Assembly (NCBI GenBank): GCA_001898625.1
Contig: MKUP01000022.1
Coordinates: 186,001-250,000 of the forward strand
Length of the DNA: 64,000 bases
Direction of reading: 5' to 3'
Source: Burkholderiales bacterium 67-32
GTDB lineage: Bacteria; Pseudomonadota; Gammaproteobacteria; Burkholderiales; Burkholderiaceae_B
In this document: positions 1 to 64,000 of the stretch, in pieces
Layout: every line of letters starts with the position of its first letter
Position numbering within the stretch: the first letter of the stretch is position 1
Position numbers and translations under genes: made by a program
The notes under the pieces: model-generated
What the model was told of the DNA's origin: nothing
Seen by the model: only the letters and a program-made list of their open reading frames with translations
Database searches by the model: none

Positions 1-74
1 ATGCGGTGGATCCGGCTCCGCCGGTCCACTCGCATCGCCCCCTGGGGGGCGCGCGAAGCGCGTAGGGGGGGGCC
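1..74. repeat. intergenic palindromic repeat, copy A
   Basis: GCGGTGGATCCGGCTCCGCCGGTCCACTCGC...GCCCCCTGGGGGGCGCGCGAAGCGCG; near-identical to copy B at 679-755. Confidence 0.8.
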
Positions 75-86
75 TCATCTTCTTCA

Positions 87-626
87 TCAACTGGGTTGCT
101 TGGTCTCGACCGCGGCCATGCGGCGCAGTACCTGCTGCACGGTTTCGTTCTGCATGTCGCGATACAGCAGGTTGGCTTCGGAGTCCTTGGCCAGGGTGTT
201 CGCGTCGCTGAAGGTCAGGTCGCGCTTGAGCGCGATGGTCGTGGGCGGGATGTAGTCCTGGCCCTTGCCGTCGTGGACGCGGAAGGCGAACAGGTAGCGC
301 AGCTCGAATTCGCGCACACGGCCCGAGGCGTCCAGCGACAGGATGCTGCGCTCGCGCGTTTCCTGCAGGATCTGCAACTGCGCTTCCGCCGTCTTGGGAT
401 CCTCGACGATGCGCGTATTGGTCGTGTTGCGCACGTAGCGGCGCAATTGCGCGCCAAGCTCGGAGGTATCGGCGGCGCCGATGTAGAGCGTGGAGAAGGG
501 CAGGTCGGCCGTGCCCCGCAGCGCGAAGCCGCAGCCCGCCAGAAGTGCCAGCCCGCCGCTTGCCGCGGCTTGCAGCAGCATACGGCGTCGCGTATCAGCA
601 GAGGACGAAGAGGACAACGGTTTCAT
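87..626 (-). CDS. lptE: LPS-assembly lipoprotein LptE
   Basis: Lipobox LLAGC near the N-terminus, LptE-like sequence, located directly downstream of leuS. Confidence 0.88.
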   Translation of the reverse strand: MKPLSSSSSADTRRRMLLQAAASGGLALLAGCGFALRGTADLPFSTLYIGAADTSELGAQLRRYVRNTTNTRIVEDPKTAEAQLQILQETRERSILSLDASGRVREFELRYLFAFRVHDGKGQDYIPPTTIALKRDLTFSDANTLAKDSEANLLYRDMQNETVQQVLRRMAAVETKQPS

Positions 627-678
627 GCCAGTTTCCAAATCAAGACTTCACCAACGAAGCCCGTTGAGTTTCCCCAGG

Positions 679-755
679 ATGCGGTGGATCCGGCTCTGCC
701 GGTCCACCCGCATCGCCCCCTGGGGGGCGCGCGTAAGCGCGTAGGGGGGGGCAGC
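679..755. repeat. intergenic palindromic repeat, copy B
   Basis: ATGCGGTGGATCCGGCTCTGCCGGTCCACCCGCATCGCCCCCTGGGGGGCGCGCGTAAGCGCGTAGGGGGGG; near-identical to copy A. Confidence 0.8.
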
Positions 756-757
756 CT

Positions 758-3418
758 CTAGCCCACCACGTTGACGAGTTTGCCAGGGACAACGATAACG
801 CGTTTGGGGGGACGTCCTTCCAGGAACCTACCCACGGCTTCATGCGCGACGGCCAGGGCTTCGATCGCGGCCTTGTCGGCGCTGCTGGGCACCGACAACG
901 AACCGCGCAGCTTGCCGTTCACCTGCAGCATCAGCTCGACCTCGTCGGTCACGAGCGCGGCCTCGTCCAACCGGGGCCAGGGCGCGTCCAGCAGGTCGCC
1001 ATGGGCTTGGCCGTAGCCCAGATCGAGCCAGGCCTGCCAGGTCAGGTGCGGCACGATGGGGTAGAGCACCGACAACAGGATGCGCGTGCCTTCGGCCAGC
1101 GCGGCGTCGCCGGTCTCGCCCTCGAGCTTGGCGTCCTCCAGCGTGTTCAGCAGCTTCATGCTGGCCGAGACCACGGTGTTGTACTGGATGCGCTGGTAGT
1201 CGTAGTCGGCCTGCTTCAGGATGGCATGGACGTCGCGGCGCAGCAGTTTGACGGCCTGGCTGGCGGACGACCAGTCGGCCGGCGCGGGGCGGCCCAGCGC
1301 CGCCTGGATGCGTTCGCGGTTTGCATGGCAGAAGGACCACAGGCGGCGCAGGAAGCGGTGCGCGCCGTCCACGCCCGAACCCGACCACTCCAGGGTCTGT
1401 TCGGGCGGGCTCGCGAACATCACGAACAGCCGCGCCGTGTCGGCCCCCTGGGTGTCGATCAGCGACTGCGGGTCGACACCGTTGTTCTTGGATTTGGACA
1501 TCGTGCCCACGCCGCCATAGTCCACCGGCGAGCCGTCGGCCTTGAGCTTGGCGCCCACGATGGCACCCTTGGCGTCGTAGAGGTTCTCGACCTCGTCGGG
1601 CCAGAAGTATTCGATGCCGCCTTTCTCGTTCCTGCGCGAATAGATGTGGTTGAGCACCATGCCCTGCGTCAGCAGCTTGACGAAGGGTTCGCCGAACTTG
1701 ACCAGGCCCATGTCGCGCATCACCTTGGTCCAGAAGCGGGCGTACAACAGGTGCAGCACGGCGTGCTCGATACCGCCGATGTACTGGTCCATCGGCATCC
1801 AGTAATCGTTGCGCTCGTCGACCATCGCGGCGTCGTTGCCCGGCGAGGTATAGCGCATGAAGTACCAGGACGAATCCACGAAGGTGTCCATGGTGTCGGT
1901 CTCGCGCCGGGCGGGCTTGCCGCACTGAGGGCAGACGCACTTCAGGAACGATTCGCTTTTGGCCAGCGGATTGCCGCTGCCGTCCGGGATCAGGTCCTCG
2001 GGCAGCACGACCGGCAGGTCCTTCTCGGGCACCGGTACGGGGCCGCAGACCTCGCAGTGGATGATAGGGATGGGCGTGCCCCAGTAGCGCTGGCGCGAAA
2101 CGCCCCAGTCGCGCAGGCGGAAAGTGGTGCGCTTCTCGCCCAGTCCCTTGGCCGCGAGGTCGGCCGCGATGGCATCGACGGCGGCCTGGTAGCCAAGGCC
2201 GTCGTACTTGCCGGAGTTCACCGTGCGGGCCACCTGTTTGTCGCCGTACCATTCCTGCCAGGCGTCGGTGGAGAAGGCCTGGCCGTCGGCCTCGATGACC
2301 TGCTTGATGGGCAGGCCGTATTTCCTGGCGAACGCGAAGTCGCGTTCGTCGTGGGCGGGAACGCCCATGACGGCGCCGTCGCCATAGCTCATCAGCACGT
2401 AGTTGCCGACCCAGACCGGCACGGCTTCGCCCGTGAGCGGATGCACCACGGTCAGTCCGGTAGGCAGGCCTTCCTTGTCGCGCGTGGCCAGCTCGGCCTC
2501 GGTCACGCCGCCCTTGCGGCATTCCTCGATGAAGGCGGCCAGGGCGGGGTCCTTGGCGGCGGCGTGCAGGGCCAGGGGGTGTTCGGGCGCGACGGCGCAG
2601 AACGTGACGCCCATGATGGTGTCGGCGCGCGTCGTGAAGACGTACATGCGGCCGTCCTGGATCAGCTGGCCGGCGGCGTCGCGGATGTCATGGGTGAAGG
2701 CGAAGCGCGTGCCCTCGCTCTTGCCTATCCAGTGCTCCTGCATCAGGCGTACGCGCTCGGGCCAGCCGGTCAGGTTGTTCTTGACCTCGTCCAGCAGTTC
2801 CTCGGCGTAGTCGGTGATGCGCAGGTAATAGCCGGGGATTTCGCGCTTTTCCACCAGGGCGCCCGAGCGCCAGCCGCGCCCGTCGATGACCTGTTCGTTG
2901 GCCAGCACGGTCTGGTCCACCGGATCCCAGTTCACCACCTGGGTCTTGCGGTAGGCCACGCCCTTTTCCAGCATCTTCAGGAACAGCCACTGGTTCCACT
3001 TGTAGTACCTGGGGTCGCAGGCGGCCATCTCGCGCGACCAGTCGATGCCCAGTCCCATCGCCTTCATCTGCTTCTTCATGTAGGCGATGTTGTCGTAGGT
3101 CCACTTCGCCGGCGGCACCTTGGACTTGATGGCGGCGTTCTCGGCCGGCATGCCGAAGGCGTCCCAGCCCATGGGCATGAGGACGTTGTAGCCCTTCATG
3201 CGCAACTGCCGGTACATGGCGTCGTTGATCGTGTAGTTGCGCACGTGGCCCATGTGCAGCTTGCCGCTGGGGTAGGGCAGCATCGAGCAGGCGTAGAACT
3301 TGGGCTTTTCCGAGCCGTCGGCGTTCTTCGCGTGTTCTACCGTCAGGTAGGCATTGGTCGCTTCCCAGTGCTTCTGGGCAGCGGATTCGATGTCGTTGGG
3401 AGCGTAGCGTTCCTGCAT
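758..3418 (-). CDS. leuS: leucyl-tRNA synthetase
   Basis: Class I aaRS HMGH and KMSKS-type motifs ([26 protein letters not shown]); start at [12 protein letters not shown]. Confidence 0.97.
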
Positions 3419-3595
3419 GGGTTCCGGGCTGTCTAAGGTATTCTGGCGCGGCGATGACGCCATGGCCGCGGGCCTGGGCCGGCTCGCGGGGGGCGGCCGA
3501 CCGGCTAAACCCCTCATTATAGAAGCAGGCGGGGCTCTCCTGGGCCAGCGGTGCTAGACTGCCTGCCGCACTCTCTCATTCCAGCCTTCCGCGCC

Positions 3596-5884
3596 ATGTC
3601 CCTGCTCGACAACCTCAACGCCCCCCAGCACGCCGCCGTCACGATCGAACCCCGCCACGCCCTGGTGCTGGCCGGCGCCGGCAGCGGCAAGACGCGGGTG
3701 TTGACCACGCGCATGGCCTGGCTGATCCAGACCGGCCAGGTCAGCCCGCACGGGCTGATGGCCGTTACCTTCACCAACAAGGCCGCGCGCGAGATGCTGA
3801 CACGCATCAGCGCGCTGCTGCCCATCAATACCCGCGGCATGTGGATAGGCACCTTCCACGGCCTGTGCAACCGGATGTTGCGCGCGCACTACCGGGATGC
3901 CGGGCTGCCCCAGACCTTCCAGATCCTGGACACGGCCGACCAGTTGTCGGCCATCAAGCGGCTGCTCAAGGGCGCGGGCGTGGACGACGAGAAATACCCG
4001 CCGCGCCAGTTGCAGCACTTCATCAATGCCGCCAAGGAAGAGGGCCTGCGCCACACCGAGGTCGAGGCCCACGACAGCTTCAACCGGCAGATGGTGGAGC
4101 TCTACGGCATGTACGACGCCCAGTGCCAGCGCGAGGGCGTGGTCGACTTCCCCGAGTTGCTGCTGCGCTGCTACGAGCTGCTGACCCACAATGCGCCCAT
4201 CCGCGAGCATTACCAGCACCGCTTCCGCCACATCCTGGTGGACGAGTTCCAGGATACCAACCGGCTCCAGTACCGCTGGCTCAAGCTGCTGGCGGGCGGC
4301 GGCGCGGCCCTGTTCGCCGTGGGCGACGACGACCAGTCCATCTATGCCTTCCGCGGCGCCAATGTAGGCAACATGGCGGAATTCGAGCGGGAATACGCCC
4401 ACGAGCGGGTCATCCGGCTCGAGCAGAACTACCGCTCGCACGGCCACATCCTGGACGCGGCCAACACGCTGATCCGCAACAACTCCGGCCGCCTGGGCAA
4501 GAACCTGTGGACCGACCAGGGGCACGGCGAACCCATCCGCGTCTACGAGGCGCTGTCCGACGCCCAGGAAGCTCAGTGGGTGCTCGAGGAAATCCGCTCG
4601 CTGGTGGGCGAGGGCAGGCTGCGGCGCGAGGTCGCCATCCTGTACCGCAGCAACGCCCAGTCGCGGGTGCTGGAGCATGCGCTGTTTTCGTCGGGCATCC
4701 CCTACAAGGTCTACGGCGGCCTGCGCTTCTTCGAACGCCAGGAGGTCAAGCACGCGCTGGCCTATCTGCGCCTGATGGAGAATCCGCACGACGACACGGC
4801 CTGGATGCGCGTGGTGAATTTCCCGGCGCGGGGCATAGGCGCCCGCACGCTGGAGCAGCAGGCCGACATCGCGCGCCTGCACAATTGCAGCCTGTACTCG
4901 GCGGTGAGCCAGGTGCCGGGCCGGGGCGGCAACAACCTGGCGCAGTTCGCGGGCCTGATCGACCGCATGCGCTTCGAGACGCAGAACCTGCCGCTGCACG
5001 AGATCGTGGATCACGTGATCGAGGCCAGCGGCCTGATCCAGCACTATCTGCAGGAAAAGGAAGGCGCCGAGCGCATCGAGAACCTGCGGGAACTGGTCAA
5101 CGCGGCGGCGGCCTTCGCCGCCGAGGGCGGCTATGGCCTGGCGGATGCCGGCGCCCTGGGGCAGACCCTGCCCGAATCGGGCGTCGAGCTGCCGTCTCCG
5201 CTGGCGGCTTTCCTGTCGCACGCGGCGCTGGAGGCCGGCGACAACCAGGCGAGCGAGGGGCAGGACGCGGTCCAGCTCATGACGGTGCACGCGGCCAAGG
5301 GCCTGGAGTTCGAGGCCGTCTTCATCACCGGGCTGGAGGAAGGGCTGTTCCCGCACGAGAACAGCGTCCTGGAGCAATCCGGGCTGGAAGAGGAACGGCG
5401 GCTGATGTACGTGGCCGTAACGCGCGCCCGCGAGCGCCTGTACCTGAGTTTCTCGCAGACGCGCATGCTGCATGGCCAGACCCGCTACAACATGCGGTCC
5501 CGGTTCCTGAGCGAGGTGCCCGAGGAATCGCTGAAGTGGCTGACGCCCCGCAACGGCCGGGCCAAGGCGGTGGATACCGCCGGCGGCTGGGGCCGCGCCG
5601 CCTGGGGCGAGGAATCCGAGCGCAGCGGCTTTTCGCGGCCGGCCAAGGACGCGCCCTATGTGGGCTCGTCCGAGGGCTATTCGAGCCGCCGCACGTCGGA
5701 CGCCGGGGTCGAGGTCAACGGGCGCATGTTCAAGGTGGGCCAGAGCGTGGCGCACCCGAAGTTCGGCGAAGGCGTCATCGTCAGCCTCATGGGCAGCGGC
5801 CAGGATGCCCAGGTCCAGGTCAATTTCGGTGGAGTGGGCACCAAGACGCTGGCGCTCGCCATGGCCAAGCTCGATCCGGCCTGA
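3596..5884 (+). CDS. uvrD: UvrD/Rep-family ATP-dependent DNA helicase
   Basis: Walker A AGAGSGKTRVL, DEFQDTN, GDDDQSIYAFRGA, VTRARERLYLS; C-terminal UvrD-like tail. Confidence 0.93.
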   Translation: MSLLDNLNAPQHAAVTIEPRHALVLAGAGSGKTRVLTTRMAWLIQTGQVSPHGLMAVTFTNKAAREMLTRISALLPINTRGMWIGTFHGLCNRMLRAHYRDAGLPQTFQILDTADQLSAIKRLLKGAGVDDEKYPPRQLQHFINAAKEEGLRHTEVEAHDSFNRQMVELYGMYDAQCQREGVVDFPELLLRCYELLTHNAPIREHYQHRFRHILVDEFQDTNRLQYRWLKLLAGGGAALFAVGDDDQSIYAFRGANVGNMAEFEREYAHERVIRLEQNYRSHGHILDAANTLIRNNSGRLGKNLWTDQGHGEPIRVYEALSDAQEAQWVLEEIRSLVGEGRLRREVAILYRSNAQSRVLEHALFSSGIPYKVYGGLRFFERQEVKHALAYLRLMENPHDDTAWMRVVNFPARGIGARTLEQQADIARLHNCSLYSAVSQVPGRGGNNLAQFAGLIDRMRFETQNLPLHEIVDHVIEASGLIQHYLQEKEGAERIENLRELVNAAAAFAAEGGYGLADAGALGQTLPESGVELPSPLAAFLSHAALEAGDNQASEGQDAVQLMTVHAAKGLEFEAVFITGLEEGLFPHENSVLEQSGLEEERRLMYVAVTRARERLYLSFSQTRMLHGQTRYNMRSRFLSEVPEESLKWLTPRNGRAKAVDTAGGWGRAAWGEESERSGFSRPAKDAPYVGSSEGYSSRRTSDAGVEVNGRMFKVGQSVAHPKFGEGVIVSLMGSGQDAQVQVNFGGVGTKTLALAMAKLDPA

Positions 5885-5890
5885 GCGGCC

Positions 5891-6379
5891 TCAGGCCTGG
5901 CGGCGCTGCGGCTCGGCGGCGTGGATGAAGACGGTGTAGGTATCGGCGGGGTGGGGAACCCCGGCCAGGTCGAGCGCATGGCCGATCGCGCCACGGTGAT
6001 AGGTGCCGTGGTTGACGATGTGGAACAGCATTTCCTTGCGCGACATCGTGCCGCGCTGGCCGTCGGCGAACACGAAGGAGACGGTCTCGTCTTCGTCGGG
6101 CGGTTCGAGCCGCGCCGCATAGGCGCCGTACCAGGCGTCGGACCGGACGATGCGTTCCCGCAGTTCGTCCAGCGCCGGCAACTGCGCCGTGTTGGTCGAG
6201 GCATGCGGTGCCGGCGTGCCTTCCAGGCGCGACCGGAACAGGTCCTCGACGATGATCATGTGATTGAGCTGTTGCGTCGCGAAGCGCAGGGATTCGGCCC
6301 GTGCGCCGTCCAGGCGGCCGATGGCGTCGAGGGTGCGCAGGTCCGCCCACGCCTTGTACCGGAACGCCTGCCGCAGCAT
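5891..6379 (-). CDS. DinB family protein
   Basis: LNHMIIVEDLFRSRLEG / HIVNHGTYHRGAIGHALDLAG, DinB-like metal-binding helices. Confidence 0.85.
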   Translation of the reverse strand: MLRQAFRYKAWADLRTLDAIGRLDGARAESLRFATQQLNHMIIVEDLFRSRLEGTPAPHASTNTAQLPALDELRERIVRSDAWYGAYAARLEPPDEDETVSFVFADGQRGTMSRKEMLFHIVNHGTYHRGAIGHALDLAGVPHPADTYTVFIHAAEPQRRQA

Positions 6380-6380
6380 G

Positions 6381-6650
6381 TCAGTTGCGGCGCTGGGGGC
6401 GGCGGTGGCCGGGCGTGGGCGAGGGGCCGTCCTTGTGCCGGAAACTGATACGTCCCTTGGTCAGGTCGTACGGCGACAGTTCCATCGTGACGCGGTCGCC
6501 GGCCAGGATGCGGATGCGGTGCTTGCGCATTTTTCCGGATGCGTAGGCGGCAACCTCCATGCCGTTTTCCAGCGTGACGCGAAAGCTGGTCGCGGGCAGT
6601 ACCTCGGCAACGATGCCTTCCATTTCGATCAGTTCTTCCTTATTCGACAT
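6381..6650 (-). CDS. infA: translation initiation factor IF-1 with basic C-terminal extension
   Basis: [30 protein letters not shown]...[23 protein letters not shown]. Confidence 0.95.
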
Positions 6651-6878
6651 GGTCAATTCCTCCTGTACATGCGAATGCATAATGCGAGCTTCGGCCACGG
6701 CGGGGCCATGGCATGCGGCAAGGTGGCGCGAGGCGCCAGCGATGACGGGGAAGTTCGCGGTGAAACGCCGGAGCCGTTGAAAGGCCGGGGCGTAGTGGCT
6801 GGCTGCCGCCTGGGGTTTGGGTTTGCCGTATCGCGGAAGCTTGGGATGGCTCCCTGACAGGAGCTTTTCTTCCAGGCA

Positions 6879-6908
6879 AAAACAAAAAACCCCCGCAAGC
6901 GGGGGTTC
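6879..6908 (-). terminator. intrinsic terminator downstream of the cold-shock gene
   Basis: On the minus strand ACCCCCGCTTGCGGGGGT followed by a TTTTTTGTTTTT run. Confidence 0.85.
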
Positions 6909-6930
6909 TAGCGGATAAGCTGATTATAGC

Positions 6931-7134
6931 TTATACGGGCTGGATGTTGGAAGCCTGGCGACCCTTGGGGCCGACGGTGACTTCGAAACGAACCTTCTGG
7001 TTTTCCTGCAGGGTCTTGAATCCGTCGACACGGATTTCGGAGAAGTGGGCGAACAGGTCGTCGCCGCCCGAATCAGCCGTGATGAAGCCAAAACCCTTGG
7101 CGTCGTTGAACCATTTGACGGTACCGGTTTCCAT
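6931..7134 (-). CDS. cspA: cold-shock protein
   Basis: [37 protein letters not shown]1/RNP2 motifs. Confidence 0.96.
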
Positions 7135-7381
7135 GGTGTTTATCCTTGAAATGAAAAAACCAAACGAATGTAAGCAAGACAATCAAGGATGGAGACCATG
7201 AACAACCGTACCGCAGTGGTAAGCGATTTTGTACAGCAACTCGTACTCTTGAAAATCATGCCCCGCCGTTATACGGGCTATCTTTAGGCCCGTCAACCGC
7301 GTTTGCCGGATTGAACCGGAAAATGCCGGCGCTGTGGGGAAAGTCCCGGGTTTTCACTGAGAAAATCACCTACAAAATCCC

Positions 7382-8167
7382 TCACGAACCATTGCCGAAA
7401 CCCGGTGCGGGAGGCGCTCCGAATACGCTGGTATAAGTGGGATAGAAACTGCAATACAGCACCGCGGCGGCGGCGAAATTGAAAGGCATTTGAATCAGTC
7501 CGGAAATCGTCGGCGACATACCGACGGCTTCGAGCAGGCCGCCGCCCAGTTCCAGGGCCAGTACCACGACCAGCCAGGTCGCGCCGTACATCAGGAACGC
7601 GCCCTTGTTCCGCCAGCAGGCGATGCCGGAGAAGAACAAGGCCTTGCGCATGCCCAGCCGGTGCCAGGCCACCAGTGCCGGCGCGTGCCAGAACAACCCC
7701 GCGATGATGACGTAGAAGATGCCGAACAGGGCGATGGGCGCGCGCATGGCGGCCAGCACGCCGCCGACGTCGTCCGACGACAGGCCGGACATCGCTTCGC
7801 TCAGGCCATCGGCGAAAGGCAGGAAGGCGACCAGGCCCGCGGCCAGCACGGCGGCCACGTACAGGGCGCCCATCGCCAGCAGCTTCTTGAACAGGCCCGG
7901 CGCCTTGAGCACCAGGAACAGGCGCAGGGGCAGCACCGTGCGGCCCTGTTCGATGGCACGGCAGGCCTCCAGCGTCATGACCGTGATCGCCGGCATGCCG
8001 ACGACGAACAGCAGGGGGCCGATGGGGGCGAGGATGCTGGCCACCAGGACCATGAAGCCCACGGTCAGGGCCCAGGTGAACATCGCCATGGGCTGCAGGC
8101 GGAACAGGGCGAGTCCGTCGCGCACCCATTGCCAGCCGGCGCGGGGTGCCAGGGAGGAGGCTTGCAT
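7382..8167 (-). CDS. BPSS1780-family multi-pass membrane protein
   Basis: MQASSLAPRAGWQWVRDGLALFRLQPMAMFTWALTVGFMVLV..., several hydrophobic segments. Confidence 0.75.
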   Translation of the reverse strand: MQASSLAPRAGWQWVRDGLALFRLQPMAMFTWALTVGFMVLVASILAPIGPLLFVVGMPAITVMTLEACRAIEQGRTVLPLRLFLVLKAPGLFKKLLAMGALYVAAVLAAGLVAFLPFADGLSEAMSGLSSDDVGGVLAAMRAPIALFGIFYVIIAGLFWHAPALVAWHRLGMRKALFFSGIACWRNKGAFLMYGATWLVVVLALELGGGLLEAVGMSPTISGLIQMPFNFAAAAVLYCSFYPTYTSVFGAPPAPGFGNGS

Positions 8168-8244
8168 CAGCGGCCTCCCTGCGGATGCGGGATGCGTGCG
8201 TGGGTCCTCGTCGGCGCGTGCCGGTAGGAAAGATGTCTCATGGC

Positions 8245-9213
8245 TCAGGGAAGCGGAAAAATGTCGCCGTCGCGCCGCAGGCGCAGGATGCGTTCGAAAT
8301 GGGTGGGATCGTGCGGCGTCAGGGTCTGCGCCGGACGCGGCAGGTGGAAGTCGCGCAGCCGGGACATCCAGAAACGCAGCGCGGCGGACCGCAGCACGGT
8401 GCGCCACGCGTCGCGTTCGCCATCGGCCAGCGGCCGCACCTGGTCGTAGGCGCCCAGCATCGTCTGGGCAAGCTCGGGTCGGATCGCGCCGCTGGCGTGG
8501 TCTATGCACCAGTCGTTGACGCAGACCGCCAGATCGAACAGCCAGGTGTCGCAGCCGGCGAAGTAGAAATCGATGAAACCGCCCAGCACCGGCGCTTCGC
8601 GCGTGCCGGCGAACAGGACGTTGTCGCGGAACAGATCGCAGTGCGCCGGCCCCCGCGGCAGCGCGCGGCAGACGTCGGTCTGCGCGAACGCCGTCTGGAC
8701 CTCCACTTCGTCGCGCAGCATGGCGGCGGCGGCCGGGTCCAGGTAGGGGGCGACGACGGGCGCGGTCTCGCGCCACCAGTCCAGCCCGAGCAGGTTGGGC
8801 TGCATCGTCGGGAAGTCGCGCCCGGCCAGGTGCATGCGGGCCAGCGTGGCGCCGACCTGCCCGCAATGGGCGGGCAGGGGCGACATCTCGCATTTGCCCG
8901 GCAGCAGGGTGGCGATGGTGCAGGGCTTGCCGTTCAGTTCGGCCAGCCGGCGCCCGTCGTGCGTGGCCTGGGGGTGGGGGACGGGGATCCCGTGTTCCGC
9001 CAGGTGCGTCATCAGGTCGATGTAGAACGGCAACTGCTCGCGCGTCAGGCGTTCGAACAGGGTCAGCACGTATTCGCCCTGGCTGGTCGTAAGGAAATAG
9101 TTGGTGTTCTCGATGCCGGAAGGGATGCCGCGCAGGGCGCGCAGCTCGCCCAGCGAATAGTCGGCAAGCAGAGCGCGGGCATCCGTTTCGGTGACGGGGG
9201 TGAATACGGCCAT
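8245..9213 (-). CDS. thrB: homoserine kinase (ThrB, APH-fold type)
   Basis: MAVFTPVTETDARALLADYSLGELRALRGIPSGIENTNYFLTT...GPAHCDLFRDNVLF...GFIDFYFAGCDTWLFDLAVCVNDWC. Confidence 0.93.
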   Translation of the reverse strand: MAVFTPVTETDARALLADYSLGELRALRGIPSGIENTNYFLTTSQGEYVLTLFERLTREQLPFYIDLMTHLAEHGIPVPHPQATHDGRRLAELNGKPCTIATLLPGKCEMSPLPAHCGQVGATLARMHLAGRDFPTMQPNLLGLDWWRETAPVVAPYLDPAAAAMLRDEVEVQTAFAQTDVCRALPRGPAHCDLFRDNVLFAGTREAPVLGGFIDFYFAGCDTWLFDLAVCVNDWCIDHASGAIRPELAQTMLGAYDQVRPLADGERDAWRTVLRSAALRFWMSRLRDFHLPRPAQTLTPHDPTHFERILRLRRDGDIFPLP

Positions 9214-9299
9214 GGATAAGCGGGGGTGAGGGCGGGTATCGACGATTACCCCGCATTCTAGCGTCATCGCCCCCGCCGCCGGCCCGTCCGTCGCGGACG

Positions 9300-10113
<814 letters not shown>

Positions 10114-10115
<2 letters not shown>

Positions 10116-12834
10116 GATCAAGACGTTGCTGTTGGTGGACGGGTCCAGCTACCTCTATCGCGCATACCACGCCCTGCCGGACCTGCGTAATGCGCAAGGG
10201 GAACCGACCGGGGCGCTGTACGGCGTGCTGAACATGCTGCGCCGCGCACTGAACGATCATAAGGCAGACTATCTCGCCTGCATTTTCGATGCGCCGGGCA
10301 AGACCTTCCGCGACGACCTCTATCCTGAGTACAAGGCTACCCGCGCCAGTATGCCGGAAGACCTGGCGCGCCAGGTCGGGCCCATCGTCGAGGCCATACG
10401 CGCCCAGGGCTGGCCGGTCTTCGCCATCGAGGGGGTCGAGGCCGACGACGTCATCGGCACGCTGGCCCTCCAGGCGGCGGGGCAGGGCATACACAGCGTG
10501 GTGTCGACCGGCGACAAGGACATGGCGCAACTGGTCAACGACCACGTGACGCTGGTCAACACCATGACCTCCGAGACGCTGGATGCCGAAGGCGTGCTGA
10601 AGAAGTTCGGCGTGCCGCCCGAGCGCATCGTGGACTACCTGATGCTGATCGGCGATGCGGTCGACAACGTGCCCGGCGTGGAGAAGGTCGGGCCCAAGAC
10701 CGCAGCCAAATGGCTCGCCCAGTATGGCACGCTGGAAGAACTGGTGGCGCAGGCCGAGACCGTCAAGGGCGTGGCGGGCGCGAACCTGCGCACGGCGATC
10801 CCGAATTTCGAGCTGACGCGTTCCCTGATCACCATCCGCACCGATTGCGACCTGAGCGCCCACATTCCCGGCCTGGATGCGCTCACCCTGCGCGCGGTCG
10901 ATCGCGAGAAGCTCGAGGTCATGTACGAACGCTACGGCTTTCGCACCTGGCTGCGCGAGCTGACGGGCGACGAGTCCCGCATTCCCGAAGGCGATTCGCG
11001 GGTGCAGGCCGACGCCCCGTCCGCGCCGGAAACGGTGAACTACGAAACGGTCAGCGACTGGCCCGCGTTCGACCGCTGGCTGGCCGCGATCCAGGCGGCG
11101 CCGCTGGTCGCCCTGGACACCGAGACCGATTCGCTGGCGGAAATGGACGCCCGGCTGGTGGGCCTGTCCATCGCGGTCAAGCCCGGCGAGGCCTGCTACA
11201 TTCCGCTGACGCACCGGCATCCGGACGCCGGCGAACAATTGCCCAAGGACGAAGTGCTGGCGCGCCTGGCCCCCTGGCTGGAAAACGCCGACGCCCCCAA
11301 GCTGCTGCATAACGCCAAGTACGACACGCACGTCTTCGCCAACGCCGGGCTGGCCCTGCGCGGCGTCGCGCACGACACCATGCTCGAAGCCTATGTGCTG
11401 GAGTCGCATCGCAGCGTGTCATTGGATGACCTGTCGCAGCGCTGGCTGGGCCGCAAGGGCCTGTCCTTCGTCGATGTGTGCGGCAAGGGCGTCAACCAGC
11501 TCTGCTTCGACGAGGTCGCGATCGACGTGGCCACCCAGTACGCCTGCGAGGACGTCGACTATACCCTCCAGTTGCATGCCATTCTGTACCCGCGCATCGA
11601 GGCCGACGCGGGCCTGGCGCGCATCTACGCCATCGAATTGCCCGTGTCGCGCGTGCTGACCGTCATCGAGCGCAACGGCGTGCGCATCGACCCCGAGGAA
11701 CTGGCCCGCCAGAGCCATGCCATCGGCCAGGAACTGCTGGTGCTCGAACAGCGCGCCTACGAATTGGCCGGACAGCCCTTCAACCTGAACTCGCCCAAGC
11801 AACTGGGCGAGATCCTGTTCGGCAAGCTGCAACTGCCGGTGGTCAAGAAGACCGCGGGCGGCGCGCCGTCCACCGACGAGGACGTGCTGAGCAAGCTGGC
11901 CGAGGACTATCCGCTGCCGCAGGCGCTGCTGAGCTACCGCGGCCTGGCCAAGCTCAAATCCACCTACACCGACAAGCTGCCCAAGATGATCAACGCCCGG
12001 ACCCGGCGCGTGCACACCAGCTACGCCCAGGCGGCGGTGGTCACGGGCCGGCTGGCCTCCAGCGATCCCAACCTGCAGAACATCCCGGTACGCACGCCCG
12101 AGGGCAGGCGCGTGCGCGAGGCCTTCGTGGCCGATCCAGGCAACCTGATCATGTCGGCCGACTATTCGCAGATCGAACTGCGCATCATGGCCCACATCTC
12201 CGGCGACGAAAACCTGCTGTCGGCCTTCGCCCGCGGCGAGGACATCCACCGCGCCACGGCGGCCGAGATCTTCGGCGTCCAGCCCGAGGCGGTCAACGCC
12301 GAACAGCGCCGCTACGCCAAGGTCATCAACTTCGGCCTGATCTACGGCATGAGCGCGTTCGGCCTGGCCGGCAACCTCGGCATCACGCGCGACGCGGCCA
12401 AGCACTACATCGACCGCTATTTCGCCCGCTACCCCGGCGTGGCGCGCTACATGGACGACACGCGCGAACAGGCCCGCGAACAAGGCTACGTCGAAACCGT
12501 TTTCGGCCGCCGCCTGTGGCTGCCCGAAATCCGCGGCGGCAGCGGCCCCCGCCGCCAGGCCGCCGAACGCGCCGCCATCAACGCCCCCATGCAGGGCACC
12601 GCCGCCGACCTCATCAAGATGGCCATGGTCGCCGTGCAGGACTGGCTGGATGCCGACCGGCTGGGAGCGCGCCTGGTCATGCAGGTGCACGACGAACTCG
12701 TCCTGGAAGTCCCGCGCGAGGAAAGCGAAATCGTCGCCCGCCGCCTGCCCGAGATGATGTGCAACGTGGCCGAACTGAAGGTGCCGCTGGTGGCCGAGGT
12801 GGGCTCCGGCTACACGTGGGAGCAGGCGCACTGA
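10114..12834 (+). CDS. polA: DNA polymerase I
   Basis: 5'-exonuclease start MIKTLLLVDGSSYLYRAYHALP; pol motifs DPNLQNIPVRT, SADYSQIELRIMAH, VHDELVLEV. Confidence 0.97.
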
Positions 12835-12866
12835 GCCGGTGAAGGGGAGCGGTCCAGGCGCTGCAA

Positions 12867-13082
12867 TCAGCCCTGGACCAGAATCCGCGCCCCTTCCATT
12901 GCCACCACCTGCCCAGCCCGTATCTTGCAGGTCTTGCGCAACTCCACCTTCCCGTCCACCTTCACCACCCCCGCCGCAACCAGCGCCTTCCCCGCTCCCC
13001 CCGAGTCGGCAAGCCCCGTAAGCTTGAGCAAATCGCACAACGGCACAAACTCGCCCGTCAGCGTGAACGTGATCGAAGACAT
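12867..13082 (-). CDS. S4-domain RNA-binding protein (YbcJ-like)
   Basis: Short S4-like sequence LCDLLKLTGLADSGGAGKALVAAGVVKVDGKVE. Confidence 0.85.
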   Translation of the reverse strand: MSSITFTLTGEFVPLCDLLKLTGLADSGGAGKALVAAGVVKVDGKVELRKTCKIRAGQVVAMEGARILVQG

Positions 13083-13201
13083 GACAGTCCTGGGAACATA
13101 AAAAGGCAATCCGCCATTATCCGCCATGCCCGGCACCCGCCGCCCCCGGGAGGTACACTGCGGCTCTACGTTCCACCTACCCGCTCGTCGCGCTCCGACC
13201 C

Positions 13202-14560
13202 ATGAGAACCCGCATCCTCACCGGCATCACCACCTCCGGCACGCCCCACCTGGGCAATTACGTGGGCGCCATCCGCCCCGCCATCCAGGCGAGCCGCAAT
13301 GACGACAACGATGCCTTCTTCTTCATGGCCGACTACCACGCACTCATCAAGTGCGAGGACCCCGTCCGCCTGCAGCGCTCGCGCCTGCAGATCGCCGCGA
13401 CCTGGCTGGCCGCCGGGCTCGACCCCAAGCGCGTCACCTTCTACCGGCAGTCCGACCTGCCCGAGATCCCCCAGCTTTGCTGGCTGCTGACCTGCGTCAC
13501 CGCCAAGGGCCTGATGAACCGGGCCCATGCCTACAAGGCGGCGGTGGACCAGAACGTGGCCGACAACGAGGACCCGGACGCCGGCGTCACGATGGGACTG
13601 TTCTCGTATCCCGTGCTGATGGCGGCCGACATCCTGCTGTTCAACGCCCATCGCGTGCCGGTGGGCCGCGACCAGATCCAGCACATCGAGATGGCGCGCG
13701 ATATCGCCCAGCGGTTCAGCCATCTGTACGGCGGCGGCCGCGAACTGTTCGTGCTGCCCGAGGTGCAGATCGACGAGGCCGTGGCCACGCTGCCGGGCCT
13801 GGACGGACGCAAGATGTCCAAGAGCTACAACAACACCATTCCGCTGTTCGAGGGCGGCGCCAAGCACCTGCGCGACACCATCGGCCGCATCGTGACCGAT
13901 TCGCGCCTGCCGGGCGAGCCCAAGGATCCGGACCATTCGCAGCTCTACACGATCTACCGGGCCTTCGCCGCCGATGGCGAGGCCGCCGCGTTCCGGCGTT
14001 CGCTGGAAGAGGGCATGGGCTGGGGCGACGCCAAGCAGGCGCTGTACGAACGCATCGAGAGCGAAGTCGGCCCGATGCGCGAGCGCTACGACACCCTGAT
14101 GGCCCGTCCCGACGACATCGAGGACATTCTGCTGGAAGGCGCCCGCAAGGCGCGCGCCATTGGCGAGCCGTTCCTGGCCGAGCTGCGGGCCGCCGTGGGG
14201 CTGGATGCCCCGCGTGCCTCGTCCCCGGCGCAGTCGGCGAAGAAGAAGGCCGGCAAGCAAGCCCGTTTCGTCAGCTTCCGCGACGACGACGGCCGCTTCC
14301 GCTTCCGCTTCCTGGCGGCCGACGGCCAGGACCTGCTGTTGTCCGAATCGCATGCCGATGCCCAGGCCGCCGGCGCCGCCATCAAGCGGCTGCGCGCCCT
14401 GGCCGATCCGGTCCAGGCGCTGCGGGCGGAAGGGGAGTCCTACGTGCTGGAACTGGATGGTGCGGTGGTGGCGCGCGGTTCCGGTTTTGCCGATACCGAC
14501 GGCCGCGATGCCGCGCTGGCCAAGCTGGCCGCTGAACTGCGCGCGCTGGCCGCCGAGTAA
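13202..14560 (+). CDS. trpS: tryptophanyl-tRNA synthetase with C-terminal extension
   Basis: TGITTSGTPHLGNYVGAIRP, GRKMSKSYNNTIPLF. Confidence 0.95.
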   Translation: MRTRILTGITTSGTPHLGNYVGAIRPAIQASRNDDNDAFFFMADYHALIKCEDPVRLQRSRLQIAATWLAAGLDPKRVTFYRQSDLPEIPQLCWLLTCVTAKGLMNRAHAYKAAVDQNVADNEDPDAGVTMGLFSYPVLMAADILLFNAHRVPVGRDQIQHIEMARDIAQRFSHLYGGGRELFVLPEVQIDEAVATLPGLDGRKMSKSYNNTIPLFEGGAKHLRDTIGRIVTDSRLPGEPKDPDHSQLYTIYRAFAADGEAAAFRRSLEEGMGWGDAKQALYERIESEVGPMRERYDTLMARPDDIEDILLEGARKARAIGEPFLAELRAAVGLDAPRASSPAQSAKKKAGKQARFVSFRDDDGRFRFRFLAADGQDLLLSESHADAQAAGAAIKRLRALADPVQALRAEGESYVLELDGAVVARGSGFADTDGRDAALAKLAAELRALAAE

Positions 14561-14631
14561 GCGGCCGTCTCCGGCAGCAAGGTGCCCGGACGGTTTCCGG
14601 GCGTGGTCGATGTTTGCGAGGGCTCGTTGTC

Positions 14632-15261
14632 GTGGCACAGTTTTTCTCCGTTCATCCTCAGAATCCCCAGATACGCCTGCTCAAGCAGGCGGTCCAGTTG
14701 ATCCGGGCCGGTGGGCTGGTGGCCATACCCACCGATTCCAGCTACGCCCTCGTGGCGCCGCTGGACGACAAGCACGCGGCCGAAGCGCTGCGGCGCCTGC
14801 GCGGTGTGGACGAACGGCATCACCTGACCGTGCTGTGCCGGGACCTGGCCGAGATCGGCCAGTTCGCCCACGTCGACAACCAGCAGTACCGGCTGCTGAA
14901 GGCCGCCACCCCCGGGCCCTGGACCTTCATCCTCGAGGCCACGCGCGAGGTGCCGCGCCGGCTGTCCCATCCGTCGCGCAAGACCATAGGCATACGCGTG
15001 CCGGATCATCCGATCGCGCTCAGCCTGCTGGAGGAAATGGGCGCGCCGCTGCTGTCCAGTACGCTGATTCCCGCCAACGAGGACGAGCCGCTCAACGACG
15101 CCGAACAGATCCGCGAGCGCTACGAGCATGAACTGGCGGCGGTGGTGGACGGCGGCGCCTGCCACCGCGAGCCGACCACCGTGATCGACCTGAGCGGCGC
15201 CGAGCCGGAGGTCGTGCGGCGCGGCCGCGGCGATCCCGCTACCCTGGGCATCACGGGGTAA
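14632..15261 (+). CDS. Sua5/YciO/YrdC-family threonylcarbamoyl-AMP synthase-like protein
   Basis: GGLVAIPTDSSYALVAPLDD; KTIGIRVPDHPIALSLLEE; probable GTG start. Confidence 0.88.
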   Translation: MAQFFSVHPQNPQIRLLKQAVQLIRAGGLVAIPTDSSYALVAPLDDKHAAEALRRLRGVDERHHLTVLCRDLAEIGQFAHVDNQQYRLLKAATPGPWTFILEATREVPRRLSHPSRKTIGIRVPDHPIALSLLEEMGAPLLSSTLIPANEDEPLNDAEQIRERYEHELAAVVDGGACHREPTTVIDLSGAEPEVVRRGRGDPATLGITG

Positions 15262-15325
15262 TTCCCGGTCCGAAAATGCGCGCGGCCGTCTCCGGACGGC
15301 CATGCTCTGCCGCTACAATGCCGCG

Positions 15326-15973
15326 ATGGATTCCATCATTCAGACAATCGCGGTCTATGCCATTCCGTTGATCTTCGCCATCACCCTGCACGAGGCCGCC
15401 CACGGATACGTGGCGCGCATGTTCGGGGACGATACGGCCACGCAGGCCGGACGCGTGACGCTCAATCCGATCAAGCACATCGACCCTGTCGGTACCCTGC
15501 TCGTGCCGGCGGTCATCCTGCTGACCAGCAAGCTGCTGGGCGGGGCGGGCCTGCTGTTCGGCTGGGCCAAGCCGGTGCCTGTCGATTTCGGCCGCCTGCG
15601 CCGGCCCAAGCAGGACATGCTGTGGGTGGCCGCCGCCGGACCCGGCATCAACCTCGTCATGGCCATCATCTGGGCGGTGGGGCTCAAGCTCATGGTCCAG
15701 TCCAGTGTGAACGAAACCTTCTTCGTCGCCATGGCGGTGGCGGGCGTGCAGGTCAACCTGATGCTGATGGCCCTGAACCTCCTGCCCATTCCTCCCCTGG
15801 ACGGTGGCCGCATCGTCTTCAGCCTGCTGCCGCACGACCTGGCCTGGAAATACTCCAAGATCGAACCCTACGGCATGATGATCCTGATCGTGCTGCTGAT
15901 GACCGGCATGCTGGGCTTCCTGGTCCAACCCATGCTGGCCCTGGGCGACGCCATCGTCCGATTGTTTCTGTGA
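15326..15973 (+). CDS. site-2 protease family (M50) membrane metalloprotease
   Basis: HEAAHGY metal-binding motif and LPIPPLDGG. Confidence 0.9.
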   Translation: MDSIIQTIAVYAIPLIFAITLHEAAHGYVARMFGDDTATQAGRVTLNPIKHIDPVGTLLVPAVILLTSKLLGGAGLLFGWAKPVPVDFGRLRRPKQDMLWVAAAGPGINLVMAIIWAVGLKLMVQSSVNETFFVAMAVAGVQVNLMLMALNLLPIPPLDGGRIVFSLLPHDLAWKYSKIEPYGMMILIVLLMTGMLGFLVQPMLALGDAIVRLFL

Positions 15974-16050
15974 CCCCCCCTACGCGCTGACGCGCGCCCC
16001 CCGGGGGGCGAAACCGGCGGACCGGCGGAGCCGGATCCGCGGTTTCCTGG
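15973..16050. repeat. intergenic palindromic repeat, copy C (inverted)
   Basis: Reverse complement contains GCGGATCCGGCTCCGCCGGTCCGCC...GCCCCCCGGGGGGCGCGCGTCAGCGCGTAGGGGGGG. Confidence 0.75.
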
Positions 16051-16144
16051 TAGGGAGCCTGCGAAGCGTGTGGGAGCTTCCGCAGGCGGTATACTCCATT
16101 GATTTCCCATTTCCTCGTCCCGTTTTGGGCCACCCTGGCAGCGT

Positions 16145-17044
16145 ATGGCAACCACATCTCGCACTCCTATTGAAGGCAGCATCGTCGCAATCGTCACTCC
16201 GATGCAGCCAGACGGGAAGCTCGATTTCGAGGCCTTCCGGGCCTTGCTCGACTGGCACCTGGCTGAAGGCACCGATGGCTTCGTGGTGGTGGGCACGACG
16301 GGCGAATCGCCCACCGTGTCGGTGGACGAGCATGTCGAACTGATCCGTTTCGCCGTCCAGCACGTGGCGGGCCGCGCGCCGGTCATCGCCGGTACCGGCG
16401 CCAATTCCACGGCGGAAGCCATCGAGTTGACCGAGGCCGCCAAGAAGGTCGGCGCCGACGCCGGCCTGTCCGTGGTGCCTTACTACAACCGTCCCACGCA
16501 GGAAGGCCTGTACCGCCACTTCAAGACCATCGCCGAGGCGGTCGACCTGCCGATGATCCTGTACAACGTGCCGGGCCGCACCGGCTGCGACATGGCGGGC
16601 GAGACCACGGTGCGCCTGGCGCAGGTGCCCGGCATCGTCGGGCTGAAGGACGCCACGGGCGACATCGGCCGCGGCGCGCTGCTGCTGGGCCAGTTGCCCG
16701 ACCATTTCGCGGTCTACAGCGGCGACGACCCCACCGCGGCGGCGCTGATGCTGCTGGGCGCGCGGGGCAACATCTCCGTCACCGCCAACGTCACGCCGCG
16801 CCTGATGCATGAACTGTGCGTGGCGGCCGTGGCTGGCGATGCCCGACTGGCCGCGAAGATCAACCAGCGCATGGCGCTGCTGAACCGCAACCTGTTCCTC
16901 GAACCCAACCCCATCCCCGTCAAGTGGGCCCTGGCCCAGATGGGACGCATGGCGCTGGGATACCGCCTGCCCATGACCGAACTCGGCGCGCAGCATCATG
17001 CTGCGGTGCGCGAGGCGCTCGGGGCGGCCGGCGTCGAAATCTGA
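16145..17044 (+). CDS. dapA: 4-hydroxy-tetrahydrodipicolinate synthase
   Basis: [56 protein letters not shown]. Confidence 0.96.
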
Positions 17045-17128
17045 ACCCCACACGCCCCCCATGTTTTGCCCCGACATGACCCGCCGGACCCAACATGGGC
17101 CGGCGGTGGCTTCAGGAGTTACCCATCA

Positions 17129-18313
17129 ATGAATGCAGTTCGTATGAATTTGCCGCGCCTGGCGGTCCTGCCGGTGCTGATTTCCCTGTCCGCGCTGTTC
17201 GCGGGCTGCAGCAGCGTCAACCAGTTGCTGGGCAAGGAAGAGTCCGTTGACTACAAGAGCGCATCCAAGCCGCCTTCGGCCAAGCTGGAAGTGCCTCCCG
17301 ACCTGACCCAGCTTCCCACGGACAACCGGTTCCAGGTTCCGTCCCAGACTTCTTCCGGGTCGACGCCGCCGGTGCCCTCGACCACGACCTTCTCCAGCTA
17401 CTCGACGGTTCAGCCTGAAACCAAGCCGGCCGCCAGCAACGTGCTGCCCGAGCGTTCCGACATGCGTGTCGAACGCGACGGCGACCAGCGCTGGCTGGTG
17501 GTGGTCGATCGTTCGCCCGAGCAGCTCTATCCCGTGGTGCGCCAGTTCTGGCAGGACCTGGGCTTCCTGATGCGCGAAGACCTGCCCCAGGCCGGCGTGA
17601 TGGAAACCGACTGGGCCGAGAACCGGGCGAAGATCCCGCAGGACTTCATCCGCAATACCATCGGCAAGGTCTTCGATTCGCTGTGGTCCACCGGCGAACG
17701 CGACATGTTCCGCACTCGTCTCGAGCGCGTGGGCAACAGCACCGAGATCTACATCAGCCATCGCGGAGCCGTCGAAGTACTGACCGGCGCCGAGAAGAGC
17801 CAGACCACCTGGACCACCCGTCCCAACGACCCGGGCCTGGAAGCGGAGATGCTGAGCCGCCTGATGACCCGGCTGGGCTCCGATTTCGACCGGGCCAAGG
17901 CGGCGGTGGCCAATGCCACGCCGGTGACTCCGGGCGCGGCGCCGCAACTGGTGACCGGCTCGGGTGACGCCGGCGCGCTGCAGATCGCCGAACCGTTCGA
18001 TCGTGCGTGGCGCCGTGTGGGCCTGGCCCTGGACCGCGGCGGTTTCACGGTCGAGGACCGCAACCGCGCCGAGGGCGTCTACTACGTGCGCTACGTCGAT
18101 ACCGACGCGGCCAGCACCGACAGCAAGCCGGGCTTCTTCGGCCGCCTGTTCGGCCGTGGCAGCGACAAGCCCGAGACCCGTCCGCAGTACCGCGTGAAAC
18201 TGGTCACGTCCAACGACCGGACCCAGGTCACCGTGCTGAACGCGCAGGGCGCGCCCGAGAACACCGCCACCGGCCGTCGCATCCTGAACGTCCTGTCCAA
18301 CCAGCTGAAGTAA
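17129..18313 (+). CDS. bamC: outer-membrane assembly lipoprotein BamC
   Basis: Lipobox LFAGC, NlpB/DapX-like sequence, immediately downstream of dapA as in proteobacteria. Confidence 0.9.
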   Translation: MNAVRMNLPRLAVLPVLISLSALFAGCSSVNQLLGKEESVDYKSASKPPSAKLEVPPDLTQLPTDNRFQVPSQTSSGSTPPVPSTTTFSSYSTVQPETKPAASNVLPERSDMRVERDGDQRWLVVVDRSPEQLYPVVRQFWQDLGFLMREDLPQAGVMETDWAENRAKIPQDFIRNTIGKVFDSLWSTGERDMFRTRLERVGNSTEIYISHRGAVEVLTGAEKSQTTWTTRPNDPGLEAEMLSRLMTRLGSDFDRAKAAVANATPVTPGAAPQLVTGSGDAGALQIAEPFDRAWRRVGLALDRGGFTVEDRNRAEGVYYVRYVDTDAASTDSKPGFFGRLFGRGSDKPETRPQYRVKLVTSNDRTQVTVLNAQGAPENTATGRRILNVLSNQLK

Positions 18314-18350
18314 TGGCTGGGATTGGCCATGTGTGCCTGCTGATCCAGGG

Positions 18351-18430
18351 CGCAGCGGATCCGGCTTTGCCGGTCCGCCAGCGCCGCCCCCTTGAGGGGG
18401 AGCGGCCGAAGGCCGCCCGGGGGTGGACTT
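18351..18430. repeat. intergenic palindromic repeat, copy D (divergent)
   Basis: GCAGCGGATCCGGCTTTGCCGGTCCGCCAGCGCCGCCCCCTTGAGGGGGAGCGGCC. Confidence 0.65.
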
Positions 18431-18444
18431 CCTAGGTGGGCTCC

Positions 18445-19227
18445 ATGCGCTATACGAGTCTTGGCAGCGGCAGCGAGGGCAATGCCCTGGTTGTCGAGGC
18501 CAGGGAAGGGCTGTCGGTGACCCGCGTCATGATCGACTGCGGGTTCGGGCTGAAAGAGGTTGAAAGGCGCCTGCTCAGCCGTGGCATCGAGCCTTCATCC
18601 CTGAACGGCATCCTGGTGACGCACGAGCACGGCGACCACATCGGCGGCGTGTTCCGCCTGGCCCGCCGCCATGGCATCCCCGTGCATCTGACCACCGGCA
18701 CGCGCGCCGCGGTGGCGGCCCGCATCCCCGAAGGCATGACCGCCGTCTGCTGCGACAGCCACACCGCCTTTGCCATAGGCGGTCTGCGCGTGCAGCCGTT
18801 CCCGGTTCCCCACGATGCCCGCGAACCGGTGCAGTACGTGCTGGACGACGGCCAATGGCGGCTAGGCGTGCTGACGGACCTGGGCGAGGGCACGCCGCAC
18901 GTCCACCGGACGCTGTCCGGCTGCGATGCGCTGGTGCTCGAGTGCAATCATTGCCCGGACATGCTGGCGCGCAGCGATTACCCCGTTTCGCTGAAATACC
19001 GGATAGCGGGCCGCTACGGCCATCTTTCCAACGCGGCGGCGGCCGAGATCTTGCGCGTGGTGGACCGGTCGCGCCTGAAATACCTGCACGCGGCCCATCT
19101 CAGCAAGCAGAACAATGTGCCGGAACTGGCGCGGGCGGCGCTCGCGCCGATATTGGGATGGCGACCCGAGGAGATCGGGGTGGCCGATCAGGACACCGGA
19201 TTCGATTGGGTGGCCCTGAACCCATGA
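18445..19227 (+). CDS. MBL-fold metallo-hydrolase (YycJ/WalJ-like)
   Basis: TSLGSGSEGNALVVEA, THEHGDHIGGV. Confidence 0.9.
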   Translation: MRYTSLGSGSEGNALVVEAREGLSVTRVMIDCGFGLKEVERRLLSRGIEPSSLNGILVTHEHGDHIGGVFRLARRHGIPVHLTTGTRAAVAARIPEGMTAVCCDSHTAFAIGGLRVQPFPVPHDAREPVQYVLDDGQWRLGVLTDLGEGTPHVHRTLSGCDALVLECNHCPDMLARSDYPVSLKYRIAGRYGHLSNAAAAEILRVVDRSRLKYLHAAHLSKQNNVPELARAALAPILGWRPEEIGVADQDTGFDWVALNP

Positions 19228-19262
19228 AAAAAGCCCCCGGGTTGTGAACAGGGGCTTTTTTC
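19226..19262 (+). terminator. intrinsic terminator
   Basis: AAAAAAGCCCCCGGGTTGTGAACAGGGGCTTTTTT hairpin plus T run. Confidence 0.85.
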
Positions 19263-19287
19263 AGCCGCGTTAGCGGCCGTCGATTTG

Positions 19288-19322
19288 TAGAAACCCGGAG
19301 CCGGCCGATGCCGGCCGGGTTC
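19288..19322 (-). terminator. probable hairpin terminator for the convergent lipoprotein gene
   Basis: AACCCGGCCGGCATCGGCCGGCTCCGGGTTTCT on the minus strand. Confidence 0.5.
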
Positions 19323-19332
19323 CACGTTCGAC

Positions 19333-19557
19333 TTACTGCTGCTGGGCGGGAGCCGGGGCGGCAGGGGCCTGGTCGGCAGGAGCGGCGGGCTCGGCGGGGG
19401 CCGGAGCAGCGGGCTCAGCCGGGGCGGGCGCGGGCTCAGCCGGGGTGGTGACGGCCGGAGGAGTCGATTCGGCCGGGGCCGGAGCAGCTTCTTCCTTCTT
19501 GCCGCAAGCCGACAGAGCGATTGCCAGCAGCGAGGCCAGGAGCAGGGTCTTCTTCAT
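19333..19557 (-). CDS. small Ala/Pro-rich lipoprotein
   Basis: MKKTLLLASLLAIALSACGKKEE lipobox LSAC followed by PAEPAAPAPAEPAAPA low-complexity tail. Confidence 0.8.
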   Translation of the reverse strand: MKKTLLLASLLAIALSACGKKEEAAPAPAESTPPAVTTPAEPAPAPAEPAAPAPAEPAAPADQAPAAPAPAQQQ

Positions 19558-19834
19558 GATCTCTTTTCCTTTGAGGTGTCAGTCGTAATACACAAAACAC
19601 AAACCAGAAATAGCGCTATTTCCCGTTCTTACCCAAACAAGGCTGCTGTGTCTGCCGTTATTCGAGCACAGGCAAATTCTATCAGCGTCTCTAGGTATTT
19701 TCCATGGTGGAGGCTGGAAGTAAGATTTGCGTAAGCAATTTGTGTATCCGATTGGTCAATAATGTGCGCAAGGGTTTCGGTTTGTGGTTTTTGACGTACA
19801 TTTTGGAAGTTTTCCCCGGGGCTTGCCGGGAAAG

Positions 19835-20125
19835 TCAGAGCTTCCGGAGCTGGTCGACCAACTGGGCAATGGCTTCTTCATTGCGCTTGTAGAACACCCA
19901 CTGGCCGATGCGCCGGGTCGTGACGAGGCCGGCGCGTTGCAGGGTCGCCAGGTGGGCGGATACGGTCGACTGGGACAGGCCGCAGCGTTCGAACATGCCG
20001 GCGCAGACGCCGACTTCGAGCGGGTGTTCCTGTCCGGCGAAATGGCGTTCCGGCTCCTTGAGCCATTGCAGGATGTCGCGCCGCGCCGGATGCGCCAGCG
20101 CCTTGATCGTGGCGTCGAGGTCCAT
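19835..20125 (-). CDS. ArsR-family transcriptional regulator
   Basis: MDLDATIKALAHPARRDILQWL...CGLSQSTVSAHLATLQRAGLVTTRRIGQWVFYKRN. Confidence 0.9.
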   Translation of the reverse strand: MDLDATIKALAHPARRDILQWLKEPERHFAGQEHPLEVGVCAGMFERCGLSQSTVSAHLATLQRAGLVTTRRIGQWVFYKRNEEAIAQLVDQLRKL

Positions 20126-20180
20126 GACGAGAAAACGGTATGGGCGAGGAATATCGCCATGGATCGAATTATAGATCGCC

Positions 20181-20193
20181 CATATCCGATATG
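20181..20193. promoter_or_regulatory. palindromic candidate operator between arsR-type gene and histidine kinase
   Basis: CATATCCGATATG, 6-bp perfect arms with 1-nt centre, in the divergent intergenic region. Confidence 0.5.
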
Positions 20194-20265
20194 CCTGTCG
20201 GCACGGCGAGATTCCGGCACGCCCGGACGGGCGTAGCGGGGCGCCTGCAAGTACTATCTGCATCC

Positions 20266-21873
20266 ATGATGAAACGTCAATCCGCGATGGCTGCCGTCCT
20301 GGCGGGGGCCTGGCTGGTGCTGGTCCTGGCCGGTGCCGTCGTGCTGTACCGCCAGGCCCTGGACAGGCTCCGCGCGGACCTGGACGGCGCGGCCGACGCC
20401 GTGGCCGGTCTCGTATCGCAGCGCATCGCGCAGCATGACGCTCATCTGACGAGCATGGCGGCGCTGGCGCAGCGATCCGATCGTATCCTGCTCGACGAGA
20501 TCGGGCAGGTGGCGGGCGCGATCCGCGCGTTCTATCCGCGCATAGAAGGGGTGGACCTGGTCGGCTGGGAGAACACCTCGTCCCAGGCCGGCTGGCGCAC
20601 GCTGGTGTCCAGCCGCCAGCCGGGGCTGCCGCCCCTTGAGCCGCAGCGCCTGGGCCCGGTGATCGCGACGGCCCAGCCCGGGCGGCCGGTCAGCACGGTG
20701 CCGGAGCCAGGCCAGTCCCGCTATCTGCTGGTCAAGCGATTGCCGCCCGCCGTGGGCCGGCTGGCGCTGGTGCTGACCGTGGATCTGGGGGAACTGGTGG
20801 CCGCCGACGAATTGCCCATGGGGACGCGGCTGGCCCTGCGCCTGGACGGGGCCGCGGCCCGGGTCGACCACGGTGCGGCTTCGCCGGGGAAGGGGCTGCA
20901 CCCGCCCGCCATGGCGGCGGTGCGCATGCTGGAGAACGCCGGCCAACCCATCATGCTGCGCCTGTCCCGGCATCCGGGATGGAGCGATCTGGCCCTGGGC
21001 CGGCCGCTGGCGTTGTTGGTCCTGGTGTCCCTGGCCCTGCTGGCGCTGGCGGCACTGCTGGCCGTGCAGCGGCGCCGCGCCGTGCAGGCTCGGGGCGAGG
21101 CGGAGCGGGCTCGGCAGGCGGGGCGGCTCAGCAAGCAGGAAGCCACCCTGGCGCATGCGGCGCGGGTCAACGCGATGGGGGAAATGGCCTCGGGCATCGC
21201 GCACGAACTGAACCAGCCGCTGACCGCGCTGTTGAGCCAGAGCCAGGCGGCGCTGCGCCTGGCCGGCCTGCCCGGCGCCGGGCCCGACGCCATGCGCCGC
21301 GTGCTGGAGTCCAACGTGCAGCAGGCTCGCCGGGCCGCGGACATCCTGGCTCGCATGCGCGCCTACGTCGGCGCGGATCCGCCCGCGGCGCAGGCTTGCG
21401 ACCTGGGCGAAGTCGCCGCCGACATGGTGGCGCTGATGGGGGCGGACCTGTCGGCCCGCGGCGTGCGCCTCGAAACGGAAGTGGCGGTGCCGCCGCCCGT
21501 CGCGTGGGTGGACCGGGTGCAGGCGGGGCAGGTCATGCACAACCTGATCCGCAATGCCGCCGACGCTCTGGCAGCGGTGCCCGAGGAACGCCGGCGCATC
21601 GTCCTGCGCCTGGACCAGGCCGAGGGCATGGCGCGCATCGTGGTCGACGACGATGGCCCGGGCGTGGCGCCCGACATGCTGGCGCACGTTTTCGAGCCCT
21701 TCCGTTCCGACAAGGAGGACGGGATGGGGCTGGGGCTGGCCATCTGCGAGAGCATCGTCCACCATTTCGACGGCAGCATCTCGGCCGCCAATCGGCCCGA
21801 GGGCGGCGCGCGGTTCACCGTGCTGCTGCCGCTGGCCGGCGGCCGGCGAATCCCACAGGAGCCCATGGCGTGA
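20266..21873 (+). CDS. membrane sensor histidine kinase
   Basis: N-terminal TM, HisKA H-box GIAHELNQPL, N-box NLIRNAADAL, G-boxes DDGPGV / GMGLGLAI. Confidence 0.92.
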   Translation: MMKRQSAMAAVLAGAWLVLVLAGAVVLYRQALDRLRADLDGAADAVAGLVSQRIAQHDAHLTSMAALAQRSDRILLDEIGQVAGAIRAFYPRIEGVDLVGWENTSSQAGWRTLVSSRQPGLPPLEPQRLGPVIATAQPGRPVSTVPEPGQSRYLLVKRLPPAVGRLALVLTVDLGELVAADELPMGTRLALRLDGAAARVDHGAASPGKGLHPPAMAAVRMLENAGQPIMLRLSRHPGWSDLALGRPLALLVLVSLALLALAALLAVQRRRAVQARGEAERARQAGRLSKQEATLAHAARVNAMGEMASGIAHELNQPLTALLSQSQAALRLAGLPGAGPDAMRRVLESNVQQARRAADILARMRAYVGADPPAAQACDLGEVAADMVALMGADLSARGVRLETEVAVPPPVAWVDRVQAGQVMHNLIRNAADALAAVPEERRRIVLRLDQAEGMARIVVDDDGPGVAPDMLAHVFEPFRSDKEDGMGLGLAICESIVHHFDGSISAANRPEGGARFTVLLPLAGGRRIPQEPMA

Positions 21874-22487
21874 CCTCCCAACCTCCCGTCTACCTGGTCG
21901 ATGACGACCGCGCCGTGCGCGACGCGGTGGCGCTGCTGCTGTCCACGTACGGCCTGCGCGTGGAGACTTTCGCGCATCCGCTGGATTTCCTGTCCCGCCA
22001 GCCGGAGCTGGAGCCGGGCTGCATCGTGCTGGACCTGCGCATGCCCGCCATCACCGGCCTGCAATTGCAGCAGAAGCTCCAGGAGTCGGGCTGCGGCTGG
22101 CCCATCGTCTTGCTGACCGGCCATGGCGACATGCAGGCATGCCGGCGGGCCTTCAAGGCGGGTGCGGTGGATTTCCTGAGCAAACCGGTGGACGAGCATG
22201 TGCTGATGGAGGCCGTCAACACCGCCTTCGCCGCGCTGGCCCGCTATCGCGAACAGGACGAACAGCGCGTGCTGCTCGCGCGCCTGACCGAGCGCGAGCG
22301 CCAGGTGCTGGCCCTGGTGGCGCAGGGCTACGCGACCAAGGAGATCGCCGCGGCGCTGGAGCTGTCTCCGCGCACCGTCGAGACCCATCGCGCCCACATC
22401 TCCGAGAAGATCGGCAGCACATCGGTGGTCGAGTTCGCCCGCCTGGCGCAGGCGAGCCAGGAGCCGGGATCGGGAGGGAATCCGTAG
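21870..22487 (+). CDS. FixJ/LuxR-type response regulator
   Basis: YLVDDDRAVRDAV receiver, LTGHGDMQACRRAFKAGAVDFLSKP, LTERERQVLALVAQGYATKEIAAALELSPRTVETH; GTG start overlapping the kinase stop. Confidence 0.93.
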   Translation: MTSQPPVYLVDDDRAVRDAVALLLSTYGLRVETFAHPLDFLSRQPELEPGCIVLDLRMPAITGLQLQQKLQESGCGWPIVLLTGHGDMQACRRAFKAGAVDFLSKPVDEHVLMEAVNTAFAALARYREQDEQRVLLARLTERERQVLALVAQGYATKEIAAALELSPRTVETHRAHISEKIGSTSVVEFARLAQASQEPGSGGNP

Positions 22488-22578
22488 GGCTACGGATGCC
22501 GGTGCGTAGCGAGCACGATGGGCGGCGGACGCGTCCGCGAGCACACTGCGGGTGTCGATTCCACAGGAGGAAAAAACG

Positions 22579-23049
22579 ATGTCCCGTCTGCTCAAAACCC
22601 TGTTCGTCCTGGCCGCCTGCGCCGGTTCCAGCGCCTACGCGCAAACGCCCGCGTCGCTGACGCTGTCCCAGGCCACCGAGCTGGCCCAGGCCGCCGTGCA
22701 AGCTTGCGCGGCCAAGAATTACCAGGTTGCCGCCACCGTGGTCGACCGCGGCGGCAACGTGCTGGCCATGCTGCGTTCCGACCTGTCGGGCCCGCACACC
22801 GCCGACGCCTCGCGCCGCAAGGCCTACACCTCGCTGACCATGCGCGCGCCCACCTCGGCGCTCGCCAATGCCATCGAGAACAACCCCGGCGCGCGGCAGT
22901 TGGTGGCGATCAACGACTTCCTGATACTGGCGGGCGGCGTGCCCATCAAGGTCGGCAACGAGACCATTGGCGCGATCGGCGTCGGCGGCGCGCCGGGCGG
23001 CAACCTGGACGAGGAATGCATCAACGTCGCGCTGGCAGCCCGCAAGTAA
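22579..23049 (+). CDS. GlcG/HbpS-family heme-binding-like protein with signal peptide
   Basis: Signal MSRLLKTLFVLAACAGSSAYAQ; VDRGGNVLAMLRSD...IGVGGAPGG. Confidence 0.85.
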   Translation: MSRLLKTLFVLAACAGSSAYAQTPASLTLSQATELAQAAVQACAAKNYQVAATVVDRGGNVLAMLRSDLSGPHTADASRRKAYTSLTMRAPTSALANAIENNPGARQLVAINDFLILAGGVPIKVGNETIGAIGVGGAPGGNLDEECINVALAARK

Positions 23050-23071
23050 GCGAGGCCGGCGGCTCCTGGCT

Positions 23072-24217
23072 TCAGGCGATGTAGCGAAGCCAGCCTGCCT
23101 CGAGCCACTCCTGCAGGGCCGCGCGTTCGTCGTCGTCCGGTTCCGCCGGGCCGCACGGCAGGCGCCGCAGGTCAGCCAGTCCACGAAGGGCTGGGGTCGC
23201 ATCGACCTCGGCCCTTTCACCGTTGATGAACAGCATCCGGCCACGGTGGATCATCAGCGTCCGGCGGTCCAGCACCAGCTCGCCCGATGGCGGCCAGTCC
23301 GTCTCGAGGTCGGGCAGCGTCGCGGGGTCGGGCGTGTCGAACACGACCTCGGGCTTGGGCTCGGTCAGCCAGCGGCCCAGGTGGCGCGCGGCCAGCGCCG
23401 CGTCGAACTTCACGGCCGACACGGCGGCCAGCGCGGCCTCGACCATGGCCTCGGGCAGGGCGGCAGGCTGCCGCACCGCGGGCTGGCCGGCATCCTTGTA
23501 GTGGCCGCGCAGCGCGGACGGCAGGCGCTCGGTCAGCGATTCGGACGCGAATTCCAGCATGCCGCGAGCCAGTTCGGCCAGCGACGGCGAGCGGAAACCA
23601 ATGGAGATGGTCATGCAGTCGTCGCCCTCGGCTATGCCGTCATGGGCGTAGGCGGGCGGCAGGTACAGCATGTCGCCCGCTTCCAGCACGAATTCCTCGG
23701 TGGGCTCGAAATGGCGCAGCACCTTGAGCGGCGCGTCGGGGTCCAGCTCCAGGTCGCGCTGGCGGCCGATGCGCCAGCGCCGGCGCCCGCTGGCCTGCAA
23801 GAGGAAGACGTCGTAGCTGTCGAAGTGCGGACCGACGCCGCCGCGATCGGTGGCGATGCTGATCATCACGTCGTCCAGCCGCGCGTCGGGAATGAAGCGG
23901 AACCGCGTCATCAGGTCGGCCGCCGCGTCGTCGTGCAGGTTCACGCCCTGGACCAGCAGCGTCCACTCGGGTTCGCGCGCCGGCGGCAGCCGCCCGAACG
24001 GGCCGCGCTCCATCTGCCAGGCGCCTTGTTCGCGCCATACCAGCCGTGATTCGACCTCGTCCTGGCGGGCAAGCCGCTTGACCTGGGCGATGGACAGCGG
24101 CGGCCGGAAGTTTTCGAAGGCGCCGCGTATCAGCAGCGGCTTGCGCTGCCAGTGGCGCTGCATGAACTGGGACGGCGAGAGGCCGCCCAGGAGGCGGGTG
24201 GGAAGGTCGGGATTCAT
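23072..24217 (-). CDS. cupin/JmjC ribosomal oxygenase (RoxA/YcfD-like)
   Basis: GGLSPSQFMQRHWQRKPLLIRGAF...GVGPHFDSYDVFLLQASGRRRWRIGRQ...GDMLYLPPAYAHDG. Confidence 0.9.
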   Translation of the reverse strand: MNPDLPTRLLGGLSPSQFMQRHWQRKPLLIRGAFENFRPPLSIAQVKRLARQDEVESRLVWREQGAWQMERGPFGRLPPAREPEWTLLVQGVNLHDDAAADLMTRFRFIPDARLDDVMISIATDRGGVGPHFDSYDVFLLQASGRRRWRIGRQRDLELDPDAPLKVLRHFEPTEEFVLEAGDMLYLPPAYAHDGIAEGDDCMTISIGFRSPSLAELARGMLEFASESLTERLPSALRGHYKDAGQPAVRQPAALPEAMVEAALAAVSAVKFDAALAARHLGRWLTEPKPEVVFDTPDPATLPDLETDWPPSGELVLDRRTLMIHRGRMLFINGERAEVDATPALRGLADLRRLPCGPAEPDDDERAALQEWLEAGWLRYIA

Positions 24218-24295
24218 GGGGATGCTTCGGTCCGGGAGGGGCGGGGCCAGCCTGTAGAATGAAAGGCCATCCAACGTATACGGGAAACCAAGATT

Positions 24296-24898
24296 ATGAC
24301 CGCTTCCAACAGCGATCCGGCCCTGGCCGTCGGCGAGAATACCGTCGTCACGGTCGAGTTCTGGATCATGAGCACGGACGGGGAAGCGCTCGATGACAGC
24401 GATGGCCCCGTGAGCTTTCTCCATCGCGGGCTGGACAGCCTGCTGCCTCGCCTGGACGACGGCCTGGAAGGCAAGACCGCCGGTTTCGAGCAGACCTTCC
24501 ATCTCGAGCCCAGCGATGCGTTCGGCGACTACGATCCGGAACTGCTGCGGGTCGAGCCGCGTTCGCGTTTCCCGGAGCCGATCGAGGTCGGCATGCAGTT
24601 CGAGGGAGTGCCCGGAGATGCCGAGGACGACGAGGACACCGAGGTCGCGCCCGACGACGGCGACAGCGACGAGAACGCGTTGATCTTCTCGGTCACCGAC
24701 CTGACTGACGACAAGGTGGTGCTCGACGCCAACCATCCCTATGCGGGCATGGCGCTGCGCGTGCGCATCAAGTTGCTGGAGGTCCGCCCGGCCGATCCGG
24801 AAGAGATCGAGCAGGGATACGCCGACAGCGACGAGGAAAGCGATGATGTCCTGGATGCGCTGATCGAAGCCCGGCGCAACCCCGGCACGCTGCATTGA
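24296..24898 (+). CDS. SlyD-like FKBP-type peptidyl-prolyl isomerase
   Basis: GPVSFLHRGLDSLLPRLDDGLEGKTAGFEQTFHLEPSDAFGDYDPELL; NHPYAGMALRVRIKLLEVRPAD. Confidence 0.9.
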   Translation: MTASNSDPALAVGENTVVTVEFWIMSTDGEALDDSDGPVSFLHRGLDSLLPRLDDGLEGKTAGFEQTFHLEPSDAFGDYDPELLRVEPRSRFPEPIEVGMQFEGVPGDAEDDEDTEVAPDDGDSDENALIFSVTDLTDDKVVLDANHPYAGMALRVRIKLLEVRPADPEEIEQGYADSDEESDDVLDALIEARRNPGTLH

Positions 24899-24914
24899 GC
24901 CGGGGCCGCCTTGC

Positions 24915-25955
24915 CTAGCGGGGCTGCGGAGGACGCAGCACCGTGTTGGCGTTTTCCACCCGGAAGACGTCCCGGTTGCCGGGCTCCACGCTCACCTTGA
25001 GCCAATGGGCGGGTTCCGGCGCGGCGGGCGTCGCGACGCGCGCCACGTTCTGCAGCGTCTTGCCGTTGAACTTGAGCGGATGATCCGCCAGGGCGTGGCG
25101 TGACCGGCTGTGGTCGGGCGACGGGCCGCCGCCGTGCACGACCAGTACCTGGCCGGCATATTTGGCGGCCAGCCGGGCCAGGTCCGCTTTCAGCGCGGCA
25201 TACGGATCGACGCCGCCGGCCAGGGTGTGCCGGCCTTCGAAGTGTGGGTCGGCGGAGAAGGCCAGGACCAGGCCGCGCGCCTTGAGCCGCGTGGCGGCCG
25301 CGAAGGCCTGCCGCAGCCACGAGGTATCGGCCTGGACCCTTTCCTCGTATTCGCCGTTACGTCCGGCGCCTGTGCGGTAGTTGTTCTGGTTGCCCGGGAC
25401 GTTCAGGGTGACGAACAGCACGTCGCCGTATTCCCAGCGCGCATTCTCGGGATAGCCGCGGAAACGCGCGGTCTCGCTCTGGCGTTGCAGGTCCAGCTTC
25501 AGCATGCCCAGTGAGTCGTCCGGATCGAAGAACAGCTCGCGCAGCCGGTTCAGGCGTTCGACCGGGCCGAACTGCCCCGCGGCGGGGCGGTCGCACTCGG
25601 CCCAGTCGTTCTCGCCCGGGACCAGCACCAGCGGGACCGGACTGCCGTCCAGCAGGGCGTGCCGGCGGGCGTAGGTCTTGTCGTCGCAGCGTTCGTCGCG
25701 CCCCTTGATGTTGCCGGTGTGGATGGCCAGGTCGGTCTCGGTGCCGAACTGGGCCAGCATCTGGGCGACGGCGGCTTCCTCGCTATCGTGCGCGGGCACG
25801 CCGCCCAGCAGGGCGAAGGCGAAACCCTGGCGGGCCGCGTAGCCCGATTCGGCGTTGGTGGTGGCGGCCGCCGCCGGCGCCATCGCCGCGCACGCCAGCG
25901 CCGCTGCCAGCAGCAGGCGGGGCCAGGAGAGCGGGCGCGGCGTCGGTGCGGTCAT
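24915..25955 (-). CDS. secreted metallophosphoesterase-like protein
   Basis: Signal peptide; degenerate HTGNIKG and PGENDW motifs; overlaps mutS stop by 4 bp. Confidence 0.7.
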
Positions 25956-28660
25956 TGCGGCAGGGCCAGGCTCTTGAGCCGGTAGAGTTCGTCCAGCGCC
26001 TCGCGCGGGCTGAGGCGGTCCGGGTCGATGCCGTCCAGCGCGTCCCGCACGGCTTCCATGGCATGCTCTCGCGCCTGATCCATCTCCTGCGCTTCGGCGG
26101 CTTCGTCCTGCGGCGGTGCGAACAGCGCCATCTGCGGGACCTGGGCGCCTTGCGTCTCCAGTTTTTCCAGTTCGCGCCGCGCCATGCGCACGACCGCGGC
26201 GGGGATGCCCGCGCGCTGCGCGACCTGGATCCCGTAGCTGCGGCTCGCGGGGCCTTCGCGCACCTCGTGCAGGAAGACGATGCCCTTGTGTGATTCCGCC
26301 GCGGCCAGGTGCACGTTGGCGACCTCGGGGCGCACCGAGGGCAGGCGCGTCAGTTCGAAATAATGCGTGGCGAACAGGGTCAGCGCGCGGTTCTGCGACA
26401 CAAGCTGGAAAGCGATCGCCCAGGCCAGGGCCAGGCCGTCGTAGGTCGAGGTGCCGCGGCCGATCTCGTCCATCAAGACCAGGCTGTCGGAAGTGCTGGA
26501 CGACAGGATGGCGGCTGCCTCGATCATCTCCATCATGAAGGTGGAGCGTCCGCCCGCCAGGTCGTCGGCGGCGCCGATGCGGGTGAATACGCGGTCGATG
26601 CGGCCGATGCGCGCTGCCCGCGCCGGCACGAAGCTGCCGATGCGCGCCAGCAGCACGATCAGCGCGGTCTGCCGCATGTAGGTCGATTTACCGCCCATGT
26701 TGGGGCCGGTGATCAGCAGCATGCGGCGGGTCTGCGCCAGCCGGCAGTCATTCGGCGTGAAGCGTTCGATGACCCGTTCCACCACTGGATGGCGGCCCTG
26801 CTCGATCTGGATCTCGGCGGTGTCCAGCAGCTCGGGCGCGACCCAGTCGTTGGTGCGGGCATGGAAGGCGAGGGCGGCCAGCACGTCGATCTCGGCCAGC
26901 GCCGCGGCCGTCCGCGTCAGCGCGCGCACGTGCGGCGCCAGGGTGTCCAGCAACTGCTCGTACAGCCATTTCTCGCGCGCCAGTGCGCGGTCCTGGGCGG
27001 ACAGGATCTTGTCCTCCCAGGTCTTGAGCTCGGGCGTGATGTAGCGTTCGGCGTTCTTGAGCGTCTGCCGGCGGCGGTAGTCGTCGGGGACCTTGTCGGT
27101 CTGGCCGCGCGTGACCTCGATGAAGAAGCCGTGCACCCGGTTGAACTCCACGCGCAGATTGGCGATGCCCGTGCGTTCGCGCTCGCGCTTTTCCAACTGC
27201 ACCAGGAAGTCGCCGCTGTGCGATTCCAGTGCGCGCAGCTCGTCCAGTTCGGCATCGAAGCCGGCGGCCAGCACGCCGCCGTCGCGTACGTTGACGCCGG
27301 GCTCGGCGGCGACGGCGCGCGCCAGCAGCTCGCCAATGGCCGGATCGGGCGCGAGCTGGGCCGCCAGTTCGGGCAACCGCGCCTGCGTGTCGGCCGACAG
27401 CATCGAGCCTTCGCCGGCCAGGCGCAGCACCATGGCGTGCAATCCGGGCAACAGCTCCAGCGCGTCGCGCAGGCTGGCCAGTTCCCGCGGCCGCACCGAG
27501 CGCAGGGCCACGCGCGCGGAGATGCGCTCCACGTCCGGCAGCGGCGACAGCGCGTCCTGCAGCAGGCGCGGATCGCCGCCATCGAGCAGGGTTTCGATGG
27601 CGCGCAGGCGGGCGGCGGCGGGATCGTTGTCGCGCAGGGGGTGGTGCAGCCAGCGTCGCAGCAGCCGGCTGCCCATGGGCGTCTGGCAGTGGTCCAGCAC
27701 CGAGAACAGCGTGGGGGACTCTTCGCCGCGCAGGGTTTCGGTCAACTCCAGGTTGCGCCGCGTGACGGGGTCGAGCAGCACGTACTGGCTGGCGCGGTCC
27801 GCGGTCAACTGCTGCACGTGCGCCAACGCCTGGGACTGTGTGTTCGAGACGTAGCGTAGCAGCGCGCCCGCGGCGCAGATGGCCTCGGGCATGTCCTCGA
27901 CGTCGAAGCCGGCCAGCGAGTCGGTGCCGAAGTGGTTCAGCAATTGCTGGCGGGCGCCGCTGGTCTCGAAATGCCAGACCGGCACCGGGCTGATGGGGGC
28001 GCTGAAATCGACCGGCAGCGGCTGGCCCTCGGCCAGTATCACTTCCGCCGGCGAGATGCGATGCAGCTCGCTCGCCAGCAGGGCGGGCGCACACTCGGTC
28101 AAGCGGAACTCACCGCTGGCCAGGTTCAGCCACGCGATGCCCAGGCGGCCCGTCTTGCCGTTGCCCGGCTGGACCGCGGCAACGGCGCGATCGGCCTTGG
28201 CCGGAAGCAGGGCTTCGTCGGTCAGCGTGCCGGGCGTCACGATGCGGACGATGCGGCGTTCCACCGGTCCCTTCGAGGCGGCGGGGTCGCCGATCTGTTC
28301 GCAGATCGCGACCGACTCGCCCAGCTTGACCAGCCTGCCCAGGTATTGCTCGACGGCATGGAAAGGCACGCCCGCCATCCGTATGGGCACGCCATTGGAG
28401 GCGCCGCGGGTGGTCAACGTCAGGTTCAGGAGACGCGAGGCTTTTTCCGCATCGTCGTAGAACAGCTCGTAGAAATCGCCCATGCGGTAGAACAGCAGCA
28501 GAGGGCCGGCTTCGGCCTTCAGGCGGAGATACTGCTGCATCATCGGCGTGTGACCCGCGGAGTCGGTGCCTGGTTTCGCTAGGGAATTTCTTGGGGAGGC
28601 GCGTCTTGCCTCGCTTTCCTGATGATCGTTCGTCGTTTCTTGCGGCACGTTTGGACCCAA
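25952..28660 (-). CDS. mutS: DNA mismatch repair protein MutS; ORF extends upstream to TTG 28660, first ATG 28544, true start uncertain
   Basis: [28 protein letters not shown], Walker [39 protein letters not shown]. Confidence 0.95.
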
Positions 28661-28780
28661 TTACACCTATCTAAATCCATCAACACTTACGCCGTTGGCG
28701 TAGGTTTTTGTCCTTGTTCTGGACAAGCTACGCTGTCAGTAATAGCATGCCGGCACAAAGTTACGCCGACTTGGATCGAC

Positions 28781-30061
28781 ATGCAATTTGACGCGCGCGC
28801 AGCGAAGCTTTTGCAGCCAGGGCAACACATTACCATCGACGCTCACCCTGGGCTGCGACTGAAGGCAACTGCTACAAAGCGGACCTGGATCTATCGGTAC
28901 AAAAGTCCGGTCGACGAGCGCATGCGCCAGATCAAGCTGGGGCAGTGGCCAGCGATGTCGTGGCATGCTGCAGTAGCGCAGTGGGAAGTGCAGCGCGCGA
29001 GGCGCGACGCCGGTGGCGATCCGGCGCTGGAGAAGAGACAGGCGCGCCAGGCTGTCAAGCTGGCCGTGGTCGACAAAGTCGGCGCGCTGACGGTGCGGCG
29101 AGTCTGTGACCTCTACCTCGAGGGGCATATAAGCCGTCGGGCGGAGAAGGGGCGGGGCGAGGTGGCCAGGTTGTTCAATACCATGCTCGATGGCATTGAG
29201 AACATGCTGGCCGTCGACGTCACTCGTACGGTGGCGTTTGCCCACATCAAGAAATACGACGAGTCACCGGTGATTGCGAGCAACCTGCGGCGCGAGCTCG
29301 GGGCGGCCTGGGACTATTGTTTGGACTCGGGAGATCTGCTCGAAGACACGCCCAACTGGTGGCGCTTGATTCTGCGAGGGAAGCTCAAATCCAAGGGTAG
29401 AGCCAAGCTGGGAGTCAAGGCGGGGAAAAAGAAACGCGTGCTCAGCCCGGAGGAGGCGGGCCAGGTTATCCGATGGCTCCCGAATTTCTCCAACAATGTC
29501 GACGATATGTTGACGCTATACCTGTGGACTGCTGTGCGGGGCGCCGAGATCGAGAAGATCGAGGGGAGGGAGGTTCAGGAGGAGGCGGACGGCCTCTGGT
29601 GGACAATCCCCAAACACAAAACCAAGAACGTCAATCGAGAAGAAGCCGATGATCACCGCGTTCCTTTGGTGGGGCGGGCGGCCATCGTAGTGCGCCGGCG
29701 GAAGGAGGCCTACGGCGATGGTTATCTATTCCCCTCGGACAGCAAATTCGGCTATTTCCCGCAGAAATCGGCCTCGGGATCGGTCTACTACCACATGCCG
29801 TACTGTCGGACCATGCCCGAGAGGGAGCGGGCGCGTTTGCCGGTGGAGAACTGGGCGCCGCACGACCTGCGGCGAACGTCCAGGACATTCCTGGCGGCGC
29901 TCGGCTGCCCGCGCGACGTGGGGGAGGTCATCCTCGGGCACATGCTCGAGGGCGACGAAGGCACGTACAACCGCTATACGTTCGATAAGGAACGTCTTCA
30001 TTGGCTCACGCACCTGTCTGACTATCTGGAACAACTGGCGGTTCATCGACCTTCCGCTTAG
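28781..30061 (+). CDS. int: tyrosine-type phage integrase
   Basis: MQFDARAAKLLQPGQHITIDAHPGLRLKAT arm-binding region; catalytic TAVRGAEIEKI, HDLRRTSRTFLAALG, ILGHMLEGDEGTYNRY. Confidence 0.93.
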   Translation: MQFDARAAKLLQPGQHITIDAHPGLRLKATATKRTWIYRYKSPVDERMRQIKLGQWPAMSWHAAVAQWEVQRARRDAGGDPALEKRQARQAVKLAVVDKVGALTVRRVCDLYLEGHISRRAEKGRGEVARLFNTMLDGIENMLAVDVTRTVAFAHIKKYDESPVIASNLRRELGAAWDYCLDSGDLLEDTPNWWRLILRGKLKSKGRAKLGVKAGKKKRVLSPEEAGQVIRWLPNFSNNVDDMLTLYLWTAVRGAEIEKIEGREVQEEADGLWWTIPKHKTKNVNREEADDHRVPLVGRAAIVVRRRKEAYGDGYLFPSDSKFGYFPQKSASGSVYYHMPYCRTMPERERARLPVENWAPHDLRRTSRTFLAALGCPRDVGEVILGHMLEGDEGTYNRYTFDKERLHWLTHLSDYLEQLAVHRPSA

Positions 30062-30332
30062 GCTTCTTCGCCCCGGTGTTCGGCGGGGGAGGAAGGTTCG
30101 AAACGGGACGGTTCTCGGCCCACTCGATCACCTCCCTGAGAAGGAAGCCCACTCGCCGGCCGGATAGCTCTCGGGGGGCGGGGAATTTTCCCTCGACTAC
30201 GAGGTTCTGTATCGTTGCGGGGGAAAGCGTGGTCAGCGCGGCGGCGGTCTCCAGCTCCAGGTAAAGGGGGGAAACTCGATCTGCGAGTGCCGCTGTGTGG
30301 TTGCGCCGGGGCGCGGATGCGGATTCACGCAT
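30006..30332 (-). CDS. AlpA-like phage regulator / putative excisionase
   Basis: YLELETAAALTTLSPATIQNLVVEGKFPAPRELSGRRVGFLLREVIEWAENRP, MerR-like wHTH. Confidence 0.85.
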   Translation of the reverse strand: MRESASAPRRNHTAALADRVSPLYLELETAAALTTLSPATIQNLVVEGKFPAPRELSGRRVGFLLREVIEWAENRPVSNLPPPPNTGAKKPKRKVDEPPVVPDSQTGA

Positions 30333-31800
30333 GGCGGTTACCCTGCGGGGAAGGGGCAGCCGGTGCTGGGTTCCAGAACCAGATAGCCCATTCGGCGTAG
30401 GCGCGCATCTGGTCAGCATTGAACGCATCGAACACGACATATGAGCCGTTCGGTAGCTGCTTCCGCGCTCGGGTGATAGGGTCGGGAAGCATTGGCAATT
30501 GCCCGGGCGGGGGCCCGGCCTGGTAGCAGTCGCCGAAATCACGGCGAACGGACGTTGTCGCCACGGGCAGCGACGGTACAGCCGGTGCCGCCGGTACCGC
30601 GACGCTCTGCCCCATGGCCCGCGCCATGTCGTCGGCCATGGCCTGGTAGTCCGTGGTGTCCCAAACCGCACCGATGCCGCCACACAGGCTACACCCGCTA
30701 CCCAGGTGACATTTCATCGTGGCACTGTAGGGACCGGTGTCGTGCCCCTCGTTCAATTCGTGGCACCCCGAGCACGAGCGCCAGGAACCGCCGCCTTCGT
30801 TCAGTGTTTCCGTCACGCCGACCAACTCCAGCGGTACCGCCGCTTCGAAGGCGGCTTGCCCGGGCTTCTGGCGCCAGGCCCGGGCCACCAGAAACGGATC
30901 ACGCGCTAATTCGGCGACAGTGTGAGCGCTGGTCTGCGGTGCCGGGGCGTTCTTGATGGACTCCAGCGCCCGCACCCAAGGGCTGTTGGCACTGGAGTGT
31001 TCCCCGATGTCCACATTGAGATGCTGGGCGATGGCGTCAGCCAGCTCGTCGGCTATGTCGTGATATTCGTCGCGTTCGCGGATCGTCTGATCCCACAGTG
31101 CGTCATCGGTCGGCCTGGGATGAGGTGACTGGGCGGTGAGCATAGCCCGCAATTGACGTTGGACGGCCTTGGCTTCTTCTACGCCCGCCAAGTCGTAGTC
31201 CGTGTCGCCACTCTCGCAGGCGCGCCACACGGCGGCATGATAAGCAGCGAGCAAGACATCCAAATCCAGCAGTTGCCCGGACGTAGCCTTCAGCTCGTCC
31301 CGCGGTGCCTGGGCGGTACCGCGTCCTACGTAGAGCGGGATCGTTGCATTCCCGGCGCGGCATGCCAGCCCCATCCCGCCTGCGGGGAATGCGTTTGACC
31401 GATGCAACGCCATTGCATCCAGTGTTTCCTGACTAACCCAGAGAGCCGGCAACTCATCTGCGGCGCTTACAGGTTGCTGCGGTGCCTGGTTATCGCAGGG
31501 CCCGTCCGCCAGGCCGGCCTCGCAGCCTGCTATGAAGGGCGGATGACCGTTGTCTTCGACCGGGCTTTCCGCCTGCCCGCTGGGAGCGCGGCTGGTCTTG
31601 TAGTTTGCGAGCCAGGGAATGTCCGCGTGCATCCGAACAGCCACGGCGCGATTGTGTCGTTCTCGGTCGGCCTGGATGGCGGCGCGCGCGTAGTCCTGCA
31701 TCTGCCCCAGCTCCCAGACATCTCCCATCTCGTCGGCGTATTCCCCAATCTGCCCATAGGGTTCAGGCAGCGGTGGCAGCTGGATATTGTCACTCGCCAT
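30325..31800 (-). CDS. phage protein of unknown function
   Basis: Long ORF in a coupled minus-strand operon; CHLGSGCSLCGG Cys cluster. Confidence 0.8.
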   Translation of the reverse strand: MASDNIQLPPLPEPYGQIGEYADEMGDVWELGQMQDYARAAIQADRERHNRAVAVRMHADIPWLANYKTSRAPSGQAESPVEDNGHPPFIAGCEAGLADGPCDNQAPQQPVSAADELPALWVSQETLDAMALHRSNAFPAGGMGLACRAGNATIPLYVGRGTAQAPRDELKATSGQLLDLDVLLAAYHAAVWRACESGDTDYDLAGVEEAKAVQRQLRAMLTAQSPHPRPTDDALWDQTIRERDEYHDIADELADAIAQHLNVDIGEHSSANSPWVRALESIKNAPAPQTSAHTVAELARDPFLVARAWRQKPGQAAFEAAVPLELVGVTETLNEGGGSWRSCSGCHELNEGHDTGPYSATMKCHLGSGCSLCGGIGAVWDTTDYQAMADDMARAMGQSVAVPAAPAVPSLPVATTSVRRDFGDCYQAGPPPGQLPMLPDPITRARKQLPNGSYVVFDAFNADQMRAYAEWAIWFWNPAPAAPSPQGNRHA

Positions 31801-32287
31801 GGCGCGCTCCCTCGGACAGCGGTTTTATGAAGGTCAGCCAATGGGTTTTCTCCCGCTTGCCGGACTTGTGGCCAAACAGGGGCTTCTCGTCCGTCAGCGC
31901 AAGGATCTGGCTCACGGGAATCTGCACTTCGGCCCACTTGAAGATGAGCAACCCGCCCGGGCGCAGGACGCGGAAGCACTCGGCCAGCCCCTGCGCTAGG
32001 TCATGCTCCCAGTCGTCGCCCAAGATGCCGTACTTGGCGCGCAGCCAGGAATCACGGCCAGCCCGGCGCAGGTGCGGCGGATCGAACGACACGGCGTAGA
32101 AGGTGTCGTCCGGAAATGGCATGGCCCGGAAATCCATGTTCAGATCGGGCGTGATGCTGAAGGCCCGGCCATCGCACAGGGTATGGTCTTCGCTGCGGAT
32201 GTCGCCGAAAAGGGCGCGCTGGTCCTGACGGTCGAACCACATCATGCGGCCGCCGCAGCAGGGGTCGAGAATCAAGGGCGCGCTCAT
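31790..32287 (-). CDS. class I SAM-dependent methyltransferase-like phage protein
   Basis: LDPCCGGRMMWFD motif I-like, SFDPPHL, GLAECFRVLRPGGLLIFKW. Confidence 0.85.
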   Translation of the reverse strand: MSAPLILDPCCGGRMMWFDRQDQRALFGDIRSEDHTLCDGRAFSITPDLNMDFRAMPFPDDTFYAVSFDPPHLRRAGRDSWLRAKYGILGDDWEHDLAQGLAECFRVLRPGGLLIFKWAEVQIPVSQILALTDEKPLFGHKSGKREKTHWLTFIKPLSEGARHGE

Positions 32288-33288
32288 TCGGCACCCCCTT
32301 GCGGCGATCCCGCTCGGCGATGGTTGTCCAGGCCCTTGCTGGCGCGCCACGCGTCAACCGAGTTGTCGCCGTCGACGGCAACGCGCGCGGCCATAACGGC
32401 GGTCTGAACCGCCTCTTTCCAGACGTTCTTTCCTGGCTCGTCCAGCAATGCCTTAATCAGCTCGCCGAACTCTTCCGCCAGGGCTAGACCCATGATGCGG
32501 TCACCAGGGAAAAGGCGGCGTGCACGCGATAGCTCCTGCTCGACGTCCGCGATAAACCGCGCGGTGTCACGCTGTGCATCCTCCGGCACCGCATCTACCA
32601 CGGGAGGCGCTGGCCGAAGCGCTTCATCACGCCCGCTGATCCGCTCACCGCGCTGGTGCAGCATCATGCAGAAATTCGCCACATCCACGGGATCTCCCTT
32701 GGTGATGTGGCTACGCAGCAGGAGGGACAAATGATCCTGGCTGCACTGCGCCTTGTCATACCACCCTCCGCGTCCCTCGGCGCGCTTCTTGGCGAGCTTG
32801 GCCTTCATGGCGGCCGCGAAGCGGTCTACCGCCTCGTCGTCTCGGCGGCCGGCCTGCTCGGATACGAATTGGCCGGTCAAGGATGCTACCTCGGCAGGGG
32901 CAGTCTTGATGGGCGGTTGTGCTTTACCCGCCAGCCAGAACACCGCGCACAGGGCGCTATCGGCCTTCCCCCAGACGTCATGCTCTCGCGCCATCTGCTC
33001 GAATGCTGGGTCGTCGTAGGGATCGCCAACACGGATGTTTTCGGGCTGCAGAGTGACCGTGCTCGAATCGGACGTTTCGGGGGCCGAGAGCGACACTCGG
33101 GCCGCATTCCAGGCTGCAGGACGACGTTCGCTGTAGTGCCGCGAAAGTTCGTCGTATGCGGCGACGTCCTCGGGGCGTTCCAGGTAGTCGGGTTGCGCCG
33201 CGAGGCGGGCCATCCCACGCTTGATGTCCTCAAGCGCCACGAGCTCGGCCAGTGCACCACGAATCGGGTTAGTGCTCTCGGTTGACAT
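32284..33288 (-). CDS. phage protein with C-terminal MazG-like/NTP pyrophosphohydrolase-like region
   Basis: KGDPVDVANFCMMLHQRGERI; LALAEEFGELIKALLDEPGKNVWKEAVQTAVMAARVAVDGD. Confidence 0.7.
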   Translation of the reverse strand: MSTESTNPIRGALAELVALEDIKRGMARLAAQPDYLERPEDVAAYDELSRHYSERRPAAWNAARVSLSAPETSDSSTVTLQPENIRVGDPYDDPAFEQMAREHDVWGKADSALCAVFWLAGKAQPPIKTAPAEVASLTGQFVSEQAGRRDDEAVDRFAAAMKAKLAKKRAEGRGGWYDKAQCSQDHLSLLLRSHITKGDPVDVANFCMMLHQRGERISGRDEALRPAPPVVDAVPEDAQRDTARFIADVEQELSRARRLFPGDRIMGLALAEEFGELIKALLDEPGKNVWKEAVQTAVMAARVAVDGDNSVDAWRASKGLDNHRRAGSPQGGAE

Positions 33289-34315
33289 GATCATGTCCTT
33301 CCTTCGGGGATCGGGGGAATTCGTTGTGGGTGCAGCCGTCCAGCCGCCGGCCTGCGGCTTTCTTCCCGACGCGATACAGGTCTGGTTCGTCGTCGATATG
33401 TCCGTCGTCAGCGGCGAGGCTCTCCATACCGACGCTCCATTCGCTGTTGAGCCACATGGCCGTCTTAACGATGCCCGCATGACGCTCGACATTCACCCCT
33501 GGTGTCCATTCGCCCCATTGCTTGAACAGAAACGGCACGCCGGCGGCGGCACACTGATCGCGCAGGCTCCGGGCCCAATCGGGATGCATCGGGCGTGCGC
33601 CTGGGCCGCTCTCGCCGCCGACGATGATCCAGTCGAGGGCTGGGATGTCAGGCATCGGATTGCCATCGTCATCCGTGCATTCCGTTGTGCCGGTCAGGGG
33701 GTAGATCTCAGCCCAGCCATTGATGTCAATGCGGGTCAGGTCTACCGGCCCCAGCAGCGGCTCCATGCTCAGGAACCGCACGCGCGCCGGCACGGCCATC
33801 AACTTCGGGATGTCGCGGTCGGCCTCAATCTGGTTGGCGATGGTGGCGCCAATCCAGACGTTCGGCCACGGATAATCCGCCCATCGCGTCAGGCCGTGCG
33901 ACATGACGTCGAGCGCGGCATCCAGCATTTGGTGGGCATTGCCGATGCGTTTGGTCAGCAGCAGCCAGTCAAGGTTCGGCGTGTCCGCGATCAGCTGCAG
34001 CAGGTCAATGCGCCACTGCGGATCCACGGCATTGTCGAATACGTCGGCCAGGCTGGCGCAGAACACGCGCCGGCGGCGGCCATGCTCGGCGACGAACGCA
34101 TCGTGCTCGGCGTTCCACTTGATCGGCTGCCGCCAGTTCTCGGCACTGGTGCGCCGGCGTGGTGCGCCCGGGCCCCAGTTCGGCGCCACACCGCCGCCGA
34201 AGCGCGCGTTGCGCGTCTCGGCGTAGCAGTGGTCGCAGCCCAGGCCCATTTTCTGGCAGCCTTCCCAGGGGTTGAACGTGGCGTCCGTCCATTCGATGTT
34301 GCTGCGTTCGGTCAT
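33269..34315 (-). CDS. DUF5131 (phage Gp37/Gp68, three-Cys-motif) protein
   Basis: SNIEWTDATFNPWEGCQKMGLGCDHCYAET...VFCASLADVFDN...LLTKRIGN...IIVGGESGPGARP. Confidence 0.92.
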   Translation of the reverse strand: MTERSNIEWTDATFNPWEGCQKMGLGCDHCYAETRNARFGGGVAPNWGPGAPRRRTSAENWRQPIKWNAEHDAFVAEHGRRRRVFCASLADVFDNAVDPQWRIDLLQLIADTPNLDWLLLTKRIGNAHQMLDAALDVMSHGLTRWADYPWPNVWIGATIANQIEADRDIPKLMAVPARVRFLSMEPLLGPVDLTRIDINGWAEIYPLTGTTECTDDDGNPMPDIPALDWIIVGGESGPGARPMHPDWARSLRDQCAAAGVPFLFKQWGEWTPGVNVERHAGIVKTAMWLNSEWSVGMESLAADDGHIDDEPDLYRVGKKAAGRRLDGCTHNEFPRSPKEGHDHVNREH

Positions 34316-34668
34316 GGCCGCTCCCCGTTACGGTCGACGCGGAGGCGCAGTCCTGTCCGGATCTCGCGCAGCTGGACGCACAAGCCTGGGAGCGTGCAGT
34401 TCTCGTTTGCCCTGGGCGGCCCAGCGTTGAGCTGTTTCCCTTCGCCGAACGCCTGCAGGTTGTCGAGGAACCGGGCAAAGTCAGGCATTTCGGACAGCCA
34501 CTCGCGAGAGGATCGGATGAACGCCTTGTACCGATACAGGGAGTCCTCGAGCCGCTGAAAGCGCCGGGCATTCTCGATACTGCAGACGAAATAGCCCACG
34601 GCGGCGCCCACCGAGAGCGAGGCCATGATGACGAGGGCAAAGCCGAATGAGTCAGGCGTGGGATTCAT
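34312..34668 (-). CDS. small membrane-anchored phage protein
   Basis: MNPTPDSFGFALVIMASLSVGAAVGYFVCSIENARRFQRLEDSLYRYKAF; 4-bp overlap with next gene. Confidence 0.75.
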   Translation of the reverse strand: MNPTPDSFGFALVIMASLSVGAAVGYFVCSIENARRFQRLEDSLYRYKAFIRSSREWLSEMPDFARFLDNLQAFGEGKQLNAGPPRANENCTLPGLCVQLREIRTGLRLRVDRNGERP

Positions 34669-35275
34669 GGGAAGGAGCCTCCAGGTTGGGGGAAGTAAGG
34701 CGGGGTTGATACCGGAGCTCGGCTGCGGCCTGGGCGCGGGCGGCGCCCATCTCCCAAATGCGGAACCACAGCTGCACGGTAGGATCGGCGTAGCGGCCAG
34801 CGGCATCGAGCTGGCGCTGGTCGTCGGAAAGAGGCACGTCGGCCTCGAAGGCGTCGTGCGTGAAGCTGTCACCCCAGGGCAGGCCTCGCCACTTTTGCAG
34901 GGCGCTGGCCAGGGTGGGATGCTCCCACGGGGATCGGCCGCTACCCGGCCGGTACGGCCGCGGCCGAAGGACGAGCCGCAGCGTGTGAAAGCGCATGGGC
35001 CGGAGCTCGACGCGCACGCACATGTCGTGGGCGGCGAACACCAGGCGCGTGAGCGTGCCTGGGTCGGTGGTGGCGAGTTCGGGCTTGTAGACCGGAACCT
35101 CGACGCCACCCTCGACGCCGAACCACTGGACCCGGGGCCAGTCCACCGTCAACTGCTCGGGCGCCGCGGCGAAGATCGCGCACAGCAATGCGACGGCGCG
35201 TTCGTGGAACTCCGAGGGGGCCAGCGTGGGCGCGACCGTGGGGAGGAAGGCTCGGATCTGTTCGATTCGGTCCAT
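34652..35275 (-). CDS. phage protein of unknown function
   Basis: MDRIEQIRAFLPTVAPTLAPSEFHERAVALLCAIFAAAPEQL; operon context. Confidence 0.75.
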   Translation of the reverse strand: MDRIEQIRAFLPTVAPTLAPSEFHERAVALLCAIFAAAPEQLTVDWPRVQWFGVEGGVEVPVYKPELATTDPGTLTRLVFAAHDMCVRVELRPMRFHTLRLVLRPRPYRPGSGRSPWEHPTLASALQKWRGLPWGDSFTHDAFEADVPLSDDQRQLDAAGRYADPTVQLWFRIWEMGAARAQAAAELRYQPRLTSPNLEAPSHESHA

Positions 35276-35285
35276 GTTTCCTCCG

Positions 35286-35744
35286 CTACAGCACCAGGCC
35301 GGCCCGGCCGGCGGCAGCGGGCGCGAACGGAATGTCGTCGTCCATGTTGCCGCCGCCGTAGGGCGATGACGCGGGCCGAGCCTGCGGGCTGGGGCCGTCG
35401 TCGTCGCGGCGCAGGCCCAGCATTTGCATGTGATCGCCGATGATCTCCGTCGTGTACTTGTCGGCACCGGTCTGGCGGTCCTGCCATTTGCGGGTCTTGA
35501 GGCGTCCCTCCACGTAGACAGAGCGGCCTTTCTTCAGGTACTCCCCGGCGACCTCGGCCAGGCGGTTGTAGAGCACCACGCGATGCCACTCGGTCTCTTC
35601 GCGGCGTTCGCCCGTGCTCTTGTCCTTCCAGGCCTGCGTGGTGGCGATGGAAATGCTGGTGATGGCGGAGCCATCCGGCATGTAGCGCACGTCGGGGTCG
35701 CGGCCGAGGTTGCCGACCAAGATCACTTTGTTAACGCTGGCCAC
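35286..35744 (-). CDS. ssb: single-stranded DNA-binding protein
   Basis: [35 protein letters not shown]...DDDIPF acidic tail-like motif. Confidence 0.95.
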
Positions 35745-36081
35745 GATGCGCTCCCAGCAGCTCGGGCACGACCTCGCCGGTATCGACGTAGTACCAGTCG
35801 GAGTCGGTCAAGTTGTTGATGAGGAATCGCTCGAACACCTCTGGCGGCTCGGCAGCACGCGCGCGAGCCCATTTGGCGGTCGGGCCGCGCCAGGTGGGCT
35901 CCACGCCTCGCCGGCGTGCCGCGGCCAGGTTGTGGTGGCCGTCGATCAGGATGCGGTACATGCGACCGCGCAGCTCAACGTCTTCCGTGTTGACGATGAA
36001 CACCGTAAAGCGGGCGGCCTTGTCGGCGACCTTGGCCGGATCCAGGAAACGCTGGGAGCTGATGAGCGGAGGTGTCGTCAT
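35731..36081 (-). CDS. small ParB-like domain protein
   Basis: [22 protein letters not shown] resembles ParB/sulfiredoxin fold motif. Confidence 0.65.
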
Positions 36082-38228
36082 GCCGAGGCCTCCGTGGCGG
36101 GGTCAGTAGCTTCGGTATCAGCGGGAGATTCCGCCATGGTTGGCGCAGGCTCCAACTGATCGCTCAACAGGCTGGCGTGCTTACTGCCATCGTCGAACTC
36201 GACGGCGACGTGTTGGCCGTTGACGCCGGTGATCGTGCCGATCCTGCCGCAAACCTTGAGGCGCTTCCGGTTAGGGCCGCGCGAGTCTTCCTTGACGCGA
36301 ACGCGATCGTCGGTCGACCATGTAGCTCTCTCGGACGTTTCCGGAGCGGGTAATTCCGCCAGGGGCGCCGATTCACCTGCCTCGGCTGACACAATCTCGT
36401 CGGGCGCATCGGAATCAGCGGAGGCCTTGGCGCGTCGCCCTTTAGCCGGCGCCTTCGTGGGCTCGGCCTTCTTGCTGGTGGTCTTCTTGGCTGTCGGCTT
36501 CATTGCGCTGACGACCTCGCGGCGCACGGCTTTGGTATTGATTCCCAGGCTTTCCGCGATATCGACCAGCTCGACCGAACTCGGGTTGCGATACTCGTCG
36601 ATCCCCAGCGCCGGCAGAACAATCAACAGCAAGAGCAGCTCGGCTAGCTGTAGCGGATCGAGGGCGGCGAAGCGTCTCCTGACGTCGGCGAGTTCCCAGC
36701 GGCCATAGTCTGGCTTCTTCCAGCCCAGCATGTCCGCCAACTCCTTGCACGCGCGCGGATCGGTGCGATGGAAGAGTGATGAGGCCAGGATGACTGTATG
36801 CGTCAGGCGGATCGAGCCGTCCTCGTCGTTGGCGGGTTCGCCGGCCTGCGTGGCGGTGCGAATATCCGCGACCAGGCGCTTGCGATAGGCGATTTCCTGG
36901 CGCTGCTTTTCGCGGCGCTTCTTGTTCTCGTCCCGGGTGTCAGCGGCGGAGCGGCCGCTATCTAGGCTGTTGCTTACCCTCCAGTCATTGATGCCCTGAC
37001 TCTGGAGCCCTTCCGCGGCAATCTCGGCCGGAATAGCAGTCAACGCTTCGCCGCTCTGCGGATCGATAATCGTCACGCTGTGCTTGAGGTGTTCGTCGCC
37101 CAGCAACTCCCGGTACATCGGGTGTATGTGCGTGGGGGCCTGATATTCGTCGTCGCCCCCCTCGTCCTGGGTGTCCTCGAACTCTTCGCGATCGGAATCG
37201 ATATCCGCGCGGTCCGCCTCGGCAATGGGCCGAACTGGCGCGGCGTCGCAGCGGTTATCCAACAGCACGTAGCCCTTCATGCTGAACTGCCCATAGGGCA
37301 TGATCCGCTTGGCTTCGGCTCCCTCAATGATCCTCTGTCCCCTGGTCTGCGCCGCTTCGAGCAGGCGGCGGCTATGCGCCTCGACCTTTTGCGCGTGGCA
37401 TTCGGGATCGGTGCAGACGTCTGCACTGCCTACGTCGGAGAACAAGTCCGGATTGGCGCCGGTACGTTTCGGGCACTCGCGACACGAACCGGCCGATGGC
37501 AATAGCGCGGCATCGGCGATGGGGAACTTGGCCTGATCCAGGCGTAGCATGTATCGGGACTTGATATGCTCGGCGGCGCGCCTGAAGGACATCGGCTCGC
37601 CACCCCATTCCCCGCCCGTGATGGTGTTGAGGGCCTCGCTCTGCATGGTGGCATTGGGCAGGCGCGCCAGAAGTAGGGCGGTGGAAGCCGTGAGCTTGTC
37701 GGCGTAGAAGGCCTCCCGAGCCTCCGGCGTCAGGGCGCATAGCTTCATCCGGGCGTAGATGTAGGCTTTGCTCTTGCCCAGCTTGGCCGCGACCTCTTCC
37801 ACGCTGTAGCCGGTCCGGTCCGCATGCGAGCGCATGAGGGCTTCATAGCCCTCGGCCTCCTCGAGCGGATGAAGGTCCTCCCGCTGCATGTTCTCGATGA
37901 CCTGCAGCTCCAGGGCCTCCAGGTCCGACACGTGTACGACGCGGGCCAGGATGAACTCGTCGTCGTTTATGCCGGTGGCGCGCCAGCGGCGTTCCCCCGC
38001 GATCAGCTCGTACTGGCCCGCCAGGTCAGGGTGGGGACGCACGACGATGGGCTGCAACTGCCCCAGTTGCTTGAGACTCCGGGCCAACTCCGTCAGCGAC
38101 TCGTCGAAGAACCGCTTCCGAGGGTTGGTCTTGGAGGAATGAACGAGTGCATGGGGTAGATAGCACGTCGTGCCGTGCTCAACGGGATGTTGCATGCCCA
38201 GGCTCTCGGCGGTGGTCATGGCGTTCAT
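36078..38228 (-). CDS. ParB/RepB/Spo0J-family DNA-binding protein (716 aa)
   Basis: NPRKRFFDESLTELARSLKQLGQLQPIVVRP, GERRWRA, ENMQREDLHPLEEAEGY, HTH YSVEEVAAKLGKSKAYIYARMKL; C-terminal KOW-like segment. Confidence 0.93.
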   Translation of the reverse strand: MNAMTTAESLGMQHPVEHGTTCYLPHALVHSSKTNPRKRFFDESLTELARSLKQLGQLQPIVVRPHPDLAGQYELIAGERRWRATGINDDEFILARVVHVSDLEALELQVIENMQREDLHPLEEAEGYEALMRSHADRTGYSVEEVAAKLGKSKAYIYARMKLCALTPEAREAFYADKLTASTALLLARLPNATMQSEALNTITGGEWGGEPMSFRRAAEHIKSRYMLRLDQAKFPIADAALLPSAGSCRECPKRTGANPDLFSDVGSADVCTDPECHAQKVEAHSRRLLEAAQTRGQRIIEGAEAKRIMPYGQFSMKGYVLLDNRCDAAPVRPIAEADRADIDSDREEFEDTQDEGGDDEYQAPTHIHPMYRELLGDEHLKHSVTIIDPQSGEALTAIPAEIAAEGLQSQGINDWRVSNSLDSGRSAADTRDENKKRREKQRQEIAYRKRLVADIRTATQAGEPANDEDGSIRLTHTVILASSLFHRTDPRACKELADMLGWKKPDYGRWELADVRRRFAALDPLQLAELLLLLIVLPALGIDEYRNPSSVELVDIAESLGINTKAVRREVVSAMKPTAKKTTSKKAEPTKAPAKGRRAKASADSDAPDEIVSAEAGESAPLAELPAPETSERATWSTDDRVRVKEDSRGPNRKRLKVCGRIGTITGVNGQHVAVEFDDGSKHASLLSDQLEPAPTMAESPADTEATDPATEASA
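37411..37426. repeat. 16-bp palindrome copy 1 (candidate parS-like site)
   Basis: GTGCAGACGTCTGCAC, perfect palindrome inside the parB-like gene. Confidence 0.75.
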
Positions 38229-38431
38229 GTGGACTCCTTGGGGGAGAGGGTGTAGACGACGCGGGCCAGGGCGTCGGTCGCGCGCTCGAGCTCGACCAGC
38301 CGTTGGATGGCCAGGTCGGGATCAAGCGCGGGCCGATCGCTGATGCCGGCGGTTTCGAATACGGTCAGGACGGAACGGGCGGCGGCGATCTGGCGCTTGG
38401 CGAGGTCGCGGTCGATGGGGATGTTGCTCAC
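38225..38431 (-). CDS. small phage protein
   Basis: MSNIPIDRDLAKRQIAAARSVLTVFETAG...; 4-bp overlaps with both neighbours. Confidence 0.7.
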   Translation of the reverse strand: MSNIPIDRDLAKRQIAAARSVLTVFETAGISDRPALDPDLAIQRLVELERATDALARVVYTLSPKEST

Positions 38432-38835
38432 GCCGTGCCCCCGCCGGCTTGGAGCATTCGGGCGACCGTGGCGCTCGGTTCGGGGTCGAAAATATTGGCG
38501 GCCGTACCGTGGTTGACGAAGATGCGCCCGTCCACCAGCACGCCGATGGACCATTCGTCATCGCTGGCGGCTGATGCGTGCGTGTCGGGGGTGGCCGGCA
38601 CCGTTGCAGCAGGGATAGGCCGAGGCGTGTCCGGCGGCGTGCCGGCCGATACGGCACGGTACAGACGGAACCCATCCGCCATGCCGGCGGGCGTCACTTT
38701 GGCCCGTTGGTACAGGTTGCTCAGGGTCTTGCGGACCTTCTCGACGTCGCCGCCGAGCTGGCGGGCGATGTCGTCGGCGCTTCGGGCGGACGTGCCGAGG
38801 GCCTCCAGCACGTCGCTGGATGTCACATTGCGCAT
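38428..38835 (-). CDS. small phage protein with winged-helix-like N-terminus
   Basis: SSDVLEALGTSARSADDIARQLGGDVEKVRKTLSNLYQRAKV. Confidence 0.75.
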   Translation of the reverse strand: MRNVTSSDVLEALGTSARSADDIARQLGGDVEKVRKTLSNLYQRAKVTPAGMADGFRLYRAVSAGTPPDTPRPIPAATVPATPDTHASAASDDEWSIGVLVDGRIFVNHGTAANIFDPEPSATVARMLQAGGGTA

Positions 38836-38844
38836 GGAAAACTC

Positions 38845-39069
38845 CTAGTCGTTGTCGGTGTCGCCGGCGCGGATCTTCATGAGGTCGATCACCTGGGCGG
38901 GCCGGCGGCGCCGTGGTGTAGGGGGGCGCGGACGCGCGATCGTCTCTGCCGTCACCTGCAGCGCCAGGGCAAGGCCGGGCGTGCGCAGCGCGACATCCAG
39001 ACTCACGGGGAGGCGGGACTGGCGCCAGGCCTCCTCTAGGTGCTCACGATTGACGGCGACGCGAGCCAT
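38845..39069 (-). CDS. small phage protein
   Basis: MARVAVNREHLEEAWRQSRLPVSLDVALRTPG; operon context. Confidence 0.65.
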   Translation of the reverse strand: MARVAVNREHLEEAWRQSRLPVSLDVALRTPGLALALQVTAETIARPRPPTPRRRRPAQVIDLMKIRAGDTDND

Positions 39070-39371
39070 CACATTCCCCGGTGGACCTCGAGGGGGAACT
39101 CGAGGACCGGTTCGAGGATGGCGTCGCCATCGGGATTCCTGTACGCGCAACTGAACTCGCCCGCCAGCGGGTCGTACAGCAGCCTGGCGTGGCGACGGCA
39201 TTGCGCGGACGCGGCGAGGATGGTCTGGCGGTCGGCGTCAGCAAACGTGCGGATGTCGGCGCCGCGCCAGTGCAGCGCCGCAGCGCCGCCCAGGATCATC
39301 AACGCACACACGGCGATGAAGAGGCCAGCCAGCAGCACAATGGCGCGAGGGGTGAGGGTGAGTGGGAACAT
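39069..39371 (-). CDS. small membrane-anchored phage protein
   Basis: MFPLTLTPRAIVLLAGLFIAVCALMILGGAAALHW single TM. Confidence 0.7.
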   Translation of the reverse strand: MFPLTLTPRAIVLLAGLFIAVCALMILGGAAALHWRGADIRTFADADRQTILAASAQCRRHARLLYDPLAGEFSCAYRNPDGDAILEPVLEFPLEVHRGM

Positions 39372-39372
39372 G

Positions 39373-39660
39373 TCAGCCTCCTAGACGTTTGAGAATGGAG
39401 CCGCGCAGGTAGGGGCCGTAGAGAAACATGAGCTCGTTCGTCGCCCCGCGTTTGGCAAGGAGGACATCGTCGAGGGCGCCCGATCTCCGGGGTAGGGTGT
39501 TGCACGCAATGCGCTCAATGGCACTAAGAGCGCCAAGGCGTCGGTCGATGTCCGTGGCGGCGGAGCCGTTCAGGCGAGCCGAATTCGAGGATTCGCGGTA
39601 GAGCAACTGCTGGAGACGGATTTCATTGAGCAGGTGCGCAGCGATGTCGGCTGGGGTCAT
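39373..39660 (-). CDS. small phage protein
   Basis: ORF in operon with 4-bp overlap upstream. Confidence 0.65.
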   Translation of the reverse strand: MTPADIAAHLLNEIRLQQLLYRESSNSARLNGSAATDIDRRLGALSAIERIACNTLPRRSGALDDVLLAKRGATNELMFLYGPYLRGSILKRLGG

Positions 39661-39980
39661 TGCTGGCCCCCGGTGGACTGGCCCTGCAGGTCGGCGATGC
39701 GCGCGTGCAAACGCGCCTGGATTTCCACCGCGGCGAGGTTCAGCGGGTGGAGGTGGGGGTCGAGATCCCAGTCAATGCGGAGCGCGCCGGCCAGGAAGCG
39801 AGCGACGGCGTCGACCTGGACGGCGGCGCGATCGAGGAGCGCGGCGCGTTCGGCCTTGGTGCCCTGGACAAGCGGGGCGTTGACGGCGGCTCTCTCGCAG
39901 TAGCGGAGGTAGAGGAGCCCCAGGTCCGTCCAGTGATCGACGGCGCTGGCTGGCGACAGGGGCAATTCGGTGGTGGACAT
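39657..39980 (-). CDS. first gene of leftward early operon, unknown function
   Basis: MSTTELPLSPASAVDHWTDLGLLYLRYCERAAV; preceded by AGGAG RBS and a TTGACA promoter. Confidence 0.75.
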   Translation of the reverse strand: MSTTELPLSPASAVDHWTDLGLLYLRYCERAAVNAPLVQGTKAERAALLDRAAVQVDAVARFLAGALRIDWDLDPHLHPLNLAAVEIQARLHARIADLQGQSTGGQQ

Positions 39981-40006
39981 GGCGTCTCCTAACAACAGGT
40001 GTAGCG

Positions 40007-40020
40007 ATGTTAGGTATTGC
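40007..40020 (-). promoter_or_regulatory. operator O1
   Basis: GCAATACCTAACAT on minus strand, exact match to O5. Confidence 0.75.
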
Positions 40021-40036
40021 CGTACTTTGTTGTCAA
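40007..40036 (-). promoter_or_regulatory. leftward early promoter (PL-like)
   Basis: Minus strand TTGACA (40036-40031), 18-nt spacer, TAACAT (40012-40007). Confidence 0.75.
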
Positions 40037-40050
40037 GCAATACACAACTT
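40037..40050 (+). promoter_or_regulatory. operator O2
   Basis: GCAATACACAACTT. Confidence 0.65.
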
Positions 40051-40087
40051 TTTTCTGTTATCTGTATCGAAACGTCAAGGAGCGGGA

Positions 40088-40375
40088 ATGGGCGGGATTC
40101 GGGGAGCTTTGGGGACGGTCGCCTTGCTGGCGACGTTATACGGATGTGCTGGAACGCCGTTCAACTGGAACGATGCGCGCAGAATCCAGCCAGGTATGAC
40201 CGAACAGGAGGTGACGGATATTCTGGGCGCGCCTATGGTGGTTCGCAGCTCGGGCGCGGGGACCACATGGATTTGGAGTCAGGGAGATGCGCTCGGGAGG
40301 TCGAGGAGCTTCTCCGTCGTCCTCAATGAGGGGAAAGTCGTCCAGACGCCTCCGATTCCCGCGAGCTTCCAGTAG
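40088..40375 (+). CDS. BamE/SmpA-OmlA-like lipoprotein encoded in the immunity region
   Basis: LLATLYGC lipobox; IQPGMTEQEVTDILGAPMVVRSSGAGTTWIWSQG...VVLNEGKVVQ; RBS AAGGAG. Confidence 0.8.
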   Translation: MGGIRGALGTVALLATLYGCAGTPFNWNDARRIQPGMTEQEVTDILGAPMVVRSSGAGTTWIWSQGDALGRSRSFSVVLNEGKVVQTPPIPASFQ

Positions 40376-40456
40376 AAGTTAGTAACGTAATAATTGTTTT
40401 GTTACTTTCTGGGTAAATTTTTTTCGCCGAAATCGACGAAGACAACATTGCCCACT

Positions 40457-40828
40457 TTACGCCGCATCGGTTTCTCGTCCGCCCGGATGTCCTTCAGAAG
40501 GGCTTTTAGTGTCTGTTGCCCCTTCGATGAAGCTAGACACCCTGTCGTCCAATTGTTCGCGCTTTGCGCTGGATAGCTCCAGGTAGTCTTCAAACCTAGC
40601 GGAGAACGGCCACCATCCCGTAGCTCCCGAGGTGCTGCCTGTAAGCAGGTGGTCGGTGCTTGTGCGCAGCATCCGGGCTAGCTTTACGAGCCGATCAATG
40701 TCCGGCCGCGTCTCGTCGCGCTCCCAGTCGGAAACCGAAGATTTACTGATTCCGAACGCAGTGGCGACATCCTGCAACGTCAGTTGCAGGTCCTTCCGTC
40801 GTTCCTTAATTCTCTTGCCCAGCGTCAT
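40457..40828 (-). CDS. XRE-family phage repressor (possibly frameshifted; alternate 3' end 40402)
   Basis: MTLGKRIKERRKDLQLTLQDVATAFGISKSSVSDWERDETRPDIDRLVKLARMLRTSTDHLLTG. Confidence 0.88.
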   Translation of the reverse strand: MTLGKRIKERRKDLQLTLQDVATAFGISKSSVSDWERDETRPDIDRLVKLARMLRTSTDHLLTGSTSGATGWWPFSARFEDYLELSSAKREQLDDRVSSFIEGATDTKSPSEGHPGGRETDAA

Positions 40829-40831
40829 AAG

Positions 40832-40845
40832 GCAAAGCCTAACAT
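40832..40845 (+). promoter_or_regulatory. operator O3
   Basis: GCAAAGCCTAACAT directly upstream of repressor start. Confidence 0.65.
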
Positions 40846-40849
40846 TTGC

Positions 40850-40863
40850 AAGTTGTGGATTGC
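40850..40863 (-). promoter_or_regulatory. operator O4
   Basis: GCAATCCACAACTT on minus strand; 13/14 to O2. Confidence 0.65.
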
Positions 40864-40880
40864 CTGACTTAGAATGTTGT

Positions 40881-40894
40881 GCAATACCTAACAT
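40881..40894 (+). promoter_or_regulatory. operator O5 overlapping the rightward promoter -10 (TAACAT)
   Basis: GCAATACCTAACAT, exact 14-nt match to O1. Confidence 0.75.
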
Positions 40895-40904
40895 TGAGGC
40901 ACCT

Positions 40905-41171
40905 ATGGCGATCGTTACGGAAGCCGAGCGCAACTCGGTGAGGGGCGCAATTGAAGCGTTTGGCGGGGTTGCGAAAACCGCTCGTCATTTCGAGGTGAAC
41001 CGTGTCTCGGTCTACGAGTGGATCGACAGGGGCGCAGTGCCGACGGCTCGTGCGGTCGCTATTGAGCGAGACTCTGGTGGGAAGGTGTCGCGCAAGGAAA
41101 TGCGACCGAGGGATTGGGCGGAGCAATGGCCCGATCTCGCTGCGAACTCTCCTTGCTACGAACATCAATGA
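40905..41171 (+). CDS. Cro/YdaS-like phage regulator
   Basis: GAIEAFGGVAKTARHFEVNRVSVYEWIDRGAVPTARAVAIE HTH. Confidence 0.82.
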   Translation: MAIVTEAERNSVRGAIEAFGGVAKTARHFEVNRVSVYEWIDRGAVPTARAVAIERDSGGKVSRKEMRPRDWAEQWPDLAANSPCYEHQ

Positions 41172-41347
41172 ACTGTCATGCCCTCTTTCAGCGCGTCCTG
41201 CTCGACGCAAAGCTGGCCGAACACGGCCAGCACCGCGGCTTCTGTCGCCTCGCCCATCACGCGCAGCGCGATTTCCCGCGCCTGTATCAACAGTCGTTCA
41301 GTTTCAGTCATACCGATAGGTTGGTGGGTCGGCCGGGTTGCGTCCAT
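41165..41347 (-). CDS. small protein on opposite strand (start uncertain, alternative 41311)
   Basis: MTETERLLIQAREIALRVMGEATEAAVLAVFGQLCVEQDALKEGMTVH helical, protein-like. Confidence 0.5.
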   Translation of the reverse strand: MDATRPTHQPIGMTETERLLIQAREIALRVMGEATEAAVLAVFGQLCVEQDALKEGMTVH

Positions 41348-41430
41348 GCGTGATTTCCGAGTCGTGGGAAGTGCGTATGGCGAATGATGGAGGAGGGGGC
41401 CTTGCTCCGCTATCTCAAATTGGAGGAAAG

Positions 41431-41652
41431 ATGACAACCGCAGAATGCAAGGCGCCGGCGGTGCTGCTACCTGGGGACAGCGTTCGTTTGCCCTCTGGGG
41501 TACGCGGCCGCTTCGTGCGGTGGTCGGTGCCGTTGGCTCGTGCAATGCAAAGCGGCCGGGAGCGCGTCGCGCTGGTTCAGCTCGAGGGCGACGTTAGCGA
41601 GACGAGTTTTAGCGCGGCTTACGCCGCCAGGTTCGAAAAGGTGACCTCATGA
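41431..41652 (+). CDS. small phage protein
   Basis: RBS GGAGGAAAG; MTTAECKAPAVLLPGDSVRLPSGVRGRFVRW. Confidence 0.7.
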   Translation: MTTAECKAPAVLLPGDSVRLPSGVRGRFVRWSVPLARAMQSGRERVALVQLEGDVSETSFSAAYAARFEKVTS

Positions 41653-42107
41653 GCGCGTTCGAGAATGCTGCCTTCAATACTGTCCACGACTATTCCCGAG
41701 GTGCGAAGGCGCTGGCTGAGATTGTGGACATTCCGTACCACGTGCTGCTGCACAAGGTGAATCCGAACAATGAGACGCACCAGCTCAGCGTGCGTCAGGC
41801 GGTCAAGATCATGCAGGCGACGGGCGATGACCGCATGCTGCACGCCATTGCCGCCGAGCTCGGCATGGTGCTTGTCATCACGCAAATGGCTGAGATCGAC
41901 GACCGCCAGATGCACCAGGCGATGACGCAGGCGTTGGGGCGGTTCGGTGAGTACCTGGATACCGTCAGCGAATCGCTAGAGGATGGTCGGATCACGGCCA
42001 CCGAGCTACGGAAGATCGACGGCACGCTCGGCAAGATGATCGAGAAAGTGACGGTCATTCGGGCGATCGCGGCACAGATGGCAGAGAGCCGGAGGGCCGG
42101 GCGATGA
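41649..42107 (+). CDS. CII-like phage regulatory protein (Phage_CP76-type)
   Basis: AFNTVHDYSRGAKALAEIVDIPYHVLLHKVNPNNETHQLSVRQAVKIMQATGDDRML. Confidence 0.88.
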   Translation: MSAFENAAFNTVHDYSRGAKALAEIVDIPYHVLLHKVNPNNETHQLSVRQAVKIMQATGDDRMLHAIAAELGMVLVITQMAEIDDRQMHQAMTQALGRFGEYLDTVSESLEDGRITATELRKIDGTLGKMIEKVTVIRAIAAQMAESRRAGR

Positions 42108-42289
42108 AGTTCGAGATTCGCTACAGCCGCATCCTGATGACGCCTGAGTCGGAAGAGGAAAGGGGGTTACTGCACGAGCTGCAAGCCAGGGGGCGCGTGA
42201 CCGGCATGTTCCTGCATCGTTGCCGCGATCCGGATTCGACCTTGGAGTTGTTCGTGCCGCCCGGACCTGGATCAGTACCGGATGAGTAG
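42104..42289 (+). CDS. small phage protein
   Basis: MKFEIRYSRILMTPESEEERGLLHELQARGRVTG; 4-bp overlap with CII-like gene. Confidence 0.65.
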   Translation: MKFEIRYSRILMTPESEEERGLLHELQARGRVTGMFLHRCRDPDSTLELFVPPGPGSVPDE

Positions 42290-42499
42290 CCCCTTCAAGC
42301 CATTCAACAGTTCCTGGATGTCTTGTTCTGACAGCTTGACGGTGTAGCGATCGATGCCGCCGTCTTCTACGTTGAGAGGCCCTATGCGGAGCCAGACGTT
42401 GTCGCCGTGTGTGAGTAGTTCGGTCTGCCGCCGATCGCCGGGTTTTCCGTCTGCTGGGCTTGCAGGAAGCATCTTGTTGAATATGAAATTTGCGCCCAT
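42272..42499 (-). CDS. small phage protein on opposite strand
   Basis: MGANFIFNKMLPASPADGKPGDRRQTELLTHGDNVWLRIGPLNVEDGGIDRYTVKLSEQDIQELLNGLKGLLIRY. Confidence 0.6.
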   Translation of the reverse strand: MGANFIFNKMLPASPADGKPGDRRQTELLTHGDNVWLRIGPLNVEDGGIDRYTVKLSEQDIQELLNGLKGLLIRY

Positions 42500-42708
42500 G
42501 TCGTGTTCCTCGGATCGATATCGTTCAAGGGCGATCGCATGTGTGCGATGCCCAATCGAATGTGGCCAGGGCGCCTATCGGTTCCAATGGTCGACCCCCT
42601 GGGGTGGTGTTGTGGGTGTTGGAGCCAGCAATCTACCACGGGTGCGGTCGACCGCCCATATTCCTCGTCGCGCGGTAGCGGCGGGGCTCTCCATGTCGAG
42701 ATCGGCCT

Positions 42709-43029
42709 ATGTCTGAGGGGTGCCTCGAGGCTGATGAGATGGACCTGCGGCGGCCACGAGGCAGGCCGCGGGGCGAGATTTCAGAGACCATCATCGAGCT
42801 GGTCTCTGAGCGGCCGATGGCGGTGCGCGAACTGGCGGCGCGGATGGCTGTTCCGGTGCGGCGGGTCGAGGTGACATGCTCTCGGCTGGTCGCCGCAGGC
42901 CACATTGCCCCCGTGCGCAAAGAGCGTATGCAAGGCGCTCGACGACCGCTGGCGGTCTATGGGCCGGCTCGGCTTACCGATGCAATCGCGTTGCTGCGTT
43001 TCACGAGCTTGGCCGGCCTATGGCGATGA
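42709..43029 (+). CDS. winged-helix-like phage protein
   Basis: EISETIIELVSERPMAVRELAARMAVPVRRVEVTCSRLVAAGHIAPV. Confidence 0.75.
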   Translation: MSEGCLEADEMDLRRPRGRPRGEISETIIELVSERPMAVRELAARMAVPVRRVEVTCSRLVAAGHIAPVRKERMQGARRPLAVYGPARLTDAIALLRFTSLAGLWR

Positions 43030-43409
43030 ACCTATCCCTGTTCGAGGGTGGGCGCGCCTCGGTCAGCAGCCCGAGGCGCGCACCCGACGCGGAGCGTCCG
43101 CCGGACATCCCGCGCGGGCCCCAGCGAGGGCGCCCGCAACACTATTTCACGCACGACGGGCGGTGTTTCAGCCTGGACAGGCTTCGAGAGCTCAGCGGGT
43201 GGGAGGACGCCTGCGCGCGCTATCCGGACCACGACATCGTCATTCTTTTCGATTCGACGGATCCCGATTCGAGGCTCGTCGGGTTGATCGCTGTACCTCG
43301 TGAGCAGCCGGCGCGCCAGGATGCTCGCGGCCGGCCGCTTCCTCCAGCTCGCCCCTTTTGGGGGCATGGTGACGTCATGCATATTCGACGCGACAAGCCG
43401 CCCCCCTGA
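43020..43409 (+). CDS. phage protein of unknown function
   Basis: ORF overlapping the preceding gene; HYFTHDGRCFSLDRLRELSGWEDACARYPDHDIVILF. Confidence 0.6.
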   Translation: MAMNLSLFEGGRASVSSPRRAPDAERPPDIPRGPQRGRPQHYFTHDGRCFSLDRLRELSGWEDACARYPDHDIVILFDSTDPDSRLVGLIAVPREQPARQDARGRPLPPARPFWGHGDVMHIRRDKPPP

Positions 43410-43705
43410 CGGTGCGTCGACGGTGCAGGCGAAGAGGCTAGATACGCGGTTACCTGCAACCGGCAGTGCCACAAACCGTTCCCGAGTGGCAGCGTGGGTG
43501 CGAACGACTAGAGCGCGGGAGGGCGGCTGTACGGGCCGCGACAGTCTGGTCAATCGGACAGGGCGTACACCTGTGTCCGGGCCCTAAGACGTACGTTGGC
43601 TCCGGTCAGCAGTCGCGGCGAATCGCACGGCGGGTAGGGGGAGCTCTGCCCGTCAACCCCGTTCCTCCTAATCTGCAGTGCCCTTACCCTGTACACAGAG
43701 GCTCT

Positions 43706-44254
43706 ATGAATATTCAACCGCTTTTTCCTATTGAACCTCCGGTCTCTCCTAAGAAAAATGAAAAAGGGCCGGATTTCGCGGCGTTCTGGACGGGATATCC
43801 ACGGAGGGTGGCAAAGAAGGCCGCGGCCCGGGCCTGGGCAAAGCTGTCGGCGCGGGATCGGCAGGCAGCGCTCGACGCGCTACCGAGGCACGTCGAAGTG
43901 TGGAAGTTACGTTGCGGCGACGACAGGGAGTATGTGCCGCATGCGGCGACATGGTTGAACGGTGCGCGATGGGAAGATGAACTTACGCCGGTGGGCAAGC
44001 GGGCTGGGCAGGCGGAGCGGCCGATCGGGCCGGGTGGCTCGGAGCGGCAATGGTGGGAGCACTGGCCCGGCATCGTCAAGAAGGGGGCGGAGCTCGGATT
44101 GACCTGGGACGAAACGGCCGAAGCCGCGCCAGGGTTCAAGGCCCGGGTATTCAGGGCGGCCGGGCCGGGGCCGTGGACGGATCGCCAGCGGGGCGGGCTC
44201 ACGGTGGGGCTACCCGGCGCGCCGCTGGCCGTGGTCGTGAGGAACGTGGCATGA
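43706..44254 (+). CDS. phage replication-associated protein (O-like C-terminal region)
   Basis: FAAFWTGYPRRVAKKAAARAWAKLSARDRQAALDAL...YVPHAATWLNGARWEDEL. Confidence 0.7.
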   Translation: MNIQPLFPIEPPVSPKKNEKGPDFAAFWTGYPRRVAKKAAARAWAKLSARDRQAALDALPRHVEVWKLRCGDDREYVPHAATWLNGARWEDELTPVGKRAGQAERPIGPGGSERQWWEHWPGIVKKGAELGLTWDETAEAAPGFKARVFRAAGPGPWTDRQRGGLTVGLPGAPLAVVVRNVA

Positions 44255-44658
44255 GCGGAATGCGGCGCGATCCGCGTATCCAGGCACGGCTAGATGCGTG
44301 GGGGATGTGGCGGCAGCTCGGCGTCCAGGGCGGATCGTTCTCTGGCGGTGGCAGCACGCTGGCGGCCTTGGTGGATGTTGCGGCCGGCCGGAGGGTCTTC
44401 GGCAGCTCGGAGCCACCGCGCGCCTATGTGCCGGTCGATGCCATTGAGTGCGCGATTACGCATGAAGCGGTCCAGACGTTGCCGGCAGAGTTGCGTGAGG
44501 CGGTGGCAGGTTGGCACTGCGCGCGCACGGGAACGATGGAGGAGGTCGCGCGGCGGTTGGGTGTGGTGAAGACCACGCTACACCGGCGTCTGTGCCAGGC
44601 CGATATCCGGATCGCGGAGTGGTTGAAAGCCCGGACGAAAGCAAAAAGAATTTCGTGA
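44251..44658 (+). CDS. Q-like late antiterminator (Phage_antitermQ-type)
   Basis: RLDAWGMWRQLG...TLPAELREAVAGWHCARTGTMEEVARRLGVVKTTLHRRLCQADIRIAEWL. Confidence 0.78.
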   Translation: MSGMRRDPRIQARLDAWGMWRQLGVQGGSFSGGGSTLAALVDVAAGRRVFGSSEPPRAYVPVDAIECAITHEAVQTLPAELREAVAGWHCARTGTMEEVARRLGVVKTTLHRRLCQADIRIAEWLKARTKAKRIS

Positions 44659-44680
44659 GGTAAACCGGAACATGGATAAT
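44652..44680 (+). promoter_or_regulatory. candidate late promoter (pR'-like)
   Basis: GATAAT -10 at 44675-44680, weak -35 TTCGTG with 17-nt spacer. Confidence 0.35.
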
Positions 44681-44727
44681 CCGCTACATTCCGGCGGAGC
44701 TCACGCAGTGGTGGGCTGAACATCTCG

Positions 44728-44768
44728 ACGCCCCGGCAGGACTCAACCTGGCGGGGCGTTTCTTTTTT
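44728..44768 (+). terminator. intrinsic terminator downstream of Q-like gene (tR'-like)
   Basis: ACGCCCCGGCAGG-ACTCAA-CCTGGCGGGGCGT + TTCTTTTTT; one mismatch in 13-bp stem. Confidence 0.8.
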
Positions 44769-44783
44769 GGGCGTGGGGACATC

Positions 44784-45443
44784 GTGGACAGGTTGGATCT
44801 GAGCTCCAATATCGATCGGGCCATTGCGTGGATGGGATCCCTATACGAGGATCAAATGCCGTTCGCGGTGGCGAAGGCGCTGACACTGACGGCGCGCGAC
44901 GGGGCGGCGGCCGAAGCCGAGGCCATCGTCCAGGTGTTCGACAATCCCACGCCGTTCACCCGTAGGGCGGCCGGCTACACCCCCGCGACGAAGGGCTCGC
45001 TTCGCTCGGTCATCTTCCTGAAGGACGCCCAGGCCGAGTATCTGTTTGCACAGGTGGAGGGCGGAGCCCGCGACCTGAAGCAGTTCGAACAGCGGTTCGG
45101 GGCGATCGACGGTGCGGCACTGGTTATGCCTGGCGTGAAGGCGACGCTGAATCAGTACGGCAACATCAGCAGGGCCAAGATCCTCGCGATCGCCCGCGAC
45201 CTGAACACCGGCGGCAAGGCGAAGCGCTTCTTCAAGGGCACGCCGCGTGGGCACTCCCTGCCGCCTGGCATCTGGGCGCGGGTGAACAACAACACGGCGA
45301 TCGCGCCGATCATGGTGTTTGCAACGGATGCACAGTACGAGAAGCGGTTCGCGTTCTCCGCGATCGCGCAGCAGACGGTCGATGCCGTGTTCGAGCGGCA
45401 CCTGCTGGCCGCGTGGGACCTCGCGGTGCGGACTGCACGATGA
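44784..45443 (+). CDS. phage structural/morphogenesis protein of unknown function
   Basis: ORF between antiterminator and terminase; MDRLDLSSNIDRAIAWMGSLYEDQMPFAVAKALTLTARDGA. Confidence 0.7.
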   Translation: MDRLDLSSNIDRAIAWMGSLYEDQMPFAVAKALTLTARDGAAAEAEAIVQVFDNPTPFTRRAAGYTPATKGSLRSVIFLKDAQAEYLFAQVEGGARDLKQFEQRFGAIDGAALVMPGVKATLNQYGNISRAKILAIARDLNTGGKAKRFFKGTPRGHSLPPGIWARVNNNTAIAPIMVFATDAQYEKRFAFSAIAQQTVDAVFERHLLAAWDLAVRTAR

Positions 45444-45526
45444 CTTCGATAGGGTTGGTGCGCTCCTGGATTTCGGCGGGTCCTTCCCCCCGGGTCGCCG
45501 GTGTGGGTAATTTGCGCACGTTGGAA

Positions 45527-45571
45527 ATCCCGTCACGGGATCGAATAAGGGTAGCCACCGGGTCTCCCGGT
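45527..45571. promoter_or_regulatory. paired hairpins upstream of terminase, candidate cos/packaging site
   Basis: ATCCCG-TCA-CGGGAT (45527-45541) and ACCGGG-TCT-CCCGGT (45557-45571), centres 30 bp apart. Confidence 0.4.
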
Positions 45572-45591
45572 AGCCAGTTGGATAGATAGCC

Positions 45592-46176
45592 ATGGCGTTG
45601 ATGGGCATTCGAGAGTACGCGCGACACCGTGGCGTGCGGCATCGTGCTGTCCAGAAGGCGATCGAGTCGGGTCGCATTCGCTCGGTCGACGGCGAGGACG
45701 GTCGCCCGAAGATCGATCCCGTGCAGGCCGATCGCGATTGGGAGCTCAACACGGACGAGACGCGCGTCGCGTTCACGGCGAATGGTGGCAGGCTCCTCGA
45801 TGACGGCGCGGCCATGCCTGCGGACGACGATCTGGATGACGACGTCGACGACGTGCCGTTGAGCGGCGCCGACGATCACGCAAAAGCCTATCGCCACGCT
45901 CGCGCGATTCGCGAACGAGCGTCCGCCGAGCTGCGGCAGATCGAGGTCGAGAAAGCCCGTGGCAAGGTGATCGATGTCGAAGAGGCGCGGCGGATTGCTT
46001 ACACGGCGTTCCGCCGCCTACGCGATTCCGCGATGTCGGTGGCGCCGCGCCTGAAGGATTTGTGCGCGGCGGAGTCCGATCCGTTGGTGATCGAGACCAT
46101 GATCGAGAACGAGATCATGGCGGCATTTGGGCAGATCGATGTGGCAGCGCTCTTGACTGATCGGGAGGAGGACTGA
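45592..46176 (+). CDS. terminase small subunit (Nu1-like)
   Basis: MGIREYARHRGVRHRAVQKAIESGRIRSVDG HTH; directly upstream of large terminase. Confidence 0.8.
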   Translation: MALMGIREYARHRGVRHRAVQKAIESGRIRSVDGEDGRPKIDPVQADRDWELNTDETRVAFTANGGRLLDDGAAMPADDDLDDDVDDVPLSGADDHAKAYRHARAIRERASAELRQIEVEKARGKVIDVEEARRIAYTAFRRLRDSAMSVAPRLKDLCAAESDPLVIETMIENEIMAAFGQIDVAALLTDREED

Positions 46177-48170
46177 TGGGTGCCGTCGACGCCTTCATCC
46201 GCTCGATCCAGGACGCGATACGTCCGGACGATCGTGGATCGATCTCGGAGTGGGCCGCCAAGTATCGCATCTTGCCACCCGATACCCCGGAGCCGGGCCC
46301 ATGGAGGAACGAGCGTACGCCGTGCCTGGTCGAGATCATGGACACGCTGTCACCCGCCAGCGGGTACACCGAGGTCTGGCTCAAGAAGGGCCACCAGCTC
46401 GGCGGTTCGGCCTTGGGTGAGAACTTCATCGGCCACGCCATCACCAGCGCGGCCGGCAACATCCTCGGGGTGTTCGCGACGATCGATGACGCGAACAAAT
46501 GGAACCTGTCACGTTTCGAGCCCATGCGGACCGCGACGCCGGCCTTGCGCCGCGCGGTCAAGGATCGCGATGTCAAGGGCAGCGACAACACGCAGCGGCG
46601 CAAGAAGTTTCCGGGCGGGATGCTGCAGCTGGTCGGCTCGAACCGCGCCGGGGGGCTGAAGTCGTCCACGATCCGCTATGTTCTGCTGGAGGAGGTCGAC
46701 GAGTACCCACGCGACGTGGCCAAGCAGGGCGCCGTCCCCGAGCTTGCGCGCAACCGCACATCCAATTTTGGGAGCAAGGCGCGGATCTTCGGCAACAGCA
46801 CGCCCACCATCGAGGGCGCGAGCGAGATCGACGGTCAGTTCAATCGTGGCGACCAGCGGTATTACATGCCGCCGTGTCCTGCGTGTGGCCACCGCCAACG
46901 GCTGCTGTGGGAAAACTTCCGATGGGTGGATTCCGACCCCACGACTGTAGGTTGCGCGTGTGTTGGCTGTGGCATCGTCTCGAAAGAGCATGAGTGGAAG
47001 CGGCTCTTTACCCCGGATATGTGGGTAAAGACCGCGAAAGGGCAGCCGGGCGTGGCGAGTTTCCACATGCCGAGTCTTCTGGCGCCTCTCGGTTGGCGGT
47101 CATGGGTTGACCTGGTCGTGGACTGGCTGGAGGCACAAGGCAATCCGATCAAGCTGAAACGGTTCATCAACAACGAACTGGCCGAGTGTTGGCAGGAGCA
47201 GACGGACCGGGTGCAGTGGGAGGTGTTGAAAGAGCGCGCCGAGCCGTATGCACTGCGCGCGGTGCCGCGTGGGTATTACGTACTCACCCTCGGCGTGGAC
47301 ACGCAGGACACATGGTTGGCCGCTCAACTTGTCGCCTGGGGCCGAGGTGAGCGGGCGTTGGTGCTGGACTACTTCGAAATCCACGGCGACCTGACGCTCG
47401 ATCCGTCGAATCCGGACAGTCCCTGGTTCAAGTTGGATGCGTACCGTCACCAGGCATTCCGCAACGAATTCGGCATCGACCTGCGGGTCAGCATGACGGC
47501 GGTCGATACGGGTGGCCTGCATACGCATACGGTCTACAACTATTGCCGCGCCCGCCGGCATGACAGCGTGATTGCGATCAAGGGGGATCGCCCTGGCAAA
47601 CCCATTCTGGGACGGTCCAGCCGACAAGATGTCAAGAACGGCAAGGGCGACATCATGAAGAACGGTGTGCAGCTTTGGTTCGTGGGCGGCGATACGGCGA
47701 AGTCGTCCTTGTTCGCACGAATGGACGCGGACGAAGAAGCGGGGCGGGTCGGCGCCGATCGCCTCTTGCGCTTTAGCACGCAGTTGCCCGACATCTATTT
47801 CAAGGGGTTGACCGCGGAGGTATACAAGGTCGAGCTGGGCCGGTGGGAAAAGTTGGCCGGGCGCCGCAACGAGTCGCTGGACACGCTGGTCTATGCCTAT
47901 GCCGCGGCCTGCCATCCGACCGTGCGTATCCATACGGCACGCGTGGCCGAGTGGGACGAGCTCGAGCGGCTGCTGGAGCCGCGCCACCGCGATCTATTCG
48001 GTGGGGTGCCGCCGGCGGCTGAAGTAGCTCCTGCGGCGGCGCCGGTGGTACCTGTGTCACCCGCTCCTGTCACCAGTCCCGTGCAGACGTCTGCACGAGA
48101 CGAGGAGCTGGAAACCGTCACGGCCGGCGACGATGGCTGGCTTTCGAACACCGACAACTGGCTGAACTGA
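46176..48170 (+). CDS. phage terminase large subunit (GpA family)
   Basis: EWAAKYRILPPDTPEPGPWRNERTPCLVEIMD...VLLEEVDEYPRD...CPACGHRQ. Confidence 0.93.
   Translation: MGAVDAFIRSIQDAIRPDDRGSISEWAAKYRILPPDTPEPGPWRNERTPCLVEIMDTLSPASGYTEVWLKKGHQLGGSALGENFIGHAITSAAGNILGVFATIDDANKWNLSRFEPMRTATPALRRAVKDRDVKGSDNTQRRKKFPGGMLQLVGSNRAGGLKSSTIRYVLLEEVDEYPRDVAKQGAVPELARNRTSNFGSKARIFGNSTPTIEGASEIDGQFNRGDQRYYMPPCPACGHRQRLLWENFRWVDSDPTTVGCACVGCGIVSKEHEWKRLFTPDMWVKTAKGQPGVASFHMPSLLAPLGWRSWVDLVVDWLEAQGNPIKLKRFINNELAECWQEQTDRVQWEVLKERAEPYALRAVPRGYYVLTLGVDTQDTWLAAQLVAWGRGERALVLDYFEIHGDLTLDPSNPDSPWFKLDAYRHQAFRNEFGIDLRVSMTAVDTGGLHTHTVYNYCRARRHDSVIAIKGDRPGKPILGRSSRQDVKNGKGDIMKNGVQLWFVGGDTAKSSLFARMDADEEAGRVGADRLLRFSTQLPDIYFKGLTAEVYKVELGRWEKLAGRRNESLDTLVYAYAAACHPTVRIHTARVAEWDELERLLEPRHRDLFGGVPPAAEVAPAAAPVVPVSPAPVTSPVQTSARDEELETVTAGDDGWLSNTDNWLN
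48081..48096. repeat. 16-bp palindrome copy 2 (candidate parS-like site)
   Basis: GTGCAGACGTCTGCAC, identical to copy 1. Confidence 0.75.
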
Positions 48171-48172
48171 AC

Positions 48173-48385
48173 ATGGCATTCACAAACACACAATTGGCCG
48201 CGCTCGAACGCGCGATCGCCTCGGGCAGCCTAACGGTTGCCTATGACGGCAAGACGGTGACGTACCGGAACATGGACGATCTGATCCGGGCCTACAACTT
48301 CGTGAAGGGTCAGCTCGATGTGGCGGGCGGTTCCGTCGTCACGAACCGCGGGCCGGCCCATCTGGCTGTGTTCGACAGGGGGTAA
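48173..48385 (+). CDS. gpW-like head-tail joining protein
   Basis: MAFTNTQLAALERAIASGSLTVAYDGKTVTYRNMDDLIRAYNFVKGQL. Confidence 0.82.
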   Translation: MAFTNTQLAALERAIASGSLTVAYDGKTVTYRNMDDLIRAYNFVKGQLDVAGGSVVTNRGPAHLAVFDRG

Positions 48386-48386
48386 C

Positions 48387-49847
48387 GTGAACTGGCTCGA
48401 CAGCATGATCGGGTATCTCAGCCCGGCCACCGGCGCCCGTCGCATCCATGCTCGCATCGCGATGGACATGGCGCGCTCGTACGACGCCGGACGGCGCGGC
48501 CGACGCACGGCGAACTGGCGCGCCGGCGGAGGCAGCGCCAATGCCGAGATTCTTCCGGACTTGCAGACTGTCCGGAACCGGTGTCGCGACATGGTCCGGA
48601 ACAACGAGTATGCAGCCAAGGCGCTCGACACAATGGTCGGCGATCTGGTCGGTACCGGCATCGTGGCAAGGGCCGCCGATCAACAGGTTTGGATGGACTG
48701 GTGTGACTACTGCGATGCGGACGAGCAGCTCGATTTCAATGGGTTGATCGAGCTGCTGGTGCGGGGCCGCAAGGAGGTCGGTGAGGGCCTGGTACGGTTC
48801 CGGCCTCGGCGCCCAGAGGACGGTCTGGCCGTGCCTCTGCAGGTGCAGGTGCTGGAGGCGGATCACCTCGACAGCTACAAGACGGGTCCCTTGTCCAATG
48901 GGAATTTCGTGATCGCCGGCGTAGAGTTCGATCAACTCGGCCGCCGGCGGGCGTATTGGCTCTATCCGGTTCATCCTGGCGAGGTCGCCAGCTATCGGGT
49001 GAGATCCCTCGAGAGCAAGCGGGTTCCTGCGGAAGATGTCATCCACTACTACCGCAAGCGGCGCGCCTCTCAGGTGCGGGGTATGGCGGAGATGGCGGTG
49101 GCGCTCATGCGCTTGCGCGACCTGGCGGACTACGAGCAGGCGGAACTCGTTCGAAAGAAAATCGAGGCTTGCTTCGTGGCGTTCGTTCGGACGGATGACT
49201 CAAGCCAGACGCTCGGCGGCAATGTGGACCTCGGCGACAAGCGCCGCAAGCCTGGGGAGGAGAAAGTCTCGCCCGGGATGATCAAGTATTTGAGTGGCGC
49301 CGATGGCGTGGAGTTTGGCTCGCCGGCGTCCTCGGGCGGATATGGGGAGTACACCCGCTCGCAGCTCTACGCGGTTTCGGCGGGCACCGGCGTCATGTAC
49401 TCGTCCATGACGGGGGACCACTCGCAAGCCAACTACTCGAGCATGCGGTCGGCCAACATGGACTATCGCAAGTTGATCGCCCAGGAACAATGGTTGGCAC
49501 TCGTGCCAATGGTGCTCAATCGTGTGGCTGCCCGGGTCCAGGCCGCCGCAGTGCTGGCCGGCGTGCAGAAAGCGCGGCCGCAGCGCTATGAATGGGCCAT
49601 GCCGAAGGTGGACCTAGTGGATCCGCTGAAAGACATCATGGCGACGAAAGAGGGGTTGCGCGGCGGTCTGCAGTCGCTCTCCGCGGCGATCCGCGAGCGT
49701 GGCGACGATCCCGGTGCGGTATTCCGGGAGATCGCTGACGAGCGGGCCCGCCTCAAGGAACTCGGCATTCTGTCGGACGCCGATCCTGCGGTCAGCGACA
49801 AGCTGATCCCCCCGGAAGTGGTGGCCGAGCTGCTCGGCGCCAAGTAG
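48387..49847 (+). CDS. phage portal protein (lambda gpB family)
   Basis: NWLDSMIGYLSPATGARRIHARIAMDMARSYDAGRRGRRTANWR...GGYGEYTRSQLYAVSAGTGVMYSSMTGDHSQANYSSMRSANMDYRKL. Confidence 0.92.
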   Translation: MNWLDSMIGYLSPATGARRIHARIAMDMARSYDAGRRGRRTANWRAGGGSANAEILPDLQTVRNRCRDMVRNNEYAAKALDTMVGDLVGTGIVARAADQQVWMDWCDYCDADEQLDFNGLIELLVRGRKEVGEGLVRFRPRRPEDGLAVPLQVQVLEADHLDSYKTGPLSNGNFVIAGVEFDQLGRRRAYWLYPVHPGEVASYRVRSLESKRVPAEDVIHYYRKRRASQVRGMAEMAVALMRLRDLADYEQAELVRKKIEACFVAFVRTDDSSQTLGGNVDLGDKRRKPGEEKVSPGMIKYLSGADGVEFGSPASSGGYGEYTRSQLYAVSAGTGVMYSSMTGDHSQANYSSMRSANMDYRKLIAQEQWLALVPMVLNRVAARVQAAAVLAGVQKARPQRYEWAMPKVDLVDPLKDIMATKEGLRGGLQSLSAAIRERGDDPGAVFREIADERARLKELGILSDADPAVSDKLIPPEVVAELLGAK

Positions 49848-49869
49848 GCCCGAACATTCCTTCAACACT

Positions 49870-49895
49870 GCCCCGCCGCCGCGGGGCTTTTTTTT
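49870..49895 (+). terminator. intrinsic terminator/attenuator between portal and capsid genes
   Basis: GCCCCGC-CGCC-GCGGGGC followed by TTTTTTTT. Confidence 0.8.
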
Positions 49896-49904
49896 GAGGT
49901 TCCC

Positions 49905-52013
49905 ATGCCCCAGAACACGATAACTCCGGCGGCCCAGCGCCGCGAAACCCAGCAGCTGCCGCTGGGTGCTGTTCCCGGCGTCGAAATACGCGATTTGCCT
50001 TTGCAGACGCGCGTGCAGCCCATCGGCGAGGTCAATGCGGAAACCCGCAGCGCCGAGATGACGTGGACCACCGGGGCTGCGGTGCAGCGATACGACTGGT
50101 GGAACGAGCGGGGCTATCTCGAGGAACTCAGCCTCGATCCCGCACATGTCCGAATGGACCGCTTGCTTTCCGGTCGTGCGCCAATGCTGAACACTCATTC
50201 ACGCTGGCGCCTAAACGATGTTCTGGGCGTTGTCGACGTCGCTGCGCTTGAGCCGGAGCCCACTTGCACGGTTCGCTTCAGCAAGCGGGAGGACGTCGAG
50301 CCCATCTATCAGGACGTCCTCGACCGCATCATCGCCAACGTTTCCGTCGGGTACGCCGTCTACCAGTATGAGCGGATCCCCCCGACGAAAGAGGGCGAGA
50401 TGTGGCGATATCGCGCCATTGACTGGGAGCCGTTCGAGGTGTCCCTCGTTCCCGTGGGAGCTGAAGTCAATAGCGCGGTGCGCGCTGCGGATGGTGCGGA
50501 TTCCGCACCCGAGCAGCAACTGCGCACATATCCCTGCCAGTTTATCGATGTAGTCCGTTCAACGCCGGCAGCCGCTGGCAATTCAACCCAAGAGGAAAGA
50601 GCAATGCCTCCCGAAGACAACACGCAGCAACCGGCGGCCAACACCGGCGCCGCAACCCAGCAGAACGCGGACGCCCAACAGCGGGCCCTCGAGCAAGCCC
50701 GAGTGGAGGGCGGCCGCGCCGAGGCGGAACGGCAGACCGGCATCCGGGAGGCTGTCCGCATGGGCGGCCTCGAGCCTGCCTTCGCGGACGAGCTGATCGG
50801 CCGCGAAGGTATGACCGCCCAAGACGCCGGCCTGGCTGTTCTGCGCGAAATCGCCAAACGCGGCGAAGCCAGTTCGACCCGCTCGGCGGCGGACATCCAG
50901 ACCATCCTGGACGAAACCGATCGTCGCCGGGAAGCGATCGGCGATGCCATCGTCCTGCGGGCCAATCCCCGGGCCGTGACGGACGCACCGCGCCTGGCGG
51001 CGGCGCGGCAGTACCGAGGCATGACTCTGATCGACATGGCACGCGAGGCGATCGAGCTCGCGGGCGGTCGCGCCCGGGGTCTCAGCCGGCGTGAGATTGC
51101 CACCGCCTCGCTCAACCTGGATTCCGATCTGAGGGTGCGGGCCGGCATGCAAAGCACGTCGGATTTCCCGAACATCTTGGCCAACACCGTGCGCCGGACG
51201 CTGCGCCAGGCCTACCAGCTGCAGCCGCGGACCTTCGTGCCGTGGACGCGGATGGCGACCGCCCCCGATTTCAAGGAGGTTGCGCGCACGCAGTTGTCCG
51301 AGTCGACCGTGTTCCAAAAGGTGAAAGAGGGCGGTGAGTACAAGGCGATCACCTTCGGCGATTCGGCTGAGAAATACGCGCTGGGCAAGTACGGCGGCAT
51401 CGTCACGTTGACCTGGGAAACGCTGGTCAACGATGACCTCGGCGCGTTCGATCGCATTCCGTTCGCTCTGGCGGCGGAGGCGGCTGCGCTCGAGGGCGAT
51501 CTGGTGTACGGCATTCTGACCAGCAATCCCGCCATGGCCGATGGAACGGCGCTCTTCCACGCCAATCACGGCAACCTGGCCGCCTCCGGTTCCGCCATCA
51601 GCGATACCGCGCTGACGGCCGGCCGCAGTGCCATGCGCAAGCAAACCGGGATGAAGGGGCGGGTCTTGAACCTGACTCCCAGTTATCTCGTCGTGGGCCC
51701 GGACAAGGAAGGGGAGGCCAACAAATATACGTCGACGCAATTCGTGGCGGCGAAGTCGGTGGACATCAACCCCGCCTACAACACCTCGTTGGAGGTCGTC
51801 GTCGATCCTCGGATCCCCGGCAATGCCTGGCACCTGATTGCGGAGCCGGCGATGGTCGACACGATCGAATATTCCTATCTCGAAGGCGAGGACGGTCTCT
51901 ACACGGAGCAGCGGACCGGATTCGAGGTCGATGGCGTACAGGTCAAGGCCCGCCACGTGTTCGCTGCCAAGGCGATCGACTGGCGCGGCCTTTACAAGAA
52001 CGGCGGCGCCTGA
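49905..52013 (+). CDS. prohead protease/major capsid protein fusion
   Basis: N-terminal prohead-protease-like region (RMDRLLSGRAPMLNTHSRWRLNDVLGVV...IIANVSVGYAVY) plus C-terminal gpT/HK97-like capsid. Confidence 0.88.
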   Translation: MPQNTITPAAQRRETQQLPLGAVPGVEIRDLPLQTRVQPIGEVNAETRSAEMTWTTGAAVQRYDWWNERGYLEELSLDPAHVRMDRLLSGRAPMLNTHSRWRLNDVLGVVDVAALEPEPTCTVRFSKREDVEPIYQDVLDRIIANVSVGYAVYQYERIPPTKEGEMWRYRAIDWEPFEVSLVPVGAEVNSAVRAADGADSAPEQQLRTYPCQFIDVVRSTPAAAGNSTQEERAMPPEDNTQQPAANTGAATQQNADAQQRALEQARVEGGRAEAERQTGIREAVRMGGLEPAFADELIGREGMTAQDAGLAVLREIAKRGEASSTRSAADIQTILDETDRRREAIGDAIVLRANPRAVTDAPRLAAARQYRGMTLIDMAREAIELAGGRARGLSRREIATASLNLDSDLRVRAGMQSTSDFPNILANTVRRTLRQAYQLQPRTFVPWTRMATAPDFKEVARTQLSESTVFQKVKEGGEYKAITFGDSAEKYALGKYGGIVTLTWETLVNDDLGAFDRIPFALAAEAAALEGDLVYGILTSNPAMADGTALFHANHGNLAASGSAISDTALTAGRSAMRKQTGMKGRVLNLTPSYLVVGPDKEGEANKYTSTQFVAAKSVDINPAYNTSLEVVVDPRIPGNAWHLIAEPAMVDTIEYSYLEGEDGLYTEQRTGFEVDGVQVKARHVFAAKAIDWRGLYKNGGA

Positions 52014-52073
52014 CCCTGATTCTGAACCCCGGCGCCGGCAACTCGGCCGGCGCCTTCAATCAAAGGAAATTTC

Positions 52074-52406
52074 ATGCAGAACTTCGTGCAATCGGGCCGG
52101 ACGCTCACGCTGCCGGCGCCCTACGATGTCGCCTCCGGCGGCGCCGTTCTGGTGGGCAAGATTTTCGGTATCGCGGTGACCGACGTGGCGAGCGGCGCGC
52201 AAGGCGAGTTCGATACCGAAGGCGTTTTCACCCTGCCGGTTCTCGGTACCGACACCGCGGCCGTAGGCGCAGTCGCGTACTGGGACGCCACCAACAAGCG
52301 TCTCACGACCACGGCGACCGACAACACGCGGGTAGGCGTCTTCGTCGCCGCGAAGGCCTCCGCCGTGGCGGTGGGGCAGATCAAGGTCGACGCGGTCATC
52401 GCGTAA
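52074..52406 (+). CDS. DUF2190-like capsid decoration protein
   Basis: MQNFVQSGRTLTLPAPYDVASGGAVLVGKIFGIAVTDVASGAQGEFDTEGVFTLP. Confidence 0.85.
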   Translation: MQNFVQSGRTLTLPAPYDVASGGAVLVGKIFGIAVTDVASGAQGEFDTEGVFTLPVLGTDTAAVGAVAYWDATNKRLTTTATDNTRVGVFVAAKASAVAVGQIKVDAVIA

Positions 52407-52714
52407 TGGGCTGGGATCCGTCCGTCTTCAAGGATGAGTTCGTCGCGGCGGGCATTTGGGTGCCTGCCGTGGTGACGATCGGCTCGGTTGTGCACGATCC
52501 GGTCTATGTCGGCTACACGGAGCCGCGCGAGCTGATCCTGGGGGGCGCCGTCATGGCGGCCGGCTACTCGATCGAGTTCGAGGCGGGTGACCTGCCCGGC
52601 CTCGCGCTGCACGACCAGGTCGTGGTGGCGGGGAAGATATTCCGGCTGAGCCAACCTCCTCGGGCGCGGGGCGAGGGGTTCTTCTCGGTCGCGGAGCTGG
52701 AACTGGTGGCATGA
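52406..52714 (+). CDS. head-tail connector-type protein
   Basis: Synteny between decoration protein and tail genes; MGWDPSVFKDEFVAAGIWVP. Confidence 0.65.
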   Translation: MGWDPSVFKDEFVAAGIWVPAVVTIGSVVHDPVYVGYTEPRELILGGAVMAAGYSIEFEAGDLPGLALHDQVVVAGKIFRLSQPPRARGEGFFSVAELELVA

Positions 52715-53151
52715 GCACCGTCACAGAGGAAATTTATCAGGCATGCGTGAGTCGATGGCAGGCGCTCGCGCTGCCCGGTGGCGCGCGGGTGTTCGATCGA
52801 ACGCGGGTCGCGGCTTTCCTGCGCGACAACATGCCGTGCGTGCGGGTCCGGGAAGGTGCGGACCTGCGCGTGGGGCCGCAGAGCGACGACGTGGACGAGC
52901 GGGAGCTCACGCTCATGGCGGAGGTGTTCCTCCACGGCGAGACGCAGGACGCGCTGGCGGATCCGATTCGTCAGGCGCTTGCGCGTGCGTTGTGGGAGGA
53001 GCCGATGCTCGGAGGCCTGTGTCACTGGATCTCCACCGCGGACCGGCCGGCACCGCTCAGCGCGGAAGCGGATGGATTGCAGCAGCAAATCGTGCAGCAC
53101 TTCCGGGTGCGCTATCTCGTCAAGGATTCCGACCTTTCCAGGCCGGATTAA
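52711..53151 (+). CDS. tail completion-type protein
   Basis: Synteny; MSTVTEEIYQACVSRWQALALPGGARVFDRTRVAAFLRDNMPCVRV. Confidence 0.65.
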   Translation: MSTVTEEIYQACVSRWQALALPGGARVFDRTRVAAFLRDNMPCVRVREGADLRVGPQSDDVDERELTLMAEVFLHGETQDALADPIRQALARALWEEPMLGGLCHWISTADRPAPLSAEADGLQQQIVQHFRVRYLVKDSDLSRPD

Positions 53152-53166
53152 CTACAAGGAATTATC

Positions 53167-53901
53167 ATGCGTCAAAAGGCACAGTGGAGTTTCGGCGCCG
53201 GGTCGCTCTATTACAGAAAGGCCGGTGTGACGCCTATCAGGGTGGCAACGTTGCAGGGCGTGGACATCGACATCTCGTTCTCCACGAAAGACCTGGTGGG
53301 CGAACGGACGTTCGCCGAGGCGACCGCCAGGGCGGCGGCAACGATTACCGGGAAGGTGGCGAGCGGTCGCTTCGACGGCAGGGCGGTCGGGCAACTGTTC
53401 TTCAACGAAGAGCCGACGGAGGGCCGTATCGAACTGGTGTCCGAGAAGCGGCTGGCGGTACCGGCGACGACGCCATTTACGGTGAACGTCATCGGGGTCG
53501 GAGAGACGTTCGACAGTGATCTCGGCGTGGTGGACGGCGCGACCGGGGGTTTCTTCGATCGGGTGGACGATGCTGGGGACCTGGTGCCTGGCAAGTACTT
53601 GGTGTCGGGCGGCACGTACACCTTCGACGAGGACGATGCCGGAAAGACGGTGCTCGTCAGTTTCATGCGGGGCGTCTCCGGCGGCTCGACCACCCTCATC
53701 ACCAACCAGATGATGGACATCGCGCCGACGTTCGAACTGGTCAGTGCCGACAGCAAGGGGATGATGATCCAGCTCTACGCCTGCACGTTCAGCAAACTGA
53801 CCCTGCAGCGCAAGAACGACGATTTCCTCATCCCGAACATGGAGTTCGGCGCGTATGCCGACGACATCCGAGGTGTCGGCCGCCTGTCAGGAGTGGTGTG
53901 A
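53167..53901 (+). CDS. phage tail tube protein
   Basis: QKAQWSFGAGSLYYRKAGVTPIRVATLQGVDIDISFSTKDLVGERTFAEATARAAATITGK. Confidence 0.8.
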   Translation: MRQKAQWSFGAGSLYYRKAGVTPIRVATLQGVDIDISFSTKDLVGERTFAEATARAAATITGKVASGRFDGRAVGQLFFNEEPTEGRIELVSEKRLAVPATTPFTVNVIGVGETFDSDLGVVDGATGGFFDRVDDAGDLVPGKYLVSGGTYTFDEDDAGKTVLVSFMRGVSGGSTTLITNQMMDIAPTFELVSADSKGMMIQLYACTFSKLTLQRKNDDFLIPNMEFGAYADDIRGVGRLSGVV

Positions 53902-53902
53902 C

Positions 53903-54259
53903 ATGCGAATCGTCATTCAGTACGAAGGCAAGTCGGTCGAGCTGGAATCGATTGCCACGCCATTGCCCGGGCCCGAGCACATACTGGGAGACGTAAGGCT
54001 GGCGATCCCGGCGGCCTTGTACGTCGACATCCTCGCCTACAACGAGCAAGTCGAGGCCTTGAGTGCGGGATCGCTGGCCGCCTCGGCGTTCGGGCGGGCT
54101 CGGATCCAGCTCATCTACCGCACGCTGCTGCGCAACTGGCCTGAGCTGCCGGAGGGCTGGGTGCGCGCGCACCTGGACATCGAGAACATCGACACGCTAC
54201 AGGCCGCGGTCCTGCGGCAAGGGGTATCGCCGGGGGAGGGGGCGGCGGAGAGCGCCTGA
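53903..54259 (+). CDS. tail assembly chaperone (G-like)
   Basis: Position between tail tube and tape measure; followed by -1-frame ORF. Confidence 0.7.
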   Translation: MRIVIQYEGKSVELESIATPLPGPEHILGDVRLAIPAALYVDILAYNEQVEALSAGSLAASAFGRARIQLIYRTLLRNWPELPEGWVRAHLDIENIDTLQAAVLRQGVSPGEGAAESA

Positions 54260-54282
54260 CCCGAGGGCGCTACCACGAGCTC

Positions 54283-54522
54283 GTGGCGTATCTCTGCATG
54301 TCGTTCGGCTGGTCCTGGGAGTTTGTCGAGGGGCGGCTCGACCAGGATTGGCTGGGCGACATGAATCGGTCTCTCCGCCGACATCCGCCGGTCCATCTCC
54401 TGGTCCGCTCGCTCTTCCAGGTCGAGGAAGGGGAGGACGAGCCGGATGCCCCCGAGGATGACGACGCCCGCCGTTCACAGTTCATCGAGGCATTCCGAGG
54501 CCTCGGCGGCACTCTTCACTGA
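54283..54522 (+). CDS. tail assembly chaperone -1-frame extension (T-like)
   Basis: -1 frame relative to the upstream ORF, open from the G-run; RGRYHELVAYLCMSFGWSWEFVEGRL. Confidence 0.6.
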   Translation: MAYLCMSFGWSWEFVEGRLDQDWLGDMNRSLRRHPPVHLLVRSLFQVEEGEDEPDAPEDDDARRSQFIEAFRGLGGTLH

Positions 54523-54530
54523 TCGAGATC

Positions 54531-57341
54531 ATGGTTGATAAACAGGTCAATTTCGAGATCACCGCCGGTGACTCGAGCTTTCGCGCGACCATGGCGCGCG
54601 ACCAGGCTGCGCTATCGGCAGTTGGCAACTCGGCCGCCGGCGTCAACGCGGCGCTGGGTAAGCTGAGCGCCGGCGCGCGCAACAGCACCCAGACTTGGGC
54701 CGCGCACCGCAGCGAGATCAACGCTGTCTATGCGGCGATGGGTAAGACCCCGTCCAAGGAAGTGGTGGCCCAGCTCGACCAGATCGAGCGGAAGTTCAAT
54801 AGCCTGGCCAGCACTGCGCAGAGTGGTAACCGTGTCGCCCAGACCGCCCTCCGTGGGTTGCTGGCCGAGTCCCGCAAAGCTGCGACCGCGGACGCCATGC
54901 CCGTACCGAAGGAGGACGGCGGCGGCGTCATGAGCCTGATACGCGGCCGGGCTGGCGCAGCTGCGGCTGCGCTCGGTGTGGTCAGCGTCGCGGCGGCTGG
55001 GATGATGATCGCATCCCGTACCCGCGAGCAGCTCGATTATGCGGATGCGCTCGACGACATGGCGCAGCAGGCCGGCGTGGCAGCGAAAGATCTTTCGACG
55101 TTGACGTACGCCAGCCGCCTCGAGGGCATCGAGAACGAGGCGCTGACGGCATCGCTGGGCAAGTTGTCGAGCCGAATGTTGGATGCCAGCACAGGGGGGA
55201 AGGAATCGGCCGCCGTTTTCAAGGCCTTAGGTATTGCGGTCAAAGACCAGGACGGCAACCTGCGTAGTACGACAGATGTCCTCCTCGACATGTCCGATCG
55301 ATTCGCAGCGATGCCGGATGGGCCCGAGAAAAGCGCGATGGCCATGGAGGCATTCGGCAAGGCCGGGCAGGGTCTGATCCCCTTTCTGAATCACGGTCGC
55401 GAGGGTATCGAGGCCATGCGGGAGGAGGCCCGCAAGCTGGGTATGGAGTTGGACGATGAGACGGCCGCCGCCGCTGGCAACTTCAATGACAACCTGTTTC
55501 GCTTGCAGAGCGCGACCGATGGCGTTTTCAGGCGCCTGGCTGTGGGTCTCTTGCCCACGCTGAACATCGTCACGGACGCGATGGTCGAGAACGCGAAGGA
55601 GGGCGGAGCGCTCTCGTACGTGTTCAGCGGACTCGAGGCGGTATTCAGGGGCGTGGTCATCGTGGGCGGCGCGCTGTGGAACTCCATGAAGATCGTGGGG
55701 ATTTCTGTGGTCGGTACCTCCCAGGCGATTGCGGCCGCTATCACGGGAAACTTCAGCAAGGCCCGCCAGGAGCTGCAGGAAACCGCGGAGCAAATCACCA
55801 AGACGCAGGAATCGTATGCAGAGTTCGCCCGCCGGGTGATCTCTGGGGAGCCGGCGTCATCGTCCTCGGCACCCGCGGGGGTGCGGCCGACTTTCACTCC
55901 CGACGTGGGCGCGCTCGGGGCGACCAAGGCCCAGAGCCGCGTGTCGCAGTGGGATGGGGAGCTGGATCAACTCAAGGTTGCCCACGAACGGCAGAACGCC
56001 GAGAACGGCACCTTCATCCAGTTCAGCTTGGAGGCCGAGCGTGACTTCTGGTCGAAGAAACTCAACACCGTCAAGATGAGCGCGGAGGAGCGGCTCGCGG
56101 TCGAGAAGAAATACCTGGCCGCGTTGACGGGGCTCAACAAGGCGGCGTACGAAGCGCAGCAGGCTGACCAGAAGCGCCAGCTTGACGCCCTTGGCAAGAA
56201 CTATGAGGCGCAACTGGTCCTGGCGCGCGAAATGGCGGAGAAGACCAAGGCGCGGTTTGGGGGGGATTCCAAGGAATACCAGCAGTCCCGCCAGCAGATA
56301 GAGCAAATCGAGCGGTCGCACCAGGACCAGCTCGATCAGTTGCGGATGCTCGGCTATGCGTCCGAGCGCGCTGCCGCAGATGCGGCGCTCAAGTCGGAAG
56401 AGCAGGACGCGCAGCTTTCGTATCAACTGGGCGCGATCAACAAAGAGCAGCTGCTGGCGCTGGAGATGGAATTTCTAGCGCGCCGCCACGAGCTCGATCG
56501 CCAGGCCTTGGAGCAGGGGCTGGCACTCGTCGATCCCGAGCGCGACCCCGTTGCGTACAAGCAGCAGCTCGAGAAGCTACTCGAGTTGGACCGGAAGTTC
56601 GCACTAGAGAAAAAGGGCTTGCAAGGGCAACTTGCTGTTGAGCAGAACAACCCGTTGGCGAATGTCTTCGGCGCCGCTGGTCAGCAGTTCAACCAGGTGG
56701 CGAACGGAATTCTGAGCCGGGCTCAGACCTTGCGGCAGGGGCTGGCCTCGATCTATGGCGGCATCTATCAGAGTTTCATGTCGGAGATGGTGACCAAGCC
56801 TCTGGCGGGCGCTGCAATGCGGTATGCGCGTGAAACAGCGCTCTATCAGGCCATCTTCGGGGTGCAGACCGCGAAACAGGTGGCTGCGTCTGCCGTCGTT
56901 ACGAGCACCAAGGCCGCAGAGGCCGCAGTGGTGGTAAATGCGAACGCGGCGGAGGCGGCTACCGGTGCAGCAGCCTCGCAAGCGGCCATCCCGGTAATCG
57001 GTCCAGGCTTGGCAGTGGGTGCTGCGGCCGCAATGCTGGCATTGGTGTTGGGTATGGGAGCAATCGCGTCGGCAGCCGGCGGATACGACATCCCGAGCGG
57101 TGTCAATCCGCTGGTCCAGGCTCACGCGAAGGAAATGATCTTGCCCGCGCGTTATGCCGACACCATCCGCGGCCTAGGGGACATGCCGGCCATCCTGCAG
57201 CAGGTTCTCGCGGCTCGAACCGGTGGCGATATCTACCACATCAGCGCCATGGACGGCCGCGACGTGGAGAGGGTCCTCAGGAAGAATGCTGGCGCGGTCG
57301 CGGGCGCGGTGAAGTTGCACAAGCGGAGGAACGGAGCATGA
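54531..57341 (+). CDS. phage tail tape measure protein
   Basis: 936 aa, long coiled-coil region, hydrophobic segments, FGKAGQGLIPFLNHGREGIEAMREEARKLG. Confidence 0.93.
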   Translation: MVDKQVNFEITAGDSSFRATMARDQAALSAVGNSAAGVNAALGKLSAGARNSTQTWAAHRSEINAVYAAMGKTPSKEVVAQLDQIERKFNSLASTAQSGNRVAQTALRGLLAESRKAATADAMPVPKEDGGGVMSLIRGRAGAAAAALGVVSVAAAGMMIASRTREQLDYADALDDMAQQAGVAAKDLSTLTYASRLEGIENEALTASLGKLSSRMLDASTGGKESAAVFKALGIAVKDQDGNLRSTTDVLLDMSDRFAAMPDGPEKSAMAMEAFGKAGQGLIPFLNHGREGIEAMREEARKLGMELDDETAAAAGNFNDNLFRLQSATDGVFRRLAVGLLPTLNIVTDAMVENAKEGGALSYVFSGLEAVFRGVVIVGGALWNSMKIVGISVVGTSQAIAAAITGNFSKARQELQETAEQITKTQESYAEFARRVISGEPASSSSAPAGVRPTFTPDVGALGATKAQSRVSQWDGELDQLKVAHERQNAENGTFIQFSLEAERDFWSKKLNTVKMSAEERLAVEKKYLAALTGLNKAAYEAQQADQKRQLDALGKNYEAQLVLAREMAEKTKARFGGDSKEYQQSRQQIEQIERSHQDQLDQLRMLGYASERAAADAALKSEEQDAQLSYQLGAINKEQLLALEMEFLARRHELDRQALEQGLALVDPERDPVAYKQQLEKLLELDRKFALEKKGLQGQLAVEQNNPLANVFGAAGQQFNQVANGILSRAQTLRQGLASIYGGIYQSFMSEMVTKPLAGAAMRYARETALYQAIFGVQTAKQVAASAVVTSTKAAEAAVVVNANAAEAATGAAASQAAIPVIGPGLAVGAAAAMLALVLGMGAIASAAGGYDIPSGVNPLVQAHAKEMILPARYADTIRGLGDMPAILQQVLAARTGGDIYHISAMDGRDVERVLRKNAGAVAGAVKLHKRRNGA

Positions 57342-57979
57342 CGGCCCCGTATCTGCCGCAGCGGCACTACCTCACGAGCCCGGACCGGGCGGGCGTCGAT
57401 GGCGTTCTGCCGGTATTCGCGGGCCAGAAGTTCCTCGCGAGGAAGGCGCCAGTGTGGAGCACCGAGGTTTTCACCAGCCGATCGGGACGCCGTTGGGCCT
57501 CCTCGAATTGGCTGTATCCGATATGGCGGTGGGCGATCCCATACGAGTTCCTGCGGCGGCTGCCGGCGCGCAATGAGCTCGGGCGCCTGTATGCCTTCTT
57601 CAATCAACGGTATGGGCGCGCGGCGGAATTCCTGTACCTCGATCCGGACGATAACGCGGTCGTGGATGAACCGATCGGGCTAGGCGACGGCGCCACCACG
57701 GTCTTCCAGCTGACGCGCAGCCTGGAAGGGTGGGTGGAGCCGGTTACAGCGTTGAACGGCGTGCCGGTCATCTTGGTCGACGGTGTGCAGACGTCTGCAG
57801 TGACGGTCAGCGACCACGGCGTGGTCACGTTTGCCGTCCCGCCGTCTGCCGGCGCCCGGGTTTCCTGGACGGGAGGATACCTATTTCGCTGCGTGTTCAC
57901 GGCCGATTCCATCGAGCCTGCGCAGGCGTTTCGCAGCGTGTGGACGCTGTCCCAGCTTGAGTTCGAGACCTTCAAATGA
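57338..57979 (+). CDS. DUF2460 family tail protein (TIGR02217-like)
   Basis: FAGQKFLARKAPVWSTEVFTSRSGRRWASSNWLYPIWRWAIPYEFLR. Confidence 0.88.
   Translation: MTAPYLPQRHYLTSPDRAGVDGVLPVFAGQKFLARKAPVWSTEVFTSRSGRRWASSNWLYPIWRWAIPYEFLRRLPARNELGRLYAFFNQRYGRAAEFLYLDPDDNAVVDEPIGLGDGATTVFQLTRSLEGWVEPVTALNGVPVILVDGVQTSAVTVSDHGVVTFAVPPSAGARVSWTGGYLFRCVFTADSIEPAQAFRSVWTLSQLEFETFK
57786..57799. repeat. 14-bp palindrome copy 3 (candidate parS-like site)
   Basis: TGCAGACGTCTGCA; 15/16 match to copies 1 and 2 when extended. Confidence 0.7.
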
Positions 57980-58833
57980 TCGAGCTATCTCCCGAGCTCC
58001 GGGCCTTCCTGAGGTCCAGCCGGAGCTTTCGTATGGCGGATCTCTACACCTTTACGCTGACGGATGGGTCCGGGCTCCAGTGGACGGATTCCGATCGCAC
58101 CATCCGTGTCGGAGACCGGGTGTTCCTGGCAAATGGGGCGCTGATCGAGCGTACCGGTATCAAGCTGACCCGTGGCATCGAAACCCGGACGCTCAGCGTA
58201 ACGCTGACGCCGACCGCCGACGTCACGGTTGCCGGGCGCGCCCTGGCGCCGTTCGTCGTTCGCGGTGGCTTCGATGGTGCCGACGTGTTGCTCGAGCGGG
58301 CGTTCCTGACGCTGGCGGGCGACCTGGTGGGGACGGTGGTGCGCTTCCGCGGCCGGGTGGGGCCGATCGATGACGCGACAGCCGACGAAATTCCGCTGAC
58401 GGTGGTCAGCCGCACGCACGTCCTGGATACCGCCATGCCGGCGGACCTGTACCAGCGGGGATGCCTCAACACCCTGTTCGATCACGCATGCGGGCTGAAC
58501 CGAGCCGACTTTGCGGTCGACGGTGTGGTGATGGGAACGCCCACCGATCGGGCGTTCGGCACGGACCTGGCCGCAGGGGCGGGCTATTTCACCCTGGGCC
58601 GGATCCTGATCGGCGGCGTGCTGCGCAGCATTCGGACGCACGAGGCGGGCGGCCACCTGACTCTGTCGCTACCCCTGCCGGCGGTGCCGTCCGCTGGTAC
58701 GCCGTTCATTGCCTGGCCGGGCTGCGATGGGCAGCAGGCCACGTGCGAGAACAAGTTCAACAACAACCGGGGATCCGGGCGCAATCGCTTTCGCGGTCAG
58801 CCCTACATCCCTGTCGTGGAGACCGCTGTATGA
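57976..58833 (+). CDS. DUF2163 / BR0599-family phage tail protein
   Basis: DLYTFTLTDGSGLQWTDSDRTIRVGDRVFLANGALIERTGIKLTRGIETRTLSVTL. Confidence 0.88.
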   Translation: MIELSPELRAFLRSSRSFRMADLYTFTLTDGSGLQWTDSDRTIRVGDRVFLANGALIERTGIKLTRGIETRTLSVTLTPTADVTVAGRALAPFVVRGGFDGADVLLERAFLTLAGDLVGTVVRFRGRVGPIDDATADEIPLTVVSRTHVLDTAMPADLYQRGCLNTLFDHACGLNRADFAVDGVVMGTPTDRAFGTDLAAGAGYFTLGRILIGGVLRSIRTHEAGGHLTLSLPLPAVPSAGTPFIAWPGCDGQQATCENKFNNNRGSGRNRFRGQPYIPVVETAV

Positions 58834-59294
58834 ACGCGATCGCCTACCTGGCCGAACACGCGTCGGAGGCCGAGGTGCGCGCCGCCATCGTGGCCGAGGC
58901 CCACCTGTGGCTGCGAACCCCGTATCACCATCGCGGCCGCGTACGGGGTGTCGGGGTGGACTGCGCGATGTTGCTGGCCGAGGTGTACGAGCGTGTCGGC
59001 CTCGTCCCGCACATCGATGCGGAGTATGTGCCGGACTGGCACATGCACCGGGATCGGGAGCGGTATCTCGAGTTCCTCGAGCGGTACGCCGACGAAGTGC
59101 CCGTGCCAGCGCCGGGCGACGCGGCGGTCTGGCGGTTCGGGCGGACGTTCTCCCATGGCGCGATCGTGATCGACGGCCACCAGGTCATCCATGCCCATCG
59201 CGGTCGGCCCGTGGAGATCGCGAGCATGGAGGAGACGTATCTGGCTTCGCGTCCCGTGCGGTTCTTCTCGCTCTGGAGCCGCCATGGGTGGTAG
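58830..59294 (+). CDS. NlpC/P60-family phage cell-wall peptidase
   Basis: WLRTPYHHRGRVRGVGVDCAMLLAEVYERVG...GDAAVWRFGRTFSHGAIVID. Confidence 0.9.
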   Translation: MNAIAYLAEHASEAEVRAAIVAEAHLWLRTPYHHRGRVRGVGVDCAMLLAEVYERVGLVPHIDAEYVPDWHMHRDRERYLEFLERYADEVPVPAPGDAAVWRFGRTFSHGAIVIDGHQVIHAHRGRPVEIASMEETYLASRPVRFFSLWSRHGW

Positions 59295-61797
59295 CTCGAC
59301 CATCTCGACCGTCGATCCGAAGATCGGCGGATTCGCGATCCAGAAATCCGCCCTGGGTATTGCGATCGCGCGGTGCTGGGGGACCGTGCGTTTCGGCGGG
59401 AACCTGCTGTCCTATCTGAATTTCCAGGCCATCGAGAACAAGACGGAGCAATCCGCCGGCGGCAAGGGTGGGGACGTTACCCAGACGAACATCGCCTGGA
59501 CGTACCGTGCCGCCGTCATGATCGGCCTGTGTGCGGGCCCGATCGCGGGGATTCGGGCGGTCTATCGCGACAAAGCGGTGTTCAACGATAGCGAGGCCGA
59601 GGGCTCCGCATTGGCCCAAGCGGGGCTGAGCCTGGCGATCGGCCATCTTGGGCAGGCGCCATGGGGCTATCTCGTCACGAACTACCTGGACCAGGCGATC
59701 GGCTATTCGGGGCTGGCCTACGCCTATGCTGCCGACTATCAGCTCAACAGCAATGCAGGCCTGCAGAATCACACGTTCGAGGTTCAGAGCCTGATCCGGG
59801 TCGAAGGAAAGGACGATGCGAATCCCGCCGACATCGTCGACGACTTTCTAAACCATCCGGTCGCCGGCGTCCCCGGGTGGGGTGCGGACTGGCTGGAGGA
59901 CCTGACGGACTACCGGACGTACTGCCTGGCCGCCGGGCTGCTGCTGTCTCCCGTTCTGACCGAGCAACGCTCTGGCGCGGAATTCCTCTCGGAGATCGCT
60001 TCGGCGTCCAACTCGGAAATCGTCGAGAGCGCGGGGCGCCTGCGGTTCGTGCCCTACGGGGATGCGGCCTTGTCGGGAAATGGCGCCACGTGGGCACCCG
60101 ACATGACGCCCCTTTACGACCTGGGGGCGGACGATTTCGAGTCTCGTTTGAGACTGTCTCGCAAGGATCCGGCCGATGTCTACAACTGTACCCAGGTCGA
60201 ATTCTGGAACCGGCAGAACCAATACAACCCGGAGACCATGCCGGCGCCCGATGCTGCGCACATCGAACAGTACGGGCTACGGAAAGAGGATCCGGTCGCG
60301 TTGCATTGCATCTGCGATCCCGCGGTGGCCAGGCTGGTGGCGCAGCTTCGGCTTCAACGCAATTTGACCGGGCAGAACACCTATGTTGGGGTGCTGCCCT
60401 GGAACTACGTCGACCTCGAACCGATGGACCTGGTCACGCTGACCGAGGAGGAACTCGGTCTCGACCGCCAGCTCGCGCGGGTGATCGAGGTCGACGAGGA
60501 CGGCGATGGGCTCCTGCAGGTCACATTCGAGGAGCTCGACGTCGGAGCGGCCAGTGCGGCGCTGTATCCGTCCCAGGGTGGGGCCGGTGGTTCGGTGAAC
60601 TGGCAGGCGGCGCCCGGCAGCATATCGATTCCGGCGCTCTTCAATCCGCCCGAGTCGCTGCTGGGCGGGACGCTGCAGGTGTGGGCGGCTGTGGCAGGCC
60701 TCTCGCCGAACTGGGGCGGCTGCGATGTATGGGCGAGCGCGGACGGAGATACGTACAAACGGATCGGCACGATCAACGGGCGGGCCCGGTACGGCGTAAC
60801 CACGACATCCCTGCCGGCGGGCGCGGATCCGGACACGAGCCATAGCGTTGGCGTCGATCTATCGGCATCCGGAGGAATCCTGCAGAGTGCCACCGCGGCC
60901 GAAGCCGAGGCCGCATTGACGTTGTGCTGGGTCGGCGGCGAGCTGATCGCCTATCGCGACGCGACGCTGACGGCGGCGAGTCGGTACACGCTGGGAGGCT
61001 ACCTGCGTCGGGGGCTCTATGGGACGCCATCGACCAGCCACGCGGCTGGAACGTCGTTCGTGCGGCTGGATGCTTCTCTATTCCGGTTCGACTTCCTACC
61101 GGAGCAGGTCGGCACATCCATCTTCGTCAAATTCGCTAGCTTCAACGTGTTCGGCAAGGCTGGACAGCCAATCGATGGGCTGCCGGCGTACGAGGTGACC
61201 CTGTCGGCGCAGAGGGCGGCACCTGGTCCCGCGCACGACCTGGCGCTGCAGGCGCCGTTCGAGGGCACGTATTTCACGGTGACGTGGGTGGCGGGGGAGC
61301 GAACCGAGCACTCGCGCGTGCGGGTGCTGGACGGCGCGACGGTGCTGCGGGAGATCCAGACGACGGCCACGGCGTTCACCTATCAGCTCGAGGACGCCGA
61401 GGCCGATGCCGTGGTCAAGCGGGACTACATCGTTCAGGTGGTGGCCAGCAACGCCGCCGGCGACGCGACGCCGGTTTCCCTGGCGGTCCACAACTCGGCA
61501 CCGGCGGCGGTGACAGGAATCACGGCGACGCCCGGTACCGGGCAGGTGGTCGTCGACTGGCCGCAGAGTCCCGAGGTGGATCGCGCGGGCTACTACGTCT
61601 ACTACAGCAGCACGTCGGGATTCGATCCGACCGAAGGGGAGGGCGTGCAGGCGTATGACGGGTCGGCGCTGACGGCGACGATCACTGGGTTGGCATCGGG
61701 CAACACGTACTACGGCCGCGTCGCGGCCTACGACACCTGGTCGAAAGATCCTTCCGAGCTGTATTTCAGCGCGGAGTTTTCGTTCGAACCGGATTGA
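59284..61797 (+). CDS. tail tip / host specificity protein (J-like) with fibronectin III-like C-terminus
   Basis: MGGSSTISTVDPKIGGFAIQKSALGIAIARCWGTVRFGGNLL; PAAVTGITATPGTGQVVVDWPQSPEVDRAGYYVYYSS. Confidence 0.88.
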   Translation: MGGSSTISTVDPKIGGFAIQKSALGIAIARCWGTVRFGGNLLSYLNFQAIENKTEQSAGGKGGDVTQTNIAWTYRAAVMIGLCAGPIAGIRAVYRDKAVFNDSEAEGSALAQAGLSLAIGHLGQAPWGYLVTNYLDQAIGYSGLAYAYAADYQLNSNAGLQNHTFEVQSLIRVEGKDDANPADIVDDFLNHPVAGVPGWGADWLEDLTDYRTYCLAAGLLLSPVLTEQRSGAEFLSEIASASNSEIVESAGRLRFVPYGDAALSGNGATWAPDMTPLYDLGADDFESRLRLSRKDPADVYNCTQVEFWNRQNQYNPETMPAPDAAHIEQYGLRKEDPVALHCICDPAVARLVAQLRLQRNLTGQNTYVGVLPWNYVDLEPMDLVTLTEEELGLDRQLARVIEVDEDGDGLLQVTFEELDVGAASAALYPSQGGAGGSVNWQAAPGSISIPALFNPPESLLGGTLQVWAAVAGLSPNWGGCDVWASADGDTYKRIGTINGRARYGVTTTSLPAGADPDTSHSVGVDLSASGGILQSATAAEAEAALTLCWVGGELIAYRDATLTAASRYTLGGYLRRGLYGTPSTSHAAGTSFVRLDASLFRFDFLPEQVGTSIFVKFASFNVFGKAGQPIDGLPAYEVTLSAQRAAPGPAHDLALQAPFEGTYFTVTWVAGERTEHSRVRVLDGATVLREIQTTATAFTYQLEDAEADAVVKRDYIVQVVASNAAGDATPVSLAVHNSAPAAVTGITATPGTGQVVVDWPQSPEVDRAGYYVYYSSTSGFDPTEGEGVQAYDGSALTATITGLASGNTYYGRVAAYDTWSKDPSELYFSAEFSFEPD

Positions 61798-61811
61798 TTG
61801 GGGAAACGGGA

Positions 61812-63506
61812 ATGCAATATCAAGAGTTTTATGCGGTGCATGCGGATACGGGGAAGGTTCTGCCCAACGCTACCGTGGTTATCAGGGCGTCGGGCTCGGA
61901 TGCGTTTGCCTCGATTTTCGATGCTAATGGCGTCGCGATCCAAAATCCTACTCGAGCCGATAGTGTCGGGCATGTGGGATTCATGGTGGCAGACGGCGAG
62001 TACGACATTCAGTTTCAACTCGGCCCGTACACGGCACCGCCGATCACGAAGATTCTATTCTTCGACCCCGTCCAACTGATCGATAGCGCGACCGGGCTGG
62101 TGGCGCAAGTCTCCGGCCAGGTCGAGGCGGTTCAAGCCATCGCGAACCAGGAAGGTGCTTTCAGGGCGTCGACGTTGGCGGCGGCCATCAGTGCGGGCGT
62201 GGGCGCAACGAATGAGGGTGACACGTTTTCGGCGACTGGCGATGACGTCGACTACATCGGCGTCTACCGGCACGATGCGGGGCCCCTGTCCACGGAAATA
62301 TATCGCGGACCGAAGGCAGAGGCTGTCAAGGCGGCCGCGAATCTTGCATTGCAGGTCAATCGCGCGACTGCGGCCAAATTCGACAATCCCAACTGGTTCA
62401 CCGGGAAGCAAGTTACTGGAGAAGACCTGACGGTATGGACTTATCCTCCGCAAAGCACTGTCAGTAGAGTGGTGCACCGTGGGGAACACTGCATCCGCGT
62501 GGCGGGCGGCTCGGCATGGGTATCCATCCCACGGGCCCACTTCGAGGAATCGAAGATGGTTTCCGTTGGGATGCTGGTGAAGAAATGGTCGGGTCTCACC
62601 TCGAATTCGAACAACTCGTCATTTCGCTGTTGGCAGAAAGACAGCTCGGGGACCGTCATCGCCGGTACGGAATACATCTGGCAATTTCCCAGTGCGGATT
62701 TCGATGGAGATACGTCCCTTCCCATCGAAGGGAAGCCGTTGCATGTGAATTGTGTGAGCGTGGAGTATCGTCCACAGGCGTCGGCGAATGCCGGGACCGG
62801 CGAGATCTTGTTCGCGGCCCCGGTCGCCTGCGGTGGTCCCAGCGCTCTTTACCGAGACTCTCCCGCCACTATCCCGCCGGAGGTGCTCAAGAGGCAAGAT
62901 CTGAACTTAGAGATTACGCCAAACCTGGCTAAGCCTGCCTATTTGCTGAAGGACATCTACGTTACCGACACGGGCAGCCTGAACTCCATCCCAGGATGGC
63001 GCTGCTATCGCATTCCCGTGGTTGCAGGTCAGAAGTACACCTTTGGCAATTTTTCGATCGTCGGCCTCGGCTATTACGCGTTTCGCACCGACAGCACCGT
63101 GGAGCAGAACGGCTCGTTCAATACGAGCGGCTTGCCAGTTACCGTAACGGCGCCGGCCGGGGCAATATGGTTGTATATCGACGTCGCCAGACCGAGCAAC
63201 TCAGACTTGGACTGGGTGAAAACTATTATTTGTCTCGGCGACACACTAATCCCTTATGTCCCAGGCGAGGACACCGTCAAGGGAATCGGCGGCTATCCGG
63301 TCGCGGGCGACATCGATACGACCGGGTTAGCTCGGCTCGGCGACGACGCGAACTTCGACAAGCTGACTTCATCATCTTTCATTACGGGAACCCTGATTCT
63401 CAACCTGCCTTCGGGCAGCACGCGCCCCCCTGAGGTGGACCCGAATGAGGCATGGCTGGACACGAGCGGTGCTGGCGATCCGTTCATCCGCGTGAGGGTT
63501 CCATGA
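61812..63506 (+). CDS. tail fibre protein
   Basis: MQYQEFYAVHADTGKVLPNATVVIRASGSDAFASIFDANGVAIQNPTRADSVGHVGFMVADGEYDIQF. Confidence 0.75.
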   Translation: MQYQEFYAVHADTGKVLPNATVVIRASGSDAFASIFDANGVAIQNPTRADSVGHVGFMVADGEYDIQFQLGPYTAPPITKILFFDPVQLIDSATGLVAQVSGQVEAVQAIANQEGAFRASTLAAAISAGVGATNEGDTFSATGDDVDYIGVYRHDAGPLSTEIYRGPKAEAVKAAANLALQVNRATAAKFDNPNWFTGKQVTGEDLTVWTYPPQSTVSRVVHRGEHCIRVAGGSAWVSIPRAHFEESKMVSVGMLVKKWSGLTSNSNNSSFRCWQKDSSGTVIAGTEYIWQFPSADFDGDTSLPIEGKPLHVNCVSVEYRPQASANAGTGEILFAAPVACGGPSALYRDSPATIPPEVLKRQDLNLEITPNLAKPAYLLKDIYVTDTGSLNSIPGWRCYRIPVVAGQKYTFGNFSIVGLGYYAFRTDSTVEQNGSFNTSGLPVTVTAPAGAIWLYIDVARPSNSDLDWVKTIICLGDTLIPYVPGEDTVKGIGGYPVAGDIDTTGLARLGDDANFDKLTSSSFITGTLILNLPSGSTRPPEVDPNEAWLDTSGAGDPFIRVRVP

Positions 63507-64000
63507 CGACAGTTATCTTGTTCCCCGCCAACAGGCTGGGCGCGACGGTGTGCCCGATCTTCAACGGACATACGGCTATCGTCAGTTCGAACACGGACAG
63601 ATTGATCGATGGCAAATATGATGCGGCGGAGCTCGCCTTATTCAGGCACAACTGTCAAGGCACGTCATTTTTGAACCCGCTCGGTGTGGACTCCGGCGAG
63701 AACGCCAACTATGGTCCGACGATCATCGCAGTCAGCGGCACGGGCAGGATTTCATTCGGTCTCTACTATCGCACGGACAGGTGGGTCAATCCGAACACCG
63801 GCAGTGCCGAGGCAATCCCCGATTACAACCTCGCTACGTGGACTACTGCCGGTGTGGCGGCGTTCTCGGGCGCGACGCTCAGCGGCGCAAAGCCATCGCG
63901 CTATCCGAATCACGGCCAGCAGATGTTCGACATCAGCGGTGGCGCATATGGATACGACGTGGCCACGAAGACATTTGGGGCATCGGGAGGAACCGAGACG
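63503..64000 (+). CDS. probable tail fibre/receptor-binding associated protein, truncated by window end
   Basis: Open frame from ATG 63503 to window end (166 codons); 4-bp overlap with fibre gene. Confidence 0.6.
   Translation, partial: MTTVILFPANRLGATVCPIFNGHTAIVSSNTDRLIDGKYDAAELALFRHNCQGTSFLNPLGVDSGENANYGPTIIAVSGTGRISFGLYYRTDRWVNPNTGSAEAIPDYNLATWTTAGVAAFSGATLSGAKPSRYPNHGQQMFDISGGAYGYDVATKTFGASGGTET

Follow-up and report, generated by a model that had tools for sequence, protein, structure and literature searches.

A predicted lambda-like OL/OR switch of the short-repressor (DicA/PaaR2) type in an uncharacterised Burkholderiales prophage

In prophage CP-933P of E. coli O157:H7, the footprints of PaaR2 and YdaS overlap on 18-bp palindromes, PL933P carries OL1-3, and the paaR2 mRNA was found to be leaderless by 5′ RACE, as is also stated for lambda cI (PMC8630535). 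DicA binds TTGTTAGTCATAACTAACAA, and in vivo Oc was reported to be bound while Om and Oa were not (PMC3441716). The Gifsy and DicA repressors are of the ∼100-140 aa type; the Gifsy and Qin repressors, comparable in size to the one described here, are inactivated by antirepressors, and the Gifsy antirepressor is under LexA control (PMC3121763, PMC10448788). Here, a locus of Burkholderiales bacterium 67-32 was compared with these systems within a window, the whole stretch of 64,000 nucleotides that was analysed. The locus (Table 1) is probably a lambdoid immunity region, in which dimers of a 123-aa repressor would act on five 17-bp dyads; we assign this reading, made from sequence, a probability of roughly 0.88.

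Table 1. Coordinates of the features of the predicted immunity region and its surroundings (window positions).
Feature	Position	Strand	Details
Integrase gene	28622-30058		beside mutS
DUF5131 protein gene	33269-34315	-	phrog_2045; in leftward gene set
107-aa protein gene, first in PL operon	39657-39980	-	no family match
PL	40007-40036	-	-35 TTGACA 40036-40031, 18 bp, -10 TAACAT 40012-40007
O1 (OL)	40009-40025		GTTAGGTATTGCCGTAC; dyad over PL -10
O2 (OL)	40032-40048		reverse complement GTTGTGTATTGCTTGAC; dyad, edge shared with PL -35 TTGACA
BamE-domain lipoprotein gene	40088-40375	+	PF04355 1.1e-6; phrog_3135
Stem-loops	40370-40460		z = -2.9
CI-type repressor, 123 aa	40460-40828	-	stop codon 40457-40459; HTH_3, no S24
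O3 (OR)	40827-40843		reverse complement GTTAGGCTTTGCCTTAT; overlaps repressor start codon and PRM -10
PRM extended -10	40836-40844	-	TGTTAGGCT; 7 nt before repressor ATG, within O3
PR	40846-40875	+	-35 TTGCAA 40846-40851, 18 bp, -10 TAGAAT 40870-40875
O4 (OR)	40852-40868		GTTGTGGATTGCCTGAC; fills PR spacer
O5 (OR)	40876-40892		reverse complement GTTAGGTATTGCACAAC; over PR start point
Cro-type protein, YdaS/P22_Cro family	40905-41171	+	PF15943 6.5e-15, PF14549 1.4e-8
CII-type regulator, Phage_CP76	41649-42107	+	PF06892 2.4e-33; phrog_101 CII-like

The repressor showed a Pfam HTH_3 domain (3e-15), and no Peptidase_S24 was found by Pfam scan in its 123 aa, in line with the short XRE repressor lacking S24 that the initial annotation had described. 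Its length and domain content are those of the DicA/Gifsy-type short repressors (∼100-140 aa without S24), and the C-terminal Peptidase_S24 of self-cleaving lambda CI and full-length P22 c2 is absent. Among PDB sequences, P22 c2 was nearest for the DNA-binding domain (5e-10). In the AlphaFold model of the monomer, residues 1-60 had a mean pLDDT >90, and Foldseek matched it to 3jxb (TMt 0.90, rmsd 1.1), P22 c2 being nearest in predicted structure as well. The tail consists of two short helices only (75-83, 87-105).

The repressor gene is divergent from the gene for the Cro-type protein, whose PDB matches carry the name Cro, and the CII-type gene lies downstream of cro. With operator dyads at PR/PRM and again at PL beyond the repressor, this is the arrangement of a lambdoid immunity region. 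To the left of OL, the 107-aa gene is followed by further genes, including those for ParB-like and SSB proteins; a DUF5131 protein is also encoded in the leftward gene set. Since an integrase gene stands beside mutS and a holin gene lies past the right window edge, the region is a prophage cut by the window on its right. No convincing attL/attR repeat common to the two flanks examined was found, and no match was obtained when phages were searched by nucleotide and plasmids by protein sequence. An AAA_21 ATPase gene, possibly for anti-phage defence, stands at the prophage's right end, to the right of the window (L094, 4183-5973, minus strand). The BamE-domain lipoprotein gene sits between OL and the repressor gene, convergent with the latter and reading away from OL, and is likely accessory. 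O2 lies near its likely promoter, and the gene may be under repressor control or serve in lysogenic conversion; in L029, a different gene, for a secreted protein, takes this place in the same orientation. Strong stem-loops between the stop codons of the convergent lipoprotein and repressor genes are a candidate bidirectional terminator.

The initial annotation had listed five related 14-mers around the repressor gene. All five were found in the letters of the window at the positions and on the strands given, and the identity of the O1 and O5 14-mers was confirmed. The natural unit is a 17-bp imperfect dyad that occurs five times, with half-sites GTTAGGYA / GTYAGGCA, and the 14-mers are fragments of it. 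Three dyads lie on the right (OR) and two clear ones on the left (OL), spaced centre to centre by 23 bp at OL and by 25 and 24 bp at OR; lambda has 17-bp operators at a comparable spacing of 23-25 bp. The strands of O3, O4 and O5 do alternate as described, but in sites with dyad symmetry this carries little weight. Two positions, 39977 and 40057, were examined for a third OL site, and both were at background (≤3.7 bits with the other-phage matrix described below).

When GCAATACCTAACAT was searched with up to 3 mismatches, 6 matches were obtained in the window versus 1.2 expected, and no shuffle reached 6. In leave-one-out scoring over 63,984 positions, each left-out site and the four sites used for training took the first five ranks. 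A matrix made from 17 operators of four other phages (L029, L030, L036 and L038), with none from the window, ranked O5, O2, O1, O3 and O4 as the best five of 63,984 positions, at 23.8 to 16.9 bits against 14.2 bits for the next best and a maximum of 14.8 bits in 10 shuffles; as its training sites had first been picked with help of the window sites, the matrix is independent in letters and not wholly so in the choice of motif. It is true that the sites overlap with promoters and that the operator regions look richer in AT than the window, with its 65.5% GC. That the five repeats have arisen by chance, or as AT-rich promoter sequence that serves no regulator, is nevertheless extremely improbable, given the shuffles, the leave-one-out ranks, the other-phage matrix and the retention of the dyads in distant relatives.

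Relatives of the repressor are likewise flanked by three right and two to three left sites. Class 1 (GTTAGG) consists of the window, L029, L030, L036 and L038. One contig (L001/L035) encodes a repressor identical to that of the window, and L029 and L037 agree in repressor length, sequence start and operators. The repressors of L029/L037, L030, L036 and L038 are 42-46% identical to that of the window and have OR and OL dyads on either side. Counted from the ATG, the window, L029 and L038 have OR sites beginning at -64/-40/-15 (the -40 site of L038 being weak); OR begins at -63 in L030 and L036, and in class 1 OL lies 0.6-1.35 kb downstream of the repressor start. In class 2, with half-site GTMAAGCA (L047-L052, L054, L055, L057, L058 and L064; L002/L048, L003/L049, L004/L050, L005/L052 and L006/L064 are the same or near-identical contigs), the OR sites start at -73/-50/-26, and 0.3-0.6 kb downstream of the repressor start lie OL pairs, for the most part with a spacing of 23 bp. 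A de novo search for triple sites failed or was shifted in register in some loci (L030, L036, L042-L046) and gave noise for the majority of distant homologues (L065-L092, L020-L027); therefore, only classes 1 and 2 are claimed.

The promoter elements of PL, PR and PRM were found at fixed positions across the relatives. For PL, the proposed leftward promoter with a TTGACA -35 and O1 over its -10 held, both hexamers lying under O1/O2. It has the same offset in most relatives: in 18 aligned loci, the best -35 (TTGACA, TTGACT or TTTACA) mostly begins 12 bp inside the first OL operator, with L030, L036, L042 and L058 as exceptions to this register, and an O2 that shares its edge with the -35 is also seen in most of them. 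For PR, TAACAT under O5 had been taken as the -10. This candidate was dropped in favour of TAGAAT, because the class 1 relatives carry -10 hexamers (TATATT, TATAAT, TAAAAT or TAGAAT) in the same place as the latter. O3 had been described as abutting the repressor start; it overlaps the start codon instead. The PRM extended -10 reads TGTTAGGCT, TGCTAGCCT or TGGTAGCCT in class 1, and the TGnTAGSCT form is kept in L029, L030, L036 and L038; class 2 relatives carry TATAAT-like hexamers 6 nt ahead of the repressor ATG. The conserved extended -10 at 7 nt from the ATG indicates that the repressor mRNA is probably leaderless and starts at the ATG. In class 1, including the window, the middle operator (O4) covers the PRM -35 and has its centre ∼32 bp before the point where PRM is predicted to start, rather than at -42, the position of the activating middle operator in lambda; the middle operator of class 2 has its centre 42 bp ahead of the ATG, at the lambda position. 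Because of its place over the -35, it is doubtful that the middle operator activates PRM in the manner of lambda in class 1, the window included.

The recognition helices of the repressor and of the Cro-type protein were compared among the loci (no Cro was included from L048 and L054). Class 1 combines CI helices of the form [SNH][KR]xSVSxW with Cro helices of the form [NAS]Rx S[VI]YxW, and class 2 combines [TS]x[QK]AVSxW with [TS][AM]QA[VI]SQW, from which the CI of L058 departs (KQAVYDW). Thus, the helices of CI and Cro covary with operator class, both being of the xSV[SY]xW type for GTTAGG and of the [QK]A[VI]SxW type for AAGC. This is indirect evidence that the repressor and Cro may read the same five sites. 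The likeness of the two helices within each class also means that both proteins may bind, and DicA was reported to occupy Oc, but neither Om nor Oa, in vivo (PMC3441716), so the dyads might mainly be sites of the YdaS-type Cro, with the repressor at a subset only and its symmetric control of OL and OR overstated. We consider this unlikely: the nearest experimentally supported half-site, GTTAGT of DicA Oc, is a repressor site, and PaaR2 and YdaS of CP-933P have overlapping footprints (PMC8630535).

Control of the five dyads by the repressor, with Cro as antagonist, remains the preferred reading, and by analogy with lambda and CP-933P the switch would work as follows. In the scheme of binding and occupancy order that we infer, repressor at O4 and O5 would shut off PR and silence the cro-cII and replication genes, and repressor at O1 and O2, over the -10 and -35 of PL, would stop expression of the leftward operon (with ssb, parB-like and other genes). 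Filling of O3, over the repressor -10 and start codon, would limit synthesis of the repressor from its predicted leaderless mRNA, transcribed from the extended -10 promoter. Cro would bind these sites too and, should it prefer O3, would flip the switch to lytic growth. The repressor might bind its sites cooperatively, as the initial annotation predicted. Repressor oligomers might in addition bridge OL and OR, so that a DNA loop of ∼0.83 kb stabilises repression. The dual clusters that flank the repressor gene are kept across relatives, but we regard this addition as rather doubtful, as the tail offers two short helices, the S24 domain that carries oligomerisation in lambda is absent, the OL-OR distance ranges from ∼0.4 to 1.4 kb among relatives, and repression of PL alone accounts for OL.

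Because the repressor has no S24 domain, induction should proceed through an antirepressor or another signal and not through RecA-driven self-cleavage. No LexA-like box above chance was found in the window and the region to its right, and no antirepressor family was recognised among the proteins scanned, such proteins being small and diverse. S24-bearing repressors, confirmed by Pfam in L042, L044, L069 and L074, have recognition-helix type and operator layout in common with the short ones. The operator system thus occurs with both kinds of C-terminus, suggesting exchange of the C-terminal domain on a constant operator system. The related operators would imply that such a swap changed the inducing input and kept the DNA code, and we tentatively propose a short-repressor class in which lambda-type PRM activation was lost. 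In this class, PRM would run as an extended -10 promoter for a leaderless mRNA with no activation from the middle operator, repression by itself would maintain lysogeny, and induction would occur by an antirepressor.

Taken together, the analysis gives good support to the view that this is a genuine OL/OR switch, lambda-like and conserved, with a short repressor as in DicA/PaaR2. The control of OL and OR by a short XRE repressor put forward in the initial annotation is upheld in its conservation in relatives, its Pfam assignment and PL, and amended in the detail of PR, the placing of O3 and the possible binding of Cro to the same sites, which had been left out. The kind of switch is already known from lambda/P22, DicA and PaaR2-YdaS, and the prophage example is new. 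A prediction of immunity specificity follows from it for a prophage that is uncharacterised. The relatives make up a natural set of switches whose repressor, Cro and operators vary in concert; this set could help decode CI/Cro specificity and could show how cleavable and non-cleavable repressors are exchanged on a constant operator layout.

Among the known systems, PaaR2-YdaS-YdaT of CP-933P shares with the window a divergent repressor and YdaS-family Cro followed by a CII-type gene, dyads at PRM/PR and at the far-side PL, and a leaderless repressor mRNA (predicted in the window). It differs in its 18-bp palindromes with half-site GTTTAGTAA, in its four OR repeats, in a repressor gene that heads a toxin-antitoxin operon, and in its CII, which is YdaT and not Phage_CP76. 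DicA-DicC of Qin and GfoR/GtgR of Gifsy have a short non-S24 repressor in common with the window, and DicA also the half-site GTTAG and operators on both sides of dicA. However, Oc of DicA is an even dyad without the central base of the window dyads, and the antirepressors Rem and GfoA are known for these systems, whereas none was found among the proteins scanned here. A search for DicA-type 18-mers found one in Rac (L097) and none in mEp460_ev081 (L095), the repressor of which is less closely related. P22 c2 and lambda CI-Cro resemble the window in the HTH fold (P22 c2 being nearest), the three-site OR and the opposite OL, but the window lacks the S24 cleavage/oligomerisation domain, its middle OR site is ∼10 bp nearer the PRM start than in lambda, and it has two clear OL sites versus three in lambda, CP-933P and some relatives. 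BcepC6B gp44 and the IMG/VR loci L039-L046 share with the window the type of recognition helix and of Cro, and L039-L046 also have related GTTAGG/GTACGG dyads at OR and OL; unlike the window, their repressors are 227-244 aa long, with S24 established through Pfam for L042 and L044 and deduced from sequence for BcepC6B gp44.
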